A stretch of DNA of 64,000 bases, taken from NCBI RefSeq assembly GCF_030209355.1, contig NZ_JARVSF010000009.1, positions 1 to 64,000 of the forward strand, given 5' to 3'. The stretch comes from Pseudarthrobacter sp. fls2-241-R2A-127. Its GTDB lineage: Bacteria > Actinomycetota > Actinomycetes > Actinomycetales > Micrococcaceae. The notes beneath the pieces were generated by a model that worked only from the letters and a program-made list of their open reading frames with translations, was not told the DNA's origin and ran no database searches. The position numbers were made by a program, and so were the translations under genes. Below, one piece after another: positions 1 to 64,000 of this stretch (the first letter of the stretch is position 1; each line of letters opens with the position of its first letter).

Positions 1-139
1 CAACAGCGAAATAGATGAGGACAAAAGCGGGCGCAAGTTGCCATCCCATAGTCAACCCGGCTACCACGCCGACAAGGATGCCGCTTGCGATCCACAGCAC
101 GAGCCTGAGTTTGCTTCGAGGTTGATAGCCGCCATCCAT
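1..139 (-). CDS. Partial small membrane protein, possibly DUF1345 family
   Basis: The first 46 codons of a leftward gene run off the window edge. The ATG at 139 begins MDGGYQPRSK. A positively charged start is followed by a hydrophobic segment (about residues 12-29), then a short Gly-Trp turn, then a second hydrophobic stretch that continues out of the window. This charged-start, two-helix layout with a GWQLAP-like turn resembles the N-terminus of DUF1345 membrane proteins, but too little is visible to be sure. No clear ribosome-binding site is seen. It could equally be another small multi-helix membrane protein. Confidence 0.5.
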   Translation of the reverse strand, partial: MDGGYQPRSKLRLVLWIASGILVGVVAGLTMGWQLAPAFVLIYFAV

Positions 140-251
140 GGCTCAGGCTAACCCTGATTGCGCTTAAGTGACAGGCGTACGTCTCACTGAAAAACCTGAT
201 TCACGACGTTCCATCGGATGCCGATGGGGGCCGTTGGTCCACTTCCACGCA

Positions 252-287
252 AAGAAGGCTCCGCCCTTAGTAGGACGGAGCCTTCTT
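252..287. terminator. Bidirectional hairpin terminator downstream of clpC
   Basis: A perfect 12-bp inverted repeat: AAGAAGGCTCCG at 252-263 pairs with 276-287 around a 12-base loop. The stem is A/T-rich at its base, so either strand ends in a T-rich tract. It lies about 110 bases past the clpC stop and probably ends clpC transcription. The sequence between it and 140 holds nothing else recognisable. Confidence 0.8.
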
Positions 288-396
288 CAAAAAGCCAAGC
301 CGATCGCTGGCCGCTAAAGTGAAACGTCAAGCATTTAAAAGTCCAACTTTGGGGGACCAGTTCATTGTGGAGTGGCGGGGCTTTCGGGTGTGGCGC

Positions 397-2889
397 TTAG
401 ACGCTCGGGGCGATTTCCGGGATGCGGGGCTTGGCGTTGCCGGCGAAGGTGAACTTCGCGTCGTCGCCTTCGCCCTCGACATCCACCACGACGATGTCGC
501 CGGGGTGGATCTCGCCGAAGAGGATCTTCTCGGAGAGCTGGTCCTCGATCTCGCGCTGGATGGTGCGGCGCAGCGGCCGGGCACCCATGGCGGGATCGTA
601 GCCGCGGGTTGCCAGGAGCACCTTGGCGGCCGTGGTGAGCTCGATGCCCATGTCCTTGTCCTTGAGGCGCTTCTCCAGGCGGGTGACGAACAGGTCCACG
701 ATCTCGATGATCTCGTCCTGGGTCAACTGCGGGAACACCACGACGTCGTCAACACGGTTCAGGAACTCGGGGCGGAAGTGCTGCTTGAGCTCTTCCGTGA
801 CCCGGGCACGCATCCGGTTGTAGCCGGTCTGCGTGTCGGTTCCCGACTGGAAGCCGGTGGCAACGCTCTTGGAGATGTCCCGGGTACCCAGGTTGGTGGT
901 CATGATGATCACGGTGTTCTTGAAGTCCACCACGCGGCCCTGGGAGTCGGTCAGGCGGCCGTCTTCCAGGATCTGCAGCAGCGAGTTGAAGAGGTCCGCG
1001 TGGGCCTTTTCCACTTCGTCGAACAGCACCACGGAGAACGGACGGCGGCGGACCTTCTCGGTCAGCTGGCCACCCTCTTCGTAGCCGACGTAGCCCGGAG
1101 GGGCACCGAAGAGCCGCGAAACGGTGTGCTTCTCGGAGTATTCGGACATGTCCAGCGTGATGAGGGCGTCCTCTTCACCGAACAGGAATTCCGCGAGTGC
1201 CTTGGCGAGCTCGGTCTTGCCGACGCCGGTGGGGCCGGCGAAGATGAACGAGCCACCGGGACGCTTGGGGTCCTTGAGGCCTGCACGGGTGCGGCGGATA
1301 GCCTGGGAGAGCGCCTTGATGGCTTCGTCCTGGCCGACGACCCGCTTGTGCAGTTCCTCTTCCATCTTGAGCAGCCGCGAGGACTCTTCCTCGGTCAGCT
1401 TGAAGACGGGGATGCCCGTGGAGTTGGCCAGCACTTCGGCGATGAGGTCCTCATCCACCTCGGAGATGTCGTCCATGCCGCCGGACTTCCAGTGCCGCTC
1501 CTTCTCCGAACGCTCGGAGATCATCTTCTGCTCCTTGTCGCGGAGCGCGGCAGCACCTTCGAAGTCCTGGGCGTCGATGGCGGATTCCTTTTCCATCTTC
1601 AGCTTGGCGATGCGCTCGTCCATTGCCTTGAGCTCCGGCGGAGCGGTCATGCGGCGGATGCGGAGCCGGGCGCCGGCCTCGTCGATCAGGTCGATTGCCT
1701 TGTCCGGGAGGAAGCGGTCCGAGATGTAGCGTTCGGCGAGGCTTGCCGCCGAGGCCAGGGCGCCGTCGGTGATGGTGACGCGGTGGTGTGCCTCGTACCG
1801 GTCGCGCAGGCCCTTGAGGATCTCGATGGCGTGCGCCACGGAGGGTTCCTTGACCTGGATCGGCTGGAAGCGGCGTTCCAGCGCGGCGTCCTTCTCGATG
1901 TGCTTGCGGTACTCGTCCAGCGTGGTGGCACCGATGGTCTGCAGCTCGCCGCGGGCCAGCATGGGCTTCAGGATCGAGGCTGCGTCGATGGCGCCTTCGG
2001 CTGCGCCGGCACCAACCAGGGTGTGGATCTCATCGATGAACAGGATGATGTCCCCGCGGGTGCGGATCTCCTTGAGGACCTTCTTCAGGCGCTCTTCGAA
2101 GTCACCGCGGTAGCGGGAGCCTGCCACCAGGGAGCCGAGGTCCAGGGTGTAGAGCTGCTTGTCGCGGATGGTCTCCGGGACATCGCCGCGAACGATCGCC
2201 TGGGCCAGGCCTTCGACGACGGCGGTCTTGCCGACGCCGGGCTCGCCGATGAGGACCGGGTTGTTCTTGGTGCGGCGGGAAAGGACCTGCATGACGCGTT
2301 CCATTTCCTGCTCGCGGCCGATCACCGGGTCCAGCTTGTTCTCGCGCGCAGCCTGGGTCAGGTTGCGGCCGAACTGGTCCAGGACCACGGAACCGGCGGG
2401 TGCGCCCTCGGGCTGGCCGCCGCCGACGCCTGCACCGGTGGTTTCCTTGCCCTGGTAGCCGGAGAGGAGCTGGATGACCTGCTGGCGGACCCGGTTAAGG
2501 TCTGCGCCGAGCTTGACCAGCACCTGTGCGGCGACGCCCTCACCCTCGCGGATGAGGCCGAGGAGGATGTGCTCCGTGCCGATGTAGTTATGGCCCAGCT
2601 GGAGGGCTTCGCGCAGCGAGAGCTCCAGTACCTTCTTGGCACGGGGGGTGAAGGGGATGTGGCCGGAGGGAGCCTGCTGGCCCTGTCCGATGATCTCCTG
2701 CACCTGCTCGCGAACGCCGTCGAGCGAAATGCTCAAGGACTCAAGAGCTTTGGCGGCAACGCCCTCACCCTCATGGATCAAACCCAAGAGGATGTGTTCG
2801 GTACCGATGTAATTGTGGTTCAGCATGCGTGCCTCTTCTTGGGCAAGCACAACTACGCGACGGGCACGGTCCGTAAATCGCTCAAACAT
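397..2889 (-). CDS. clpC: ClpC, AAA+ unfoldase subunit of the Clp protease
   Basis: An 830-residue Hsp100/ClpC protein that unfolds substrates and feeds them to the ClpP chamber in the cytoplasm. Visible parts in order: two Clp-N repeats (about residues 3-150, each with an [11 protein letters not shown] motif), a first AAA+ domain with Walker A GEPGVGKT at 215-222 and the FIDEIH Walker B near 284, a UVR-like coiled middle region at about 420-460, and a second AAA+ domain with GPTGVGKT at 552-559 and LFDEVEKAH downstream. Length is normal for actinobacterial ClpC (about 820-850). The ATG at 2889 has an AGGAG ribosome-binding site just upstream. The gene is monocistronic, with a terminator downstream. 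It is usually essential in actinobacteria and is the target of cyclomarin-type antibiotics. Confidence 0.98.
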
Positions 2890-3177
2890 TTCGCCACACT
2901 CCTAGCTACGACGTACTTTGATGCTACGTGCCCGGTCCGGAGTTGTGGAGCGTGTTCGCCACAGGGGAAACCGGGCCGCTTGCGGGAATAACCGCGGCGG
3001 CGCCACGGGCCGCCCGGCACCCGGCGATACCGGGGGCAGGAATCCCGGGCAGGCCGGGTGTTCCAATGCCGGGAACGGCCCAAATGTTCCCGGCCGGCGG
3101 GCGCGGCCGCATGATCCGAATTGCCAATTGGCCAAAGCACCGCACGGGCAGTCCGGCCGGCTTATTTGACAATGGAA
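2890..3177. promoter_or_regulatory. Gene-free stretch holding the clpC promoter region
   Basis: These 288 bases separate the lsr2 terminator from clpC. On the minus strand an AGGAG ribosome-binding site sits directly before the clpC ATG, with a TAGCAT-like -10 candidate about 25 bases further up. No convincing coding frame, RNA gene or long repeat is seen. Short GC-rich inverted repeats at 3020-3100 look like general composition. Confidence 0.4.
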
Positions 3178-3213
3178 AAACCCCGCCCCGCCTGGCGGCG
3201 GTAAGCGGGGTTT
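3178..3213 (-). terminator. Rho-independent terminator of lsr2
   Basis: The stem AAACCCCGC (3178-3186) pairs with 3205-3213. On the minus strand the hairpin is followed by a TTTTT run at 3180-3176. It lies 20 bases past the lsr2 stop and is a textbook intrinsic terminator for that gene. Confidence 0.85.
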
Positions 3214-3233
3214 CTGCGGAGCTAAAGCCCGGG

Positions 3234-3566
3234 CTAGGAATTTGCCTTTTGGTAGGCTTCCTGGATTTCGGCTTGAATTCGGCCGCGGCTGTTAACCGTG
3301 TAGCCGTTGTCCCGTGCCCATTGCCGGATTTGCGCCGAATCGTGGCCCCGGCCGCCGGCGGGTGCCTTGGCCCGCTGGGCCCTGGCCGCTCCGGAAGCCT
3401 TGCGTGCGACGCCAATGAAGCGCTCCAGCGAAGACCGGAGTTCAGCGGCATTGGCTGCCGACAGGTCAATCTCGTAGTTGACCCCATCGAGGCCAAACTT
3501 AACATTCTCGTCTGCGGATCCCCCATCCAGATCATCAACGAGGATGATGTTTACTTTCTGTGCCAT
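3234..3566 (-). CDS. lsr2: Lsr2, nucleoid-associated xenogeneic silencer
   Basis: A 110-residue Lsr2. The N-terminal dimerisation domain (MAQKVNIILVDDLDGG and the following beta strands, to about residue 60) is joined by an Ala/Arg/Gly-rich linker to a DNA-binding domain (about 73-110) with the RGR minor-groove motif at 94-96. Lsr2 coats AT-rich DNA, bridges it and silences acquired genes; it is the actinobacterial counterpart of H-NS. The upstream region is clearly AT-richer than the rest of the window, which fits the autoregulation known for the family. An AGAGGAAG ribosome-binding site precedes the ATG. Length and domain order are normal. Confidence 0.98.
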   Translation of the reverse strand: MAQKVNIILVDDLDGGSADENVKFGLDGVNYEIDLSAANAAELRSSLERFIGVARKASGAARAQRAKAPAGGRGHDSAQIRQWARDNGYTVNSRGRIQAEIQEAYQKANS

Positions 3567-3626
3567 TAAAAGTCTTCCTCTTGCTGGAAAGTTCGGTTTT
3601 CAGAAAAGCAGGATGTTTCCTAAAAA

Positions 3627-3655
3627 GTATGACTCTTGTGTTGGCAACGCGTCAA
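3627..3655 (-). promoter_or_regulatory. Candidate sigma-70 type promoter of lsr2
   Basis: On the minus strand TTGACG (3655-3650) lies 17 bases upstream of TCATAC (3632-3627), giving an untranslated leader of about 55 bases. The surrounding 3567-3660 is unusually AT-rich for this genome, as expected for a Lsr2-bound promoter. Confidence 0.55.
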
Positions 3656-3707
3656 AGCGCCTTTTGGTTCCCGGTGGATAAAGGCGGAAAGTCGGCGGGG
3701 ATTTAAT

Positions 3708-3884
3708 CTATTGTGAATCCGGCCGCGGGCGTTCTGCGGGCTGTGCCGGGAGGGAATCTGCCTCGGCCTGTGCACGGGCTTCGGCCTGGCGCTCAGCCTT
3801 ATCCGCGTTGAAGATCGCCTTCATGGCAAACCAGAAAATCAGGCCCACCACCAGGGAGGGAAGAATAACTGCTACGTATTCCAT
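3708..3884 (-). CDS. Small single-span membrane protein coupled to lysS
   Basis: A 58-codon frame that starts 2 bases after the lysS stop (TGACCATG), so it is almost certainly translated from the same message. It has one hydrophobic helix at the N-terminus (about residues 4-22, VAVILPSLVVGLIFWFAMKA) followed by a highly charged Ala/Glu/Arg-rich tail with a Pro-rich end. This topology suggests a membrane-anchored peptide with a cytoplasmic helix. The family is not recognised and no function is proposed. The link to lysS may be only operonic. Confidence 0.75.
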   Translation of the reverse strand: MEYVAVILPSLVVGLIFWFAMKAIFNADKAERQAEARAQAEADSLPAQPAERPRPDSQ

Positions 3885-3886
3885 GG

Positions 3887-5425
3887 TCAGTGCCCTTCGG
3901 GCTTCAGCAGGGGGAACAGGATGGTTTCGCGGATACCGGCCCCGGTGAACAGCATCACCAACCGGTCGATGCCCAGGCCGATGCCGCCCATGGGCGGGGC
4001 ACCGTACTCAAGGGCGCGCAGGAAGTCCTCGTCCAGCTGCATGGCTTCGACGTCGCCGGCGGCTGCGTGGAGGGACTGCTCGGTGAGGCGTTCGCGCTGG
4101 ATGACGGGGTCGATCAGCTCGGAGAAGGCGGTGCCGCGCTCCATACCGCCGATGATCAGGTCCCAGGCCTCGATCAGCCGGCCGTCCTCCCGGTGCGGGC
4201 GGGCCAGCGGCTGGGCCGAGGGCGGGTAGTCGTACACGAAGGTGGGGTTGAGCAGGGTGGGCTCCACGATCTCGCCGAACAGCTCGACCGCCAGCTTCTC
4301 GGCGTCCCAGTTGGGATCCACCTTGACGTCGTGCTTAGCTGCGATCTCCCGAAGCACCTCAGCGGAGGTGTCCGGCGTGATCTCCTGCCCAACGGCGTCG
4401 GACAGTCCGGGGTAGACGGCCAGCCAGGTCCACTCGCCGTCGAGGTTGATCTCCCCCGCCTCGGTCTGCAGGACGCGTCCTGCGCCCACGGCGTCAGCGG
4501 CGTCCAGGATGATCTCCTTGATCCGCTCCGCCATGACGAACTGGTCTGCCCAGGCCTCGTAGCACTCAAGGGTGGTGAATTCGGGGCTGTGGGTGGAGTC
4601 CACGCCCTCGTTGCGGAACACGCGGCCCATGTCGTAGACGCGGTCGATGCCGCCCACCACGGCGCGCTTGAGGTACAGCTCGGTGGCGATGCGCAGGGTC
4701 ATCTTCTGGTCGAACGCGTTCATGTGGGTCTCGAACGGACGCGCCAGTGCGCCGCCGTGGACCAGGTTCAGGATGGGCGTTTCCACCTCCACGTAGCGGT
4801 GGCGGAACAGCGTTTCGCGGATGGACCGCGTGATCGACGCGCGGGTATAGACCATCTCGCGGGCCTCGTCACGAACCATCAGGTCCACGTAGCGCTGGCG
4901 GACGCGGGTTTCCTCGTTCAGGTCCGCGTGCAGGACCGGCAGCGGGCGGAGGGCCTTGGATGCCATGGACCAGGATTCGGCCATGACGGACAGCTCGCCG
5001 CGGCGGGAGGAAATGACCTCACCCTTGATGAACACGTGGTCGCCAAGGTCCACCAGGGCCTTCCATTCGGCGAGCGCTTCCTCGCCCACGTTGGCCAGGC
5101 TCAGCATGGCCTGCAGGCGCGTGCCTTTGCCGTCCGTCCCGCCCTCCTGCAGCGTGGCGAAGCAGAGCTTGCCGGTGTTCCGGACGAAGACCACCCGGCC
5201 GGTGACGCCCACAACGTCGCCGGTGGTGTCGTCTGCCTCGAGGTGGGCGTACTTTTCCCGGATCTCGGCGAGGGAATGCGTGCGTTCCACTCCCACGGGG
5301 TACGCCTCCGCGCCGCGCTCAAGAAGTTTGGCGCGCTTTTCCATGCGGATCCGCATCTGCTCGCTGGCGTCGAGGGGCTCCGGGGCGTTCTTGGGCGCGG
5401 GGGTGTTTTGGGAAGTCACAATCAT
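3887..5425 (-). CDS. lysS: Lysyl-tRNA synthetase, class II
   Basis: Charges tRNA-Lys in the cytoplasm. With the ATG at 5425 the protein has 512 residues. It shows an N-terminal helix, an OB-fold anticodon-binding domain (about 75-190) and a class II catalytic core with motif 2 (VFRNEGVDSTHSPEFT) and motif 3 (GGIGLGIDRLVM) near the C-terminus. The frame stays open to 5515, but that extension overlaps the divergent gene at 5494 and is not conserved in character. A TAAACT box lies just upstream of the start. If it is the -10 element, the message would be nearly leaderless and the GTG two codons inside (MTSQNTPAP) could be the true start. Confidence 0.96.
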   Translation of the reverse strand: MIVTSQNTPAPKNAPEPLDASEQMRIRMEKRAKLLERGAEAYPVGVERTHSLAEIREKYAHLEADDTTGDVVGVTGRVVFVRNTGKLCFATLQEGGTDGKGTRLQAMLSLANVGEEALAEWKALVDLGDHVFIKGEVISSRRGELSVMAESWSMASKALRPLPVLHADLNEETRVRQRYVDLMVRDEAREMVYTRASITRSIRETLFRHRYVEVETPILNLVHGGALARPFETHMNAFDQKMTLRIATELYLKRAVVGGIDRVYDMGRVFRNEGVDSTHSPEFTTLECYEAWADQFVMAERIKEIILDAADAVGAGRVLQTEAGEINLDGEWTWLAVYPGLSDAVGQEITPDTSAEVLREIAAKHDVKVDPNWDAEKLAVELFGEIVEPTLLNPTFVYDYPPSAQPLARPHREDGRLIEAWDLIIGGMERGTAFSELIDPVIQRERLTEQSLHAAAGDVEAMQLDEDFLRALEYGAPPMGGIGLGIDRLVMLFTGAGIRETILFPLLKPEGH

Positions 5426-5493
5426 CAAGTTTACCGGGACTTGGCCACCCGGACTTTCAGCTGGCCCGCAGGCTTGCCTCCTAGGATGGGCGG

Positions 5494-6408
5494 GTGAAAG
5501 AACGGGTACTTCCAACGCACGACGGCGGCAGGCTGGCTGTGTACAGCTACGGCACCGAGGATGCGCCGGGAGAGCGGCGCGTCGTGCTGATCGGGGGAGC
5601 GTTCCTCACCGCCTCGATCTACCGCCCCTTCTCGGTTGAACTGGCGAAAGGCCTGGGCGACGGCTGGGCGGTGGACGTCTATGACCGGCGCGGCCGGGGC
5701 AACTCCTCCGAGCAGCCGCCTGATTACTCCATGGCCACCGAGATCGCCGATGTCCGGACCGTGATGGATGCAACGGGGGCGCGGAACATCCTGGGCCACA
5801 GCCTGGGCGGCGCAGTGGCGCTCAATGCCGTGCAGGAGTTCTCCGGCATCGGCTACGTGCCGGACAAGCTCGCGGTGTACGACGCCGCGGTGAACATTGA
5901 CGACAGCATCGACACCGGCTGGCTGGGTGGGTTCGAGGACGCCGTCAACAACGGCGAGGTGGGCCGCGCCTTGGCGTACATGACGAAGGCCACCAGCCCC
6001 GGCTCCGTCATGGCACGGATCCCGGACCCGGTGCTGGCGGGCCTGATGGCGGTTCTGTCCCGCACCAAAATCAACAGGATGTTCCGCGAGGTAATGCCCA
6101 GCGGCGTGGGCGAGCTGAAGGCCGCGTACGACGAGAAGGACCATGCCCGGGACTTCAGCGTGCTGCCTCCCGGCACCCACTTCATGGCCGGCGGGAAGAG
6201 CCCAAGCTACTACAAAGTGACGGCGGAACGGCTCCACGCAGCAGTCCCGGGGAGCACCTACCAGTTATCCCCCAAATGCGTCCACGGTTCCATCCCGGCG
6301 GCGGTCAAGGAGCTTGTGGCCGATATCTCCGCCTACTTCACGGGAGGGAATCCGGACGGGCCGCCCCGCCCGGATTCTCCTGGAGCTATCCCCGTTCCCC
6401 GCGGCTGA
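5494..6408 (+). CDS. Alpha/beta-hydrolase fold protein
   Basis: A 304-residue hydrolase starting at GTG 5494, with an AGGATGGG-like ribosome-binding site. The nucleophile elbow GHSLGG places the catalytic Ser at 103. An oxyanion-type segment lies near residues 33-36 (IGGAF) and a DRRGRG motif at 64-69. A conserved His near the end (VHGS, about 268) probably completes the triad. The substrate is unknown. It is a clear paralog of the hydrolase at 16044: both share the NRRGRG/DRRGRG block, the SSxQPxDY segment and GGAVAL after the elbow. Its 3' end overlaps the convergent allophanate hydrolase gene by 23 bases. Confidence 0.85.
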   Translation: MKERVLPTHDGGRLAVYSYGTEDAPGERRVVLIGGAFLTASIYRPFSVELAKGLGDGWAVDVYDRRGRGNSSEQPPDYSMATEIADVRTVMDATGARNILGHSLGGAVALNAVQEFSGIGYVPDKLAVYDAAVNIDDSIDTGWLGGFEDAVNNGEVGRALAYMTKATSPGSVMARIPDPVLAGLMAVLSRTKINRMFREVMPSGVGELKAAYDEKDHARDFSVLPPGTHFMAGGKSPSYYKVTAERLHAAVPGSTYQLSPKCVHGSIPAAVKELVADISAYFTGGNPDGPPRPDSPGAIPVPRG

Positions 6409-8248
6409 AGCCTGCGAGGGCGGCAACTCCCAGGTCCCGCCACAGGGTCTGCGGCCGGGGTTCCGTGCTCCGGTCAGCCAGCCAGTCGCCCCAGGCGGTG
6501 ATGTCCTCCCCGCCCGCGGCGGCCACGGCGTCACAGGCGAACCCCACGGCGGCCGTCCCGTCGCGGAGCTGGACCGATCCGAGCAGCATGGGCTCGGGGA
6601 GGGAAGCCAGGAACGTCCCCAAGGCTGCGGGCGGCAGCAGCCACCGCTCCCCCACCAGCTCGGCGCCGTCGTCGGACCGGTAGACGCCCGGCTTCGGCGG
6701 CATGGTGTCCAGCGCAACCATCCGGTAGCGCGCAGCGGTCCGGACGTGGCCGTCCCAGAAGGCGCCGAGTTCCTCCAGTTCGTGGGCCAGCGGCTGGCCC
6801 TTGCGGTGCGCGCCCACCACCACCAGCGGTACGGCAGCAGCCCCCGCGGCCACGGGCCAGGGAACGGGCGACGACGGCCGGGCGGCTCCTGCGGTTGCAT
6901 CCAGTGCCGGGGCGCCTGGCGCTGCCCCGGCTGCGAAGAGCCCAGACGGCGCGGGAGTGGTTTCCACCCGGCGGGCGATGTCCGCCGCCACGGCGTCATC
7001 GAACGCCCGGCCCACCACGGTGACACCGAACTGGGCGCCGTCCACCTCGCCGGCCGGGACAGCCACGGCGCAAAGATCAAACAGGTTGCAGAAGTTCGTG
7101 TAGGTGCCCAGCAACGAGTTCACCCGGACCGGATCCGCAGCCACCTCGGCCAGGGTGGGATGGAACGGTGCCGTGGGGACCAGGAGGGCATCGAAGCCCT
7201 CGAGTTGGGCCATGGCAGTGGATTTCAGCTCCAACAGCCTGGCGGTGTCTGCGACGTACCGGTGCGCCGGCACTGTCCCGGCCGCCCGGATAATGCCTTC
7301 CACCGTGGGATCGATTCCCGCCTTGCTGTCCCGGCCGCCGTCGTACTGTTCAAGGAAGCTGCCGACGGCGGCGAAGCGCTCTGCCACGAGCGCGCCGTCA
7401 TAGAGGAGGCGCGCAGCCTGGAGGAACGCGCCGAATTCGATGGGTTCCGCGTCCACCCCCGATTCACGCAGGCGGTCCACTTGGCGGCCGAACTCGGCGG
7501 CCCATGCCGGCGGAAGGGCCGGCAGGGAGGCGGGATACGCCACGCGCGGCCGGGCCGGTGCGGCGAGCTTTGTGTCCGTGGGCCACGGCCGGGCGTTGCC
7601 TGCCATGGCGCCCATGGCGAGTTCGGCGGTGGCAAGGTGCCGGGCGAAGATGGTGACGGCGTCCCAGGAGCGGCACGCCGGCACCACCCCCGCCGTGGAG
7701 ACCACGCCCAGGGTTGCCTTGATTCCAACGATGCCCTGCAGGCCTGCCGGTACCCGGCCCGAGCCGGCAGTGTCGGTGCCGATGGCGATGTCCACCAGGC
7801 CCAGCGCCACGGCCACGGCGGAACCGGAGCTGGACCCGCCGGAAATCCGGTCCGGCCGGCGGGAATCGCGGACGGCGCCGTAGGGGCTGCGGGTCCCCAC
7901 CAGGCCGGTGGCGAACTGGTCAAGGTTGGTGGCCCCCAGTACCAGGGCACCGGCGGCGCGGAGGCGCGCCACGGCTTCGGCATCCTGCTCCGGCACGTAT
8001 GCGAAACCCGGGCAGGCCGCCGTGGTGGGGATCCCGGCCACGTCAACGTTGTTCTTGACGGCCAGCAACAGCCCGGCCAGCGGCAGGTCCGCACCCCTGG
8101 CCACGGCGGCGTCGATGGATGCCGCTTCTGCCAGGACGTCCCCGCGGCTGCGGAGCGTTATCCAGATTTCGGGCCGGTCCACGGCTTCAATCGCGGCGAA
8201 TGCTGCTTCGGCGCGCCGCGTGGCGGCGCCTGTGGGTGCCGGGCTCAT
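6386..8248 (-). CDS. atzF: Allophanate hydrolase (AtzF type)
   Basis: Hydrolyses allophanate (N-carboxyurea) to ammonia and CO2, the last step of the carboxylase-dependent urea or guanidine route. The 620 residues show an amidase-signature domain (about 20-440) with the Ser-Ser-Lys triad: Lys65 in AVKNNVD, the Ser-rich loop GGSSSGS (137-143) and Ser163 in GTDTAGSGR. An allophanate-hydrolase C-terminal domain follows (about 470-620), which distinguishes AtzF from plain amidases. The start ATG overlaps the stop of the carboxylase gene by 4 bases (8245-8248), so the two are translationally coupled. It is the last gene of the operon. Confidence 0.95.
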   Translation of the reverse strand: MSPAPTGAATRRAEAAFAAIEAVDRPEIWITLRSRGDVLAEAASIDAAVARGADLPLAGLLLAVKNNVDVAGIPTTAACPGFAYVPEQDAEAVARLRAAGALVLGATNLDQFATGLVGTRSPYGAVRDSRRPDRISGGSSSGSAVAVALGLVDIAIGTDTAGSGRVPAGLQGIVGIKATLGVVSTAGVVPACRSWDAVTIFARHLATAELAMGAMAGNARPWPTDTKLAAPARPRVAYPASLPALPPAWAAEFGRQVDRLRESGVDAEPIEFGAFLQAARLLYDGALVAERFAAVGSFLEQYDGGRDSKAGIDPTVEGIIRAAGTVPAHRYVADTARLLELKSTAMAQLEGFDALLVPTAPFHPTLAEVAADPVRVNSLLGTYTNFCNLFDLCAVAVPAGEVDGAQFGVTVVGRAFDDAVAADIARRVETTPAPSGLFAAGAAPGAPALDATAGAARPSSPVPWPVAAGAAAVPLVVVGAHRKGQPLAHELEELGAFWDGHVRTAARYRMVALDTMPPKPGVYRSDDGAELVGERWLLPPAALGTFLASLPEPMLLGSVQLRDGTAAVGFACDAVAAAGGEDITAWGDWLADRSTEPRPQTLWRDLGVAALAGFSRGERG

Positions 8249-11200
8249 ACCGTCGCCCCTTCCAGTTCCAGGTCCTCAACCTCGATCAGCGGCAGGTCGG
8301 TGCCGCCAAGGACAACCACTGCCTCGCCGGCAACCACCTGGGAGCCGGCCACCGGCAGGACCCGGAGCACCACGCCGTCGCATGGTGCCTCCAGGACTGT
8401 TTCCATCTTCATGGCCTCCAGGGACACCAGGGGCTGCCCCCTGACCACGCGGTCGCCTTCGGCTACGTCCACCTTCCAGACGCTGGCGGCGAACGGGGCG
8501 GAGACAAGGGACCCGCCGTCCGGAACCACCACGTCATCCGCTGCGGGGGCGGCGACGGCGGCCAGCGCCTCGGCACGGTCGAACTCGCCGGCGTCGGCCC
8601 AGGCCTGCCGTTCCACCGCGAACGCCGCACCCTGCTTTTCCCGGAACGCATCGATGGACGCGCGGTTTTCGGCCAGGAACGCCTCGTGTTCAGCGAGCGA
8701 GAACGTGCCGTCCCCGATCTCCACGCCCCGGCCGCGTCCGGCGGCCATGTCGGCGCGCAGGTCCAGGAGTTCCTCGGGGCTGACGGGGTACCAGGAGATC
8801 CGGTCGAAGAAGCGGAGCAGCCATGGCGATCCGGGTTCGAACGGAGCGGAATCGGCGTACCGGGACCACACCTGGGTGGTGCGGCCCACGAACTGGTAGC
8901 CGCCGGGACCTTCCATGCCGTAGATGCACATATACGCCCCGCCGATGCCCACCGCGTTCTCCGGGGTCCAGGTCCGCGCCGGGTTGTACTTGGTGGTGAC
9001 CAGGCGGTGCCGCGGGTCCAGCGGCGTGGCTACGGGCGCGCCCAGGTACACGTCGCCCAGGCCCAGGACCAGGTACTCGGCGTTGAAGACGGTGTCGAAG
9101 ACGTCGTTGACGGAGTCCAGGCCGTTGATCCGGCGGATGAACTCGATGTTCCAGGGGCACCAAGGGGCATCATCCCGGACGCCGGCCATGTAGCGTTCGA
9201 TCGCTTCGCGGGTGGCGGGATCGTCCCAGGAGAGCGGCAGCCGGACGGTGCGGCTGGGAACCACCAGCTCGGAGCTGGCAGGCAGCGCCGCCTCAACCTC
9301 CTGGACCAGGTCCAGGAGCCGGGTGGTGGACAGGACGGAGGGATCCACCTTGATCTGCAGCGACCGGATTCCCGGCGTGAGGTCCACGATGCCGGGCACC
9401 CGGAGCCCCTCGATCTGCTGGTGCAGGGCATGAACCCGGGCGCGCAGGCCAAGGTCCAGCACCATGTCGCCGTATTCGACCAGGAGGTTGTCATCGCCGG
9501 AGCGGCGGTAGGTGACGGCGGGCCGGCCGGTTTCTTCCGGCACCCGGCCCAGCACGCCGTCGTCGCCATCTCCGCGGACCAGCCGCTGCTCTGCCGAAGA
9601 GCCCGTCGGCAGGGCATTGCCCGGCCACCCGGCGTCGGCCGGGAGGACCAGCTGGCGGCCGGGTCCCAGGTCCGTGGCCGACGGCGCCTGGCTGGCTTTA
9701 ATGGGCACGAACCGGACCTTGTCCCCCGGGCGGAGTTGGCCCAGTTTCCAGCGCTCGGCGGTAACCACAGTGACCGGGCAGACGAATCCGCCGAGGCTGG
9801 GTCCGTCCGGGCCAAGCAGGATGGGGGTGTCGCCGGTGAAGTCCAAGGCTCCCACGGAGTAGGCGGTGTCGTGGATGTTGGACGGGTGCAGGCCCGCCTC
9901 GCCACCGTCGGTCCGTGCCCAGCGGGGTTTGGGGCCAATGAGGCGGACGCCGGTGCGGGCTGAGTTGAAGTGCACCTCGTACTCCGCGGCGTACAGTTCC
10001 TCGATGTCTTCGCGCTGGAAGAACTCGGGGGCACCGTGCGGCCCCTCGGCCACGGCCAGTTCCCAGGTGGATACCAGGGCGGGGCGGTTGTCGGCGGGCA
10101 CCGGCGCGGCCGGGACGCCTGCCGGTGCGCCCGTAGCGGGTTTGACCGCGCGGAGCACGTCCCCGGCGCGCAGCACCCGTCCGGCGTGGCCGCCGAACTG
10201 CCCCAGGGTAAAGGTGGAGGCGCTGCCCAGGTAGGCGGGGATGTCCAGGCCGCCCTGGAACAGGATGTAGCCGCGCAGGCCCTTGCCGGTGGCGGTGCCG
10301 GCGTCGAGCGTTCCGCCGGCCGGCACGGTCACGGGCGTCCAGGCGGGCACCTCCACGCCGTCGACCGTTATGGTGACCTCTGCGCCGGTAACGCAGACGG
10401 TGGTGGCATGCGTGAACACCAGGCTGGGGCCGGTCATGGTGAACTCCAGGCCCGGGGCTCCTTCGGGGTTGCCCAGCGCCTTGTTGCCCAGGCGGAAGGA
10501 AAGGTCATCCATGGGGCCGCTCGGCGGAACGCCGATCTGCCAGAGCCCGGTGCGGCCCGGCCAGTCCTGCACGCTGGTCTGCAGCCCGGGGCGTTCCACG
10601 GTGATCCGCGGTTCGGGATCCCCCACTGAGTCCAGGGTGCTGGTGGAGTGGCCCACCGTGCGGACCACGTCCATTCCGGTGACGGCGCGGAGCATGCCGA
10701 GGTTGGTCTCAATGCCGTCGATCCGGGTGCTTTCCAGTGCTGCGGCGAGCCGGTCGAAGGCCTCGGCGCGGCTTGCGCCGGAGGTGATGATCTTGCCCAG
10801 GAGGGGGTCGTAGTTGGTGGAAACTTCCGTGCCGGTTTCCACCCACGCATCCACCCGCGCTCCTGCCGGGCCGGGGTAGGCGGCGTTGGTGACAGTTCCG
10901 GCGCTCGGCTGGAAACCGCGGGCCGGGTCCTCCGCGTAGACGCGCGCTTCCACGGCGTGGCCTGACACCGGCAACGCATCCGGGACCTGGGCCAACACCG
11001 TGCGCGCTTCGGCGCCGCCCTGGGCCAGGCGGAGCATCCAGTCCACCAGGTCCACTCCGGTTACGGCCTCGGTGACGGGGTGTTCCACCTGGAGCCGGGC
11101 ATTGACTTCCAGGAAGGAGGCTTCCTTGCGGGCGGAGTCGTAGACGAACTCGACCGTGCCGGCGGAGCGGTAGTTAACGGAAGCGCAGAGGGCACGGGAA

Positions 11201-11991
11201 CTGCGGTGAAGTTCCTCGCGGAGATCCGCGGGGAGGTCCGGGGCGGGGGCCTCCTCGAGGACTTTCTGGTGGCGGCGCTGCAGTGAACAATCGCGGTCGC
11301 CCAGGCTGACCACCCGACCCTCGCCGTCGCCAAAGACCTGGACCTCGACGTGCCGGGCGTTCTCCACGTAGCGCTCGGCGAAGACTCCGGCGGTGCCGAA
11401 GCTGGCGCTTGCCAGGCGGGCCACGCGGGGGAAGCTTTCTGCGAGTTCCTCCTCGGAGCGGCACACTGTCATGCCGATGCCGCCGCCACCGCCGGTGGCC
11501 TTGAGCATGAGCGGGAACCCGATCGTCCTGCCGGCTTCGACGGCAGCGTCCACGTCCTCAAGCAGCCCGGAACCGGCGATCATGGGCACCCCGGCCGCCC
11601 GTGCGGCGTCGCGCGCTGTGTGTTTGGTGCCGAAGATGCGCAGCTGCTCAGGAGTGGGGCCAACAAACACCAGCCCGGTGGCTTCCACTGCTTCGGCGAA
11701 GGCGGCGTCCTCGGAGAGGAACCCGTAACCGGGGTGGATGGCACCGGCGCCGGTGGCTTTGGCCGCGGCCAGGATCGCCTCGATGCGGAGGTAGGACTCC
11801 TTGGCCGGGGCGGGGCCCAGGAGCACCGCCTCGTCGGCGAGCCGGACGTGCTTGGCGCCGCGGTCCGCTTCGGAGAAGACGGCCACGGTGCGCAGCCCCA
11901 GCTTTTTGGCGGATTCGATGATGCGGCAGGCAATCTCGCCGCGGTTGGCGATCAGGAGGGTGTCAAAGGTGTTCACGGTCTTGCTGGTCAC
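8245..11991 (-). CDS. Biotin-dependent urea/guanidine carboxylase
   Basis: A 1248-residue multidomain carboxylase. Order: biotin carboxylase (about residues 8-450; IANRGEIACRI at the start, ATP-grasp KATGGGGGIGM, catalytic EVNARLQVEHPVTE), a two-part carboxyltransferase (KipA/KipI-like halves, about 475-1085; SGPMDDLSFRLGN and MEGPGGYQFVGRT), and a C-terminal biotinyl domain with EAMKMET at 1192-1198 (biotinylated Lys1195). It lacks the fused allophanate hydrolase of yeast urea amidolyase, which is the separate next gene here. Usually annotated urea carboxylase. Because two DUF1989 proteins precede it, the substrate may instead be guanidine (see findings). Coupled on both sides by 4-base overlaps. 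Confidence 0.95.
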   Translation of the reverse strand: MTSKTVNTFDTLLIANRGEIACRIIESAKKLGLRTVAVFSEADRGAKHVRLADEAVLLGPAPAKESYLRIEAILAAAKATGAGAIHPGYGFLSEDAAFAEAVEATGLVFVGPTPEQLRIFGTKHTARDAARAAGVPMIAGSGLLEDVDAAVEAGRTIGFPLMLKATGGGGGIGMTVCRSEEELAESFPRVARLASASFGTAGVFAERYVENARHVEVQVFGDGEGRVVSLGDRDCSLQRRHQKVLEEAPAPDLPADLREELHRSSRALCASVNYRSAGTVEFVYDSARKEASFLEVNARLQVEHPVTEAVTGVDLVDWMLRLAQGGAEARTVLAQVPDALPVSGHAVEARVYAEDPARGFQPSAGTVTNAAYPGPAGARVDAWVETGTEVSTNYDPLLGKIITSGASRAEAFDRLAAALESTRIDGIETNLGMLRAVTGMDVVRTVGHSTSTLDSVGDPEPRITVERPGLQTSVQDWPGRTGLWQIGVPPSGPMDDLSFRLGNKALGNPEGAPGLEFTMTGPSLVFTHATTVCVTGAEVTITVDGVEVPAWTPVTVPAGGTLDAGTATGKGLRGYILFQGGLDIPAYLGSASTFTLGQFGGHAGRVLRAGDVLRAVKPATGAPAGVPAAPVPADNRPALVSTWELAVAEGPHGAPEFFQREDIEELYAAEYEVHFNSARTGVRLIGPKPRWARTDGGEAGLHPSNIHDTAYSVGALDFTGDTPILLGPDGPSLGGFVCPVTVVTAERWKLGQLRPGDKVRFVPIKASQAPSATDLGPGRQLVLPADAGWPGNALPTGSSAEQRLVRGDGDDGVLGRVPEETGRPAVTYRRSGDDNLLVEYGDMVLDLGLRARVHALHQQIEGLRVPGIVDLTPGIRSLQIKVDPSVLSTTRLLDLVQEVEAALPASSELVVPSRTVRLPLSWDDPATREAIERYMAGVRDDAPWCPWNIEFIRRINGLDSVNDVFDTVFNAEYLVLGLGDVYLGAPVATPLDPRHRLVTTKYNPARTWTPENAVGIGGAYMCIYGMEGPGGYQFVGRTTQVWSRYADSAPFEPGSPWLLRFFDRISWYPVSPEELLDLRADMAAGRGRGVEIGDGTFSLAEHEAFLAENRASIDAFREKQGAAFAVERQAWADAGEFDRAEALAAVAAPAADDVVVPDGGSLVSAPFAASVWKVDVAEGDRVVRGQPLVSLEAMKMETVLEAPCDGVVLRVLPVAGSQVVAGEAVVVLGGTDLPLIEVEDLELEGATV

Positions 11992-12665
11992 AGTGCAGCC
12001 TCCGGCCGGGTGATGATCATGCGGACGGGGGTTGGGTTGAAACCGTTGCAGGGGTTGTTGACCTGCGGGCAGTTGGAAACGAGCACCAGGGTGTCCACCT
12101 GGGCCTGCAGGGCCACCCGTTTGCCGGGAGCGGACAACCCGTCAACGATGCCCAGGGCGCCGTCCGGATCCACCGGGACGTTCATGAACCAGTTGATGTT
12201 GGACACCAGGTCCCGCTTGCCAAGGCCCCAGCGCGAACCCTCGATCAGGAAGTTCTCCACGCAGGCGTGCTGTTCGCGGGTGTGCTGGCCGTACCGGAGG
12301 GTGTTGGATTCCTGCGAGCAGGCACCGCCGATGGTGTCGTGCACGCCCACCTCATCTGCGACGACAGTCATGAGCGGCGTGCCGGTGTCTGCCCTGAGGA
12401 CGGATCCGGTGGTCAGGACGATCGACCGCTGCGCCGCGATGGTGGCGGCGGCTGAGTAGCGAACGGTGGTGTCCCCCGCGGCGTAGAGCAGGCAGTCCAC
12501 GGCCTGGTTTCCGTCGAGGTCAACGATGGTCAGGACGTCACCGGCGGCCACGACGGCGGACCAGGGGCCGCGGGCTTCAACGAGTTCATCGAGGACTAAT
12601 TCGCCGGCGACCAGCGCTGTTGCCCCCGCGTCCGGGAGGGTCTTGGTGTCAAGGGCAGTGTTCAT
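11988..12665 (-). CDS. DUF1989 protein, UAAP2 / carboxyguanidine deiminase subunit
   Basis: A 225-residue member of the urea-carboxylase-associated family (DUF1989). Visible family marks: DLDGNQAVDCLLYAA near residue 55, SRWGLGKRDLVSNINWFMNVPVDPDG in the middle and a C-terminal SNCPQVNNPCNGFNPTPVRM segment rich in Cys and Asn, likely part of the metal or substrate site. Homologs work as a pair with the next gene; in characterised systems the pair deiminates carboxyguanidine to allophanate. The ATG at 12665 overlaps the stop of its partner by 4 bases, and its own stop overlaps the carboxylase start by 4 bases. Confidence 0.9.
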   Translation of the reverse strand: MNTALDTKTLPDAGATALVAGELVLDELVEARGPWSAVVAAGDVLTIVDLDGNQAVDCLLYAAGDTTVRYSAAATIAAQRSIVLTTGSVLRADTGTPLMTVVADEVGVHDTIGGACSQESNTLRYGQHTREQHACVENFLIEGSRWGLGKRDLVSNINWFMNVPVDPDGALGIVDGLSAPGKRVALQAQVDTLVLVSNCPQVNNPCNGFNPTPVRMIITRPEAAL

Positions 12666-13537
12666 CGGGCGTTCCTTGCGGCGAGGTCGTGGTCGGTGTT
12701 GCGGAGGGCCTGGAGGTGCTCGGGGGCCAGCGGGCCGGTCAGGTTGCCGGCCTCCAGGGCGGCGAGGTCCTGCGGAGCGTGCCAGGCGACGATGTCGACG
12801 GCGGTTCCGGCGAAGTCCGTGCGCGGGTCCAGCGGATGGGCGGTATTGGCCAGGACCAGCACGGCGTCCATGTGGAGGAGGAGTTCGACGACGGCGCCGG
12901 GCCCGGCGCTGCCGGAAAAGGCGATGCTGCCGGCCGGGTCAACGGTGATGCCCTTGAAGAAGGACAGTGACGGAGCGACGTCCCGCGGGCCCAGGCCGTT
13001 CTTCAGGGCGCCCAGCGTCAGCAGTTCGCGGGCGGCGGGTGAGGCGCTGTGGACGGTCCCGGCTCCGTATTTTGCGGTGTTTCCGGCGAGGGTGGTGGCC
13101 CCCGTGAGGGCGTCGTGGCGTGCGGAGGTGTCTGCCACGATCGTGGCCATCAGCCGGCCTGCGTCGGAGAGCAACGGGTGGCCTGCAGCGGGGTAGGCCT
13201 GCCACGGGACCTTGACGGTGTCTGCGACGTTCAGGCGTTCCTGCGTGGCGCCCGAACGGTACATCAGGGTATGCACGCAGGCGTCGCCGGCGGTGTCCGT
13301 GAGCCTGAGGCGGGTGCCGCGGCCCAGTGCCATGGCGGTGTAGCGGCCGAAGGCGAGCGACTCCGCCCAGGTGGGTGAGGCGGCGTCGGGCAGTCCTGCC
13401 AGGAGGCGGGCCGGCGCTGAGGTTGCGGGGACGAAACGCATGGTTTCGGCGGTCTTGCCGTGCTGTTCCCTGGCGTGGGCGCGGGCGCCGGCGGTGGTGG
13501 CGGTGCCGGTGGCGGCCGTTTCGATGGTCTGTGTCAT
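12662..13537 (-). CDS. DUF1989 protein, UAAP1 / carboxyguanidine deiminase subunit
   Basis: A 291-residue partner of the previous DUF1989 protein. It has an Ala/Thr-rich, probably disordered N-terminus (to about residue 45), then the DUF1989 fold with CVHTLMYRSG, an LSFFKGITVDPAG block aligned with the partner's NWFMNVPVDPDG, and AHPLDPR near the end. The two proteins are distant paralogs that probably form a heteromeric complex. It lies 43 bases downstream of the permease gene and 4 bases overlapped with the next gene, so it belongs to the same transcript. The ATG at 13537 fits the family length. Confidence 0.88.
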   Translation of the reverse strand: MTQTIETAATGTATTAGARAHAREQHGKTAETMRFVPATSAPARLLAGLPDAASPTWAESLAFGRYTAMALGRGTRLRLTDTAGDACVHTLMYRSGATQERLNVADTVKVPWQAYPAAGHPLLSDAGRLMATIVADTSARHDALTGATTLAGNTAKYGAGTVHSASPAARELLTLGALKNGLGPRDVAPSLSFFKGITVDPAGSIAFSGSAGPGAVVELLLHMDAVLVLANTAHPLDPRTDFAGTAVDIVAWHAPQDLAALEAGNLTGPLAPEHLQALRNTDHDLAARNAR

Positions 13538-13580
13538 GGTCAGTCCTGGTGTCTGTCGGGATCGATGAAGTACGTGGCTA

Positions 13581-15086
13581 TCAGGCTTTGGCGGCGGCCA
13601 GGTTCCTGTTCCGGACCCAAAGGCCCAGGAGCAGGACGGCGGCGACCATCAGCGGTGCGGACCACAGGAGGAGTCCGTTGTCGCCGGAGGGGTCGTACAC
13701 CTCGGGCCGGGGCCAGGCGAGGTTGACCACCATGACGCCCCCGTAGAGGACGGCGAGGATGTTGACCGGAAGTCCCCAGCGGCCCAGTGAAAAGAGGCCG
13801 GCGGGCATGGTTTGCCCCACCCGGTCCCAATCCCCGCGGAGCCGGTTGGCCAGCTGCGGGACCGTGACCAGGAGGTAGGCGATGTAGACCATCACGATGC
13901 AGACGCTGCAGAGGGTGGTGAACAGCGCGGCGTTGCCCACGTTGATGGCCAGCACGGCTACAGCCAGCGCGCCGATCACGATGGAGGGCCACATGGGCGT
14001 GCCCCGGGTGGGGTGGACGGAGGAGAGCAGTGCCGACGCCGGGAGCTTGCCGTCGCGGGCCATCGAGAATACGAGCCGGGAACCGGCGGTCTGGATCGCC
14101 AGGGTGCAGACGAAGATGGCGATGGCGACATCAACCAGCAGGACCTTGCCCCAGAAGGTGCCCAGGACGGCGGTGAGGACGTAGGGCAGTCCCTCGGTGG
14201 CGAGGCGGCCGTCGTCGAGGCTGGGGGCGGCCATCAGGGCGGTGATGATCATCAGGGCGCCCCCGATGCCGGAGATGAGCAGGGCGGAGAGGATGGTCCG
14301 TGGGGCGGTGCGGCGCGGGTCCTTGGTTTCCTCGGACAGCTCGCCGGCGGAGTTGAAGCCCACCATGACGTACGCGGCCATGAGTCCCGAGACCAGGAAG
14401 GCTCCTACGGCGCCGAGGTCTGAGCCTTGGAGGACGGTGGTGTCTGCCACCACGTCCGGACCGCGCTGGGCGGCGCTGATGAGGGCAAGGATCACGGCCG
14501 CGACGCCGACGATTTCGCAGGTGACACCGACGGAGTTCACGTGTGCCATGAGCTTGACGCCCAGGGAGTTGATGATGGTGGTGGCCACCAGCAGGACGGC
14601 GCCCAGGATTACGGCGTTCGAAGCCCCGGTGACCGTGTTGAGGGCGGGGTCGCCTCCCACCACCTGGAAACCGTCCCACAGCTGGGGCAGGACCACCTGC
14701 AGGGCAATGGCTGCTGCGGCGGCGGTGACCACCTGCGCGATGGCCATGAACCAGCCGGCAAACCAGCCAACCGCTTCCCCGCCGACGCGCCGCGCCCACT
14801 GGTAGACAGCTCCGGAGAGCGGATAGCGGGCGGCGAGTTCGGCAAAGTTGAGGGCCACGAGGAGCTGGCCCACCAGCACTACCGGCCAGGTCCAGAAGAA
14901 CGCGGGACCTGCGAAGGAGTAGCCGAAGGCGAAGAGCTGGAAGATGGTTGTGAGGATGGAGACGAATGAGAAACCGGCGGCAAAGGAAGCGTAGCGGCCG
15001 AGCTTTCGGTGCAGGGTGGGCTGGTAGCCAAGGGACGTCAGGTCGGCATCGTCCTGGTGGACGGTGGGGAGAACGGTTGATGTCAT
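13581..15086 (-). CDS. APC-superfamily permease
   Basis: A 501-residue amino-acid/polyamine/organocation transporter with about 12 hydrophobic helices. The ATG at 15086 has GGAGA as ribosome-binding site and gives the family-typical N-terminus (LGYQPTLHRKLGRYASFAAGFSFVSI); the frame stays open to 15305, but that part has no transporter character. Helix 1 carries the GFSFVSI segment, and TKDPRRTAPRTI after helix 6 is typical of the family. It is the first gene of the nitrogen operon and most likely imports the nitrogen compound that the operon degrades. The substrate (urea, guanidine or an amino compound) cannot be read from sequence. Confidence 0.9.
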   Translation of the reverse strand: MTSTVLPTVHQDDADLTSLGYQPTLHRKLGRYASFAAGFSFVSILTTIFQLFAFGYSFAGPAFFWTWPVVLVGQLLVALNFAELAARYPLSGAVYQWARRVGGEAVGWFAGWFMAIAQVVTAAAAAIALQVVLPQLWDGFQVVGGDPALNTVTGASNAVILGAVLLVATTIINSLGVKLMAHVNSVGVTCEIVGVAAVILALISAAQRGPDVVADTTVLQGSDLGAVGAFLVSGLMAAYVMVGFNSAGELSEETKDPRRTAPRTILSALLISGIGGALMIITALMAAPSLDDGRLATEGLPYVLTAVLGTFWGKVLLVDVAIAIFVCTLAIQTAGSRLVFSMARDGKLPASALLSSVHPTRGTPMWPSIVIGALAVAVLAINVGNAALFTTLCSVCIVMVYIAYLLVTVPQLANRLRGDWDRVGQTMPAGLFSLGRWGLPVNILAVLYGGVMVVNLAWPRPEVYDPSGDNGLLLWSAPLMVAAVLLLGLWVRNRNLAAAKA

Positions 15087-15123
15087 GGGAATCTCCGGGG
15101 CTGGAAAGGGATCTTGGGTGCGA

Positions 15124-15157
15124 AGCCTTCCGGCAGTGCAGCGCTCGGCCGAAGGCT
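15124..15157 (-). promoter_or_regulatory. Stem-loop in the permease leader
   Basis: AGCCTTC (15124-15130) pairs with GAAGGCT (15151-15157), with three further pairs inside after a one-base bulge. The hairpin lies in the predicted untranslated leader, upstream of the permease ribosome-binding site. It does not match the conserved elements I know of the guanidine-I riboswitch. Confidence 0.4.
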
Positions 15158-15173
15158 GCGGATTACCGGTCAC

Positions 15174-15202
15174 TTGATAGTTTTCCAGCGCGATGTCCCC
15201 AA
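15174..15202 (-). promoter_or_regulatory. Candidate promoter of the permease-carboxylase operon
   Basis: On the minus strand TTGGGG (15202-15197) is 17 bases upstream of TATCAA (15179-15174). The -35 box lies inside one arm of the inverted repeat at 15193-15251, so a bound repressor would occlude it. Confidence 0.4.
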
Positions 15203-15251
15203 ACAGTTTCACCTCTGTAAAAGGCGGATAGACATCTTGTTTCGGGGACAT
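15193..15251. promoter_or_regulatory. Interrupted inverted repeat, putative TetR operator
   Basis: ATGTCCCCAAACAG (15193-15206) recurs in reverse complement, with one mismatch, as TGTTTCGGGGACAT (15238-15251). The arm centres are 45 bp apart. The element lies midway between the divergent permease operon and the TetR gene, and one arm covers the permease -35 box. Half-sites this far apart suggest two repressor dimers or a DNA loop. Confidence 0.5.
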
Positions 15252-15315
15252 TTCCGTCCCCTCACCGCCGCCGCAGGGCACCTTCGAGCCCGCCTGGCGG
15301 TGCAAGAATGAGTCG

Positions 15316-15987
15316 GTGACTTACGCCGGACCGGGACGCCCCCGCCACCAACAGCCCTCACGGCCAGGCGCCACCGCCCGCGACGAAATCCTCGACGCCG
15401 CGGCGGAACTGTTCACCACCCAGGGTTTCGCCAGCACCTCCACCCGGTCCATCGCGGACGCCGTCGGGATCCGGCAGTCATCGCTCTACCACCACTTCAA
15501 GACCAAGGACGACATCCTGGAGGACCTGCTCGAGGGAACGGTGTCCGGCGGCCTGGAGTTTGCCCGGGCCGTGGCCGCACTGCCCGCCGGCAGCGCAGGA
15601 ACCGAAAGCCCGGCCGGAAGCCGGCTGCACGCCGTCGCGCTTTATGACGGCACGCAGCTGTGCAGCGCACGCTGGAACGTCGGCGTCCTGTACCACCTGC
15701 CCGAGGTCCGGAGCACGCGCTTTGCCCGGTTCCTGGCCCACCGGCGCGAACTGCGGCGGCTCTACGGAGAACTTGGCAGCGGCCTGCCTGCCGCCGCCCC
15801 GGGTCCGGACGGCGGCGACTTCACGTTCCGCCTGGTCGAATCGCTGATCTACCTTCGCGCCGATGGAGCCGCCAACGCAGAATCGGCACTGCAGGCGGCG
15901 GACGCCGGGCTCATCCTCTGCGGCCTCGGCCCGGAACTGCCGGCCATCCGCGCGGCCAGCCGGGAGCTGATCGAGCGGCTCGCCTGA
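15316..15987 (+). CDS. TetR-family transcriptional regulator
   Basis: A 223-residue repressor-type protein. The N-terminal helix-turn-helix is clear: ILDAAAELFTTQGFASTSTRSIADAVGIRQSSLYHHFKTKDDIL (about residues 25-68). The C-terminal ligand domain (about 80-223) is not similar to anything I can name. The start is taken as GTG 15316; no ATG gives a better N-terminus. It is transcribed divergently from the permease-DUF1989-carboxylase-hydrolase operon and is the obvious candidate to control it, probably through the inverted repeat between them. Confidence 0.92.
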   Translation: MTYAGPGRPRHQQPSRPGATARDEILDAAAELFTTQGFASTSTRSIADAVGIRQSSLYHHFKTKDDILEDLLEGTVSGGLEFARAVAALPAGSAGTESPAGSRLHAVALYDGTQLCSARWNVGVLYHLPEVRSTRFARFLAHRRELRRLYGELGSGLPAAAPGPDGGDFTFRLVESLIYLRADGAANAESALQAADAGLILCGLGPELPAIRAASRELIERLA

Positions 15988-16043
15988 GGCCGGCCGTGCC
16001 GTCCGTGATGCCCGCACCCGGCTTGCTCGGCTAGGCTCGGAAC

Positions 16044-16880
16044 ATGACGCGAGAGAACATCAGGACCCCCGACGGCGGCACTGTGGAGCTCTTCTCCACC
16101 GGCGCGGAACTGGCTTCGGCAGGTTCGGGCGTGGTGGTGGTGCCGCCTTCCATGGTGACGGCTGCGGATTACACCAAGTTTGCCCAGAAACTGAGCGCCG
16201 CCCTGGGCCGCCCGGTGCATACCTTCAACCGTCGCGGCCGCGGCACATCGTCCCCGCAGCCCGAGGATTACACGCTCGACGTGGACATCCGGGACCTGGA
16301 CACGGTCATGAAGCACACCGCCAGCACGGACGTCTTCGGCCACAGTTTCGGCGGCGCAGTGGCCCTGCACGCGGCCCGGACCCTGCCGGTGGAGCGGCTG
16401 GCGGTCTACGACCCCGCCGTCTCCGTGAACGGCAGCGTCACTGCCGACTGGATCGTGGAATATGAGCGTGCCATCGCCGCCAAGGACGACGACCGTGCCC
16501 TCGCCGTGATCCAGCGCGGCCTGGAAGCCGGCGGTGCATTTTCTTCGCGCATGCCGCTGTCCATGCTGACCCTGGCCAACAAGCTGACCGCGGGCACCAC
16601 CGAAGGCAAGCAGCAACGCGAACTGATGCGCACAGGCGTCCGGGAAATCAAAGCCATCATTGCCGCCGACATGCCGGCCGAACCGTTCCAGGCACTCCCG
16701 CTGGAGACGCTGATTGTGGTCGGCGAGAAGAGCCCTGCGTACTTCGGCATCGCCTGCGGCCAGATCCACGACGTCCTCTCCGGCTCCAGCTACACCATCC
16801 TGCCCGGCTTCGGGCACGACGGCGCCATCAAGTCCCCGGACAAGCTGATCAAGGAACTGAGCGAGTTCTTCGCCGGCTGA
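16044..16880 (+). CDS. Alpha/beta-hydrolase fold protein, paralog of the 5494 gene
   Basis: A 278-residue hydrolase. The nucleophile elbow GHSFGG puts the catalytic Ser at 101, a NRRGRGTSS block lies at 62-70, and GFGHDG near residue 260 carries the likely catalytic His. It is 56 bases downstream of the TetR gene and may be co-transcribed with it. The match with the 5494 hydrolase covers the whole length, so the nitrogen block sits between two copies of one hydrolase family. The substrate is unknown. The ATG at 16044 fits the paralog's start. Confidence 0.87.
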   Translation: MTRENIRTPDGGTVELFSTGAELASAGSGVVVVPPSMVTAADYTKFAQKLSAALGRPVHTFNRRGRGTSSPQPEDYTLDVDIRDLDTVMKHTASTDVFGHSFGGAVALHAARTLPVERLAVYDPAVSVNGSVTADWIVEYERAIAAKDDDRALAVIQRGLEAGGAFSSRMPLSMLTLANKLTAGTTEGKQQRELMRTGVREIKAIIAADMPAEPFQALPLETLIVVGEKSPAYFGIACGQIHDVLSGSSYTILPGFGHDGAIKSPDKLIKELSEFFAG

Positions 16881-16889
16881 CCCATGTAA

Positions 16890-16937
16890 CTCGCAGTAGT
16901 TGTCGTTTTGACCGCTCAAAACGACAACTACTGCGAG
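16890..16937. terminator. Perfect 22-bp hairpin between convergent genes
   Basis: The arm at 16890-16911 (beginning CTCGCAGTAGTTGTCG) is the exact reverse complement of 16916-16937, with a CCGC loop. It sits 9 bases after one stop codon and 9 bases before the stop of the convergent transporter gene, so it can end both transcripts. Such a long perfect stem is more than termination needs and may be a member of a dispersed palindrome family. Confidence 0.8.
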
Positions 16938-16946
16938 CCAGTTGGG

Positions 16947-18392
16947 CTAGTGCGCGCCGTGTCCCGGTCCGGCGCCTTCGGTCCTGCGCATCATTGCGGA
17001 CAGCACGACGGCGGCCAGGGCTATGACCGTTGCCGTCAGGAAAGCGGCGCTCATCCCGGCGACGAGTCCCGACGCCGCACTCACCACCGCGAAGATGGAC
17101 ACGAGCAGCGCCGTGCCGGCAGCGCCGGCCACCTGCTGGGTGGTGCTCATGATCGCGGAGCCGTGCGAGTAGAGGTGCGGCGGCAGCGGGTTCAGCCCGG
17201 TGGTGAAGGCCGGGGTGAACAGCAGGGCCAAGCCGAAACTCAGCCCGACGTGCAACGTGATGATCCACCACACCGCCGTGCCGGCGTCGAGCATTGAAAA
17301 CTGCCAGAGCGTCACCACCATCAGGATGGACCCGGTCACGGTGAGCGGGAACGGGCCCACTTTGTCGAACGCGCGGCCAATCACCGGTCCGAGCAGGCCC
17401 ATGGCCAGGCCGCCGGGGAGCAGCGCGAGTCCGGTTTCCAACGAGCCGAGGCCCCGGACTTCCTGAAGATAGAGCGGCAGGAGGATGACCCCGCCGAACA
17501 GTGCCATCATGGCCACCACCATCAACAGGACCGAGACGGTGAACATCCGGAAGTTGAAGGCGCGCAGGTCCAGCAGCGGGGCAGCGGACTTCTGCAGGCG
17601 GACCTGGCGGAGGACGAAAACCGCCAGGGCAGCCACGCCGATCACCAGGGCTGCGATGGCTGCGGCGCCAGGCCCGGCCTGGCCGCCGCCGCCGATCTGG
17701 CTGAGCCCGTAGACCAGGCCGCCGAAGGCCGGGACAGTGAGGAGCACGGAGAGGAAGTCCAGCTTGGTCTTCTCCGCCTCGCCCACGTTGGTGAGGAACT
17801 TCGCGCCGATAGCCAGGGCCGCGAGGGCTACCGGCAGCACGAACACGAACATGAAGCGCCAGGTGAAGTGCTCAAGGATCAGCCCTGAAACAGTTGGGCC
17901 CATGGCGGGGGCGACCGAGATGGCGATACTGACGTTGCCCATGACGGCACCGCGCTTGGCGAGCGGAACCAAGGTGAGGATGGTGGTCATCAGCAGCGGG
18001 AGCATGATGGCCGTGCCGCCTGCCTGGACGATGCGCGCGAGCAGCAGGACTTCGAACCCGGGGGCCACGGCCGCCAGTGCGGTACCGCCGGCAAACAGGC
18101 CCATGGCCAGCATGAACACGGCCCGGGTGGACAGGCTTTGCAGGATGAAGCCGGTGGTGGGGATGACCACGGCCATGGTGAGCATGAACCCGGTGGACAG
18201 CCACTGGACCGTGGGCGCGTCCACGCGCAGGTCCACCATGAGCCGCTGCAGGGCGACGTTCATGATGGTCTCATTGAGGATCACTACGAACGTCGCCACC
18301 AGCAGCGTGCTGATGATGGTCACCGATTCCCGGGACATCTTCTCCGGCACAGCGGTGCGGGTGCCTGCATTGGGAGAGACTTCGGTAGACAT
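16947..18392 (-). CDS. MFS multidrug exporter, DHA2 (EmrB/QacA) family
   Basis: A 481-residue drug:proton antiporter with about 14 hydrophobic segments, as expected for the DHA2 group. Typical marks are NETIMNVALQRLMVDL in helix 1, the WLSTGFMLTMAVVIPTTGFI helix 2 segment, and the motif C-like AMGPTVSGLI in helix 5. It probably exports cationic or amphipathic toxic compounds. GAGGG precedes the ATG at 18392. The intergenic sequence just upstream contains the imperfect palindrome TACCCGTTGGAGTA (about 18456-18470), a possible operator. No regulator gene is adjacent. Confidence 0.92.
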   Translation of the reverse strand: MSTEVSPNAGTRTAVPEKMSRESVTIISTLLVATFVVILNETIMNVALQRLMVDLRVDAPTVQWLSTGFMLTMAVVIPTTGFILQSLSTRAVFMLAMGLFAGGTALAAVAPGFEVLLLARIVQAGGTAIMLPLLMTTILTLVPLAKRGAVMGNVSIAISVAPAMGPTVSGLILEHFTWRFMFVFVLPVALAALAIGAKFLTNVGEAEKTKLDFLSVLLTVPAFGGLVYGLSQIGGGGQAGPGAAAIAALVIGVAALAVFVLRQVRLQKSAAPLLDLRAFNFRMFTVSVLLMVVAMMALFGGVILLPLYLQEVRGLGSLETGLALLPGGLAMGLLGPVIGRAFDKVGPFPLTVTGSILMVVTLWQFSMLDAGTAVWWIITLHVGLSFGLALLFTPAFTTGLNPLPPHLYSHGSAIMSTTQQVAGAAGTALLVSIFAVVSAASGLVAGMSAAFLTATVIALAAVVLSAMMRRTEGAGPGHGAH

Positions 18393-18492
18393 GGGTATTC
18401 CCTCAGGGGTTTTGAAAGTGATGCGCGGGCCGGCGCCGCTGCAGATGCCAACACTCTACCCGTTGGAGTAATTCCCCGGCACGGGGATGTCT

Positions 18493-18524
18493 CCTAAACC
18501 CTGAGGGAACAGTAGGGGTTTAGG
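18493..18524 (-). terminator. Hairpin terminator of the PfpI gene
   Basis: CCTAAACCC (18493-18501) pairs with GGGTTTAGG (18516-18524). The stem overlaps the last bases of the leftward PfpI gene and would end its transcript. It lies between that gene and the upstream region of the transporter. Confidence 0.6.
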
Positions 18525-19086
18525 CCGTCTGGCCCGCGTGCCGGCCTTCCGAGATCTCCTCCACCAACTTGCTGTTGAATGCCGGGAGGTCATCCGGGTT
18601 GCGGCTGGTCACCAGGCCCTGGTCCACCACCACTTCCTGGTCGGTCCAGTTGGCGCCTGCGTTCTTCAGGTCGGTTTCCAGGGTGAAGTAGGACGTCACG
18701 TTGCGGCCCTTGATCACGCCGGCCTCGATCAGCAGCCACGGACCGTGGCAGATCGATGCCACCGGCTTGTGCTGTTCAAAGAAGCTGCGGGTGAAGTTCT
18801 GGGCGTCCTTGTCGACGCGCAGGTGGTCGGCGTTGACGACGCCGCCGGGAAGGACCAGTGCGTCGTAGTCGGAGGCATCTGCTTCCGCCACCGTGAGGTC
18901 GACGTCGAAGGTGTCGCCCTTGTCCGTGCCGTTGTAGCCCTGCAGCTTGCCGCTCTTGGGTGCCAGCAGGGTGGGCTCGCCGCCGGCGTCCTTCACGGCC
19001 TGCCAAGGACTGGTGAGCTCCACCTGCTCCACGCCGTCAGTGAGAAGGAATGCGACCTTCTTGCCTGCGATGCTGTGCTCTGACAT
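18520..19086 (-). CDS. PfpI/DJ-1 family protein (type 1 glutamine amidotransferase-like)
   Basis: A 188-residue cytoplasmic protein of the PfpI/YhbO group. It has the core fold beginning KKVAFLLTDGVEQVELTSPWQA, LVLPGG near residue 78, and the nucleophile elbow SICHGPW with Cys113-His114. Homologs act as stress-linked peptidases, chaperones or deglycases; which applies here is open. The ATG at 19086 is chosen because a perfect AGGAGG lies 6 bases before it; the frame extends further up only with non-conserved sequence. Single gene with its own terminator. Confidence 0.92.
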   Translation of the reverse strand: MSEHSIAGKKVAFLLTDGVEQVELTSPWQAVKDAGGEPTLLAPKSGKLQGYNGTDKGDTFDVDLTVAEADASDYDALVLPGGVVNADHLRVDKDAQNFTRSFFEQHKPVASICHGPWLLIEAGVIKGRNVTSYFTLETDLKNAGANWTDQEVVVDQGLVTSRNPDDLPAFNSKLVEEISEGRHAGQTA

Positions 19087-19180
19087 TGCTCCTCCTTGCC
19101 TGGGGCGGACCACGCGCCGGTACGGCGTACGGAGATCCGCTTCCAGAGTTGAATTCCTGACAATTTCCACCCTAGGAAAG

Positions 19181-19209
19181 GTGAAAGTAATAAGCAAGCT
19201 GACTATATT
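19181..19209 (+). promoter_or_regulatory. Candidate rightward promoter before the 19394 gene
   Basis: GTGAAA (19181-19186) and TATATT (19204-19209) are separated by 17 bases. Transcription would start near 19215-19216, which coincides with an ATG at 19215 (see that entry). The other strand of the same AT-rich stretch (TTGCTT, 17 bases, TAGGGT) could serve the PfpI gene. Confidence 0.4.
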
Positions 19210-19214
19210 GGGTT

Positions 19215-19397
19215 ATGCAAGCAAATCGCTTCACCGGATGCTCGGGACCTTCGACTCTGGTGCTGCGGGTTTATGCGGGATTGGGGTACAGACAGAACCC
19301 GGTTTCCGGCAGTAAGGTTTCACCTACGCGCAGTGCTCTCGACGCCGCAGCGGCCACCCACGGGCCACTTCGGATTGGTGCAAGGAGGCCCCGATGA
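19215..19397 (+). CDS. Questionable 60-codon frame, possible leaderless ORF
   Basis: An ATG at the predicted transcription start opens a 60-codon frame whose TGA overlaps the next ATG as ATGA (19394-19397). Position and overlap suggest leaderless, coupled translation. The residues (MQANRFTGCSGPSTLV and so on) form no recognisable domain, and composition is not convincingly protein-like. Listed because of its context; it may be only leader RNA. Confidence 0.25.
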   Translation: MQANRFTGCSGPSTLVLRVYAGLGYRQNPVSGSKVSPTRSALDAAAATHGPLRIGARRPR

Positions 19398-19660
19398 CAG
19401 TAGAGCGGATGTTCCAGGGCGTTCCCTCGGACCCGGACCCCTGGATGTCCGGCGACACCCCCGAGGAAGTCCGGCAGTTCGCCATCGAATCGCTCCGATG
19501 GCAGGCCCAGGAGATCATCGACGAGGTGCTCTGCAGCAAGGATCCCCGGGAAGAGTGGGTCCGGGACCGGCTTCGCGGGTGCGTGGCCAGGAATCCCGGG
19601 CGTCCGGAGCGCGCGCTGCTGGAGCAACTCATGAGCAGCCCGGACAGGTCAGGCTTGTAG
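19394..19660 (+). CDS. Conserved-looking small hypothetical protein
   Basis: An 88-residue acidic/basic helical protein starting at ATG 19394 with AGGAGG 6 bases upstream. No membrane segment and no known motif. The stretch TPEEVRQFAIESLRWQAQEIIDEVL (about residues 22-46) should form amphipathic helices, and a Trp/Arg-rich segment follows (EEWVRDRLRGCVARN). A strong ribosome-binding site and balanced codon use support it as real. Function unknown. It stands alone between the PfpI gene and panC. Confidence 0.65.
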   Translation: MTVERMFQGVPSDPDPWMSGDTPEEVRQFAIESLRWQAQEIIDEVLCSKDPREEWVRDRLRGCVARNPGRPERALLEQLMSSPDRSGL

Positions 19661-19706
19661 TCCGGGCACGTCCGCCGGCGCCAAGCCACAGCGCCCGGGA
19701 AGGCGC

Positions 19707-20633
19707 TCAGGAACTCAGCGGCATGTTGTCAATCAGGCGGACCGGCCCCACCTTTGCGGCGATGAGGGCCAGGGCGTCGCCGCGGAACGGGGTCTCCCTG
19801 CAGTTCTCGGCCAACGGCTCGAGCGTGCCGGGGTCCACCACATCGAAGTAGTCCAGTTCCACCAGCGGCTGGGACTCCACCAAGGCCAGTGCCGATTCAA
19901 GGTCCAGCGGCTCGTGGGCGTTCGCGCGCTCCTCGAGCAACCGCAGCGCCCGGGACAAGACCAGCGCGGCCTCCCGCTCGTCCGGGGACAGGAAACGGTT
20001 GCGGCTGGACAAGGCCAGCCCGTCCGCCGACCTCACCGTGGGCACGCCGACGATCTCCACCGGGAAGTTCAGGTCCGCCGCCATCCGCCGCACCAGGGCC
20101 AGCTGCTGGGCGTCCTTCTGCCCAAAGTAGGCCCGGTACGCCGGCAGTCCGCCGGGCGAAGCTGCGTCCGCGGACCCGGCCGGAAGACCCGCCGCGGGCA
20201 TGCCGTAATGCAGCAGTTTCGCCACCACGGTCAGCGCGCCGTCGAAATGGCCGGGACGCGATGCGCCCTCCCACTTCTCGCCGAGGCGGCCGGACGTGAT
20301 CCGCACCAGGGGTTCCCCGCCGGGATACACCTCTTCCACGGAGGGCGCGAAGGCCAGGTCCACGCCCTGTTCCTCCAGCAAGGCAAGGTCCGCCTCAAGC
20401 GTCCGTGGGTAGCGGTCCAGGTCCACGGCGTCGCCGAACTGCAGCGGGTTGACGAAGATGCTCGCCACCACGAGGTCGTTGTGCTCGACGGCGGTACGCG
20501 CCAGCTCTGCATGGCCTTCGTGGAGTGCGCCCATGGTGGGCACCAGTCCCTGTGAGGCGCCACGCCTGGCGCTGAGGAGCCGGGCGCTCTCGGCGTGCAG
20601 CCCGGCGACGGTGGTGACAAGTTGAATGGACAT
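19707..20633 (-). CDS. panC: Pantothenate synthetase
   Basis: Condenses pantoate with beta-alanine using ATP, the last step of pantothenate (vitamin B5) synthesis, in the cytoplasm. The 308 residues carry the HIGH-type nucleotidyl motif [10 protein letters not shown] (about 32-41), [31 protein letters not shown] and the KMSKS-like serine pair. Length is slightly above the usual 280-290 because of an insertion near residue 150 (Pro/Ala/Gly-rich, [19 protein letters not shown]). It starts directly after the stop of the DUF2520 gene and ends the long folate-pantothenate run. Confidence 0.96.
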
Positions 20634-21527
20634 TCAGTCCTCCTTCGGATCGAGGGCCTCGCGCAGCCCCTTCAGCTGGTCGGGTTTAAGCAGTCCACGG
20701 CCCTGTGCCCGCAGGGCCGTGGCCCGGGCCATCGCAAGGTAGGCCTCCAGCACGTCACCGTGCCCGCCGCCGTCGAACTCCCGCAACGCTTGGGCGTGCG
20801 CACGGACCGTCCCCACGTCGCCGCGCGCCACCGGGCCGGTAAGCGCGGATTCGCCGGAGGCCAGCGCGTTCTCCAGCGTTGCCCGCAGGAGCGGGCCCAG
20901 CATGCGCTCCGGCAGCTCCACCCCTACCTCGCGCAACAGCTGGGACGCCTGCGCCACCAGGGTGACCAGGTGGTTGGAACCATGGGCCAGGGCAGCATGG
21001 TAGAGGGTCCTGTCCGCTTCGGCGATGGCCACCGGCTCAGCGCCCATCTCCACCACCAGCGCCTGGGCGATGGGCAGCATGGCGGCATCGGCCGTCACGC
21101 CAAAGGTGCAGTCCAGCAACCGGGTGAGGTCCAGGCTCATGCCGGTGAATGTCATGGCCGGATGCAGGGCCAGGGGCACGGCACCGGCGGCACGCACCGG
21201 GTGCAGCACGCCCACGCCGAACCGGCCCGAGGTGTGGGCCACCAGCTGGCCGGGCTGCCAGGCGCCGAGCTTCGCCAGTCCCTCCACAAGGCCCGGCAGG
21301 GCGTCGTCGGGCACAGCCAGCAGCACCAGCTCGGCACGCTCCACGATGTCCTGCACCTCAAGGATGGGGACGCCCGGCAGCAGGGACTCAGCCCGTTCGC
21401 GGCTTGCGTCCGAGACCGCCGAGACCCCGACGACGGCGTGCTCGGCAGCGCGCAGGGCTGCACCAAGCACGGCGCCCACCTTGCCGGCGCCGATGATTCC
21501 GACGCCGAGGCGTCCGGGTTTAGCCAT
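20634..21527 (-). CDS. Rossmann-fold DUF2520 protein
   Basis: A 297-residue NAD(P)-binding protein. The N-terminal Rossmann domain has GIIGAGKVGAVLGAAL (about residues 9-24), followed by a helical DUF2520 domain with LHPAMTFTG and ASNHLVTLVAQA-type segments. The family resembles ketopantoate reductase and prephenate/hydroxyacid dehydrogenases, and the position directly before panC suggests a role linked to pantoate supply. That is inference only. The ATG at 21527 has an AGGAAGG site and overlaps the preceding gene by 8 bases. Confidence 0.88.
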   Translation of the reverse strand: MAKPGRLGVGIIGAGKVGAVLGAALRAAEHAVVGVSAVSDASRERAESLLPGVPILEVQDIVERAELVLLAVPDDALPGLVEGLAKLGAWQPGQLVAHTSGRFGVGVLHPVRAAGAVPLALHPAMTFTGMSLDLTRLLDCTFGVTADAAMLPIAQALVVEMGAEPVAIAEADRTLYHAALAHGSNHLVTLVAQASQLLREVGVELPERMLGPLLRATLENALASGESALTGPVARGDVGTVRAHAQALREFDGGGHGDVLEAYLAMARATALRAQGRGLLKPDQLKGLREALDPKED

Positions 21528-23082
21528 GCTGCTGGCCTTCCTGTTGAGGTGGAGTGCCGGCGTTCGCCGGTTCAATGGCCGGAGCAACCTGGCTGAGCCA
21601 TTGCTCGGTGGTTTGCCGTTTCCGGGCCAGCCGTGCACGTGCGGACTGATCGTTGAATAGTTGCCGGACCTCATCCAGCCCGGCCTGGGTCAGCCGCGGG
21701 GCGACGGGCCCGGCGGTGGTGTGCAGCACCAGGTCTGCCACCCGGAACAGACGCGCCACGGGGCCCTGCTGCAGGGCCAGTGACTGCGTCCGTTGGTGGG
21801 GAACCACCACAAGCTCCCGCCACCAGCGCCCGGAGCGGAGCAACAGGGCGGTTTCCGTGGCGGCAAAGCCGTTGCGGCGCCACGCAAAGGGGGCAAGCAG
21901 CCATGCCCGCTGCGGCGTGGTGACGAACCCGGCGCCGGAATCCCTCCCGTTCAACCCGGCGGCAAAGACGGCTGCGGGCTGGTCCGTCCCGGGGTCCGGC
22001 AGCACCAGGGAGAGCATGGCCAGGACGTCGGGAAGCCTGCCCACCGGCAGGAGGATGGTCCGGGTATTGCCCTCGACGGCGTTTCCCGAGTGCCCGTAAC
22101 CGGCCACATTCACCTGCATCCGGTACCAGCCGAACGGGCGCCACAGCGGCGACTGGGCAACCTTCACCGCCTGGATCCGGCCGGGCGGCAGGGTCTGCGC
22201 CTGGGTGTCCAGCAGTCCGTACCTCAGCCGGATGCCGTCCGGCGAGACGGCAGCCGTGAAGTTGTAGCCCCGGTTGAAGTAATTCCAGTAGCCCGCCGCC
22301 AGGCCCAGCACCGCCGGCACCAGGTAAAAGTAGAAGGCTCGGTTGTCCGTCACCGCGGACAACACCACGGAGGCGGCGCCGCCCGCCACCACAAAGAAGC
22401 TCTGCTCACTCAGCAGCAACGACCCCAAAAGGCGCGACGGCGGGACGGAAAGTACCGCGAATTCCGGCGCCTCGGTGGCGGGCCGGGCCGGCTGTCCGCC
22501 CTGGGAGGCGGCGCCGGCTTCCGGCGCGGCGACTGCGGCGGCACCCGACGCGCGGGCCAGGATGGTGGCGCGCAGTTGGCGGGCATCGCCGATCTTGAGA
22601 TAGGCAAGCCGCATCGCCGACTCGCCGGCATCGGCCACCTCGAACTTGAGCTCGGCCAGGCCGAAGATGCGGGCCAGGAGCGGCTGCACGATGTCAATGG
22701 CCTGCACCCGGTCCAGCCGCGCCTGCCGGTGCTGGCGGAACAGCAGGCCGCTGGTGACCCGGACGTAGCCGCCGGACACCTGGTACTTGGTGAAATACCA
22801 GGTCAGCACGAATCCCAGCACCGCCACCGCCAGCACGGCCGCGCCGCCACCCAGGAGCCACGGGGCCCGCCGCGCCAGGCCTTCCTCGAAAACGGGCTGG
22901 CCCTGCAGGGCCCGTTCAAAGATGTCCCGGCCAAAGAAGAACGCAATGGCGGCCAGGGCAAACCAGCCCCGGACGAACGGCGAGGCGGGGTGCACCCGCA
23001 GCCATCCGTCGTCGGACGCTGAAGTGGCGTCCCGGCGGGCCGCTGCAGGCGGCATCGCAGGCGGCCGGCCGTCAGCGGTCAC
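21520..23082 (-). CDS. Bacterial PH-domain membrane protein (YdbT-like)
   Basis: About 520 residues from the GTG at 23082, whose GTGA overlaps the stop of the preceding PH gene. It carries two or three hydrophobic helix pairs, each followed by a bPH2 (DUF304) repeat; the segments YQVSGGYVRVTSGLLFRQHR and IRLRYGLLDTQAQTLPPGRI are the repeated PH strands. The family is paired in operons with a single-PH YdbS-like protein, and is probably a membrane complex facing the cytoplasm; function is unknown. Codons upstream of 23082 stay open but overlap the previous gene heavily. Confidence 0.85.
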   Translation of the reverse strand: MTADGRPPAMPPAAARRDATSASDDGWLRVHPASPFVRGWFALAAIAFFFGRDIFERALQGQPVFEEGLARRAPWLLGGGAAVLAVAVLGFVLTWYFTKYQVSGGYVRVTSGLLFRQHRQARLDRVQAIDIVQPLLARIFGLAELKFEVADAGESAMRLAYLKIGDARQLRATILARASGAAAVAAPEAGAASQGGQPARPATEAPEFAVLSVPPSRLLGSLLLSEQSFFVVAGGAASVVLSAVTDNRAFYFYLVPAVLGLAAGYWNYFNRGYNFTAAVSPDGIRLRYGLLDTQAQTLPPGRIQAVKVAQSPLWRPFGWYRMQVNVAGYGHSGNAVEGNTRTILLPVGRLPDVLAMLSLVLPDPGTDQPAAVFAAGLNGRDSGAGFVTTPQRAWLLAPFAWRRNGFAATETALLLRSGRWWRELVVVPHQRTQSLALQQGPVARLFRVADLVLHTTAGPVAPRLTQAGLDEVRQLFNDQSARARLARKRQTTEQWLSQVAPAIEPANAGTPPQQEGQQHG

Positions 23083-23591
23083 AGCCCGGCCAGCCTGGCT
23101 TCGCCGCGTGCCGTCAGCTCTTCCCTGAGCCGGGCGCCCTCGGTCGCTGGAAGTCCTGGAACGCGGGCGTTGGTCCCGGGCGAGGCGGTGTGGAGTTTCA
23201 GTGTGCACAGGCCCAAAGCGCGCTCCACGGGCCCCACGGCGATGTCCACGTACTGCATGCGGCCATACGGCACGGCCATGGTGCGCTGGAAGAAGATGCC
23301 GCCCCTGACCAGCAGGTCCTCATCCCGTTCGGCGTAGCCGATAGCCCGGACCTGGCGGGGAATGAGCACCAGCCGCCACAGGGCCACGGCCAGCATCGCC
23401 GCAGGGACGGTCACGGCAAGCCACAGCGGCGGCCATGACCACCAGCCAAGGAGGACAAACACCAGCGGGGCGGACAGGACCAGCACCGCAACCAGGTTGC
23501 CAAGGGCCCACTCCGCGAGCCGGACCGTGACGTACCGTGGTGACACCCGCTGCCAGTTGATACCGGGCGGGTCAATCGCCTCGGTATGCAT
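23079..23591 (-). CDS. Bacterial PH-domain membrane protein (YdbS-like)
   Basis: A 170-residue protein with two adjacent hydrophobic helices (about residues 25-75, including LVAVLVLSAPLVFVLLGWW) and one bPH2 domain with YAERDEDLLVRGGIFFQRTMAVPYGRMQYVDI. It is the small partner of the large PH protein that follows. The ATG at 23591 lies inside the 3' end of the DUF3180 gene (20-base overlap), which shows tight coupling. The frame is open to 23708, but this would deepen the overlap and adds no conserved sequence. Confidence 0.85.
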   Translation of the reverse strand: MHTEAIDPPGINWQRVSPRYVTVRLAEWALGNLVAVLVLSAPLVFVLLGWWSWPPLWLAVTVPAAMLAVALWRLVLIPRQVRAIGYAERDEDLLVRGGIFFQRTMAVPYGRMQYVDIAVGPVERALGLCTLKLHTASPGTNARVPGLPATEGARLREELTARGEARLAGL

Positions 23592-24117
23592 ATTCGCCTT
23601 CTCCGGCGGCCTCACCGCGGGCAGGGCGGCCCTTGCCGTCGGTACTGGTGGTGTCGCCGTCCTCCGGGGGAATGCGGCAGAACCGCTCCACCACGAGTCC
23701 CACCACAATCATCACCAGGCCGCCGCCGGCCATGGCCAAGGCAAGCCAGGTGATGCCCTGGTCGCTCCGCAGGCTCCAGATCCTCAACTGGTCCAGGAAG
23801 ATTCCGGCATGCCAGCCGAGCAGCACTGTTCCGGCATAGGCGCACGCCTGGGCAAGGATCAGCGTCCTCGCGGCCAGCAGCGGATCCAGCTGGGTCTTCT
23901 TTGCCTTGCTGCCCGGCTTGAGGCTGTTGCGCCAGCGCAAGACCCGGATGCCCAGGATCAGCGTGATGATGACGATGACGCCCATGGTGGCCAGCGCGGT
24001 GGCGGGCAGGACAGGCGTGGCAATGCTGTAGCGGCTGGTGACCACGGTCGCCGACCAGCCCGCGACGGCAAGTATGACGCCGATCAGCATCAGGCGCAGC
24101 GGGTTGATGGGTTTCAT
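23572..24117 (-). CDS. DUF3180 membrane protein
   Basis: A 181-residue protein with four hydrophobic helices (about 8-25, 36-58, 85-105, 122-145), beginning MKPINPLRLMLIGV, and a charged hydrophilic C-terminal tail. DUF3180 proteins are found directly after folK in many actinobacteria, as here, and have no assigned function. The ATG at 24117 overlaps the folK stop by 4 bases. The 3' end overlaps the first PH-domain gene. Confidence 0.88.
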   Translation of the reverse strand: MKPINPLRLMLIGVILAVAGWSATVVTSRYSIATPVLPATALATMGVIVIITLILGIRVLRWRNSLKPGSKAKKTQLDPLLAARTLILAQACAYAGTVLLGWHAGIFLDQLRIWSLRSDQGITWLALAMAGGGLVMIVVGLVVERFCRIPPEDGDTTSTDGKGRPARGEAAGEGEYAYRGD

Positions 24118-24659
24118 CGCGGCTCCACCGCTCCCGCCGTCGGCATCCCGTCGAAGTCCCCGAAACCGTCGAACGGGGCAAGGTCGCCAAAGTCCGGGGC
24201 CCGGACCGCCAGCGCACTGATCCGCTCGCCGTTCAGGGTGGCGGCGGGTTCGATCAGCGACCACGGATACAGGACGAAGGCGCGGGTGGCGGCCCGGGGA
24301 TGCGGGAGGGTCAGCGCGGGATCGTCGCTGTGCAGGTCGCCGTAGGTGATGATGTCGACGTCGAGCGTCCGGGGCCCCCAGCGGACCTCTCGGACGCGGA
24401 AGTGCTTGTTCTCCACCGCCTGGCAGTGCTCCAGCAGTTCCTGCGGATCCAGGCTGGTCTCCACGGTGATCACCATGTTCAGGAAGTCCGGCTGGCCGGC
24501 CGGCCCGCCCACGGCCTTGGTCTGGACGATCGGGGACACTGCCAGGAGCCGAACTTCGGGCGGGTCCACGAGGTCGGCCACAGCTTCGGTGAGGGTCTCG
24601 TTCCGTTCGCCAAGGTTGCTGCCCAGGGCCAGCACAGCCTTGGTGTACAGGCCGTTCAT
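24114..24659 (-). CDS. folK: 6-hydroxymethyl-7,8-dihydropterin pyrophosphokinase
   Basis: Transfers pyrophosphate from ATP to hydroxymethyl-dihydropterin in folate synthesis. The 181 residues show ALGSNLGER near the N-terminus, SPIVQTKAVGGPAGQPDFLN, and the signature RWGPRTLDVDIITYGD with PHPRAATRAFVLYP, which bind ATP, Mg and pterin. The C-terminus is about 20 residues longer than E. coli HPPK and rich in Asp/Phe/Gly. The ATG at 24659 overlaps the folB stop by 4 bases. Confidence 0.96.
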   Translation of the reverse strand: MNGLYTKAVLALGSNLGERNETLTEAVADLVDPPEVRLLAVSPIVQTKAVGGPAGQPDFLNMVITVETSLDPQELLEHCQAVENKHFRVREVRWGPRTLDVDIITYGDLHSDDPALTLPHPRAATRAFVLYPWSLIEPAATLNGERISALAVRAPDFGDLAPFDGFGDFDGMPTAGAVEPR

Positions 24660-25048
24660 GCCTGCTCCCCGGACAGGCTGCCGACGGCGGGAACACGGCT
24701 CCGGTGGACAGTGACGGCGACGTCGCCGAAGGGCACTTCGATGGGAGCCTGGGGTTTGTGCACAGTGATGTCCACCGCCTGGAGCGGAAATTCGGTGAGC
24801 AGGCCCTCGGCGATCCGCACGGCCAGGGCTTCGATGAGGTTCAGCGGTTCCCCGGAGATCCATTCGGTAATACGCTGGGCCACTTCGCCGTAGTGCGCGG
24901 TGTCCTTGACGTCGTCGGACTGCGCCGCTGCGGCGAAGTCAAGGTACAGCACGGCGTCCACCACGAAAGGCTGGCCCTCGCGGCGCTCAAAATCAAACAC
25001 GCCGTGATGGCCGACGGCTGTCACTCCCGTCAGCGTAATCCTGTCCAT
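24656..25048 (-). CDS. folB: Dihydroneopterin aldolase
   Basis: Cleaves dihydroneopterin to hydroxymethyl-dihydropterin and glycolaldehyde. A 130-residue member of the T-fold family: MDRITLTGVTAVGHHGVFDFERREGQPFVVDA at the N-terminus, YGEVAQRI in the middle, NLIEALAVRIAEGLL with the conserved Glu, and a C-terminal VHKPQAPI with the catalytic Lys. It forms a coupled pair with folK and lies 14 bases after folP. Confidence 0.96.
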   Translation of the reverse strand: MDRITLTGVTAVGHHGVFDFERREGQPFVVDAVLYLDFAAAAQSDDVKDTAHYGEVAQRITEWISGEPLNLIEALAVRIAEGLLTEFPLQAVDITVHKPQAPIEVPFGDVAVTVHRSRVPAVGSLSGEQA

Positions 25049-25062
25049 GGGGTCCCCCGGCC

Positions 25063-26001
25063 CTAGTGCGTCTTGGGTACGGCCTGCGGCGTTGGCACCG
25101 CGGCCATGCGGGAGGCCACCTTGACGGCGTCAAGGCTTGGCCCGACGTCGTGCACGCGGACTGCCCAGGCGCCGCGGGCGGCGCTGATGGCGGTGATTGC
25201 CGCCGTGGCCCCGTCCCGTTCCTCCGGGGCGGCGGACTTGCCGGCCACGGTTAGCAGCGTGCCCAGGAACCTCTTGCGCGACGCCGCCACGAGGACCCGG
25301 TGCCCCAGGCTGTCCAGCTGGTCGAGGTTCTGCAGCAGCTCCCAGTTGTGGGAATCGTTTTTGGCGAACCCAAGGCCCGGGTCCACGATGATCTGTTCAG
25401 GGCTGACACCGGCGGCGTAGAGCTTGTCCCGCACCCCTGCCAGTTCCGCCACGACCTCGCCGGCCACGTCCGTGTATTCGGCGAGCGAATTCATGGTCCG
25501 GGCGTCCCCGCGGCGGTGCGTGAGGACGTACGGAACCTTGGATGCTGCCACAAGTTCTGCCATCTCCGGTTCGATGGTCAGCCCGGAGACGTCATTGATG
25601 ATGGCGGCACCGGCCTTAAGCGCGGCGGCCGCGGTGGAGGCGTGGGTGGTGTCGATGCTGACCAGCGCGCCGGCCTTCACGAGTGCTTGGATGACCGGCA
25701 GGACCCGCCGCTGCTCTTCCTCCGGCGTGACGTCCTCGGCGCCCGGCCGGGTGGACTCGCCCCCGACGTCGATGATGTCCGCACCCGCGTACAGCATCCG
25801 CAGGCCGGCCGCGACTGCGGTGTCCGCGGTGGGGTGCTTTCCGCCGTCGCTGAAGGAATCCGGGGTGACGTTCAGGATCCCCATGACCAGCGTGCGGCCG
25901 GTGGGGAGGTCCTCGAAGCGCGCAGCCGGGCGGGGCTTGCGCAGGATGGGCAGCGGGGAGGTTGCGGGCCCCGTTCCGGGGGCTGCAGCGAGTGAATCCA
26001 T
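25063..26001 (-). CDS. folP: Dihydropteroate synthase
   Basis: Joins p-aminobenzoate to hydroxymethyl-dihydropterin pyrophosphate; the target of sulfonamides. The 312 residues carry the pterin-binding signature MGILNVTPDSFSDGG (about 40-54), GADIIDVGGESTRPGAEDV and KRFLGTLL near the end. The N-terminal 30 residues are Pro/Ala-rich and probably disordered. The ATG at 26001 is 6 bases after the folE stop. Confidence 0.97.
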   Translation of the reverse strand: MDSLAAAPGTGPATSPLPILRKPRPAARFEDLPTGRTLVMGILNVTPDSFSDGGKHPTADTAVAAGLRMLYAGADIIDVGGESTRPGAEDVTPEEEQRRVLPVIQALVKAGALVSIDTTHASTAAAALKAGAAIINDVSGLTIEPEMAELVAASKVPYVLTHRRGDARTMNSLAEYTDVAGEVVAELAGVRDKLYAAGVSPEQIIVDPGLGFAKNDSHNWELLQNLDQLDSLGHRVLVAASRKRFLGTLLTVAGKSAAPEERDGATAAITAISAARGAWAVRVHDVGPSLDAVKVASRMAAVPTPQAVPKTH

Positions 26002-26007
26002 GGTTTG

Positions 26008-26652
26008 TTACCTTCCGAGGATGAGGCTCATGGCCTCGGCACGGGTGGCCGGGTCATGCAGCTGCCCGCGGACCGCACTGGTGACGGTCTTCGCTCCGGG
26101 CTTGCGGATGCCGCGCATCGACATGCACATGTGTTCGCATTCGACGACGACGATCGCCCCGCGGGGCTTGAGGTAGCGGACCATCGCTTCGACGATCTCC
26201 GTGGTCAGCCGCTCCTGGACCTGCGGGCGGCGGGCGTAGATGTCCACCAGCCGGGCCAGTTTGCTCAACCCGGTGACCTTTCCGTCATGCGACGGGATGT
26301 AGCCAACGTGCGCCACCCCGTGGAACGGCACCAGGTGGTGTTCGCACGTGGAGTAGAACGGAATGTCCTTGACCAGGACCAGTTCCTCGTGGTCCAGGTC
26401 AAAGGTGGTGGACAGGACCTCAGCGGGGTCGTGGTGCAGCCCTGCGAACACCTCGGCGTACGCCTTCGCAACCCTTTTGGGGGTATCCACGAGGCCGCCG
26501 CGGTCCGGGTCCTCGCCGATGGCGAGGAGGATCTCGCGGACGGCCGCCTCGATCCGGGGCCGATCCACTTTTTCATGTTTTGGGGACCGGTGACCGTCCT
26601 CCGCCGAGTGATCGGCGGAGGCGGAAACGTCGTCGTCGTCGAAGAAAGTCAC
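26008..26652 (-). CDS. folE: GTP cyclohydrolase I
   Basis: Converts GTP to dihydroneopterin triphosphate, the first step of folate synthesis. The 214 residues have an acidic N-terminal tail, the zinc-binding [37 protein letters not shown], and [20 protein letters not shown] holding the second zinc Cys. Length is typical of actinobacterial type IA enzymes. The start is 9 bases downstream of ftsH, in one transcript with it. Confidence 0.97.
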
Positions 26653-26661
26653 AGGGAAAGC

Positions 26662-28725
26662 TTAGCCGTGAAGGGTCCCTGGCCCCGATTCGGGGGTGCC
26701 TCCGTGAAACGGCGCATCCTCCGCGACACCTTGGGAATGAGGCGGCTGGGCGTCCAGCGGCTCCTCCATCCGGGCCTTCTTCGCTTCTTCCTGCGCCTCG
26801 CGTTCGGCACGCTCCATGCGGCTCTCCACCGGCCCGGCCAGCTGCACGGGGCGGGTCTCCTTGGACAGCCACACCTCCCGGAAGTCACGCTTGCGGACGT
26901 CACGGAAAATGTCGGCGATCTCGGCCTGGTTCAGGGTTTCCCGCTCCAGCAGTTCGAGGGCCAGGATGTCCAGGATGTCGCGGTTTTCGGTGAGGATTTC
27001 GTACGCCTCGTCGTGGGCCTGCTCGATCAGGCGGCGCACTTCCTCGTCCACCACGTAGGCGATCTGGTCCGAGTAGTTGCGCTCGTGCCCGGCGTCGCGG
27101 CCCAGGAACGGCTCGCCGCCGCCCTGGCCCAGCCGGACAGCGCCGACGCGTTCGCTCATGCCGTATTCGGTGACCATCTTGCGGGCGGTTCCGGTGGCCT
27201 TTTCGATGTCGTTGGACGCACCGGTGGAGGGGTCGTGGAACACGATCTCTTCGGCGACGCGGCCGCCCATGGCGTACGCCATCTGGTCCAAGAGCTCGTT
27301 GCGGGTCACGGAGTACTTGTCGTTATCCGGCACCACCATGGTGTAGCCGAGGGCGCGGCCGCGCGGGAGGATGGTGATCTTGGTGACCGGTGCCGAGTTC
27401 CGCAGGGCGGCGGCAACCAGCGCGTGTCCGCCTTCGTGGTACGCGGTGATCTTGCGTTCGTGTTCCTTCATGACGCGGCTGCGCTTCTGCGGGCCGGCCA
27501 TGACACGGTCGATGGCCTCATCCAGGGCGCGGTCATCGATCAGGTTCGCGTTGGACCGCGCGGTGAGCAGGGCGGCCTCGTTGAGGACGTTCGCCAGGTC
27601 TGCACCGGTGTAGCCCGGCGTCTTCTTGGCGACGGCCTTGAGGTCGACGCCCGGAGCCATCGGCTTGCCCTTGGCATGGACCTTGAGGATCTGGTCGCGG
27701 CCGATCAGGTCGGGGGCCTCCACGCCGATTTGGCGGTCGAAGCGGCCCGGACGCAGCAGGGCCGGGTCCAGGACGTCAGGCCGGTTGGTGGCTGCGATCA
27801 GGATGACGTTGGTCTTGACGTCGAAGCCGTCCATCTCCACCAGCAACTGGTTGAGGGTCTGCTCGCGTTCGTCGTTGCCGCCGCCGATCCCGGCGCCGCG
27901 GTGCCGGCCAACGGCGTCGATCTCGTCCACGAAGATGATGGCCGGCGAGTTGGCCTTGGCCTGTTCGAAGAGGTCGCGCACGCGGGAGGCGCCGACGCCG
28001 ACGAACATCTCCACGAAGTCGGAGCCTGAGATGGAGAAGAAGGGAACGCCGGCCTCACCGGCAACCGCGCGGGCCAGCAGCGTCTTACCGGTACCTGGAG
28101 GGCCGTAGAGCAGCACGCCCTTGGGGATCTTGGCGCCGACGGCCTGGAACTTGGCGGGCTCCTGCAGGAATTCCTTGATTTCCTGCAGTTCCTCCACGGC
28201 CTCATCGGAACCTGCCACGTCAGCGAAGGTGACTTGCGGCATGTCCTTGCTGACCATCTTGGCCTTGGACTTGCCGAACTGCATGATCTTGGAGCCGCCG
28301 CCCTGCATTCGGGTCATCAGGAACCAGAAGAGGGCGCCCAGCAGGATCACGGGGATCAGGAGCGAGAGCAGGCCGGAGAACCAGTTGCTTTCGATCGGCT
28401 GGTCGGTGAAGCCCTGGGCGGGCTTGGCGTCGGTGACTGCCTTCACCACATCCTGCGCACGGGCATCCACGAAGAAGAACTGCACGCTCTTGCCTTTGTC
28501 CTGCCCGTTCACCTGCAGGTTGTCCTTCAGCGTGAGGTCAACGCGGTTCTCGCCGTCGAAGATCTTGGCCTGCTCCACCTTGTTGCTGGAGAGCAGTTCC
28601 AGGCCTTTGTCCGTGTCGATCCGGGCCGCACCGCCGGGGGCGAGCGTTGCAAAAGCCACGAGGAGCAGACCGACCACAACGACGATCCAGATGCCCGGGC
28701 CTTTGAAGAAGTTCTTAGCTTTCAT
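26662..28725 (-). CDS. ftsH: FtsH, membrane-bound AAA+ zinc protease
   Basis: Degrades misfolded membrane and short-lived proteins at the inner face of the membrane. The 687 residues show a first membrane helix (about 12-30), an extracytoplasmic FtsH-ext domain (about 31-115), a second helix (about 117-138), the AAA+ module with Walker A GPPGTGKT at 208-215, [10 protein letters not shown], the SRH region [20 protein letters not shown], and the protease site HEGGH at 430-434. The C-terminal tail is Glu/Ala-rich. A GC hairpin lies in the few bases before the ATG, and no strong ribosome-binding site is seen, so translation may be moderated. Confidence 0.98.
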
Positions 28726-28897
28726 CTGTTCGGGGGCTCGCCCCGTCCCTTCCGGTAGTGCTTCACGGCGAGTAGTCTGCGCGCGTGATGGTGCTGCGTC
28801 AGCTTCTAGCTATACACCGTCCGGAGTACATCACGCATAGCGAAAAGCAAAAGTTCCCTGTGGGCGTAGCGGGCCCGGAAGTCCGGGAATGCCCCGG
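28726..28897 (-). promoter_or_regulatory. Upstream region of ftsH with a candidate promoter
   Basis: 172 bases separate lacI from ftsH, far more than elsewhere in this run. On the minus strand a TATAGC box (28814-28809) is the best -10 candidate; a good -35 is not obvious. A short CCCGG-AAGT-CCGGG hairpin lies near 28875-28888. The ftsH-fol run therefore probably has its own promoter. Confidence 0.35.
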
Positions 28898-29971
28898 TCA
28901 GGGCTGTTCCCGCGGTGCTGCGACGGACCCGCGGGTGACCAGCGGGCAGCCGAGGAGCACCGTGCCGGCTGTCCCGCCATCGGTGCCGGCGCCGGTCCTG
29001 GGGGCTTCGCCGGAACCGGCTTCGATGGCGTCGATCAGCCGGCCTGCCGCCCACGCACCCATTTCGTAGTGCGGCAGGGCCACGGTGGTCAGGCCGGGGT
29101 GAAGGCTGGCGGCAATCAGTTCCTGGTCATCGAAGCCGACGACGGACAGGTCGCCCGGGATGGAGAGGCCCAGTTCCGCCGCGGCGCGGTAGGCGCCCAT
29201 GGCCATGCGGTCGTTGTAGCAGAAGAGGCCCGACGGCGGGTGGCCGCTTTCCAGCATCCTGCGGGCGGCAGCGTATCCGCCGGCAGCATCGGACGACGCC
29301 GGTTCGACGGGGGCGGAGGCGCCGTCCAGGCCCGCGCGGGTCAGCGTGTCCCGGAAACCCTGGAGCCGCCGGACGGTGGAGGGAACGTCCTCGGTGTTGT
29401 TGATGAACCCGATCCGGGTGTGGCCCGCAGCAAGGAGGGCTTCCACCGCGGCGGCCGCGCCGCCGTACTCGTCCGGGACTACTGCCGGAAAGCTGTCATC
29501 CGCTGTGACGGCATCCACCAGAACTGAAGGGACCTTGCCAAGGTTGGCGGGCGCCTCCAGGTACCGGTGGTACATGGTGGCGTAAAGGATGCCGTCCACC
29601 TGCCGCTCCAGCAGGGACTCCACGTCGGCTTCGCGGGAGCCGTGGTCCGCCCAGCCCGCCGTATTGATGATCATCAGGGTGTAGCCGCGGGCGCGGGCCG
29701 CTTCGTCGGCGCCAAGGATGATGCGGCCGGCATGCGGCGTGGTGGCCACATCCTCGCTGACCAGGCCCAGCACACCTGACTTGCGGCTGCGGAGGGCCCG
29801 GGCCAGCCGGTTGGGCCCGTACCCCAGCCGGACCGCCGTCGCCTTCACTTTTTCTCGGGTTTCGGGGCTGACGCGGGCGTACGGCGCGTCATTGAGGACA
29901 TGGGAGACGGTGGTGGCGGACACCCCTGCCGCCCGGGCCACGTCCCTGATGCCAACGTTCCTGCTACCCAC
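28898..29971 (-). CDS. LacI-family transcriptional regulator
   Basis: A 357-residue sugar-type repressor. The N-terminal helix-turn-helix GIRDVARAAGVSATTVSHVLND (about 7-28) and the hinge helix NRLARALRSRKSGVLGLV precede a periplasmic-binding-protein-like effector domain (about 62-340) with GFDDQELIAASLHPGLTTV. Start GTG 29971. It probably senses a carbohydrate, but no sugar catabolic or transport gene is adjacent. Instead it lies between hpt and ftsH, two genes that are usually neighbours in actinobacteria, which makes it look inserted. Its target is not visible here. Confidence 0.93.
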   Translation of the reverse strand: MGSRNVGIRDVARAAGVSATTVSHVLNDAPYARVSPETREKVKATAVRLGYGPNRLARALRSRKSGVLGLVSEDVATTPHAGRIILGADEAARARGYTLMIINTAGWADHGSREADVESLLERQVDGILYATMYHRYLEAPANLGKVPSVLVDAVTADDSFPAVVPDEYGGAAAAVEALLAAGHTRIGFINNTEDVPSTVRRLQGFRDTLTRAGLDGASAPVEPASSDAAGGYAAARRMLESGHPPSGLFCYNDRMAMGAYRAAAELGLSIPGDLSVVGFDDQELIAASLHPGLTTVALPHYEMGAWAAGRLIDAIEAGSGEAPRTGAGTDGGTAGTVLLGCPLVTRGSVAAPREQP

Positions 29972-30012
29972 GGTGGTTGCCCCGGGCAGCAGGGGCTGGG
30001 CCCGCGGGCAGC

Positions 30013-30567
30013 TTATTCGTAGACGTGCGGGGCGAGGGTGCCCACGAAGTCCAGGTTGCGGTACTTTTCGGCGTAGTCCAGGCCGTAGCCCACCACGAAT
30101 TCGTTGGGGATGTCGTAGCCAACGTACTTGACGTCGATCTCCACCTTGGCGGCGGTGGGCTTGCGGAAGGCGGTGCAGATCTCCACCGAGGCAGTGCCGC
30201 GGGATTCCAGGTTGGTCTTCAGCCAGGACAGCGTGAGGCCGGAATCGATGATGTCCTCGACGATCAGGACGTCCTTGCCCATCAGGTCGGTGTCCAGGTC
30301 CTTCAGGATCCGCACCACACCGGAGGACTGGGTGCCCGAGCCGTAGGAGGACACCGCCATCCAGTCCATGGAGACGTGGCTGTGCAGGGCCCTGGCCAGG
30401 TCTGCCATGACCATCACGGCGCCCTTGAGGACACCGACAATGAGGATCTCGCGCCCTTCGTAGTCCTTGTCGATCTGTGCAGCGAGTTCGGTGATCCGCT
30501 GCTGGATCTGTTCCTTGGTGTAGAGAACGTGCTTGAGGTCTGCCTGGACGTCGTTTGAATCCACCAA
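30013..30567 (-). CDS. hpt: Hypoxanthine phosphoribosyltransferase
   Basis: Salvages hypoxanthine and guanine to IMP and GMP using PRPP. The 184 residues carry ILIVGVLKGAVMVMADL, the SYGSGTQSSG flexible loop, and the PRPP-binding VLIVEDIIDSGLT (about 100-112), followed by KYVGYDIPNEFVVGYGLDYAEKYRNL at the C-terminal purine site. It follows tilS by 27 bases, the usual actinobacterial pair. Confidence 0.97.
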   Translation of the reverse strand: MVDSNDVQADLKHVLYTKEQIQQRITELAAQIDKDYEGREILIVGVLKGAVMVMADLARALHSHVSMDWMAVSSYGSGTQSSGVVRILKDLDTDLMGKDVLIVEDIIDSGLTLSWLKTNLESRGTASVEICTAFRKPTAAKVEIDVKYVGYDIPNEFVVGYGLDYAEKYRNLDFVGTLAPHVYE

Positions 30568-30594
30568 TGGCTCCTGTTTAGATGCGGGGTGCGA

Positions 30595-31782
30595 CTATTC
30601 TTGGGGCGGTTTTTGAGGCCGGAATACTAGCTTCCCACAGCGCGCCCGTTCACGGGGAACGGAACCGGCGCCTCCCGGACCGCCGGGACCGGCAGGCCGT
30701 TCCCGTTGCGCCAACGACAACCGGTACACGCTCACGCCGCCGGGAAGCTCCACCGGACCGGCCGAACCCTGCCGCCGGAGCAGCGCTTCGGCCGCCAAAA
30801 GGCGCTGGTAGCCGGGCTGCTGGCCGCCGGTGGCGGCCGCCGCCTTGGCGATCACGCGGAACCTGATGGCAGGGGCCAGGGCCCGCAGCGGCTCCTCGGG
30901 CAGGCTGAGGTCCGCGCCGTCCCGCTCCACGAGGGAGGCGTAAGTGCTTTCTGCCACATCCTCCAGGTAGTCGGCGTCCAGCTGGAGGATCGAGGCGGTC
31001 CGGGCCAGGGATTCGGCCACGCCGGGACCCAGCTTTTGCTCAAGGTGCGGGAGGACTTCCACCCGGGTACGCGAGCGCGCGAACGCGGGGTCGGTGTTGG
31101 TGGGATCGTGCCAGGGCTCCAGTTCCTCCACCTCGCAGATCTCCTCCGTGCCGGCCCGCCGGAGTCCGAGGAACGGGCGCAACAGCACCTGGTTGCCGGT
31201 ACCTGCGCGGGCGGGCCGCATGCCGGCGAGGGACCGGGTTCCGGAGCCGCGGGCCAGGCCCAGCAGGACCTGTTCGGCCTGGTCGTCGAGGGTGTGGCCC
31301 AGGAGGATGGCGCCGGCGCCCTGCTCCGCGGCCGCCGCCTCAAGTGCGGCGTGCCGGGCCTCGCGGGCTGCCGCTTCCGGGCCCATGCCTGACGCCGAGA
31401 CCGTGACGGTGCGGATCTCCACGGGGTGGAGACCGAGTTCCCGCAGTGCGTCGGCGGTGCGGGCGGCCACCTGGGCGGAGCCGGCCTGCAGCTGATGGTC
31501 CACCACGACGGCGCCCACGGCCAGCGGGTGGCCGTCCACGTGGCCGCGCCGGGCGAAGTAGGCGGCCACGGCGGCGAGCGCCAGGGAGTCGGGCCCGCCG
31601 CTGCATGCAACCGTAACGCGGCCGGGATATCCGGCGTCGGCGAGGGCGTTCTGCAGCATTTTGCGGGCGGTGCCGACGACCGGGGCGAGCCTGCCGGGAC
31701 GGCGCCGTCCGCTGCGGCGCGGGGTTGGGCCGCTGGAAGGATTGTCAGGCATAGGCGGCTGCTGCGGCTGGGCGTCCGGCAA
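30595..31782 (-). CDS. tilS: tRNA(Ile)-lysidine synthetase
   Basis: Attaches lysine to C34 of the CAU-anticodon tRNA-Ile so that it reads AUA. The 395 residues include a basic, Pro-rich N-terminus (to about 32), the PP-loop ATPase motif ACSGGPDSLAL (Ser61-Ser66), GHTLDDQAEQVLLGLARGSG and the PFLGLRRAGTEEICEV segment. The TTG at 31782 abuts the preceding stop codon, with GGATGG at ribosome-binding distance. An in-frame ATG at 31752, ten codons in, is the alternative start. Confidence 0.95.
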   Translation of the reverse strand: MPDAQPQQPPMPDNPSSGPTPRRSGRRRPGRLAPVVGTARKMLQNALADAGYPGRVTVACSGGPDSLALAAVAAYFARRGHVDGHPLAVGAVVVDHQLQAGSAQVAARTADALRELGLHPVEIRTVTVSASGMGPEAAAREARHAALEAAAAEQGAGAILLGHTLDDQAEQVLLGLARGSGTRSLAGMRPARAGTGNQVLLRPFLGLRRAGTEEICEVEELEPWHDPTNTDPAFARSRTRVEVLPHLEQKLGPGVAESLARTASILQLDADYLEDVAESTYASLVERDGADLSLPEEPLRALAPAIRFRVIAKAAAATGGQQPGYQRLLAAEALLRRQGSAGPVELPGGVSVYRLSLAQRERPAGPGGPGGAGSVPRERARCGKLVFRPQKPPQE

Positions 31783-32922
31783 TCAGAGACCCATCCGGTC
31801 GATCCAAAGCTTGGCGTCGTGGATCTCCGGTTCCGTGGGCAGGTGGTCAACCGACTCCCAGACCCTGTTGAAGCCCTCCATGCCGGCCACGTCCACCACG
31901 GCGCGGACAAAGCGTGCGCCGTCGGAGTACTGCCGCATTTTCGCGTCCAGGCCCAGGAGGCTGCGGATGAACTTCTCGATCACGCCGCGGTCCTTGCCGC
32001 GGTCGTTGAACCGCTGCCGGATGGTCTTCACGGAGGGGACGATGCTGGCATCAACGGCGTCCATCACTACGTTGGCATGTCCTTCGAGGAGGCTCATCAC
32101 TGCAGTGAGGTGCGAGATGGCGGCCTTCTCCTCGGGGTCCTGCAGGAGGTCCAGGATGGCGCCCCGGCCTGGCGTGTTTCCGGTGGCCGAGCGGTCCTTC
32201 AGCGAACGGGCAGCAGCGGAGGCGCGCTCCATCAGCGAGTCGACGTTGCCCAGCAGGTGGCCGCTGAGTTCGTCGATCTGTTCCAGCATGTGGTGGCGCA
32301 GCCAGGGCGCCGCGGCGAACTGGACCCGGTGGGTCTGCTCGTGCAGGCACACCCAGAGCCGGAAGTCCTCCGGCGCGACGTTGAGCTCCCGCTCCACCGT
32401 GACAATATTTGGTGCCACGAGCAGGAGCCGGCCGGCTGCGGGCGCGGTGGAGTTCTCGGCCAATGCCGCGAAAGGATCGTACTGGCCCAGCACCTTGCTG
32501 GAGAGGAAGGCGAGGACCGCGCCGAGCTGGCCGCCGGTGATGGCGCCGCTGACGCTGGCAGCGGAGGGGCTCAGGTTGCCGCGGCGGCTGTCCAGCATCT
32601 TCTGCATGGCCGGCTTGAGCATCACCGCGAAGCTCTGCGTGTTGGCCTTGGCCCAGGAAGCCCGGTCCACCACCAGCACTGAGGAATCCCGGAGGTCCCG
32701 GGCGGCTTCCAGGCCGGTGATTTCGTGGACGTGCGGGACGGACGCGTCAGCGAGCCGTCGAAGGCTCTCCACCGCCTCGCCGATGGCCTTTTCATCCAGC
32801 ACCGGGCCGGCCGGCGCCAGCCGCGCCGCGGCGGAAGCAGCGAGGTCCCAGTTGATCAGGGACTGGGCCGTTGGGGACAACGTCGGTGCGGACTCGCGCG
32901 CGGTGGACTCCATGGTTCCCAT
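31783..32922 (-). CDS. Zincin-like metallopeptidase of the actinobacterial tilS neighbourhood
   Basis: A 379-residue protein of the actinobacterial zincin family (DUF2342, sometimes labelled F420-biosynthesis-associated). The HEQTHRVQF motif at 194-202 gives two zinc His and the catalytic Glu, and EGHANVVMDAVD near 275 probably supplies the third ligand. No signal peptide is seen, so it should be cytoplasmic. Its substrate is unknown. It starts the zincin-tilS-hpt run, the family's usual position. The ATG at 32922 fits; a second ATG lies three codons inside. Confidence 0.9.
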   Translation of the reverse strand: MGTMESTARESAPTLSPTAQSLINWDLAASAAARLAPAGPVLDEKAIGEAVESLRRLADASVPHVHEITGLEAARDLRDSSVLVVDRASWAKANTQSFAVMLKPAMQKMLDSRRGNLSPSAASVSGAITGGQLGAVLAFLSSKVLGQYDPFAALAENSTAPAAGRLLLVAPNIVTVERELNVAPEDFRLWVCLHEQTHRVQFAAAPWLRHHMLEQIDELSGHLLGNVDSLMERASAAARSLKDRSATGNTPGRGAILDLLQDPEEKAAISHLTAVMSLLEGHANVVMDAVDASIVPSVKTIRQRFNDRGKDRGVIEKFIRSLLGLDAKMRQYSDGARFVRAVVDVAGMEGFNRVWESVDHLPTEPEIHDAKLWIDRMGL

Positions 32923-32952
32923 CAGAACACAGCAGGCCGGGGAACGTCCTTA

Positions 32953-32974
32953 AAGTTCGCTGACCGGCGAACTT
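32953..32974. promoter_or_regulatory. 8-bp inverted repeat upstream of the zincin gene
   Basis: AAGTTCGC (32953-32960) and GCGAACTT (32967-32974) are perfect reverse complements with a 6-base spacer. They lie about 30 bases upstream of the zincin start on one side and about 95 bases before the small rightward frame at 33070. This could be an operator or a short RNA hairpin; no regulator is assigned. Confidence 0.35.
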
Positions 32975-33069
32975 CCACAGCCACAGCACAGGGTGCCGAA
33001 AGCACCGGCCCAGTCCGCCCGGCCATGGTGGAGGTACAGGCCAAGACCCCGTATGAAGGAGGCCCCCCC

Positions 33070-33180
33070 GTGATCCCCTACCGCCCCATCCCTCCCCTGA
33101 CCACAAGCCCGGGCAAGGGCTGGGCGTCGGTGCTTGCCGCCGTCGTCATGGCCGCGTTGCTGGGCGTGCAGCCGCAGTAA
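33070..33180 (+). CDS. Possible 36-residue single-helix peptide
   Basis: A GTG at 33070 opens a 36-codon frame that ends with TAA one base before the stop of the convergent dacB gene. GAAGGAGG lies 7 bases upstream, a very strong ribosome-binding site for an otherwise empty 259-base gap. The peptide has a Pro-rich start (MIPYRPIPPL) and one hydrophobic stretch (about residues 18-33, WASVLAAVVMAALLGV), so it would be a membrane or exported peptide. Not recognised. The evidence is the ribosome-binding site, helix and fit in the gap only. Confidence 0.4.
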   Translation: MIPYRPIPPLTTSPGKGWASVLAAVVMAALLGVQPQ

Positions 33181-33181
33181 G

Positions 33182-34699
33182 TCAGCGGCAGCCGCATCCG
33201 GCCAGCGCCGTGGCCGCCCGGTCCAGCGCCTGCTTGTTTCCTGCCGCCCCCGGCGTGAGCCCGTTGCCGATGAAAGAGAACACCAGGAGCCGGCCGTCGG
33301 CGTCCACCACATAGCCGCTCAGCGCCAGGACGGTGTTCAAGGTCCCGGTCTTGGCGCGCACCAGCCCTGCGCCGCCCGCAGTGGTGGCATCCCCGTACCG
33401 GGCGTCCAGGGTGCCGGAAAGTCCGCCCACCGGAAACCCGTCCAGGGCACCGCGAAGCCTGGAATCGGGGCCGGTGGTCATGGCCCTGACCGTGTCCGTG
33501 AACTGGCGGGCGGACACCTGGTTGCCCAGGGCCAGCCCGCATACGTCCACCAGTTTGATGGTGTCCGGGGTGACGCCGGCGGCCCCTGCCTCGGCGGTGA
33601 CCACGGCCGTGGCGCCGTCATTGCTGCCGGGCCGGCCGGTGGCCAGCGCCGCCATCCGGCCCATGGTTTCGGCCAGGTAGTTGTCCGATACCTGCAGCAT
33701 CAGGTCCACCTGCTCGGCCACGGTGGCCGATTCAACCTCTGCCAGCACCGCCGGCTGTGCCTGGGCAGGGGCGCCTGCCGCCGTGGCCGCCACGGGTGCG
33801 CGTTCGACGCCGGCCGCAACGGTCAGGCCCGCTCCGGCACCTGCAGCCCGGAGCCGTGCCGCGAATTCCCCGGCCGCAGCCATGGCAGCGTCCTGGGGCC
33901 GCGGACCCGTGGTGGCCGCGGGATCAAAACGCGCGGAGTTGAGGGCGAGCGGGTAAAGCGGGGCGATTTCGCCTGCTTCAACGTCTCCCGCCAGCCAGGC
34001 CGGGTTCAGTGCGGGGCCCGTGAAGAGCGAATCGTCCAGCAGGACGGTGATTTCCCCGGTGGTGCCGGCAGCCCGCAGGGCATCCACGGCCAGCGCGGCA
34101 AGGGTAGCCATCCCGGCGTGGCCCAGTGTCTGTTCCGGCTGCGATTCCCCCGCCCCCAGCAGGACGTCACCGCCACCCAGCAGCACTACCTGCCCCGGAG
34201 CGGGACCGCGCAGCACCTTGGTGGCGAACCGATGGTCCGGTCCCAGGGTCCGCAGCGCGGCGACGGACGTCAGAAGCTTGAGGTTGGACGCCGGCACCCG
34301 GCCTTCGGAGCCGCCCCGGTCAAAAAGGACCTGGCCGGTGGACGCGTCCTGCACGATGCCCGTGAACGTACCGCCGCCGTCGGTCGTCAACAGCGGATCC
34401 ACCTGGGCCGCCACCACCGAGGGCGCGGGCACCGGTGCGGACTGCTGGAGCGGGGCAAGGGCCTGCGGGGCCGGCACGGTGGCGGGGAGCTGCTGCCAGG
34501 GCGGCACCGGCGCTGCCGGGGCGGGAGCCCCGGGGCTGACGAAGCCCTGGGCCACCAGCAGAGCACCCGGAACCGCCAAGGCCGCCAGCAGCAATATCGC
34601 CAGCACCGGCAGGACGGCCGGCCTCAAGGCCCGGACCAGGCCTGCCGAGCCCCGGGATCGCCGGCCACGCCGCGATTCCGTGCCGGTTGTGTTGCTCAT
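33182..34699 (-). CDS. dacB: D-alanyl-D-alanine carboxypeptidase/endopeptidase, PBP4 type
   Basis: A class C penicillin-binding protein that trims or cuts peptidoglycan cross-links outside the membrane. With the ATG at 34699 it has 505 residues: a basic N-terminus, a membrane helix or uncleaved signal (about 28-52), a long Pro/Ala/Gln linker (to about 100), then the peptidase S13 domain with SNLK (Ser138-Lys141), an SDN motif in the middle and KTGT near residue 450. Start choice: a GTG 12 codons upstream is possible, but the ATG is preferred because of its position and a GAGGA site. Divergent from ppa. Confidence 0.93.
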   Translation of the reverse strand: MSNTTGTESRRGRRSRGSAGLVRALRPAVLPVLAILLLAALAVPGALLVAQGFVSPGAPAPAAPVPPWQQLPATVPAPQALAPLQQSAPVPAPSVVAAQVDPLLTTDGGGTFTGIVQDASTGQVLFDRGGSEGRVPASNLKLLTSVAALRTLGPDHRFATKVLRGPAPGQVVLLGGGDVLLGAGESQPEQTLGHAGMATLAALAVDALRAAGTTGEITVLLDDSLFTGPALNPAWLAGDVEAGEIAPLYPLALNSARFDPAATTGPRPQDAAMAAAGEFAARLRAAGAGAGLTVAAGVERAPVAATAAGAPAQAQPAVLAEVESATVAEQVDLMLQVSDNYLAETMGRMAALATGRPGSNDGATAVVTAEAGAAGVTPDTIKLVDVCGLALGNQVSARQFTDTVRAMTTGPDSRLRGALDGFPVGGLSGTLDARYGDATTAGGAGLVRAKTGTLNTVLALSGYVVDADGRLLVFSFIGNGLTPGAAGNKQALDRAATALAGCGCR

Positions 34700-34738
34700 G
34701 CTGGTGCTGGTCCTCAAGTCCTGAAATTTCCCCACAAG

Positions 34739-34767
34739 TTCCTGATTCCAGGGCCTCTCGCTATATC
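34739..34767 (+). promoter_or_regulatory. Candidate promoter of ppa
   Basis: TTCCTG (34739-34744) and TATATC (34762-34767) are 17 bases apart. Transcription would begin near 34774, giving a leader of about 80 bases that contains the hairpin at 34778. Confidence 0.45.
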
Positions 34768-34777
34768 CTCAATAATA

Positions 34778-34802
34778 GTCGGCGGCACCGACACTCTTTT
34801 TT
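34778..34802 (+). promoter_or_regulatory. Terminator-like hairpin in the ppa leader
   Basis: GTCGG (34778-34782) pairs with CCGAC (34788-34792) and is followed by ACTC and six T residues (34797-34802). It resembles a small intrinsic terminator but lies between the candidate ppa promoter and the ppa ribosome-binding site, so it could attenuate ppa. Confidence 0.35.
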
Positions 34803-34853
34803 GTGGGCCGTCAAGTGTGCCGCGCACCCCCTGTAATTGCCGAGGAGCATTCC

Positions 34854-35342
34854 ATGAAGCACGACGTGACCATCGAGATCCCCAAGGGATCACGCGTCAA
34901 GTACGAAGTTGACCACGAGACCGGCCGCGTCCGCCTGGACCGCGTCCTCTTCACCTCCATGCAGTACCCCACCCACTACGGGTACTTCGAAAACACCCTC
35001 GGCGAGGACGGTGACCCGCTGGACGCCCTGGTCCTGCTGCAGGACTTCGACCTGCACCCGGGCGTCATCGTCGAATCCCGCCCCATCGGCGTCTTCAACA
35101 TGACCGACGACGGTGGCGGAGACGCCAAGGTGCTGTGCGTCCCCGTGGATGCCCGCTTTGACCACATCCAGGAAGTCAGCGATGTCAACGAATTCCTGAT
35201 CAAGGAAATTGAGCACTTCTTCACCCGCTACAAGGACCTGGAGCCCGGCAAGTGGGTCAAGGCCGAGGGCTGGGGCGACCGCGCCGCCGCCGAAGCCGAA
35301 CTCGAAGCCTCCATCAAGCGTTACGTGCCCACCGGCCACTAA
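34854..35342 (+). CDS. ppa: Inorganic pyrophosphatase, family I
   Basis: Hydrolyses pyrophosphate to two phosphates, pulling biosynthetic reactions forward. The 162 residues are standard for bacterial family I enzymes: [18 protein letters not shown], the [24 protein letters not shown] metal-binding block (three conserved Asp) and [19 protein letters not shown]. The ATG at 34854 has GAGGAG at proper distance; upstream in-frame codons have no ribosome-binding site. Monocistronic, with a strong hairpin downstream. Confidence 0.97.
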
Positions 35343-35413
35343 TCCCCACCGTCCCCCTAACCTCGCTTCGCTCGGTCAGGGAACCCCTGACGGCGTGGGC
35401 CCTGTCTTAACGC

Positions 35414-35457
35414 CGACGGCGGGTGGCCGGCTTTTCGAAGCCGGCCACCCGCCGTCG
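35414..35457 (+). terminator. 20-bp perfect hairpin with TTCG loop after ppa
   Basis: The arm at 35414-35433 is the exact reverse complement of 35438-35457 and encloses the extra-stable TTCG tetraloop. It lies about 70 bases past the ppa stop. Only a few T residues follow, so it may work mainly as an RNA stability element or a hairpin-only terminator. Confidence 0.75.
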
Positions 35458-35488
35458 TTGTTCCAGGAACTTATGGCATCGTGGGGCT

Positions 35489-36832
35489 GTGAGTTCCGAG
35501 CCAGCGTTGACATCCCAGCTTCTGTTCCACCCACCCTGCGGCCCCGTGGGCGGCTGGCGCGACGGCGACGTCCTCCGGGCCACCGGCATCCCGTATGCAA
35601 GGGCCGGGCGGTTCCAGCCGCCGGCACCGGTCCCGGACTGGATCACTGAGCTTGCCGCCACCTCGCTCTCCCCCGCTTGCCCCCAAGCACCTGTACCGTT
35701 CCTCGACGACGTCCTGGGCACCAAGTACGGGGAACTTCCGGGCAGCGAGGACTGCCAGAACCTCTCCATCACCATGCCCGGCGACCTCCAGCCGGAGGAA
35801 AAGCTGCCCGTGATGGTATGGATCCACGGAGGGTCATACACCACCGGGTCCGGAGACCTGGCCATCTTCGATCCGGCCCGGTTGGTGGCCGAAAACCGGG
35901 TGGTGGTCGTGTCCGTGACCTACCGCCTGGGCCTGTTCGGGTTCCTCGCCACGCCGGCCGGCCGGCCCGGCAACCTGGGGCTCCTGGACCAACTGGAGGC
36001 GTTCCGCTGGGTGCAACGGAACATTGCGGCCTTCGGCGGCAACCCGCGGCAGGTCACGGCCTTCGGCCAGTCCGCCGGCGGCGACGCGATCGCCCACCTG
36101 ATGGCCACCCCTGAGGCGCCCGCGCTCTTCCAGCGTGCCATCATCCAAAGCGCACCGCTGGGCATCACCCGGGGCCGGGCGAAGATGAACCACGCCATGG
36201 GCATCGCCGCGGACGGCGTCACGGAGGAGACTCCGGCCATGGACGTGGTGGCGCTTGAGGCACAGGTTACCCAGGTGGCCAAGAAGTTCGGGATGCTCGC
36301 GGCCATGCCGTTTGGAACCCAGTACGGCCACGATCCGCTCCCCGATGAGGATGCCGTCGAGGCGGCCTGGGACCGGTCCGCGCCGGAGATCGACGTGCTG
36401 ATCGGGCACACCTCAGAGGAGGCCAGGCTGTTCCTCCCCCGCAGCCCGCGGCTCATGCGGGTGGCCGCCGTTCCGCTGGTGGGCGCCGCCGCCGTCCGCG
36501 CCATCGACTGGGTGGTCACCGAAACCGTGTACGGCCGGGCCACCCGCCGCTTTGCCCGCCGGCACGTGAAGGCGGGCGGCCGGGCCCACCGGTACGTCCT
36601 GGACTGGCACGCCCCCGGCAACATCTTCGGCGCCGCCCACACCATCGACCTGCCCCTGCTGCTTGGCACCCGGAAGACCTGGGACGGCGTGGGCCTGATC
36701 GAGGGCGCCCGCTGGGAGGACGTGGACCTGACCGGCCGCTCAGTACGGGCCCTGTGGGCTGCCTTTGCGCGGGGCGATGACCTGGGCGAAGCCGGATCCG
36801 TGGACGGGGCCCTGCACTACCGGCGCGTCTGA
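35489..36832 (+). CDS. Carboxylesterase, type B family
   Basis: A 447-residue alpha/beta-hydrolase of the carboxylesterase/lipase B family, probably cytoplasmic since no signal peptide is seen. The oxyanion segment WIHGGSYTTGS lies near residue 112, the nucleophile motif FGQSAGGDA has its Ser at about 194, and the C-terminal DWHAPG...AAHTIDLPLLLG block contains the likely catalytic His. The GTG at 35489 is preferred because the longer frame runs into the upstream hairpin. Natural substrate unknown; relatives hydrolyse p-nitrobenzyl and short acyl esters. Confidence 0.9.
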   Translation: MSSEPALTSQLLFHPPCGPVGGWRDGDVLRATGIPYARAGRFQPPAPVPDWITELAATSLSPACPQAPVPFLDDVLGTKYGELPGSEDCQNLSITMPGDLQPEEKLPVMVWIHGGSYTTGSGDLAIFDPARLVAENRVVVVSVTYRLGLFGFLATPAGRPGNLGLLDQLEAFRWVQRNIAAFGGNPRQVTAFGQSAGGDAIAHLMATPEAPALFQRAIIQSAPLGITRGRAKMNHAMGIAADGVTEETPAMDVVALEAQVTQVAKKFGMLAAMPFGTQYGHDPLPDEDAVEAAWDRSAPEIDVLIGHTSEEARLFLPRSPRLMRVAAVPLVGAAAVRAIDWVVTETVYGRATRRFARRHVKAGGRAHRYVLDWHAPGNIFGAAHTIDLPLLLGTRKTWDGVGLIEGARWEDVDLTGRSVRALWAAFARGDDLGEAGSVDGALHYRRV

Positions 36833-36839
36833 GCCCGGC

Positions 36840-37595
36840 ATGAAGACCCTTGGCGTAGACCTCGCGGCGGCCACCAAGAAAACTGCCGTGGCGGCCATCG
36901 AGTGGAGTGACCACCAGGCCCGGCTCACCCACCTGGCCCTGGACGTGGACGACCAACACATCGTGGAGCTGTTCGGCAGCAGCGACATGACCGGCGTCGA
37001 CTGCCCCGTAGGCTGGCCCGATGCCCTGATCCCGTTCCTCACCGGCCATCTGGACAACATCGCGGCCCCCGTCCTTGAACACGACGGAATCGCCGGCCGC
37101 CGGCTGCTCGCGTACCGGGACACGGACCGTTTCTGCACGGCACGGACTGGCCTGATCCCGCTCAGCGTCTCCGCGGACCGGCTGGCCCACCCTGCCATGC
37201 GCTGCGCGGTCATCCAGGCAAAGATCGCCCAACTCCATGGCCCGCAACCGAGGGACGGTTCCGGCCGCCTGGCCGAGGTGTATCCGGCGGCGTCCCTGAA
37301 GATCTGGGGCCTGAACGGCCGCGGCTACAAAGGCCGGGGCGCCCCGGAATCCGAACGCCTTGGCTTGCTGCTTGCGGCCCTCGAGGAGCGGGCACCATGG
37401 CTGGACCTGGGCGGTGACCGGGACAGGCTAACCAGTTCGGACGACCTTTTCGACGCCGTCATCGCGTCACTGACCGCCCGTGCCGTGGCCCGGCGTCGTA
37501 CGCTCCTGCCGGACATCGCCCACGCTGCGGCCGCGCGCAGCGAAGGCTGGATCCACCTGCCCGGCTGCACGCTGGATGAACTCCCGCTTCAGTAA
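36840..37595 (+). CDS. DUF429 protein, predicted RNase H-fold nuclease
   Basis: A 251-residue DUF429 protein. The first strand MKTLGVDLAAATKKTAVAAIEW supplies an Asp (residue 7), TGVDCPVGWPDAL (about 52-65) a second, the RLAEVYPAASLKIWG segment a conserved Glu, and SSDDLFDAVIASLTARAVA near the end a further Asp pair. This fits the acidic cluster of an RNase H-like fold, but nuclease activity has not been shown for most of the family. The start is 7 bases after the esterase stop, so the two genes are probably one transcript. Confidence 0.8.
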   Translation: MKTLGVDLAAATKKTAVAAIEWSDHQARLTHLALDVDDQHIVELFGSSDMTGVDCPVGWPDALIPFLTGHLDNIAAPVLEHDGIAGRRLLAYRDTDRFCTARTGLIPLSVSADRLAHPAMRCAVIQAKIAQLHGPQPRDGSGRLAEVYPAASLKIWGLNGRGYKGRGAPESERLGLLLAALEERAPWLDLGGDRDRLTSSDDLFDAVIASLTARAVARRRTLLPDIAHAAAARSEGWIHLPGCTLDELPLQ

Positions 37596-37596
37596 G

Positions 37597-40023
37597 TCAG
37601 CCGCCGAGCCTCCAGTTCCGGATCTCCTCCGGGTCCTCACCGTGCGTGCGGGTGTGCTCACGCGCCCGGTTGCGCCGGTCCTGCAGGTCCTGGCGCAACA
37701 GCGCGTGCTTCCCCGCCAGGCCGGGGACGCGGTCGATCGCGTCGATGGCCAGGGTGAAGCGGTCAATTCCGTTGAGCATGGACATGTCGAACGGCGTGGT
37801 GGTGGTGCCCTCTTCCTTGTACCCGTGCACGTGCAGGCCCTGCTGGTTGGTCCGGCGGTACGCAAGCCGGTGGATCAGCGCAGGATAGCCGTGGTAGGCG
37901 AAAATGACCGGCTTGTCCGAGGTGAAGATGCCGTCAAAGTCGTGTGCGGCGAGGCCATGCGGATGCTCGCTGTCATCCTGCAGCCGCATGAGGTCCACCA
38001 CGTTCACCACCCGTACTTTGAGCCCGGGAGCGCCGTCCCGGAGCAGTTCGGCGGCGGCGACGGTCTCCACGGTGGGGACGTCGCCGGCGCAGGCCAGGAC
38101 GACGTCGGGCTCCTCGCCGGGCACCTCGGACCCCGCGAACGTCCAGATGCCCAGGCCGCGCCGGCAGTGGTTGGCGGCGTCTGCAGGGCCAAGCCACGTG
38201 GGCGAGGGCTGCTTGCCGCTGACCACGATGTTCACGTAGTCCGTAGAGGCCAGGCAGTGCTCCATGACGGACAGCAGGGTGTTGACGTCCGGCGGCAGGT
38301 ACACCCGGATGACCTCGGCCTTCTTGTTCACCGCGTGGTCGATGAAGCCCGGATCCTGGTGCGAGAAACCATTGTGGTCCTGCTGCCAGACGTGCGAGGA
38401 CAGCACATAGTTCAGGGAAGCCACCGGCCGGCGCCACGGCAGTGCCCGCGAGACTTTAAGCCATTTGGCGTGCTGGTTGAACATGGAATCGACAATGTGG
38501 ACGAAGGCCTCGTAGCAGTTGAACACCCCGTGCCGGCCGGTGAGGAGGTATCCTTCCAGCCAGCCCTGGCACAGGTGCTCGCTCAGCACCTCCAGGACGC
38601 GGCCGGAGCGCGCAAGGTGCTCGTCGACGTCGTCAACCCGGTACTGCCACACCTTGTCGGTGGCCTCGTAGACGTTCTGCAGCCGGTTGGAGGCTGTCTC
38701 GTCCGGCCCGAAAAGCCGGAAGTTCTCCATGTTCTGCGCAATCACGTCCCGCATCCAGGAGCCCAGCGTGACCATCGGGCTCACCCGTTCAGTGCCCGGG
38801 CGGGGCACCTCCACGGCGTGGTCCCGGTAGGCGGGCAGCTTCAGGGCGCGCCTGAGCAGTCCGCCGTTGGCGTGCGGCGTTGCACTCATCCGGAAGTCGC
38901 CGGTGGGGGCGCCCTCGGCGACATCGGCGCGGAGCCTGCCGCCGCCGTCGAACAGTTCCCGGGGCCGGTAGGACTGCATCCATTCCTCCAGCTGCTTCAG
39001 GTGGTCACCATTGGTGCGGACTTCGGACAGCGGCACCTGGTGCGCACGCCACGTCCCTTCCACCTGCAGCCCATCCACGGTCCGCGGCCCGGTCCAGCCC
39101 TTCGGCGAGCGCAGCACGATCATCGGCCAGCGGTGGCCACCCTCCCCTGTTTCCGCGCCGGCGGGGACTTGCCGGTGGGCGTCCTGGATGGCTTTGATGT
39201 CCGCCAGGCACCGGTCCAGGACCGCGGCGAAATCCCGGTGTGCCTGTTCCGTGTTGTCCGGGTCCGCCACGGTGACGAAATATGGCTCGTGCCCATAGCC
39301 GCGCAGCAGCTGCTCCAACTGCTGCTCAGGCATCCGGGCCAGGATGGTGGGGTTGGCGATCTTGTAGCCGTTCAGGTGCAGGATGGGCAGCACCGCGCCG
39401 TCCGCCGCGGGATCCAGGAAGTTGTGGGAGTGCCAGCTGGCAGCCAGTGGCCCGGTTTCCGCCTCGCCGTCGCCAATCACAACGGCGGTCACCAGCCGGG
39501 GGTTGTCGAACACCGACCCGTAAGCGTGCGCCAGGGAGTACCCGAGTTCCCCGCCTTCGCTGATGGAACCGGGAGTTTCCGGGGCCGCGTGGCTGGGGAT
39601 TCCCCCGGGGTACGAGAACTGCCGGAACAGTTCAGCCATGCCGGCCTCATCGTTGCCCACGTGGGCAAAGATTTCGGAATACGTTCCCTCCAGCCAGGCA
39701 TTGGCGACGACGGCGGGGCCCCCATGGCCGGGACCGGCCACAAAGAGCATCTCCAGGGAGTTGCGGCGGATCACGCGGTTCAGGTGGGCGTAAACAAAGT
39801 TGAGTCCGGGTGTGGTGCCCCAGTGGCCCAACAGGCGGGACTTGGTGTCCTCCGCCTGCAGCGGTTCCCGCAGGAGCGGGTTGGACCGCAGGTAGATCTG
39901 CCCCACCGAGAGGTAGTTTGCGGCCCGCCACCAGCGGTCCACCAGGGCCAGTTCGTCCGCCGACGCCGGTGCCTGCCCCTGCCCGTCGTGCCGCATGTCG
40001 TCGTGCCCTGTATTCCCGGCCAT
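37597..40023 (-). CDS. Phosphoketolase (Xfp type)
   Basis: A thiamine-diphosphate enzyme that splits xylulose-5-phosphate or fructose-6-phosphate with phosphate into acetyl-phosphate and an aldose phosphate. The 808 residues show [19 protein letters not shown] at the N-terminus, [38 protein letters not shown] (thiamine-diphosphate site), [18 protein letters not shown] and the ENxxGxxL-type Glu within [23 protein letters not shown]. The ATG at 40023 is chosen because GAGG lies 6 bases before it; an ATG at 40068 is the alternative. No phosphotransacetylase or acetate kinase gene is next to it. Confidence 0.95.
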
Positions 40024-40176
40024 AGCCATCCTCACATCGGGTGTGCCGCTGGGCGGCCGTTCCCCCATGGCAACAGATGAAGGGGCACGCGGGCAAGACC
40101 CGGCGTCGTGCCCGCGGGCCCCTTACAGGACTTTCATGCCCCCGGACCCGGCCGTTTCGTCATTTCTACTTCCGGG

Positions 40177-40182
40177 TAGTGT
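40177..40182 (+). promoter_or_regulatory. Candidate -10 box giving a leaderless message
   Basis: TAGTGT at 40177-40182 would start transcription near 40189, three bases before the ATG at 40192. No ribosome-binding site precedes that ATG, so leaderless initiation, common in actinobacteria, is the simplest reading. Confidence 0.35.
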
Positions 40183-40191
40183 GTACCCAGA

Positions 40192-40791
40192 ATGTTCACG
40201 CTGACCATCAACCAGACTGACAGCCGGCGCGACGGCGACCAGGTGCCGCAGCTGCTTAAAGCGCTGCGACATATCCCTGCGCGCCTGGATTTTGACCGGT
40301 CCGTCGAGGATGAGGTGCAGGGTGTTGTGGACTGCCCGCACCAGGCCGTGGAAGCGGCGCTGATCGCTTTGCGCGGCGGAGCCTGGTACGTGGGGATCGG
40401 CGCCGGGCCGGTGGACGAGCCGCTGCCCAACCAAATCAAGGACGCCACCGGCCACGGCCTGGTCTACGCGCGGCGGGCCGTGGACCGGCTCCGCAACGGC
40501 AAGGAACGGATTCCGGTGGCAGTGGAGGGGCCCCTGGCCGATGTGGCCCATGACGCGGAGGCCGTACTGCGGCTGCTCGGACACATTGTCCGGGACCGCT
40601 CCGGCGCCGAATGGCGGGTGCTTGACCTGCTGACGCCCGGTGTCCGCGGCCAGCAAAAAGCGGTGGCGCAGGAACTGGGAATCACCACCCAGGCAGTGAG
40701 CAAGGCAGTGTCCCGGGCGCAGTGGAACGAGGAACATTCCGCCCGGCCCGCCGCGGCACGGCTGCTCGCCTTGATCCTCGAAGCGAGGTAG
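40192..40791 (+). CDS. Putative DNA-binding protein with C-terminal HTH
   Basis: A 199-residue protein. The N-terminal 130 residues form an alpha/beta region of unknown type (MFTLTINQTDSRRDGDQVPQLLKAL, FDRSVEDEVQGVV, GGAWYVGIGAGPVDEPLP). The C-terminus has a convincing helix-turn-helix, WRVLDLLTPGVRGQQKAVAQELGITTQAVSKAVSRA (about 141-176), of the kind seen in MarR- and SatD-linked regulators. It probably regulates its own locus or a distant one. Divergent from the phosphoketolase gene, with 168 bases between, so it could control that gene. Family assignment is uncertain. Confidence 0.75.
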   Translation: MFTLTINQTDSRRDGDQVPQLLKALRHIPARLDFDRSVEDEVQGVVDCPHQAVEAALIALRGGAWYVGIGAGPVDEPLPNQIKDATGHGLVYARRAVDRLRNGKERIPVAVEGPLADVAHDAEAVLRLLGHIVRDRSGAEWRVLDLLTPGVRGQQKAVAQELGITTQAVSKAVSRAQWNEEHSARPAAARLLALILEAR

Positions 40792-40860
40792 CCGGGAACC
40801 CGCTGCGCTGGGTCAGACCTGCTTAGCTGCCGGTCAGGAGGCGGCTGGTTGGACTGCGGC

Positions 40861-40904
40861 CAGGCGCCCGCGGCGGGTCAAGCCGCTGGTCAGGCGCCCG
40901 CGGC
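40861..40904. repeat. 14-bp direct repeat at the phosphatase 3' end
   Basis: CAGGCGCCCGCGGC occurs at 40861-40874 and again at 40891-40904, a 30-base period. The second copy covers the last codons and stop of the histidine phosphatase gene, so this looks like a small tandem duplication of the gene end between two convergent genes. Confidence 0.6.
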
Positions 40905-41474
40905 TGCCATCATCGGTTCGCCGTTGAAATACTCCAGCTTCCACCCGTCCACAGCGTGGTGGTGTGCCAGGTTCAAGGCGGCGTTGTCAACGCTGGCAAG
41001 GGTTTGGCCGATGGCGCGGCTGAGGCTGACCCGGAGCAGGGTGCCGTGCGCCACCACCAGGACGCGTTGGCCGCGGAACTCTTCCGCCAGCGCCTCAAGC
41101 GCGGCAAGGCCACGGTCCGCCGCCTCGGCTTCGCTCTCCGCACCCTCGAACCCGCCGGGGACCCGCAGCGCCTCCAGTTCGGGGCCGGCCTGCAGTCCTT
41201 CAGCCGGCCCGAAGCTACGCTCGGTCAGTTCGGGGATGCGCCTGGACACAGCGAGCCCCAGCCCCTCGGCGATCAGGTCCGCGGTTTCGGCGGCCCGGCT
41301 CAGCGGCGAAGAGACGATGGCATCCCATTCGTAGGGGGCCAGGACGGTGACGGCGTCCCGTGCCTGGCCGCGTCCGACGTCGTTCAGGGGGATATCGGTG
41401 GCACCCTGCAGCCGGCGCTCGGCGTTCCAGTCGGTCTGGCCATGGCGGACGAGGGCGAACGTCGTAAGGGTCAT
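40890..41474 (-). CDS. Histidine phosphatase family protein
   Basis: A 194-residue phosphoglycerate-mutase-like phosphatase. LVRHGQTDWNAERRLQG (catalytic His11, RHG at 10-12), a second Arg in SSPLSRAAETA, a Glu near residue 85 and the C-terminal His in VLVVAHGTLLRV complete the active site. Members act on phosphosugars, nucleotides or cofactor precursors; the substrate here is unknown. The ATG at 41474 fits the family start. It lies about 55 bases downstream of the HAD phosphatase gene in the same direction. Confidence 0.9.
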   Translation of the reverse strand: MTLTTFALVRHGQTDWNAERRLQGATDIPLNDVGRGQARDAVTVLAPYEWDAIVSSPLSRAAETADLIAEGLGLAVSRRIPELTERSFGPAEGLQAGPELEALRVPGGFEGAESEAEAADRGLAALEALAEEFRGQRVLVVAHGTLLRVSLSRAIGQTLASVDNAALNLAHHHAVDGWKLEYFNGEPMMAAAGA

Positions 41475-41533
41475 GCTCCTATTTTGCCTTGGTGCCGGGT
41501 GCCGGTCGGAATCCGGGCCTTCGGTGTGGACTC

Positions 41534-42418
41534 CTAGAGGAGGCTGCGCAGCACGTGGGCCGCGCCGTCGTCGAACACCGAATGGGTGACCTCATCCGCC
41601 GCCGCAATCACTTCCTGCGGAGCTTGCCCCATGGCCACGCCGCGGCCGGCCCAGGTAAGCATTTCAATATCGTTGCGGCCATCGCCAACGGCGACGGTGC
41701 GGTGCTGCTCGATGCCGAGCCGGAGGCGGAGGCTCTCCAGGGCGCTGGCCTTGGTCACCCCTGCTGCTGCGATATCCAGCCATGCGGTCCAGCCCACCGA
41801 GTACGTCACCCCGGCCAGTCCCACGTGCTTGATGGCCTCATTGAATTCCTCGGGCGTGTTTTCAGTGCTGAACACCACCACGCGCACCGCGGTGGCCTCC
41901 AGCATGGTGTGGAAGTCGACGCCTACGGCCTCGACGCCGAAACTGGCGTCCTGGAACCGTTCCGTGGAGAGGAAGTTTCCGTCCGCGTCCTCCAGGGCGT
42001 ACTTGGCAGAGGGGAGCCGATCCCGGAGGGCCCTCAGGGCCGGACCGGGGTCGAAGGTGGCCTTGTGGATGATCTCGTAGCCGTTGGCCAGTTCGGGGTG
42101 GAGCCGGAGGGTCACGCCGCCGTTGCAGCAGACTGCGTAGCCGCGCTCTATACCGATTTTTTCGATGACGGGAAGGGTGGCGTTCAAGGAGCGGCCGGTG
42201 GCGATCATTACCTCGTGCCCGGCTGCCACCACCGCCTGCGCCGCGTCCCGGACGCCCGGCGTCATGTGGCCGTCGTGGTCCACCAGGGTGCCGTCCACGT
42301 CCAGTGCGACCATCAGCTTCTGGCCGATTTCCGAAAAGCGGTAGGTGTTGGTGTTGTCTTGGTTGTTCTCTCGCCGGTCATCGTTGCCGGCGACTGAGGT
42401 TTCAGTCAGCGTTGTCAT
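41534..42418 (-). CDS. HAD-superfamily phosphatase, Cof-like
   Basis: A 294-residue HAD phosphatase of the Cof/YidA type (cap type C2). The nucleophile motif VALDVDGTLVDHDG has Asp40 and Asp42. Motif II is MIATGRS, and motifs III and IV are in VAVGDGRNDIEML near residue 240. The first 32 residues are a polar Asn/Asp/Thr-rich tail that may be disordered. The ATG at 42418 has no strong ribosome-binding site. The longer upstream open frame has no protein character. It probably dephosphorylates a sugar phosphate or flavin-type cofactor. Confidence 0.9.
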   Translation of the reverse strand: MTTLTETSVAGNDDRRENNQDNTNTYRFSEIGQKLMVALDVDGTLVDHDGHMTPGVRDAAQAVVAAGHEVMIATGRSLNATLPVIEKIGIERGYAVCCNGGVTLRLHPELANGYEIIHKATFDPGPALRALRDRLPSAKYALEDADGNFLSTERFQDASFGVEAVGVDFHTMLEATAVRVVVFSTENTPEEFNEAIKHVGLAGVTYSVGWTAWLDIAAAGVTKASALESLRLRLGIEQHRTVAVGDGRNDIEMLTWAGRGVAMGQAPQEVIAAADEVTHSVFDDGAAHVLRSLL

Positions 42419-42529
42419 TGAAACAGTGAAGCAGACGTCACTGACAGGCGCTAGGACGCAGGACACAGCTTTACTGAACTGTTGATTAACTGCGGGTTTC
42501 CGGCGCCGCCGCCACCGCGGCACCCCCTT

Positions 42530-42580
42530 ACGGACGGTGCACCCCCGGACGCGCTGGTGCATCGTCCACTCGGGGGTGCA
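42530..42580. repeat. Upstream copy of the GTGCACCCCCG palindromic motif
   Basis: ACGGACGGTGCACCCCCG (42530-42547) differs by one base from the arm of the hairpin at 43650-43691. CGGGGGTGCA (42571-42580) is the reverse complement of its inner part, leaving a 23-base loop. It looks like a diverged copy of the same element, about 65 bases before the ATG of the putative nuclease. Confidence 0.65.
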
Positions 42581-42646
42581 GGCGCGGGTTCCGGTTGTCC
42601 ACATGCCCACGCCGGGTCCTTCAGCACCGCTGACGCTCCGGCCACC

Positions 42647-43651
42647 ATGAATGGCATGCAGCTGATTTCCGCACTGGACCTCCGCCACAGCACCGGGGAT
42701 ATCCGATCACTCAGCAGGCGCTACGCGCAGGGTGAACTCGTCCGCGTTCGCAGGGGCGTATACGCCGTCAGGGATGAGTGGGTATCGCTGGCCCCTTGGC
42801 AGCGATACCGCCATACGGTGCTTGCCGTGGACCTGGAACTGCCGCAATCCACGTTCTGCCTGAACACTGCTGCCGTCCTGTGGGACCTGGACCTGCTTGC
42901 TGTGCCCGGATATGTCCACTTGTCGGGAGCGTCCAGGGGCCACACCGGCCGCAGGAAGCCAACCACCTCTGCCGCTCCTGACAAATCCGGGCGGACCGGG
43001 ATCACCCATCTCACCGCATACGGCGTCCACAGGCATGGCGGGGATGCAGCGTCGGTCCGGCGCGGAGGCCTGCTGGTCACTACGCTGCCCGATACCGTCA
43101 TAAACGTCATCGCGAGGGAAAGCTTCGCGGCAGGGGTCGTGCTGGCGGACCACGCAATCAGCCCCCGCCGCGCCTCCGGGCCTCCGGTCGGCAAGGACGA
43201 GCTGGTCCTGGCGGCTTCCCTGCTCCCGTCGGCAGCCCGCCGAAACTGGGTTGCCCGGGTGATTGACTTCGCCTCGCCCCATTCGGAGTCAGCCGGAGAA
43301 TCCCTCAGCCGCGCACAGATGCATCTTCTCGGCGTCCCGGCTCCCATGCTCCAGGCGAAGTTCCTGCAGGCGGGTACGTTGCTGGCCCGGACTGATTTCT
43401 TCTGGCCGAAATACCGGCTGATCGGCGAGTTCGACGGCGACGCCAAGTACCTCAATGACGAATACTTGGGCGCACGGACGGCACGGCAAACAGTGCTCGC
43501 AGAGAAGAAGCGCGAGGACAAACTCCGGGCGGCGGGTTTCCGGGTGGTCCGGTGGGACTGGGCAACAGCATCCGACCCCGCCCGCTTTGCGGCATGCCTT
43601 CGGCAGGCAGGCCTGCCCGTCAAGCGGAACAGAGTATCCAGCACCCCGTAA
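42647..43651 (+). CDS. AbiEi-like HTH protein with DUF559/Vsr-like nuclease domain
   Basis: A 334-residue two-domain protein. The N-terminal part (to about residue 95) resembles AbiEi-type winged-helix domains: LSRRYAQGELVRVRRGVYAV at 22-41, then a region around CLNTAAVLWDLDLL. The C-terminal part (about 215-310) has the layout of a PD-(D/E)xK endonuclease of the DUF559/Vsr group: Glu218 in SAGESLSR, Asp250 in ARTDFFWP, and IGEFDGDAKY with Glu261 and Asp263, followed by DKLRAAGFRVVRWDW. Substrate and biological role are unknown. No ribosome-binding site is seen before ATG 42647. It stands alone and is flanked by related palindromes, its stop codon lying inside one. Confidence 0.75.
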   Translation: MNGMQLISALDLRHSTGDIRSLSRRYAQGELVRVRRGVYAVRDEWVSLAPWQRYRHTVLAVDLELPQSTFCLNTAAVLWDLDLLAVPGYVHLSGASRGHTGRRKPTTSAAPDKSGRTGITHLTAYGVHRHGGDAASVRRGGLLVTTLPDTVINVIARESFAAGVVLADHAISPRRASGPPVGKDELVLAASLLPSAARRNWVARVIDFASPHSESAGESLSRAQMHLLGVPAPMLQAKFLQAGTLLARTDFFWPKYRLIGEFDGDAKYLNDEYLGARTARQTVLAEKKREDKLRAAGFRVVRWDWATASDPARFAACLRQAGLPVKRNRVSSTP

Positions 43652-43691
43652 CGGACAGTGCACCCCCGTGTTCGGGGGTGCACTGTCCGTT
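43650..43691. repeat. 19-bp perfect hairpin at the 3' end of the putative nuclease gene
   Basis: The arm at 43650-43668 (containing ACGGACAGTGCACCCCCG) is the exact reverse complement of 43673-43691, with a TGTT loop. Its first two bases are part of the TAA stop codon of the upstream gene. It can terminate transcription from both sides, since serS converges on it. It shares its core with 42530-42547 upstream of the gene. Confidence 0.85.
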
Positions 43692-43736
43692 GGCGGGTGC
43701 AATGCCCGGGACCCGGTGCACCGGCGGGGAAGGACC

Positions 43737-45017
43737 CTAGAGGACCGGGAGCACCTCGAGGCCGCCCAGGTACTTCTGCAGCGCCTTGGGGACGTTGACC
43801 GAGCCGTCAGCGTTCTGGTGGTGCTCCAGCAGCGCCACGATCCAGCGGGTGGTGGCCAGCGTGCCGTTCAGGGTGGCCACGGCCCGGGTTCCCTTGGCCA
43901 CGCCGTCAGCGTTGACCGCGCGCTCACGGATATTGAGGCGGCGCGCCTGGAACGTGGTGCAGTTTGAGGTGGAGGTCAGCTCGCGGTAGGCGCCCTGGGT
44001 GGGAACCCATGCTTCGCAGTCGTACTTGCGGGCGGCGGACATTCCCAGGTCACCGGCTGCGGTGTCGATGACGCGGTACGGCAGCTCGCACTTGGCCAGC
44101 ATCTCTTCTTCCCAGGCAAGCAGGCGCTGGTGCTCGGCGGCGGCCTCTTCCACGGTGGTGTAGATGAACATCTCCACCTTGTTGAACTGGTGCACGCGGA
44201 TGATGCCGCGGGTGTCCTTGCCGTGGGAGCCGGCTTCGCGCCGGTAGCAGGAGCTCTGGCCGGCGTAGCGGATGGGCCCGGCTGAGAAGTCGAGGATTTC
44301 GTCCGCGTGGTAGCCGGCCAGGGCCACCTCTGAGGTGCCCACGAGGTAAAGGTCGTCCTCGGCCAGGCGGTAGATCTCGGCGTCGTGCTTCACATCGAAG
44401 CCGGTGCCCTGCATGGTTTCGGGGCGCACCAGCGTGGGGGTGATCATCGGGACGAAGCCTGCTTCGATGGCCTGCTCCATGGCCATCTGCAGCAGTGCCA
44501 TTTCCAGCCGGGCACCCACGCCGCGGAGGAAGTAGAAACGGGCGCCGGAGACCTTGGCACCGCGCTCCATGTCGATCGCGCCGATCAGCTCGCCGATCTC
44601 CAAGTGGTCCTTGGGCTCAAAGTCGGGGAACTCACGCGGGGTTCCGACGGTCTTGACCACCACGTAGTCGTCCTCGCCGCCCTCCGGAACGCCATTCTCC
44701 ACCAGGTTGGGGACGGTGCGCAGCAGCTCTTCCTGCTTGGTTTGGGCGGCGTCGGCCTCGGCGGAGGCTGCCTTGACGGAGTTGGCCAGTTCCTTGACCT
44801 CTGCCAGCAGCGCCTGCTTTTCCTCGCCCTTGGCCTGCGCCACCTTCTTGCCGAAGGCGTTCTGCTCGGCGCGGAGGTTTTCGAAGCGGATCAGGGCTGC
44901 GCGGCGGGCGGCATCCGCGGAGATGATCGCGTCCACCACTGATTCGTCCGCGCCGCGGGCGCGCTGGCTGGCACGGAACTTGTCCGGGTTTTCGCTGAGG
45001 TCTTTTACGTCGATCAC
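43737..45017 (-). CDS. serS: Seryl-tRNA synthetase
   Basis: Charges tRNA-Ser. The 426 residues start at GTG 45017 ([14 protein letters not shown]). The N-terminal coiled coil (about 30-105, rich in Lys/Glu/Ala) binds the long variable arm of tRNA-Ser. The class II catalytic core has motif 2 in [30 protein letters not shown] and motif 3 in [19 protein letters not shown]. The frame continues far upstream, but serS proteins begin at this position. Divergent from the lipid kinase gene. Confidence 0.97.
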
Positions 45018-45104
45018 CAGACAAGGGTATCCAATACAGCGCACGACGGCGGGCGGCAGGCCCGTGCGCCAGGCCGCCGCGCGCCGGGCTACTGTTGAAC
45101 CACC

Positions 45105-46193
45105 ATGAGCGACTGGATTCTCTACCTGCTGATTGCGGTGGCGCTTGCCTTCGCCACCTCCAGCTGGTGGGGGGTCCGGCGCCTCCAGGCCCTGCACGTG
45201 CGCAGCACAGTGGCCGGCGAAGCTTACGATCCAGGCCTGGCGCAGCAGCGGGTGGCCGTTGTCCTGAATCCCATCAAGGCGCGGGCGGAGGAAGCAAAGG
45301 CAACAATCCAGCGCGCCTGCCTGGCGGCAGGGTGGGAGGAACCGGCCTTTTTCGAGACAACCGCGGACGACCCCGGCTTTTCCCAGATGCAGGCGGCCCT
45401 GGCCGGCAAGCCCGACGTCGTCCTGGTGGGCGGCGGGGACGGCACGGTCCGCGTGGTGGCCGAGGCCCTGGCGCACACCGATGTTGCCATGGGCCTGATC
45501 CCGCTGGGAACCGGTAACCTGCTGGCCCGGAACGTCGACCTTGACGTGAGCGACCTCCACGGGAACGTCCAGACGGCGCTGTTCGGCCGGCAGCGCTACA
45601 TTGACACCGCCCGGATGGCCATTGAAAACTCCCGCACCGGTCACTACTCCGAGCACCTCTTCCTGGTCATTGCCGGGATTGGCATGGACGCGGAAGTCCT
45701 GGCGGACACCAACGACGGGCTGAAGAAGGCGGTGGGCTGGCTCGCCTACACCGAGGCGGGCGTCCGCCACCTCCCCGGCCGGCGGAAAAAGGTGTCCATC
45801 TCGCTGGACGGCAACCCGGAGCAGGTCCGGAACATCCGCAGCGTACTTTTTGCCAACTGCGGGCTGGTACCTGGCGGCATCGACTTCATTCCGCAGGCAA
45901 TGATTGACGACGGAATGCTGGACGTGGTGGTCATGAGTCCCCGCAGCGCCCTGGGCTGGCTGCTGATGTACATGAAGATCATGTTCAAGCACAGCGGAAA
46001 GCTGCCGATCATGACTGTCTACAGGTCGGTCAAGGTGGTCATCAAATGCCCCGAGCCGATGCCCACCCAACTCGATGGCGACACGTCCGGGGACGCCACA
46101 CAACTCACCGTCCAGGTTGAACCCAAGTCACTGCTGGTCAGGGTCAGGGCGCACGAACCGGGCGGCGCCGGGCCGGCGAAACCCCGGCTCTAG
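45105..46193 (+). CDS. Diacylglycerol kinase-family lipid kinase
   Basis: A 362-residue DagK/YegS-type kinase that probably phosphorylates a membrane lipid such as diacylglycerol. It has an N-terminal membrane helix (about 4-22), then the DAGK catalytic domain with [12 protein letters not shown], the nucleotide-binding [11 protein letters not shown] (109-114 GGGDGT) and [12 protein letters not shown]. The C-terminal half has GIGMDAEVL and the typical [14 protein letters not shown]. The single N-terminal helix is less common than in soluble homologs and ties the enzyme to the membrane. ATG 45105 sits 87 bases from the divergent serS start. Confidence 0.92.
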
Positions 46194-46258
46194 GCGTGGG
46201 CGGCCCATCAGCGTCTGAGGGAATGCCGGGCCAGGCCTGACCGGCAGGTTCACGCGGG

Positions 46259-46465
46259 TCAGGCGCCGGCGTCCTTCTTCTCTGCCTCAGCGGCTGCTTT
46301 CGCAGCGGCATGGGCCTCGGACTGTTCACGGATCATTGCCTGTTCCTCTTCGAAACGCAGGCGGTCCGCGCGGTCAGCGTCGTCGCCGTCCCAGTCCTGG
46401 TTGTCTGCGGCAGGCTTGGGGTTGACGATCATCCCCTGGCCGTCGTTGTCAGTGGTGCTGGTCAT
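46259..46465 (-). CDS. Small charged hypothetical protein
   Basis: A 68-residue hydrophilic protein. The first half is Asn/Asp-rich (MTSTTDNDGQGMIVNPKPAADNQDWDGDDADR); the second half is an Ala/Glu helix (about 34-68). No membrane segment or known motif. GGGAG lies before the ATG at 46465. Codon use matches its neighbours. Probably a real, mostly disordered protein of unknown function; it is downstream of and convergent with the lipid kinase. Confidence 0.6.
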   Translation of the reverse strand: MTSTTDNDGQGMIVNPKPAADNQDWDGDDADRADRLRFEEEQAMIREQSEAHAAAKAAAEAEKKDAGA

Positions 46466-46559
46466 GACCCGCTCCCTTCGTCAGAGGCCATACCCCGTGT
46501 GGATCAAGCAAGCATACGCATTGTCCACACCCCGCGGAAGTACTCCGGAAGGCATTTGC

Positions 46560-47540
46560 CTACGCTGTGGGCGAAGACCCGGAACCGCTTTCACCTGCGG
46601 TGGATGCCGCATCAAGTATGGATCCCACCCACTCCCGGGCCGCTGAGAAGGCAGCATCAGAGGTATGCGCCGCCACCGGGGTGGACTGCCTGTCCGCCCG
46701 GGCATACGAGCCCAGGAACCGGGTCCCGGGGCTGATGCGGTGCAGCCCCGCCAGGGCATCGGCAACGCGCGCCTCACCGGCGTGGCCATCAGCGTCGATG
46801 CTGAAGAAGTAATGTCCCAGGTACTGCCCGGTGGGTCGCGATTCGATCCGGCTGAGGTTGACGCCGCGGCTGGCGAACTGGTCAAGGATCTCCATCAGCG
46901 CACCCGGGCGGTCCTCCGGAAGAGGGACGACGAGCGTGGTCTTGTCAGCGCCGGTGCGTTGCGGCAGGACACCCGGGCGGGCGACCAGGATGAAGCGCGT
47001 CACGGCACCCGGGTTGTCACCGATGTTCTCCGCCATCACCGACAGGCCCGGATGCACGCTCGCTACCAGCGGCGCGCAGATGGCGGCGTCGTAATGGCAG
47101 TCCTTCTCCAGCAGCCCCATGGCCGCGGCCGCAGTTGATGAACCCGGAACATATTCCGCGGCCGGCATATTGTTCTCCATCCACATCCGGCACTGCGCCC
47201 AGGCGTGGCCGTGGGTGGATACCCGCCGCACGTCCTCCCGGCCTACGCCTGGCCGCGCCACCAGGACAAAAGTGATGGGGACCAGGACCTCGCGGATGAT
47301 GCGCAGTTCCTGGCCGGTGGCAATCGCGTCGAGGGTGGCGGTGACGCCGCCTTCCACCGAGTTTTCAATCGGCACCATGGCAGCGTCGGCAGATCCGGCG
47401 CGCACTTGGTCCAGGGCAGCATTGACGTTGGACGCCGGCACCCGGACTGCCTGTTGCGCGCCGGGGACCTGGAGGAGGGCAGCCTCGGTGAACGTGCCCT
47501 CGGGTCCGAGGAACGCGTAGGTGGGGGAACCGCCGGGCAC
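46560..47540 (-). CDS. pheA: Prephenate dehydratase with ACT domain
   Basis: Converts prephenate to phenylpyruvate for phenylalanine synthesis. The 326 residues start with TYAFLGPEGTFTEAAL, then VPIENSVEGGVTATLDAI, and AVTRFILVA carries the TRF catalytic motif. A regulatory ACT domain (about 210-285) has GALMEILDQFASRGVNLSRIESRPT, the phenylalanine-binding GAL and ESRP motifs, so feedback inhibition is expected. The start is GTG 47540; the rhodanese stop and this start share one base (TAGTG), showing tight coupling. Confidence 0.95.
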   Translation of the reverse strand: MPGGSPTYAFLGPEGTFTEAALLQVPGAQQAVRVPASNVNAALDQVRAGSADAAMVPIENSVEGGVTATLDAIATGQELRIIREVLVPITFVLVARPGVGREDVRRVSTHGHAWAQCRMWMENNMPAAEYVPGSSTAAAAMGLLEKDCHYDAAICAPLVASVHPGLSVMAENIGDNPGAVTRFILVARPGVLPQRTGADKTTLVVPLPEDRPGALMEILDQFASRGVNLSRIESRPTGQYLGHYFFSIDADGHAGEARVADALAGLHRISPGTRFLGSYARADRQSTPVAAHTSDAAFSAAREWVGSILDAASTAGESGSGSSPTA

Positions 47541-47866
47541 TAGAGGACCAGCGGCTTGAGTCCGTTGTCCGAGACCAGGGGCTTGCCCGATTCCAGCCAC
47601 TGGTCCATCCCGCCGGAGACGTTGATGGCGGTGTACCCCTGGCCCGTGAGCCATTGGGCAACACGGAAGGACCGGCCGCCGGTCCGGCAAATCACGTAAA
47701 CGTCTTCGTCCGGATCGAGTTCGTCCAGCCGGGCCGGGATCTGGTCCATGGGAATGTGGAGTGCGCCGTCGGCATGCCCGGCCACCCACTCGTAGTCCTC
47801 CCGGACATCCAGGATTACGGCGTCAGCAGGGATGTCGTGGACGGGCACGGTATCGAAATCGCTCAT
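47540..47866 (-). CDS. Single-domain rhodanese-like protein
   Basis: A 108-residue rhodanese domain with the active-site Cys60 in VICRTGGRSFRVA. Other marks are ILDVREDYEWVAGHADGALHIP at the N-terminus and GYTAINVSGGMDQW near the end. Such proteins carry sulfane sulfur or bind oxyanions; no specific partner is apparent. It forms a two-gene unit with pheA, an arrangement without an obvious metabolic reason. The ATG at 47866 gives the usual compact length. Confidence 0.9.
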   Translation of the reverse strand: MSDFDTVPVHDIPADAVILDVREDYEWVAGHADGALHIPMDQIPARLDELDPDEDVYVICRTGGRSFRVAQWLTGQGYTAINVSGGMDQWLESGKPLVSDNGLKPLVL

Positions 47867-47970
47867 GGGAGTCCTGTCGTGGCGGATCAGAGTCACGTTT
47901 AAGCCTAGTCCTTCCGCCACAAATGGGACGGGAAACCGGCAAGTTAGGCTGGTTTCCCAAGGAGGTTTCC

Positions 47971-48099
47971 ATGACCCGTCAGCAGTCTGCCCGTCCGGCG
48001 CGGCCACAGGCGTGCCCTGGCCGGAACCCCGGCGAAGATGCCGGCGGGGACACCGGCCCATCTCCGCTCCACGAGCCGGAAGTCCGGGTCCGTGGCTGA
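47971..48099 (+). CDS. 42-codon frame coupled to the amidase start
   Basis: An ATG at 47971 with a strong AAGGAGG 6 bases upstream opens a 42-codon frame, Arg/Pro/Gly-rich, that ends in TGA inside the start region of the amidase (GTGGCTGA, 48092-48099). Ribosomes finishing it would be placed to start the amidase, which lacks a good site of its own. It may be a leader peptide or an upstream regulatory frame. The peptide has no recognisable domain. Confidence 0.4.
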   Translation: MTRQQSARPARPQACPGRNPGEDAGGDTGPSPLHEPEVRVRG

Positions 48100-49498
48100 A
48101 CTCCACGAGCTGACGGCACTGGACCTGCGGAACCTCCTGCGCGGCGGGACCGTGTCCGCCGCTGAGGCCACAGCACATTTCCTGGCACGCATCGGCCGGC
48201 ACAACCCGTTGCTGGGAGCCTTCATCACCGTCACCGCGGGCCAGGCCATGGACCGGGCAAGCGCGGCTGATGACCTGCGCTCCCACGCCCGCATCGAAGA
48301 CCTGCCGCTGCTGCACGGCATGCCGCTGGGCTTCAAGGACCTGACCGATGTTGCCGGCGTGGTGACCACCCACGGAAGCGCCGCCGTCGAGCATAAACCC
48401 GCCCCCGCGGACGCTCCCCTGGTGGCGCTCCTCAAGGAGGCGGGCGTGGTGTCCCTGGGCAAGACCCAAGTGCCAGAGTTCGGGCTGACGGCCTACAGCG
48501 AAAACCGCATCGCGCCGCCGTCGCGCAATCCGCACGCTCCCGGCAGGAGCTCGGGCGGTTCTTCCGGCGGCAGCGCTGCCGCCGTCGCCGCGGGCCTCCT
48601 GCCCTTCGCCCCAGGGACCGACGGCGGCGGTTCAGTCCGGATTCCGGCCGCCGCCTGCGGCCTGGTGGGCCTTAAACCGGGCCGCGGTCTAGTGGCTGCC
48701 GGGGAAAGCAGCGGCGATCCGGCCCGGCTGGTGGTCCCTGGCCCCCTTGCCCGGAACGCCAGGGACGCCGCCCTGATGATGGACGCCCTGGCACCGGGGC
48801 ACGGATACCTTGCAGGCATCGGCCAGGAGCCGCAGCGGCTGAGGATCGGCGTCACGCTGGAGAGCCCGTGGTCGGGCACCTTCCCCTTCAGCATCGAACC
48901 AGAGGCACTCGAAGCCCTCCGCACCGGCGAACGGCTACTGGAACACGCCGGCCACACCTTGGCCGAAGCGGCCGTACGGTACGACAACCGCTACCCCGAT
49001 GCCTTCACCACCGCCTGGACGGCAGGCGTCGGCGCGGCACGGATCAGCCCCTCGCGTGAGGCGCTGCTGGCTCCGTTGACCCGAACCTTCCGGCGGCGGG
49101 CGCAGCAACGCAGCCCTGCGAAGCTGGCCGAAGCCCTGGCGTTCCTGCGGCAGTTCCAGCACGACACACTTGTGCAATACGGCCAGTGGGATCTGATGCT
49201 GATGCCCGCGCTGGCGCAGACACCCCGGCCGGTGGGCTGGTTCACCGGGACCGGCCACGGCGGCGAGCGCTGGCCGGCCGCGCAGTGGCCGGGAGATGCC
49301 GACGGCGACTACCGGAAGCAGTGTGAGTTTGCGCCATGGTCGTCGATGGTGAACGTCTGCGGGTTGCCGGCCATCACGGTTCCCGTCCACTGGACCGGGG
49401 GATCCGCCGGCAACGGACTTCCCATGGGAATACAGCTCGTGGGTCCCATGGGCTCGGAGGCCCTCTTGCTGCAGGTGGCACATCAACTGGGCTTCTAG
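48092..49498 (+). CDS. Amidase-signature family hydrolase
   Basis: A 468-residue amidase with the Ser-cisSer-Lys triad: Lys82 in PLGFKDLTDVAG, the Gly/Ser loop GRSSGGSSGGSAAAVA (about 151-166) and Ser181 in GTDGGGSVRIPA. It resembles GatA-like and aryl/acyl amidases; with no GatB or GatC nearby it is a free amidase of unknown substrate. The GTG at 48092 is preferred over an ATG at 48038 because it starts the conserved region (LHELTALDLRNLL) and is coupled to the small upstream frame. No signal peptide is present. Confidence 0.88.
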   Translation: MAELHELTALDLRNLLRGGTVSAAEATAHFLARIGRHNPLLGAFITVTAGQAMDRASAADDLRSHARIEDLPLLHGMPLGFKDLTDVAGVVTTHGSAAVEHKPAPADAPLVALLKEAGVVSLGKTQVPEFGLTAYSENRIAPPSRNPHAPGRSSGGSSGGSAAAVAAGLLPFAPGTDGGGSVRIPAAACGLVGLKPGRGLVAAGESSGDPARLVVPGPLARNARDAALMMDALAPGHGYLAGIGQEPQRLRIGVTLESPWSGTFPFSIEPEALEALRTGERLLEHAGHTLAEAAVRYDNRYPDAFTTAWTAGVGAARISPSREALLAPLTRTFRRRAQQRSPAKLAEALAFLRQFQHDTLVQYGQWDLMLMPALAQTPRPVGWFTGTGHGGERWPAAQWPGDADGDYRKQCEFAPWSSMVNVCGLPAITVPVHWTGGSAGNGLPMGIQLVGPMGSEALLLQVAHQLGF

Positions 49499-49634
49499 GC
49501 AAGGGGCGGTGTGCTGTTGTTGACCTGAACCTAACGCCCCCTTAACCCGGCGGTAACCCCTGCGGCGCAGACTGGAAAAACCACCTTTTCGCACCCTCCA
49601 TACGCCTTTCCGCCCGATGAGGAGTTGCATCACC

Positions 49635-49862
49635 ATGAATGCTGAACAGCGCGCCACCGGCGCCGGCCCCGCCGAAACCGCAGACGACGGGCGGCCGGAC
49701 CTGAGCAACTCCAACGTCCGGGAGGATCTGGCCATGGCCGGCCGCTGCGCTCTGGTGCACCTGCCCACCGGCAGGACCTGCTTGCTTCCGCTGCGTCACC
49801 GCGGCCCTTGCGAGTTCCACCGCCCGCAGGAAGCGCAGGATGTGGTGGCCGGCGGACGCTGA
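49635..49862 (+). CDS. Small Cys/His-containing hypothetical protein
   Basis: A 75-residue protein with a disordered Ala/Gly/Asp-rich half and a C-terminal segment with three Cys and two or three His (RCALVHLP, TCLLPLRH, GPCEFHRP). This spacing could bind one zinc ion, but no named zinc-ribbon fits. The ATG at 49635 has GGAG at 11 bases; an ATG six codons upstream is the alternative. Not recognised otherwise. Confidence 0.55.
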   Translation: MNAEQRATGAGPAETADDGRPDLSNSNVREDLAMAGRCALVHLPTGRTCLLPLRHRGPCEFHRPQEAQDVVAGGR

Positions 49863-49957
49863 CAGGCGCGGGCCGGCGCCGATGCCGATGCCGGACTATC
49901 GACTCCACCGCCGATGTGGAGGACGATTAAAGGGCAGTCACCATGAGGAGGTCTGTG

Positions 49958-50155
49958 ATGTGCTATTCATCAAGCAAGGACTTCGGGTGGGGCGCCAGGA
50001 AAGAAACCAGGCGCCAGCCTGAAGAGCGGCCTGAGACCCACGAAACTCCGAAGCCGGCCAAGGCACCGGAATTCACCCTCTGGGCCTTCCCGAACTGGCA
50101 CAGGGCGCCTGCGCCAGGAACGCCCACCGGCGAACGGAACAAAGAACGGGTCTGA
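49958..50155 (+). CDS. Small basic hypothetical protein
   Basis: A 65-residue protein beginning MCYSSSKDFGWGARKE, with a Pro/Glu/Arg-rich middle and an aromatic patch (FTLWAFPNWHR). AGGAGG lies 6 bases before the ATG at 49958, which argues for this start over the ATG at 49943, whose second and third codons form the site. The N-terminal Cys/Ser/Lys/Trp motif seems specific, but no function is known. Confidence 0.55.
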   Translation: MCYSSSKDFGWGARKETRRQPEERPETHETPKPAKAPEFTLWAFPNWHRAPAPGTPTGERNKERV

Positions 50156-50187
50156 TGTCCGGCCTGCACGGCCCGGCCAGCGATCCA

Positions 50188-50215
50188 AGGAGGGGTTCCC
50201 TTCGGGGCCCCTCCT
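50188..50215 (+). terminator. Hairpin after the 49958 gene
   Basis: AGGAGGGG (50188-50195) pairs with CCCCTCCT (50208-50215) around a 12-base loop. It follows the stop of the small gene by 32 bases and precedes the next promoter. The T tract is weak. Confidence 0.5.
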
Positions 50216-50279
50216 ACCGCGAGGGCTCACCGTCCAGCCCTGCCCTTTCGTGCTGCCGTAGACGCGGGCGGCGCGCTCG

Positions 50280-50309
50280 TTGTACTGCGGTAACGCCGGC
50301 GTCTATGGT
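50280..50309 (+). promoter_or_regulatory. Promoter of the LapA-like gene
   Basis: TTGTAC (50280-50285) and TATGGT (50304-50309) have an 18-base spacer, placing the transcription start near 50316 and a leader of about 35 bases before GTG 50351. Confidence 0.55.
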
Positions 50310-50316
50310 TGTGCCA

Positions 50317-50328
50317 TAAGCATGCTTA
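50317..50328. promoter_or_regulatory. 12-bp perfect palindrome at the transcription start
   Basis: TAAGCATGCTTA at 50317-50328 is a perfect palindrome immediately after the predicted start site. Its position fits an operator that blocks promoter clearance. No adjacent regulator gene is seen. Confidence 0.5.
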
Positions 50329-50350
50329 GCATTCTGCGAAAGGAACGGGC

Positions 50351-50821
50351 GTGAGCGAGGGACAGTACACGCCAGGACCGAACAGCCAGCCGGACCCGGA
50401 CATGGCCGCCACGGCGTCGAACGCGGACGGGCCGGCAGGCGGCCGGGAAGCAACTTACGGCGGCGCGCCGTCCTACGCCCCGGATGCCCCGGATACACCC
50501 GCAGTCCCAGCACCACCAGCAAGCACCGAAAAGGCCGCAGCGGGTGGCCGCGCACCCGAAAGCAAAGTTACCCGCGCCGGCGTCATCTGGGCCGGCGTCG
50601 TCGCCGCGCTGATCCTGTTGATCCTGCTGATCATCTTCATCCTGCAGAACCAGGAACAGGCCATGGTGAAGTTCCTGGGCTTTGAGGGTTCCGTCCCGCT
50701 GGGCATGGCACTCTTCATTGCCGCCGTCACCGGCGGGGTGCTGGTCGCCGTGGCAGGCGGGGCGCGCATCCTGCAACTGCGCGCCACCGCCCACCGGGCC
50801 AAGATCCGTCAACGGCGCTAG
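50351..50821 (+). CDS. LapA-like (DUF1049) membrane protein
   Basis: A 156-residue protein with a long Pro/Ala/Gly-rich cytoplasmic N-terminus (to about residue 70), two membrane helices (about 76-100 and 113-138) and a basic C-terminal tail. Between the helices lies the family segment FILQNQEQAMVKFLGFEGSVPLGM, characteristic of LapA/DUF1049. E. coli LapA helps LapB/FtsH control lipopolysaccharide synthesis, which actinobacteria lack, so the role here is different and unknown. GTG start with AAAGGAA upstream. Confidence 0.85.
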   Translation: MSEGQYTPGPNSQPDPDMAATASNADGPAGGREATYGGAPSYAPDAPDTPAVPAPPASTEKAAAGGRAPESKVTRAGVIWAGVVAALILLILLIIFILQNQEQAMVKFLGFEGSVPLGMALFIAAVTGGVLVAVAGGARILQLRATAHRAKIRQRR

Positions 50822-50881
50822 GCAAACGGCGGCCGGAGCCGCCGGAGCGAATACGCCGGCGGTTCCCGGCCGTGCGGTGCG

Positions 50882-52408
50882 TCAGTTGCCGCCCAGGTTC
50901 CGGTACTTCCGGAACCGCGCCCCCACCAGCCCCGCCACGGGGACGTCCGCCACGGACGCGAGTTCGTATTCAATGGCACGTGCCATCCGGGCACAGAATT
51001 CGCGCGGCTCCAGCGAAGCGTCGTCGCGCTCGTCAACGATGTGGTCCACCAGTCCGTTCGCATACAGCGCCGCCACATTGACCCCCTGCGCCTGCGCCAT
51101 CCCGGGCGCGAAGGCCGTGGTGCGGTGCACGATGGCACTGGCGCCCTCGGGCGGCAACGGCGACAGCCAGCTGTGCTGAGCGGCGATGGTCCGGTCCGCG
51201 GGCAGCAGGGCGAGCGCCCCTCCCCCGGCACCCTGGCCAAGCAAAACGGAGACCGACGGCGATTCCAGGCCGATCAGTTCGTACAAGGAGCGGGCGATCT
51301 CTCCGGCGAGCCCGCCCTCCTCGGCTTCCTGCGAGAGCGCGGCGCCTGCGGTGTCGATGACCGTGAGCAGGGGGAGCCGCAGTTCTTCGGCCAGCTTCAT
51401 GCCGCGGCGTGCTTCCCGCAGTGACCCGGGCCCCATTCCTGCGGCGTCCTTGCGCAGCGGGCGGGCGTGCCCCAGCACAATGCAGGACCGGCTGCCGAAC
51501 CTCGCGAGCGCCAACAGCAGCCCGGGGTCCTTTTCCCCCTGTCCCGTCCCGTTCAGCGGCAGGGCGTCGCTGGCCCCGAATTTGAGGAGCTGGCGCAGGT
51601 CCGGCCGCCGCGGCCTGCGTGAAATCCCGATCGATGTCCAGGCATCAACAGCTGCCGGCCGCACGGCAAGGGTGGCCGGTGCAGCGGGCCGGATGACCGT
51701 CCCGGACGCTGCCTCCCGGCGCGGCGCCAGGATATCCAGCGCCCTGGCAACCAGTTCTGCGAGGTCCTCGGGCTTTACGACGCCGTCGATCAGACCTTTG
51801 TTGAAGAGGTTTTCCGCGACCTGCACGTTGTCCGGGAAGGACTCCCCGTACAGCGCCTCGAAGACCCTGGGGCCCAGGAATCCCAGCAGGGCGCCCGGTT
51901 CGGCCACATTGATGTGGCCCAGGGAGCCCCAGGATGCCATGACGCCGCCGGTGGTGGGATGCCGCAGGTAGACCAGGTAGGGCAGGCCCGCCTGGCGGTG
52001 CGCCCTGACCGCTCCGGTAATTTTCACCATGGACAGGAACGCCGGCGTCCCCTCCTGCATCCGGGTTCCTCCGGAGGCGGGGCCCGCCAGCAGCGGCAGG
52101 CCCTCCGCGGTGGCCCGTTCGACGGCGGCAACGATCCGCTGCGCCGCAGCGTGGCCAATGGAGCCGGCCAGGAAGGAAAACTCGCTGACGATCAGCGCCA
52201 CGCGGCGGCCGCGGATCAGCCCGGTGCCGGTGAGCACCGATTCGTCGGCGCCGCTGCGTTCGCGGGCTTTGGCCAAGTCACGGGCGTATTCTTCGGACAG
52301 GGCCGGCTGGTGCGGCGGGGTATCCCAGGAGACAAACGAGTCCTGGTCCACCACGGCGTCGATGAGTTCGGCGGCGCGCAGGTGCCGCACTTTCTCGGTG
52401 GTTGGCAC
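50882..52408 (-). CDS. Fused AccD/AccA-type carboxyltransferase
   Basis: A 508-residue protein joining two crotonase-fold halves: a beta (AccD-like) half at about 1-250 with FLAGSIGHAAAQR, GPASGGTRMQEG and LRHPTTGGVMASWGSLGHINVAEPGALLGFLGPRV, and an alpha (AccA-like) half at about 265-508 with LTVIDTAGAALSQEAEEGGLAGEI and GQGAGGGALALLPAD. The N-terminal C4 zinc finger of housekeeping AccD is absent; the first 60 residues hold no Cys. No biotin carboxylase or biotinyl gene is adjacent. Usually annotated acetyl-CoA carboxylase subunit, but next to a CoA-transferase and malonate carrier it may decarboxylate malonyl-CoA. Confidence 0.9.
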   Translation of the reverse strand: MPTTEKVRHLRAAELIDAVVDQDSFVSWDTPPHQPALSEEYARDLAKARERSGADESVLTGTGLIRGRRVALIVSEFSFLAGSIGHAAAQRIVAAVERATAEGLPLLAGPASGGTRMQEGTPAFLSMVKITGAVRAHRQAGLPYLVYLRHPTTGGVMASWGSLGHINVAEPGALLGFLGPRVFEALYGESFPDNVQVAENLFNKGLIDGVVKPEDLAELVARALDILAPRREAASGTVIRPAAPATLAVRPAAVDAWTSIGISRRPRRPDLRQLLKFGASDALPLNGTGQGEKDPGLLLALARFGSRSCIVLGHARPLRKDAAGMGPGSLREARRGMKLAEELRLPLLTVIDTAGAALSQEAEEGGLAGEIARSLYELIGLESPSVSVLLGQGAGGGALALLPADRTIAAQHSWLSPLPPEGASAIVHRTTAFAPGMAQAQGVNVAALYANGLVDHIVDERDDASLEPREFCARMARAIEYELASVADVPVAGLVGARFRKYRNLGGN

Positions 52409-52409
52409 G

Positions 52410-53624
52410 TTAGTTCACCCCGGCCGCCACCGGAGCGGGCAAACCGAGCCACTCCCGGATTGCGGGCCCGTCGGCGTCCAGCAGGGGCGGCGCGGCATGA
52501 TCCGTCAGGGTGGTCTCGCCGGAATCCCCTTGTTCGAAGAACCGCAGCGGCGGTCCGGGGAGGCTGACCGTTCCGAGCAGCGGATGCTCCACTTCCACCA
52601 CGAGCCCCTGGGATGCCACCTGCTCCCAGGCGTACACCTCGTCCAGCGAGCGGACCTTCCCTGCCGGGATCCCGGCGTCGTTCAGTTTCTCCAGCAGTTC
52701 CGCCGCGCCATAGCCGGCAAAAGCGCGCTCGACGGCGGCAATCACCGCGCCGCGGTTCCGCACCCTTTCGGCGTTGCTGGCGAACCCGGGCGCCCCCGGG
52801 TCCAGGCCGAACGCGGCGGCGAAGGAAGCCCAGAGCTTTTCGCTGCCGACGCTGATCTGCACGCTCCCGTCCTTGCAGGTAAACAGCCCATAGGGGGCGA
52901 TGGAGGGATGGTGGTTGCCCTGCGCCTGCGGAACCTCGCCGGCCACGGTGGCCCGGGTGCCCTGGAAGGCGTGGACCCCGATGAGGGAGGCAAGCAGGGA
53001 GGTCCGGACCACCTTGCCCTGGCCGGTGCGTTCACGCTCAACCAGTGCCGCCAGTACGCCGGTGGCGCCGTTCATGCCGGCCAGCAGGTCAGCAATCGGA
53101 ACACCGACGCGCTGCGGATCGTCCGGGCCCGACCCCGTGAGCGACATGAGCCCGGCCTCGCCCTGCAGGATCTGGTCGTAGCCGCTGCGCCGCGATTCGG
53201 GCCCGTCATGGCCGAAGCCGGTTATGGAAAGGATCACCAGGCGGGGGTTGAGCTCATGGATGGCGGCTGTGGAGAAGCCCAGCCGGTCCATGACGCCGGG
53301 ACGGAAGTTCTCGATCACCACGTCCGCGTGCGCCAGCAGCCCGCGGAGTACGGCCCGCCCGTCCTGGCTCTTCAGGTCCAGGCTGATGGATTCCTTGTTG
53401 CGGTTGCAGGACATGAAGTAGGTGGACTGCAGGTCCTCTTCCGGGCCTACGAAGGGCGGTCCCCAGCCGCGGGTGTCATCCCCGGTGCCGGGGTTCTCCA
53501 CCTTGATGACGCGGGCGCCAAGGTCCGCCAGCATCATGCCGGCGTGGGGGCCTGCCAGTGCGCGGCTCAGGTCGACGACGGTGTGCCCGGCCAGGGGGCC
53601 TCGGGAATTTTCGGCTGTGCTCAT
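52410..53624 (-). CDS. Class III CoA-transferase (CaiB/BaiF family)
   Basis: A 404-residue enzyme moving CoA between carboxylic acids. The N-terminal HTVVDLSRALAGPHAGMMLADLGARVIKVENP and SISLDLKSQDGR segments are characteristic, ENFRPGVMDRLG follows, and the catalytic Asp is expected at 179 in VGVPIADLLAGM. It lies one base upstream of the carboxyltransferase gene, in one transcript with it. The context suggests malonate as acceptor or donor, but succinate, acetate or other acids are possible. Length is normal for the family. Confidence 0.93.
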   Translation of the reverse strand: MSTAENSRGPLAGHTVVDLSRALAGPHAGMMLADLGARVIKVENPGTGDDTRGWGPPFVGPEEDLQSTYFMSCNRNKESISLDLKSQDGRAVLRGLLAHADVVIENFRPGVMDRLGFSTAAIHELNPRLVILSITGFGHDGPESRRSGYDQILQGEAGLMSLTGSGPDDPQRVGVPIADLLAGMNGATGVLAALVERERTGQGKVVRTSLLASLIGVHAFQGTRATVAGEVPQAQGNHHPSIAPYGLFTCKDGSVQISVGSEKLWASFAAAFGLDPGAPGFASNAERVRNRGAVIAAVERAFAGYGAAELLEKLNDAGIPAGKVRSLDEVYAWEQVASQGLVVEVEHPLLGTVSLPGPPLRFFEQGDSGETTLTDHAAPPLLDADGPAIREWLGLPAPVAAGVN

Positions 53625-53682
53625 GTGCTGGGTTTCCTCTCTGAAGTGGGGGGCGGCGTGCGGTGCCGGGCGGCTGCGCCGG

Positions 53683-55050
53683 CTAGAGCCAGCCGGGGAC
53701 CACCAGTGCCAGCCAGGCCAGGATGGGTCCGGCCACGATCACGATGCCGCTGTAGCCGAGGATCTTCTTGTAGAACCGGTCCTTGTCCACGCCTTCCGGA
53801 GCATTGGCCAGGACCAGTGCCCCGTTGGTGGAGAACGGGGAGACGTCCACGATCGTGGCGGAGACGGCGAGGGCGCAGATGACGCCGACGGCGCCGATCT
53901 CGCCGGTGGAGAGGAACGGCACGGCCAGCGGGATAAGGGCGGCCAGGATGGCGGTGGAAGAGGCGAAGGCGGACACGATGGCGCCGATGAAGCAGATGAT
54001 GAGGGCTGCCAGCAGCGGCATTCCCATGCCGGCCACGCCGCTGGAGACGAACTCGATGGTCCCGGCTTCCTCCAGCACGCCGACGAACGTCAACATGCCG
54101 CAGATCAGCAGCACGGTGGACCAGCTGATCTTGTTGATGGCGCCTTTCTGGGCCGCGGGTGAAACCAGGGCAAGGACGATCGCGATGGTGATGGACACGA
54201 AGCCGACGTCCATCTTGAAGCCCAGGGCCACGACGGCCAGCACGATCAGGCCCGCAATGGTGACCAGTTGCGGAATCCGGTCCTTGCGTTCCTTGGTGGC
54301 GGCAACGCCGTCGCCTGCGGGGTCGCGGGGGCCGTACATGCCGGAGCCGAAGCCCTTGAACGGCACATCGGTGCCGGCTTTGGCGCCTACGCTGACCGCC
54401 ATCCGGGCCTCGGCGGCCTGCTCCACGAATTGACCCACCTTGGAGGACATGAGGTTCCTGCCGCCCAGGATCACAAAGAGGACCAAGGAGATGACCAGGT
54501 TGAAGATGAAGCTTGAGAGGAAGAGTGCGGCCGGGCTGAAGGCGAGATCGGTCTTGGCGATGATGCCGTTGACCGTGACGCCATAGACGGCGATGGGCGA
54601 GAAGCCGCCGGCCTGCGCGCCGTGGATCACCATCATGCCCATCAGCAGCGGGCTGATCTTGTACTTCCCGGCGAAGCTGAGGGCGATCGGGGCAATGATG
54701 GCGACGGCGGCGGGAGACAGTGCGCCCACGGCCGTGATGACGGCGGTGATGGCGAACATAACCCAGGGGATCAGGGCGACGCGGCTGCCCACCAGTTTGA
54801 CGGCGCCCCGGACCAGGAGGTCGATGGTGCCGTTGTTTTGCGCGATGGCGAACAGGTAGGTGACGCCGACGATTGTCAGGAAGAGGCCACCGGGGAAGTT
54901 GGCAAGGATGTCATTGGTGGACATGCCCAGCACGAGGGAGCCAAGCAGGAAGGCGCCGACGAAGGCGAGGGCGCCCATGTTGAGGGGCAGGACGGTGGCG
55001 AGCAGGAACATCGCCGCCAGGATGATGATCGATAAGACAGGAGCGGACAT
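53683..55050 (-). CDS. MatC-like dicarboxylate (malonate) carrier
   Basis: A 455-residue transporter with about 11-12 hydrophobic helices in two halves joined by a long polar loop (about residues 205-255). The N-terminal half (SAPVLSIIILAAMFLLATVLPLNMGALAFVGAFLLG, NFPGGLFLTIVGVTYLFAIAQNNGTIDLL) matches the MatC N-terminal domain of malonate/dicarboxylate carriers in the ion-transporter superfamily. ASSTAILAALIPLAVP in the second half is typical of the binding hairpin. GGAGG precedes the ATG at 55050. First gene of the leftward operon, divergent from a GntR regulator. Confidence 0.88.
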   Translation of the reverse strand: MSAPVLSIIILAAMFLLATVLPLNMGALAFVGAFLLGSLVLGMSTNDILANFPGGLFLTIVGVTYLFAIAQNNGTIDLLVRGAVKLVGSRVALIPWVMFAITAVITAVGALSPAAVAIIAPIALSFAGKYKISPLLMGMMVIHGAQAGGFSPIAVYGVTVNGIIAKTDLAFSPAALFLSSFIFNLVISLVLFVILGGRNLMSSKVGQFVEQAAEARMAVSVGAKAGTDVPFKGFGSGMYGPRDPAGDGVAATKERKDRIPQLVTIAGLIVLAVVALGFKMDVGFVSITIAIVLALVSPAAQKGAINKISWSTVLLICGMLTFVGVLEEAGTIEFVSSGVAGMGMPLLAALIICFIGAIVSAFASSTAILAALIPLAVPFLSTGEIGAVGVICALAVSATIVDVSPFSTNGALVLANAPEGVDKDRFYKKILGYSGIVIVAGPILAWLALVVPGWL

Positions 55051-55083
55051 CGTTGGTCCTCCATTGGTACGAAAGAATGTGAC

Positions 55084-55124
55084 GTGAGTTACTGGCTCAC
55101 TGGACTAGCCTCTTAGACAGTGAG
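55084..55124. promoter_or_regulatory. CTCACTG inverted repeats in the matC-gntR gap
   Basis: CTCACTG (55096-55102) and CAGTGAG (55118-55124) form a perfect 7-bp inverted repeat; GTGAG at 55084-55088 adds a third half-site seven bases before the first. A TTGACA on the minus strand overlaps 55131-55136, a likely -35 of the carrier operon. The arrangement fits a GntR operator array acting on both divergent genes. Confidence 0.5.
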
Positions 55125-55179
55125 TCTATCTGTCAATAGATGAAGGGGGTATTCTGGTCCCAGAACCTCGGGAGGAACT

Positions 55180-55878
55180 GTGGAAAAAACGGCACGGGCA
55201 GGCCTGGAACGGGTCTCGCGGCCCCGGCTCTACGAGCAGCTGGTGGAGCAGATCCTCGCCTACATCGAGTCGGCCCGGCTCCGCCCCGGGGACCTGCTGC
55301 CGGCCGAACGCGACCTTGCCGAGCGGCTGGGCGTTTCCCGCGCCACCCTGGCCCAGGCCCTGGTAGCCCTCGAAGTGCTGGGCGTGATCGACGTGCAGCA
55401 CGGCACCGGCGCAGTCCTGGCACGGCGCCCCAGCGTGGCATCCGTTATCAAGGGCCTGCGCGAGCACCAGAGCCGGCTGCCGGAAATCGTCGAAGCCCGC
55501 AGCACGCTGGAAGGCAAGCTCGCCGCACTGGCCGCCGAACGCCGGACCGCGGACGACCTCGCCGCCATCAACGACGCCCTGGACGTCATGGCCCGGGAAA
55601 TCAACGACGGCGACCGCGGCACCCATGGCGATGAACTCTTCCACCAGGCCATTACCGCGGCGGCCCACTCCTCCGTGCTGGCGCAGCTGATGGCCTTCAT
55701 CGCCGAGATGATCCTGGAAACCCGGATGGAATCGCTGGGCCAGCCCGGGCGTCCGGAACAGTCACTGGCGTCGCACCGGAAAATCGCCGACGCCATCCGC
55801 GCGCAGGATCCGGCCGCAGCGACGGAGGCCATGCTGGCGCATATCGACCTCGTCTCGGATGTGGAACTGCTCCGCTAG
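55180..55878 (+). CDS. GntR-family regulator, FadR/FCD subfamily
   Basis: A 232-residue regulator. The winged helix-turn-helix (about 15-80) has LYEQLVEQILAYIESARLRPGDLLPAERDLAERLGVSRATLAQALVALEVLGVI; the all-helical FCD effector domain follows, with ARSTLEGKLAALAAER, DELFHQAITAAAHSSVL and SHRKIADAI providing the metal-binding Asp and His residues. FCD domains bind carboxylic acids, which fits control of a malonate/dicarboxylate operon, as MatR does in rhizobia. Start GTG 55180 with GGGAGG upstream. Confidence 0.93.
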   Translation: MEKTARAGLERVSRPRLYEQLVEQILAYIESARLRPGDLLPAERDLAERLGVSRATLAQALVALEVLGVIDVQHGTGAVLARRPSVASVIKGLREHQSRLPEIVEARSTLEGKLAALAAERRTADDLAAINDALDVMAREINDGDRGTHGDELFHQAITAAAHSSVLAQLMAFIAEMILETRMESLGQPGRPEQSLASHRKIADAIRAQDPAAATEAMLAHIDLVSDVELLR

Positions 55879-55920
55879 CGGCAGCCGGCCGGGTTCTCGG
55901 CGGTAATTCCCCGCGCCGCA

Positions 55921-55956
55921 GGGACAGTTTCCCGCTTATGCGCAGGGGAACTGCCC
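55921..55956. terminator. Hairpin between gntR and the DUF4190 gene
   Basis: GGGACAGTTTCCC (55921-55933) pairs with 55945-55956 with one bulged A and one wobble. It lies between two convergent genes and could end both transcripts. Confidence 0.5.
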
Positions 55957-55985
55957 GTCCGGAGGGGACGTCAACAGGGACGCGC

Positions 55986-56489
55986 CTAGAAAGTCCCCGA
56001 ATTCGATCCGGTGGTGCTGGCGACGGTGAGGCCGATGATGAGCAGCAACCAGATGGCACCGTATCCCAGCAGGCACAGGTAGCCCAGCACCAGGCCGGAA
56101 ATGGACATCCCCTTCCCGGACGGCTCGCGCCTGAGGGCAAGGTGGCCGGTAATGATGGCGGCGAGTTGGGGAAGGATCAGCCAGCCCATGATGACCGAGG
56201 CGATGCCGCAGACCATGCTGGCGATGCTCAGGGTCTTCGGCTCTGCCGGGCTGCCGTAGTAGGCCGGCTGGCCAAAGTATTGCCCTTGGTTGTCCTGGGG
56301 CTGTGTGTACGGGGATTGGTTGTACTGGCCCTGGTTGTAGGTTGGGCCGTAGGGCGACTGGCCATATTGGCCTTGTCCGTACTGCGTCTGGCCGTACTGC
56401 GCCGGCGGCTGGTAGCTGGGCCACGGCGCATCGTTGGCCTGGTGGTCGGGACGCCGGTAGTCGGGCCCCTGGGACGGCTGGTCAGTCAT
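55986..56489 (-). CDS. DUF4190 membrane protein with Tyr/Gln-rich N-terminus
   Basis: A 167-residue protein. The N-terminal half (to about residue 80) is low-complexity, with repeated QYGQ, QGQY and QSPY units, likely disordered and outside or inside the membrane as a flexible tail. The C-terminal half is a DUF4190 domain with two hydrophobic segments (about 86-110 and 128-155) and the family-typical GHLALRREPSGKGMSISGLVLGYL between them. Function unknown. Proteins of this type are common in actinobacteria and often several per genome. Confidence 0.85.
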   Translation of the reverse strand: MTDQPSQGPDYRRPDHQANDAPWPSYQPPAQYGQTQYGQGQYGQSPYGPTYNQGQYNQSPYTQPQDNQGQYFGQPAYYGSPAEPKTLSIASMVCGIASVIMGWLILPQLAAIITGHLALRREPSGKGMSISGLVLGYLCLLGYGAIWLLLIIGLTVASTTGSNSGTF

Positions 56490-56523
56490 GGTTTCTCCCC
56501 TGTGGATCTGGCTCCAGCCTACT

Positions 56524-57120
56524 TCAGTGCAGGACCAGGCCGACGGCCAGCACCACCATCAAAACACCGATGCCGGCATCAATCCAACGCCAGCTGCGCG
56601 GATTGCCCAGGACGCCCGCCAGGGCCCGCGCCCCGTACCCCAGCACCGAGAACCACAGCACGCTTCCGGTCACGGCACCGGCGGCAAAAATCCAGCGCAA
56701 GTCCGGTCCCTGCTGGTTGGCCAGGCTGCCGAGCAGCACCACGGTGTCCAGGTAAACGTGGGGATTCAGGAACGTGAGGGCGGCCGTGGTGGCGAGCACA
56801 GAATGCCTGGAGCGGGGCGCCTGCTCCGCCAGCGCTGACGGCTTCGCCGCCGCCATGAAGGACCGCGCCGCGAACCACAGCAGGTAGGCGGCTCCGGCCC
56901 ACCTCAGGACTTCGAGAGCTTCGGGGAAACGGGTCACCACTGCTCCGATGCCGACGGTACCGCCAACTATCAGCAACGCGTCCCCCGCCATGCATACCGC
57001 CACCACCACGCCGACGTGCTCGCGGCGGATACCTTGCCGCAGCACGAAGGCGTTCTGGGCGCCGATCGCCACGATGAGCGCCAGCCCGGTCAGCATTCCG
57101 GTAGTCCACGAGGTCCACAT
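56524..57120 (-). CDS. lysE: LysE/ArgO-family amino-acid exporter
   Basis: Exports lysine and/or arginine across the membrane. The 198 residues have six hydrophobic helices and the family marks IVAIGAQNAFVLRQGIRREHV near the N-terminus and LTFLNPHVYLDTVVLLG at helix 4. It is divergent from the LysG-like regulator 71 bases away, the same arrangement as lysE-lysG in Corynebacterium. ATG 57120. Confidence 0.94.
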   Translation of the reverse strand: MWTSWTTGMLTGLALIVAIGAQNAFVLRQGIRREHVGVVVAVCMAGDALLIVGGTVGIGAVVTRFPEALEVLRWAGAAYLLWFAARSFMAAAKPSALAEQAPRSRHSVLATTAALTFLNPHVYLDTVVLLGSLANQQGPDLRWIFAAGAVTGSVLWFSVLGYGARALAGVLGNPRSWRWIDAGIGVLMVVLAVGLVLH

Positions 57121-57191
57121 GGTTTAGACGGTAGGTTTCGGCGCTATCTGTAGGCAAATGAATGATTCTAGGGACACATTAGAATTGCTTC

Positions 57192-58115
57192 ATGAATTTG
57201 GAGCATCTCAAGGCCCTGATCGCGGTCATTGATGAGGGAACGTTTGAGGCGGCGGCCGACCTCCTGCGGATCACGCCGTCGGCCGTCAGCCAACGGATCA
57301 AGGCACTCGAGGGATCCGTGGGCCAGGTCTTGGTGCGCCGCCGGCTCCCCTGCACCACCACGGACGCCGGCGCCCTGCTGCTGCGCATGGCACGGCAGGT
57401 GCAGGTGCTCGAGGCGGAGACGGCGGCGGCACTCGGTGCAGGGTCGCCCGCCCGCGCCCACCTTCCGGTGGCCATCAACGCGGATTCCCTGGCCACCTGG
57501 TTTGTCCCCGTCCTCCACCAGGCCGCCGGCTGGGAGGACGCCGTCCTGGACCTGCGCGTCGAAGACCAGGGCTACAGCAGCCAGCTGCTCCGCGAAGGCG
57601 AGGTGATGGGCGCCGTGACCTCTGATCCTGTGCCCGTCAGCGGGTGCCGGGCGGAAATGCTGGGTTCCATGAGGTACATCCCGGTGGCAAGCGCCGGACT
57701 GCGGCGCCGGTTTGCAGCCTCCGGCGGTGTTGACTGGGCAGCCATGCCCGTCCTGAAGTTCAACGCCAAGGACAACCTCCAGCAGCAACTGCTGGCGGCC
57801 AGGGGCATCGGGCAACCTCCCCCCACACACACCGTGCCGTCGTCGGAGGGTTTCTTCGCGGCGGTAAAGGCGGGCCTGGGCTGGGGCATGATCCCAGAGC
57901 TCCAACTCATGGAGGGATTTTCGGACGGCGCATTGGTCCGGCTGGCCGACGACTACCAGGATGTGGCCCTCTACTGGCAGGCCTGGACCCTCGATTCGGA
58001 CGGGCTCAACCGGATCACGCATGCGGTCCGGACCGCCGCCGAGGACAGGCTGCGCCCGGGCAGCGCGCCGGGTCTCAGCGGGCCAAGTAGGGCAGGATAT
58101 AAACGGCAAAAATGA
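57192..58115 (+). CDS. lysG: LysG/ArgP-type LysR regulator
   Basis: A 307-residue LysR-family activator of amino-acid export. The helix-turn-helix is LKALIAVIDEGTFEAAADLLRITPSAVSQRIKALEGSVGQVLVRR (about 6-50), with the ArgP/LysG hallmark of few basic changes around TPSAVSQRI. The effector domain binds basic amino acids in relatives. The C-terminus runs 41 bases into the convergent NERD gene; the last dozen residues (GPSRAGYKRQK) are probably a non-conserved extension after loss of an earlier stop. Confidence 0.93.
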   Translation: MNLEHLKALIAVIDEGTFEAAADLLRITPSAVSQRIKALEGSVGQVLVRRRLPCTTTDAGALLLRMARQVQVLEAETAAALGAGSPARAHLPVAINADSLATWFVPVLHQAAGWEDAVLDLRVEDQGYSSQLLREGEVMGAVTSDPVPVSGCRAEMLGSMRYIPVASAGLRRRFAASGGVDWAAMPVLKFNAKDNLQQQLLAARGIGQPPPTHTVPSSEGFFAAVKAGLGWGMIPELQLMEGFSDGALVRLADDYQDVALYWQAWTLDSDGLNRITHAVRTAAEDRLRPGSAPGLSGPSRAGYKRQK

Positions 58116-58995
58116 CGAAGGCCGCCAGGAGTGCCAGCTTCCCCCCGCTGGTGCCGCTCTGGTGCGCTTTGGCTTTCCCGCCCCGCCGGACCGCCGCTGC
58201 CGGGACGCCTGCCGCCGCTCCTGCCCGGGATCCGCCGGCAGGCAGGTTGCGGCCGGCCGGATGCCGGGACATGCTCCCGCTGTGGCCATTGCCATCACCG
58301 GGACGCCGCCCTTCCACCGCACCCGCCGCAGCGGGACCGGTAGGGGGCAGTGCCCCCGCCGGGCGCACCACGGTGCCGGGGCGGACGTTACGCAATGCGG
58401 TGATGCCAGGCTCCTGTTCATGGGTGAGCTGCTGGCCCAGTTGTTCGTACAACCCCACCACCGCCTGCGGGTCCAGCACCGGCGGAAGTGCCTCAATGGT
58501 CCGCACCACCCGCTGGGAACCGGCAACGGCAACATCCGACGCGGTCACCCCGAAGAGGTCCGGCTGCGCCGACATGCAGATGAGCGGACGCACCAGGCGC
58601 CGGTGCTGGGGGGCCAGCACCGAGGCGACGGCGGCGCACTGGGCCAGCGCCCCTTCCACAGCCTGGGTCCGCGCGTAGCGGCCCTGCCAGAGCACACCGG
58701 ACACCACCCGCACTTCGCCGGTCCAGTTCTTCGAATCAACCACCACTACCCCGCCGGGGCCCACCAGGACATGGTCAAGGTTGGCCTTGGGCCGGCCCGG
58801 CCAGTGGACATCATGCAGAACGTACCAGCCACGCGGGACCAGTTCGCTGAGTTTGTCCGCCACCACCCGTTCGCCCAGGGCTCCAGCATCCCAGGCCTTG
58901 GTGGATCGTTCGGCCTCATCCAGCTGGCGCTTCAGCCTGGCAACACGCTCGGCAGCGAGCCTGGACTGTTCGGCTGCCCCGTCTCCTGCCCCCAT
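58075..58995 (-). CDS. NERD-domain protein with C-terminal membrane anchor
   Basis: A 306-residue protein. An N-terminal coiled coil (about 8-34) is followed by a NERD domain (about 38-150), a predicted nuclease-related fold: GALGERVVADKL, NLDHVLVGPGGVVVVDSKNWTGEV with the Asp/Asp-x-Lys residues of a PD-(D/E)xK-like site. A Gly/Ala/Pro-rich linker leads to one C-terminal membrane helix (about 285-303). NERD proteins are thought to act in DNA processing, but no activity is established. The 3' end overlaps the lysG gene by 41 bases. Confidence 0.85.
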   Translation of the reverse strand: MGAGDGAAEQSRLAAERVARLKRQLDEAERSTKAWDAGALGERVVADKLSELVPRGWYVLHDVHWPGRPKANLDHVLVGPGGVVVVDSKNWTGEVRVVSGVLWQGRYARTQAVEGALAQCAAVASVLAPQHRRLVRPLICMSAQPDLFGVTASDVAVAGSQRVVRTIEALPPVLDPQAVVGLYEQLGQQLTHEQEPGITALRNVRPGTVVRPAGALPPTGPAAAGAVEGRRPGDGNGHSGSMSRHPAGRNLPAGGSRAGAAAGVPAAAVRRGGKAKAHQSGTSGGKLALLAAFVIFAVYILPYLAR

Positions 58996-59235
58996 TGGAC
59001 GTCCCCGCTTCCTTGCCGGACGGGCCGATCGGCGGGTGCCGCCGTCGTCCGTTGCTTGCGCTTGTGTGCCTGGAATTTTCTTGAAAATAGCAGGGCGCTG
59101 AAGGGCCGGTATATAGGTACTTTCGCGGCCCTGTACTCAGGTTGACTACTTGGTTGATGACGTTATTGCGTGTCACACCGTCCGGATCATGGGCAATTCG
59201 TTTTGACTCCCGCCAGGTTCTGGCATGCTGGTCCC
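58996..59235. other. Gene-free stretch between the NERD gene and pgm
   Basis: 240 bases between divergent genes. The middle (59080-59170) is AT-richer than average and should hold both promoters; no pair of boxes stands out clearly. No hairpin, repeat or coding frame of interest is seen. Confidence 0.3.
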
Positions 59236-60909
59236 ATGGCTAGCCGCGCGGGTACAGTTGCCCAACCCCAGGACCTTGTTGACATCACTGCGCTCCTTGA
59301 CGCGTATTACGACATCGCGCCGGACCTGGGTGATCCCGGCCAGCGCGTGGTGTTCGGCACCTCCGGGCACCGGGGCTCCAGCCTCAAGGCGTCCTTCAAC
59401 GAGCCGCACATCGTGGCCATTACCCAGGCGATCGTGGAATACCGGGCGGCGCAGGGCGTCACCGGCCCGCTGTTCCTGGCCAAGGACACCCACGCCTTGA
59501 GCGAACCGGCGCAGAACTCCGCCCTGGAGGTGCTCGCCGCCAACGGCGTCCACGTCCTGGTGGACGCCCGCCACGGTTACACCCCCACCCCGGCACTGAG
59601 CCACGCCATCCTCACGTACAACAGGAAGGCCGCGCCGGGAGCGCCGCAGGCTGACGGGATCGTGGTGACCCCCAGCCACAACCCGCCCGCTGATGGCGGC
59701 TTCAAGTACAACCCCCCGCACGGCGGGCCCGCGGACTCGGACGCCACCGGCTGGATCGCCAACCGCGCCAACGAACTGCTGGAGAACGGGCTGCGCGGCG
59801 TCAAGCGGATCCCGCTGGCGGACGCGCAGGCCGCGGACACCACGGGCAAGTTCGATTTCCTGAGCAGCTATGTGGATGACCTTCCGTCCGTCCTGAACCT
59901 TGACGCCATCCGCGAGGCCGGGGTCCGCATCGGCGCCGATCCGATGGGCGGCGCGTCGGTGGACTACTGGGGCGAGATCGCCGAACGGCACCACCTGAAC
60001 CTCACCGTGGTGAACCCCACCGTGGACCCGCAGTGGGCATTCATGACCCTGGACTGGGACGAGAAGATCCGGATGGACTGCTCGTCCCCGTCCGCCATGG
60101 CGTCCCTGATCAGCCGGATGTCAGTGGGGGCGGACGGTTCCGTGCCCTTCGACATTGCCACCGGCAACGACGCCGACGCCGACCGCCACGGGATCGTCAC
60201 GCCTGTTGTTGATGGGGTGGGCGGGCTGATGAACCCGAACCACTACCTGGCCGTCGCCATCGATTACCTCTACCGCAACCGCAGCGGCTGGAACCCCGAA
60301 TCCGTGGTGGGCAAAACCCTGGTGTCCTCCTCGATCATCGACCGGGTGGCGCAGAGCCTGGGCCGCAAGCTGGTGGAGGTTCCCGTAGGGTTCAAGTGGT
60401 TCGTCCCGGGCCTGCTCTCCGGTGAGGGTGCATTCGGTGGCGAGGAATCCGCCGGCGCGTCCTTCAACAAGCTGGACGGCAGCGTGTGGACCACGGACAA
60501 GGACGGCATCCTGCTGGCACTGCTGGCCTCCGAGATCACGGCCGTGACCGGCAAGTCGCCGTCGCAGCTGTACAAGGGGCTGACGGACCAGTTCGGCGCC
60601 CCCGTCTACGCACGCATTGACGCTGCCGCCACGCGCGAGCAGAAGTCCAAGCTGGGCAAGCTCTCCGCCGCGGACGTCACGGCCACGGAACTGGCCGGCG
60701 AGGCGATCACTGCCAAACTCACCGAGGCTCCCGGCAACGGCGCTGCCATCGGCGGCCTGAAAGTCGTCACCGAGAACGCCTGGTTCGCCGCCCGCCCGTC
60801 CGGTACCGAGGATGTCTACAAGATCTACGCCGAGTCCTTCAAGGGCGAGGACCACCTCAAGCAGGTCCAGGCCGAGGCCAAGGCGCTGGTGGACAGCGTC
60901 ATCGCCTGA
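59236..60909 (+). CDS. pgm: Phosphoglucomutase (alpha-D-glucose specific)
   Basis: Interconverts glucose-1-phosphate and glucose-6-phosphate, linking glycolysis to glycogen, trehalose and wall-sugar synthesis. The 557 residues show [11 protein letters not shown] (about 40-50), the phosphoserine loop VVTPSHNPP with Ser147, the Mg-binding [10 protein letters not shown] (about 310), the sugar loop GGEESAGAS and the phosphate loop [16 protein letters not shown] near the end. The ATG at 59236 gives the family-typical start ([14 protein letters not shown]). Monocistronic, with a hairpin cluster downstream. Confidence 0.97.
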
Positions 60910-60938
60910 CCCGACGCCCCATCACATCCTGCCGGTAA

Positions 60939-60980
60939 AAACCGAACGCCCCATCACGAAAGTGATGGGGCGTTCGGTTT
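60939..60980. terminator. 19-bp perfect hairpin with GAAA loop after pgm
   Basis: The arm at 60939-60957 (AAACCGAACGCCCCATCAC) is the exact reverse complement of 60962-60980, enclosing a GAAA tetraloop. The rightward stem ends in TTT. It lies 30 bases past pgm and 57 bases before the stop of the convergent nitroreductase gene, and can terminate both. Confidence 0.8.
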
Positions 60981-61025
60981 AAGGACGCAGAAAGTGATGG
61001 GGCGTTCGGTTTAGGGACGCAGGAG
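60962..61025 (+). repeat. 32-bp tandem repeat of the hairpin arm
   Basis: The unit beginning GTGATGGGGCGTTCGGTTT at 60962 recurs at 60994, two copies of about 32 bases that differ at a few positions near the unit end. A degenerate copy of the opposite arm (GACGCCCCATCAC, 60913-60925) lies upstream, so the element has been duplicated more than once. Confidence 0.8.
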
Positions 61026-61036
61026 GTGGTGGAGCG

Positions 61037-61642
61037 TCAGACGGTGCGGACGGCGTCGTCGTAGGCGTACTTGGGCTTCGCCTCGCCCCAGGCTTCCTCA
61101 CCGGGCTGGCCGACGTTGACCACCAGGAAGCTCTTCTGGTCGCCTGCCGGGAAGAAGGCGGCGTCAATGGCCTTGAAGTCGGCGCCGGTCATCGGGCCGG
61201 CGGCGAAACCGAGCGAGCGGACGGCCAGGATGAAGTAGCCGGCCTGCAGGTGGGCGTTGTTGTTGCCCGTCGCGGCGGCGAGCTCGGGATCGGCGTCGTA
61301 CATGGCCTTGGGGGCGTTGTAGCCGGGCAGGAAGCTGTCCCACTTGCCCGCCCAGTCGGTGTCATAGCTGAGGATGGCCACCAGCGGAGCCGACGCAGTC
61401 TTGGCCTGGTTGCCGCGGGACAGCGCATCCACCAGGGTGGCGCGGGCTTCGGGCGAGCGGACATAGGTGACGCGCAGCGGCTGGGAGTTGAAGGCGGTGG
61501 GCCCGAACTTGGTCAGTTCGTAGATGGCCTGCGCCTGCTCCTCGGTCACCTCGCCGGTGAACGTGTTGGCGGTGCGGGCCTGGGCGAAGATCGCGTCCAC
61601 GGCTGCCGAATCGATAACCGCTTCTTCGTGGGCAATGGTCAT
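61037..61642 (-). CDS. Nitroreductase-family protein, RutE-like malonic semialdehyde reductase
   Basis: A 201-residue flavin enzyme of the RutE/HadB branch of the nitroreductase fold. Marks are FTGEVTEEQAQAIYELTKFGPTAFNSQPLRVTYV (FMN-phosphate site Ser/Gln) and NNNAHLQAGYFILAVRSLGFAAGPMTG, typical of RutE. In E. coli RutE reduces malonic semialdehyde from uracil breakdown. The other rut genes are not in this window, but the next gene is a uracil-type permease. The ATG at 61642 is chosen as the start of the conserved sequence. Confidence 0.88.
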   Translation of the reverse strand: MTIAHEEAVIDSAAVDAIFAQARTANTFTGEVTEEQAQAIYELTKFGPTAFNSQPLRVTYVRSPEARATLVDALSRGNQAKTASAPLVAILSYDTDWAGKWDSFLPGYNAPKAMYDADPELAAATGNNNAHLQAGYFILAVRSLGFAAGPMTGADFKAIDAAFFPAGDQKSFLVVNVGQPGEEAWGEAKPKYAYDDAVRTV

Positions 61643-61841
61643 TGGCTTACCTTTCGCTGTGCCGCCCGCTTCCCGGGGTGGCCTCTGTGCTTTCCATAGT
61701 TGCAACTTCAAGTGCTTGGTTCCTCTTCCCATGACGGCACGTGACGTTGGCCACAACGGACGGCAGCGAAATACTTGGCGGTATTCTGGACCGAGTTATC
61801 CTTCGCCCCCTCGCGGCACCCCCTGAAAGGCATTCCTTCCC

Positions 61842-63194
61842 ATGAGCATGCTCGGAATCAAATGGAAGCTGCACGGCACCGGCAAGACCATCAAGCCCGG
61901 CCAGGTGGTGGCCCCGGATGAGCGGCTGGCCTGGCCCCTGACCATCGGCGTGGGCATGCAGCACGTGGTGGCAATGTTCGGCGCCACCTTCCTGGTGCCC
62001 ATCATCACCGGGATGCCGCCGGCCACCACGCTGTTCTTCTCCGGCATCGGAACACTGCTCTTCCTGGTGGTCACCAAGGGCCGGGTGCCCAGCTACCTCG
62101 GCTCCAGCTTTGCGTTCATCGCGCCCATCACTGCCTCACAGGCACAGTTCGGCATCCCCGGCGCGCTGGGCGGCGTAGTGCTCGCCGGCGCCACGCTCGC
62201 CCTGGTGGGTGCCGTGGTGCAGAAGTTCGGCGCCGGGTGGATCAACCGGCTGATGCCGCCCATCGTCACCGGCGCCATCGTGGCGCTGATCGGCCTGAAC
62301 CTTGCCCCCGCGGCCAAACAGAACTTCGACGCCGCGCCCATCACCGCCGTCGTCACACTGGCCACGATCATCCTGGTCAGCGTCCTGTTCCGCGGAATCC
62401 TCGGCCGGCTCAGCATCCTGGTGGGCGTCGTGGTGGGTTACCTGGTGGCCATGGTCCGGGGCGAGGTGGCCTACGACAAGATGGACGCCGCAGCCTGGGT
62501 TGGCCTGCCGCATTTCCAGACCCCCGAGTTCCACATCGGCGTGCTGGGGCTGTTCGTCCCCGTCGTCCTGGTGCTGGTGGCAGAGAACATCGGCCATGTG
62601 AAGTCGGTTGCCGCCATGACGGGGCAGAACCTCGACGACGTCTCCGGCCGGGCGCTGATGGCTGACGGCGCGGCGACGGTCCTCGCCGGCCTTGGTGGAG
62701 GCTCGGGCACCACCACCTACGCGGAGAACATCGGCGTCATGGCAGCCACCAAGGTGTATTCGACGGCGGCCTACTGGGTGGCCGGCATGTTCGCCATCCT
62801 GCTGAGTTTCTCACCCAAGTTCGGCGAACTGATTGCCACCGTCCCGGCCGGCGTCCTGGGCGGCGCGGCCACCATGCTGTACGGCATGATCGGCGTCCTG
62901 GGCGTGAAGATCTGGGTGCAGAACAAGGTGAACTTCGCCAATCCGGTAAACCTGACCACCGCGGCCGTGGCCCTGATCATCGGCATCGCCGACTACACGT
63001 GGACCATCGGCGACCTCAAGTTCACCGGTATCGCGCTGGGTTCGGCAGCGGCACTGGTGATCTACCACGGCATGCGGGCCATCGCGAAGGCGCGGGGAAC
63101 GGCGGCCGAGCCCGAAACCGAGCAGACAGGACTGCCGCCGGCCGTCAAGGCTGCCATGAATGCAGCCTCGAAGCGGTCGCCCAGGAAGCGCTGA
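61842..63194 (+). CDS. Uracil/xanthine permease, NCS2 family
   Basis: A 450-residue nucleobase:proton symporter with about 14 hydrophobic segments. N-terminal marks are LTIGVGMQHVVAMFGATFLVPIITG; the binding-site signature is VAENIGHVKSVAAMTGQN with its Glu, and GGSGTTTYAENIGVMAATKVYS follows. These match the uracil branch (UraA/RutG/PyrP) rather than the xanthine/urate branch. A GAAAGG site precedes ATG 61842. Divergent from the RutE-like gene with 199 bases between, so shared regulation in pyrimidine use is plausible. Confidence 0.92.
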   Translation: MSMLGIKWKLHGTGKTIKPGQVVAPDERLAWPLTIGVGMQHVVAMFGATFLVPIITGMPPATTLFFSGIGTLLFLVVTKGRVPSYLGSSFAFIAPITASQAQFGIPGALGGVVLAGATLALVGAVVQKFGAGWINRLMPPIVTGAIVALIGLNLAPAAKQNFDAAPITAVVTLATIILVSVLFRGILGRLSILVGVVVGYLVAMVRGEVAYDKMDAAAWVGLPHFQTPEFHIGVLGLFVPVVLVLVAENIGHVKSVAAMTGQNLDDVSGRALMADGAATVLAGLGGGSGTTTYAENIGVMAATKVYSTAAYWVAGMFAILLSFSPKFGELIATVPAGVLGGAATMLYGMIGVLGVKIWVQNKVNFANPVNLTTAAVALIIGIADYTWTIGDLKFTGIALGSAAALVIYHGMRAIAKARGTAAEPETEQTGLPPAVKAAMNAASKRSPRKR

Positions 63195-63206
63195 CCCGTT
63201 CCGGCG

Positions 63207-64000
63207 TCAGGCCACCCGGTCCGCCCTCCCGTCCGGGCCGCCGGCTGCCGTGCCGGGGCCCATCACCGACCCCTTGGCCGGGTGTCCCGGCGGGAAGGGA
63301 CCGGGAAGGCCTTGGCCGAAGACCGGGCCGGCCTGCGGCCGCTTGGCCGCCAGCGCGTCGGCCTGGTGCGGCCGCAACTGCTTGAGCACCCACGGCATGA
63401 AATACTGCCGCGCCCACACCAGGTCCTCCGCCCGGGCCTGCGTCCACCCGTGGGCCGGAAGCGGCCTTGGCTGCAACGGCTTGAGCGCATGCTCCACGCC
63501 CAGCGCGTCCAGGGTAGCCGCGGCCACGGCATGGTGGCCCAGTGGCGACAGATGCAGCCGGTCCGGGTCCCACATGGACGCGTGCTGAAGTTCCGGCAGG
63601 CACCACAGGTCAACCATGATGGCGTGATGCCGGGCCCCAATGGTGTGCAGATGCTCGTTGTAGATGGCCACGCGGCCGCGGATCTTGCCGAAGACCGGCG
63701 TGTTGCCCCAGTCCGGGCCCGCAAACAGGAGCACGGTGGCACCGGTGGCCGCGAGCGTACCGATGGCCTGGTCCAGCTTCCCTGCCAGCTTGTCCGGGTC
63801 GCCGTGCCGGAAGATGATGTCGTTGCCACCGGCGGCAATGGCTACGAGGTCCGGCTTGAGGGACAGTGCCGCAGAAAGTTGCCCGTCGAGGATTTGCCGC
63901 AGCAGCATTCCACGGATGGCCAGGTTGGCGTACGCGAAGTCGGGCCGGCCTGACGCCAGCTCCTCGGCCACACGGTCCGCCCAGCCGCGGAGGCCGCCCA
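63207..64000 (-). CDS. SGNH/GDSL-type hydrolase, N-terminus outside the window
   Basis: The C-terminal part (about 264 codons) of a leftward gene that enters from beyond position 64000. The sequence GWADRVAEELASGRPDFAYANLAIRG follows the missing GDS motif block, LVAIAAGGNDIIF is block III with the oxyanion Asn, and DPDRLHLSPLGHHAVA near residue 165 of the visible part is block V with the catalytic Asp-x-x-His. The tail is Gly/Pro-rich. Relatives are lipases or acyl-esterases of broad specificity. It converges on the uracil permease gene with only 12 bases between. Confidence 0.9.
   Translation of the reverse strand, partial: GGLRGWADRVAEELASGRPDFAYANLAIRGMLLRQILDGQLSAALSLKPDLVAIAAGGNDIIFRHGDPDKLAGKLDQAIGTLAATGATVLLFAGPDWGNTPVFGKIRGRVAIYNEHLHTIGARHHAIMVDLWCLPELQHASMWDPDRLHLSPLGHHAVAAATLDALGVEHALKPLQPRPLPAHGWTQARAEDLVWARQYFMPWVLKQLRPHQADALAAKRPQAGPVFGQGLPGPFPPGHPAKGSVMGPGTAAGGPDGRADRVA

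Follow-up and report, generated by a model that had tools for sequence, protein, structure and literature searches.

Palindromes that bracket the genes of a predicted actinobacterial nuclease family, each subfamily usually with its own motif

Why should a solitary gene for a predicted nuclease carry copies of one palindrome on both of its sides? The question arises at a locus of Pseudarthrobacter sp. fls2-241-R2A-127, within a stretch of 64,000 nucleotides that was analysed as a whole and is called the window below. A preliminary description of this DNA had noted the palindromes and guessed that they form, together with the gene, a small mobile or self-maintaining module. The gene stands free between its neighbours and is not housed in an intron or intein. 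The features of the locus are as follows.

41537..42418, − strand: gene of a HAD-family phosphatase, which borders the insertion-like locus on the left (context)
42530..42582, + strand: upstream palindrome copy, imperfect and nested (ACGGACGGTGCACCCCCG ... CTCGGGGGTGCA), from motif match and folding
42595..42604, + strand: TTGTCCACAT box, its start 52 nt from the ATG; it resembles a DnaA box and is predicted to act as a competence promoter element
42647..43651, + strand: nuclease gene, ATG at 42647 to TAA at 43649-43651, 334 aa
42650..43276, + strand: AbiEi-antitoxin-like part, residues 2-210, from the predicted fold and its alignment to 6y8q
43283..43618, + strand: predicted nuclease domain resembling Vsr and I-Bth0305I, residues 213-324, in which E218, D250, E261, D263, E286 and K287 are invariant
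43650..43691, no strand assigned: downstream palindrome copy, perfect over 19 bp with a 4-nt loop; it overlaps the stop codon and lies between two convergent genes
43737..45017, − strand: serS, seryl-tRNA synthetase gene, right border (context; start approximate)

The gene, its protein and its palindromes

Exact matches to ACGGAC[AG]GTGCACCCCCG lie at 42530(+), 43651(+) and 43673(-), which confirms that the motif occurs on both sides of the gene. Only the downstream copy is a perfect palindrome, because the upstream one is imperfect and nested. The 19-bp hairpin that the preliminary description had extended into the stop codon is found as claimed at 43650-43691, its stem starting within the TAA. 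Folded as RNA, it reaches -55 kcal/mol and a z score of -9.7, with equal folding in none of 200 shuffles. The upstream palindrome gives z -3.5 on the plus strand (0/200 shuffles) and z -2.5 on the minus strand (3/200).

A wider spread of this motif, across window or genome, was considered and rejected: it is confined to the nuclease gene, and elsewhere in the 4.7-Mb assembly just two sites come within two mismatches, each with both. Single matches away from the gene in the 121 genomes of the genus look like chance, being about as frequent as those of a reversed control.

The protein is predicted to consist of an AbiEi-like winged-helix part followed by a nuclease domain that resembles Vsr and homing endonucleases, a call that for the second domain rests on predicted structure. 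The AF2 prediction, built with 53 family members, has a pLDDT of 93 and a pTM of 0.89. A Foldseek search with it returned the AbiEi antitoxin 6y8q as top match (E 6e-4), then Rv2827c, and also the catalytic domain of the homing endonuclease I-Bth0305I (E 0.05, target TM 0.72). By VIA-align, residues 2-210 match AbiEi (6y8q) with Z 9.4, and residues 213-324 match I-Bth0305I (3r3p) with Z 9.1 and an rmsd of 2.4 over 94 residues, as well as Vsr (1cw0) with Z 8.1. Z scores of 8-9 are just slightly over the background quoted for this tool. Residues 50-197 of the model show, in addition, a weak likeness to nucleotidyltransferases (VIA-align, Z 7-7.8), whose fold is that of AbiEii-type toxins.

Comparisons at the sequence level support parts of the original domain assignment. 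The AbiEi-like domain is matched by PADLOC AbiEi models (E 6e-8), while Pfam AbiEi_4 is weak on the window protein (E 0.0012, below its cut-off) and matches 34 of the 53 members. The second domain had been called DUF559/Vsr-like; the Vsr likeness stands, in the predicted structure, but membership of DUF559 (PF04480) had to be rejected, as neither the window protein nor any of the 53 members matches it at E<=0.01. The proposed catalytic residues Glu218, Asp250, Glu261 and Asp263 are invariant throughout these members, together with E286, K287, R302 and W303. No Y1/HUH transposase model matches any of the 53, for which the Pfam scan gave AbiEi families only; a module comparable to REP-associated transposases in logic, as had been suggested, would indeed not be homologous to them.

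The HAD gene and serS are the neighbours in all 30 A-type loci, which are the best matches in the genus (L006-L035 all sit between these two genes). With these neighbours, no AbiEii-type toxin gene adjoins the nuclease gene; no methylase, such as the Dcm-type enzyme that accompanies the T:G mismatch endonuclease Vsr, lies between HAD and serS, and a check of the neighbours found no modification partner beside the gene.

Each gene usually has one private motif on both sides

Relatives of the protein are present in 121/121 genomes of the genus, and a family profile applied at class level finds matches in 129 of 197 genomes and 70 of 90 genera. This describes a large, uncharacterised actinobacterial family of predicted DNA-cutting enzymes. 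No description of it was found in the literature, a search limited to open-access sources that leaves most subscription journals uncovered. Two apparent outliers, L221 (labelled as an Acidobacteria MAG) and L232 (Sporosarcina), are typical Arthrobacter-like members and probably stem from contaminated or misassigned assemblies.

Do the palindromes change along with the protein? By inspection, the flank hairpins of L006-L035 have a sequence that is specific to the clade and common to both sides of one locus, for example GGACAGTGCACC, GGACTTTGCACC, GGACAATTCACC and GGTCAATTCCCC. The close orthologues in G011, G017, G056, G071, G104 and G113 carry the window motif beside the gene, exactly or with one mismatch. 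In other subfamilies, where 60 further loci were picked from the ranked list of genus relatives, many also had a palindrome of their own on both sides: GGTTTCGGACAGCCGC in the B-type, a 58-nt GACGCGCAAATGCCCTGGCGC... in the C-type and a 55-nt CTAAGCTTGTTCGCGGATCCG... in the E-type. The arms of the C-type covary: two-sided changes number 40 against 21.7 in shuffles, a count that none of 500 shuffles reached, and 80.5% of arm cells are paired vs 74.2%. Many relatives, L030, L031 and L034 among them, have a separate palindrome, GGTTAATACTCACAGGTTATCCCCGGTGTGAGTATTAACC with variants, on the 5' side of the HAD gene.

The match between the two flanks of a gene was measured in the best 80 of 585 relatives, the named loci, 77 of which have enough flanking sequence; they come from Arthrobacter, Pseudarthrobacter, Paenarthrobacter, Sinomonas, Cellulomonas, Cryobacterium, Naasia, Nesterenkonia, Frigoribacterium, Agromyces and other genera. 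Upstream and downstream flanks match at a score of at least 18 in 49/77 and at least 16 in 52/77, compared with 0/1607 and 3/1607, respectively, for flank pairs of equal geometry placed at random in these loci. Flanks paired across loci reach 18 in 1.1% of 5,580 cases if the proteins are less than 55% identical, and in 20% of 272 cases if they are closer. At class level, 24 of 28 loci reach this score against 1/678 cross pairs and 4/3504 window pairs within the same locus, and their flanks often match inverted, over some 80 nt. The test of the genus loci needed wide flanks, since downstream palindromes may overlap the C-terminal codons. Here own pairs score at least 14 in 55/89, off-diagonal pairs in 13.1%, many of the latter being close relatives; the own partner ranked first in 16 and among the top five in 33 of the 89.

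Each gene thus usually has one private motif on both sides, and this motif differs between subfamilies. The rule has exceptions, so that palindromes cannot be said always to flank the family: 49/77 named and 24/28 class-level loci follow it, 28/77 named loci show no flank match, and neither does one group of genus loci (L080, L085, L090, L094, L097, L101, L103, L104, L108). Two observations would have refuted a link between gene and palindrome altogether, namely the motif at many unrelated gene ends, which is not seen in this genome, and the gene conserved at its site without palindromes, where the close orthologues keep a cognate hairpin.

Dispersed copies and a variable site

If gene and palindrome belong together, what of palindromes that occur alone? 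The E-type palindrome was followed with a covariance model, R1, whose matches at E<=0.01 are counted in rows on both strands. It has matches in 84 of the 121 genus genomes and none in 37, with a maximum of 38 rows in G052 and G055, which therefore amounts to about 19 palindromes. Eight or more rows are present in every one of the 22 genomes whose E gene is at least 59% identical, and in 14 of the 99 others (not corrected for ancestry). Fifteen of 30 fetched E-type copies have no family gene within 1.5 kb; these and a copy at serS in G016 make 16 lone copies, all of which adjoin the 3' end of a gene, 12-77 nt from the nearest, as judged from an ORF/GC3 gene call. A second example is the end motif of family f23, AATGATCAYGTTYRG, which with one mismatch allowed has 24-132 copies in nine of 12 genomes and 2-3 in the other three, against 0-1 per genome and strand for the reversed pattern. 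None of the 30 fetched f23 loci (L350-L379) has a family gene; the copies resemble repeat units some 80 nt long, which begin with AATGATCACGTTCA. Some motifs, the E-type and that of f23, are thus dispersed without the gene; the A-type, in this genome, is not.

Such copies also fit a passive role of the gene, which would then merely lie between two mobile repeats spread by another enzyme. Dispersed copies without the gene nearby speak for this, as do lone palindromes where no E gene is found at E<=1e-70, for example in G016. Yet across the class the motif goes with the protein subfamily, and E copy number with the presence of an E gene, which makes a mere passenger very improbable.

The same copies weigh on another explanation, an AbiEi-type autorepressor without any mobility, for which the upstream palindrome serves as operator and the downstream one, between the convergent genes, as a bidirectional terminator or a second operator. 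The AbiEi-like N-terminal part, the position of the upstream palindrome just 5' of the box, the -55 kcal/mol hairpin overlapping the stop codon and the lone E copies at gene 3' ends are all in its favour. A terminator need not carry the operator sequence, however, and yet the flanks share a motif and change together. Moreover, copies reach about 19 (E-type) or 132 (f23) per genome, the lone copies examined are at 3' ends and not at promoters, and the invariant nuclease centre is left unexplained. An operator plus a terminator accounts for the single locus, not for dispersed copies or the common end sequence, and we consider this explanation unlikely.

The site between serS and HAD offers a view of gene and palindrome at one position. 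The preliminary description had proposed a comparison with empty sites, and both gene-free gaps and lone palindromes were found there. Among 60 additional HAD-upstream regions of relatives, 17 have an E-type gene on the serS strand (five of them in two frames), one has a broken A-type gene and two have gene remnants, one of these among 33 short gaps. The further short gaps, 32 in number, are without a gene, and eight regions could not be placed, the serS end not being found. At least five of the 32 gene-free gaps hold, by eye, one recognisable palindrome (L134, L145, L146, L173 and L175). The one in L146 is the best R1 match, and the one in L134 joins the HAD-side and serS-side flanks that surround the gene of L026. 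In G109, next to a HAD gene 97% identical to that of the window, an E gene 35% identical to the window gene lies in the opposite orientation. The site therefore varies among relatives: it may contain a gene, of one subfamily or another and facing either way, or be empty, or be marked by a lone palindrome, with gain and loss not polarised. In G052, G055, G038 and G120 an E-type gene is about 16 kb away from HAD, which suggests insertion at the same hotspot.

Because the flanks co-vary with the protein, lone and dispersed copies exist, and alleles at one site are exchangeable, we favour, with moderate confidence, a reading in which the gene evolves together with its two palindromes as one module, like REP sequences and their RAYT enzymes in organisation and built around an unrelated nuclease. 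Binding, cleavage and mobility are inferred. The winged-helix part would recognise the cognate palindrome, either double-stranded or folded into a single-strand hairpin, and the Vsr/homing-endonuclease-like domain would nick or cut it. Repair of the cut might then place copies of palindromes, or of the entire unit, at new or empty sites, most likely during DNA uptake and recombination, and annealing of the two flanking copies could delete the gene and leave a lone palindrome behind. The initial guess of a mobile or self-maintaining module gains from the fact that the link holds in many subfamilies with their own motifs and that solo copies exist; its weak point is the palindrome of this very genome, the A-type, which is not dispersed. 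Also against a module count the 28/77 loci without a flank match, the 14 genomes that have at least eight rows without an E gene of 59% identity or more, and the position of lone copies at gene 3' ends, which is also that of terminators.

The promoter box and known systems

A further hint to the context of the gene is the box upstream of it. Of the genus loci, 77 of 90 have a TTNTCCACA box that starts at -64..-48, at -60 in 48 of them and at -61 in 21; of the named loci, 41 of 80 have it. Random windows contain it in 28/5400 and 5/4800 cases, respectively. The genome itself has 23 TTRTCCACAT sites and three of the reversed pattern. Checked distances from box to start are 59 nt for recA and 60 nt each for cpaB and the cpaE homologue; the DUF559/AbiEi relative L298 follows with 59, the AbiEi_1-like L304 with 60, an M23 peptidase with 60, leuB with 58 and two proteins of unknown family with 58 and 54 nt. 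An ssb paralogue has the box 99 nt before its ATG, and comEA has CTTTCCACAT at -60, with one mismatch in the first T. Pfam names RecA, SSB and RcpC/CpaB among the box-bearing genes, and NCBIfam identifies the CpaE homologue (TIGR03815, E 9e-98), CpaB just under its cut-off, and ComEA by TIGR00426 over and TIGR01259 under the cut-off.

Competence genes are not the only ones with the box, since leuB, the M23 peptidase and the proteins without a family carry it and some sites are intragenic. Of 22 other sites examined, only nine are followed by a start codon at 54-60 nt, and several fall inside coding sequence. It also resembles the DnaA-box consensus, and one of the 23 sites adjoins dnaA (L309); a plain DnaA-box reading, or control by DnaA, is not excluded. 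In Micrococcus luteus, a CpaB-like gene is co-transcribed with a TadZ/CpaE gene and required for transformation, according to PMC8467076, and the competence regulon of this species is called currently unknown in a 2026 article (PMC12849477). Competence control of the nuclease gene is an inference, because it rests on promoter sharing without expression data.

Would such control make the enzyme a guard, produced with the uptake machinery to cut incoming DNA or hairpins, with genomic cognate palindromes as recognition or self-marking sites? The predicted nuclease fold and the predicted box in common with comEA, cpaB, the cpaE homologue and recA agree with this. By itself, however, it accounts neither for the motif at both gene ends nor for a locus at which alleles alternate and lone palindromes occur, and no modification partner adjoins the gene; we think it improbable. 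A bolder extension of the module reading sees selfish modules across the class that spread by natural transformation, without a transposase of known kind: produced alongside the DNA-uptake apparatus, the enzyme would cut its own palindrome, in an incoming single-strand hairpin or a chromosomal lone copy, home into palindrome-marked sites and seed REP-like repeats. This is possible, and we put it forward only tentatively.

How does the module that we favour relate to known systems? As in REP/RAYT pairs, a nuclease gene is flanked by palindromes that for some types are dispersed elsewhere and that diverge with the protein. RAYTs are Y1 HUH enzymes. In contrast, the family protein is AbiEi-like plus Vsr-like, with no Y1 HUH match in 53 members, its palindromes span about 40-80 nt, and a competence-type promoter box is predicted. 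To our knowledge, every partner enzyme so far described for REP-type repeats is an HUH enzyme. With Vsr and the EDxHD homing endonuclease I-Bth0305I the family shares the predicted fold of the catalytic domain; unlike theirs, its gene is bracketed by palindromes and encodes an extra AbiEi-like part. Filled, empty and lone-palindrome sites recall homing, but there are no cutting data. Of the terminal inverted repeats expected of insertion sequences or MITEs, many class-level loci offer a possible counterpart in their long inverted flank matches; the window has only palindromes. The winged-helix part resembles that of AbiE type IV toxin-antitoxin systems, from which the family differs by the fused nuclease domain and the lack of an adjoining AbiEii-type toxin gene. 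DUF559 (PF04480)/MTES_1575 nucleases are presumably of the same Vsr-like kind. The relative L298 of this genome matches both PF04480 and AbiEi_4 and has its box at -59, whereas the 53 members do not match PF04480. The passages searched in a REP survey (PMC3733652) name neither Arthrobacter nor actinobacteria.

If the module is real, it would represent a second, independent origin of the arrangement of REP-type repeat and partner enzyme, by way of a non-homologous nuclease, and would explain dispersed repeats in these actinobacterial genomes. The subfamily-specific pairs would offer a natural series of enzymes with matched targets, and the shared -60 box a handle on the actinobacterial competence regulon. 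In this genome, L299 (recA), L302 (cpaB), L304 (AbiEi_1-like), L306 (cpaE homologue), L298 (DUF559/AbiEi) and L317 (comEA) form a candidate competence regulon of Arthrobacter-like bacteria.
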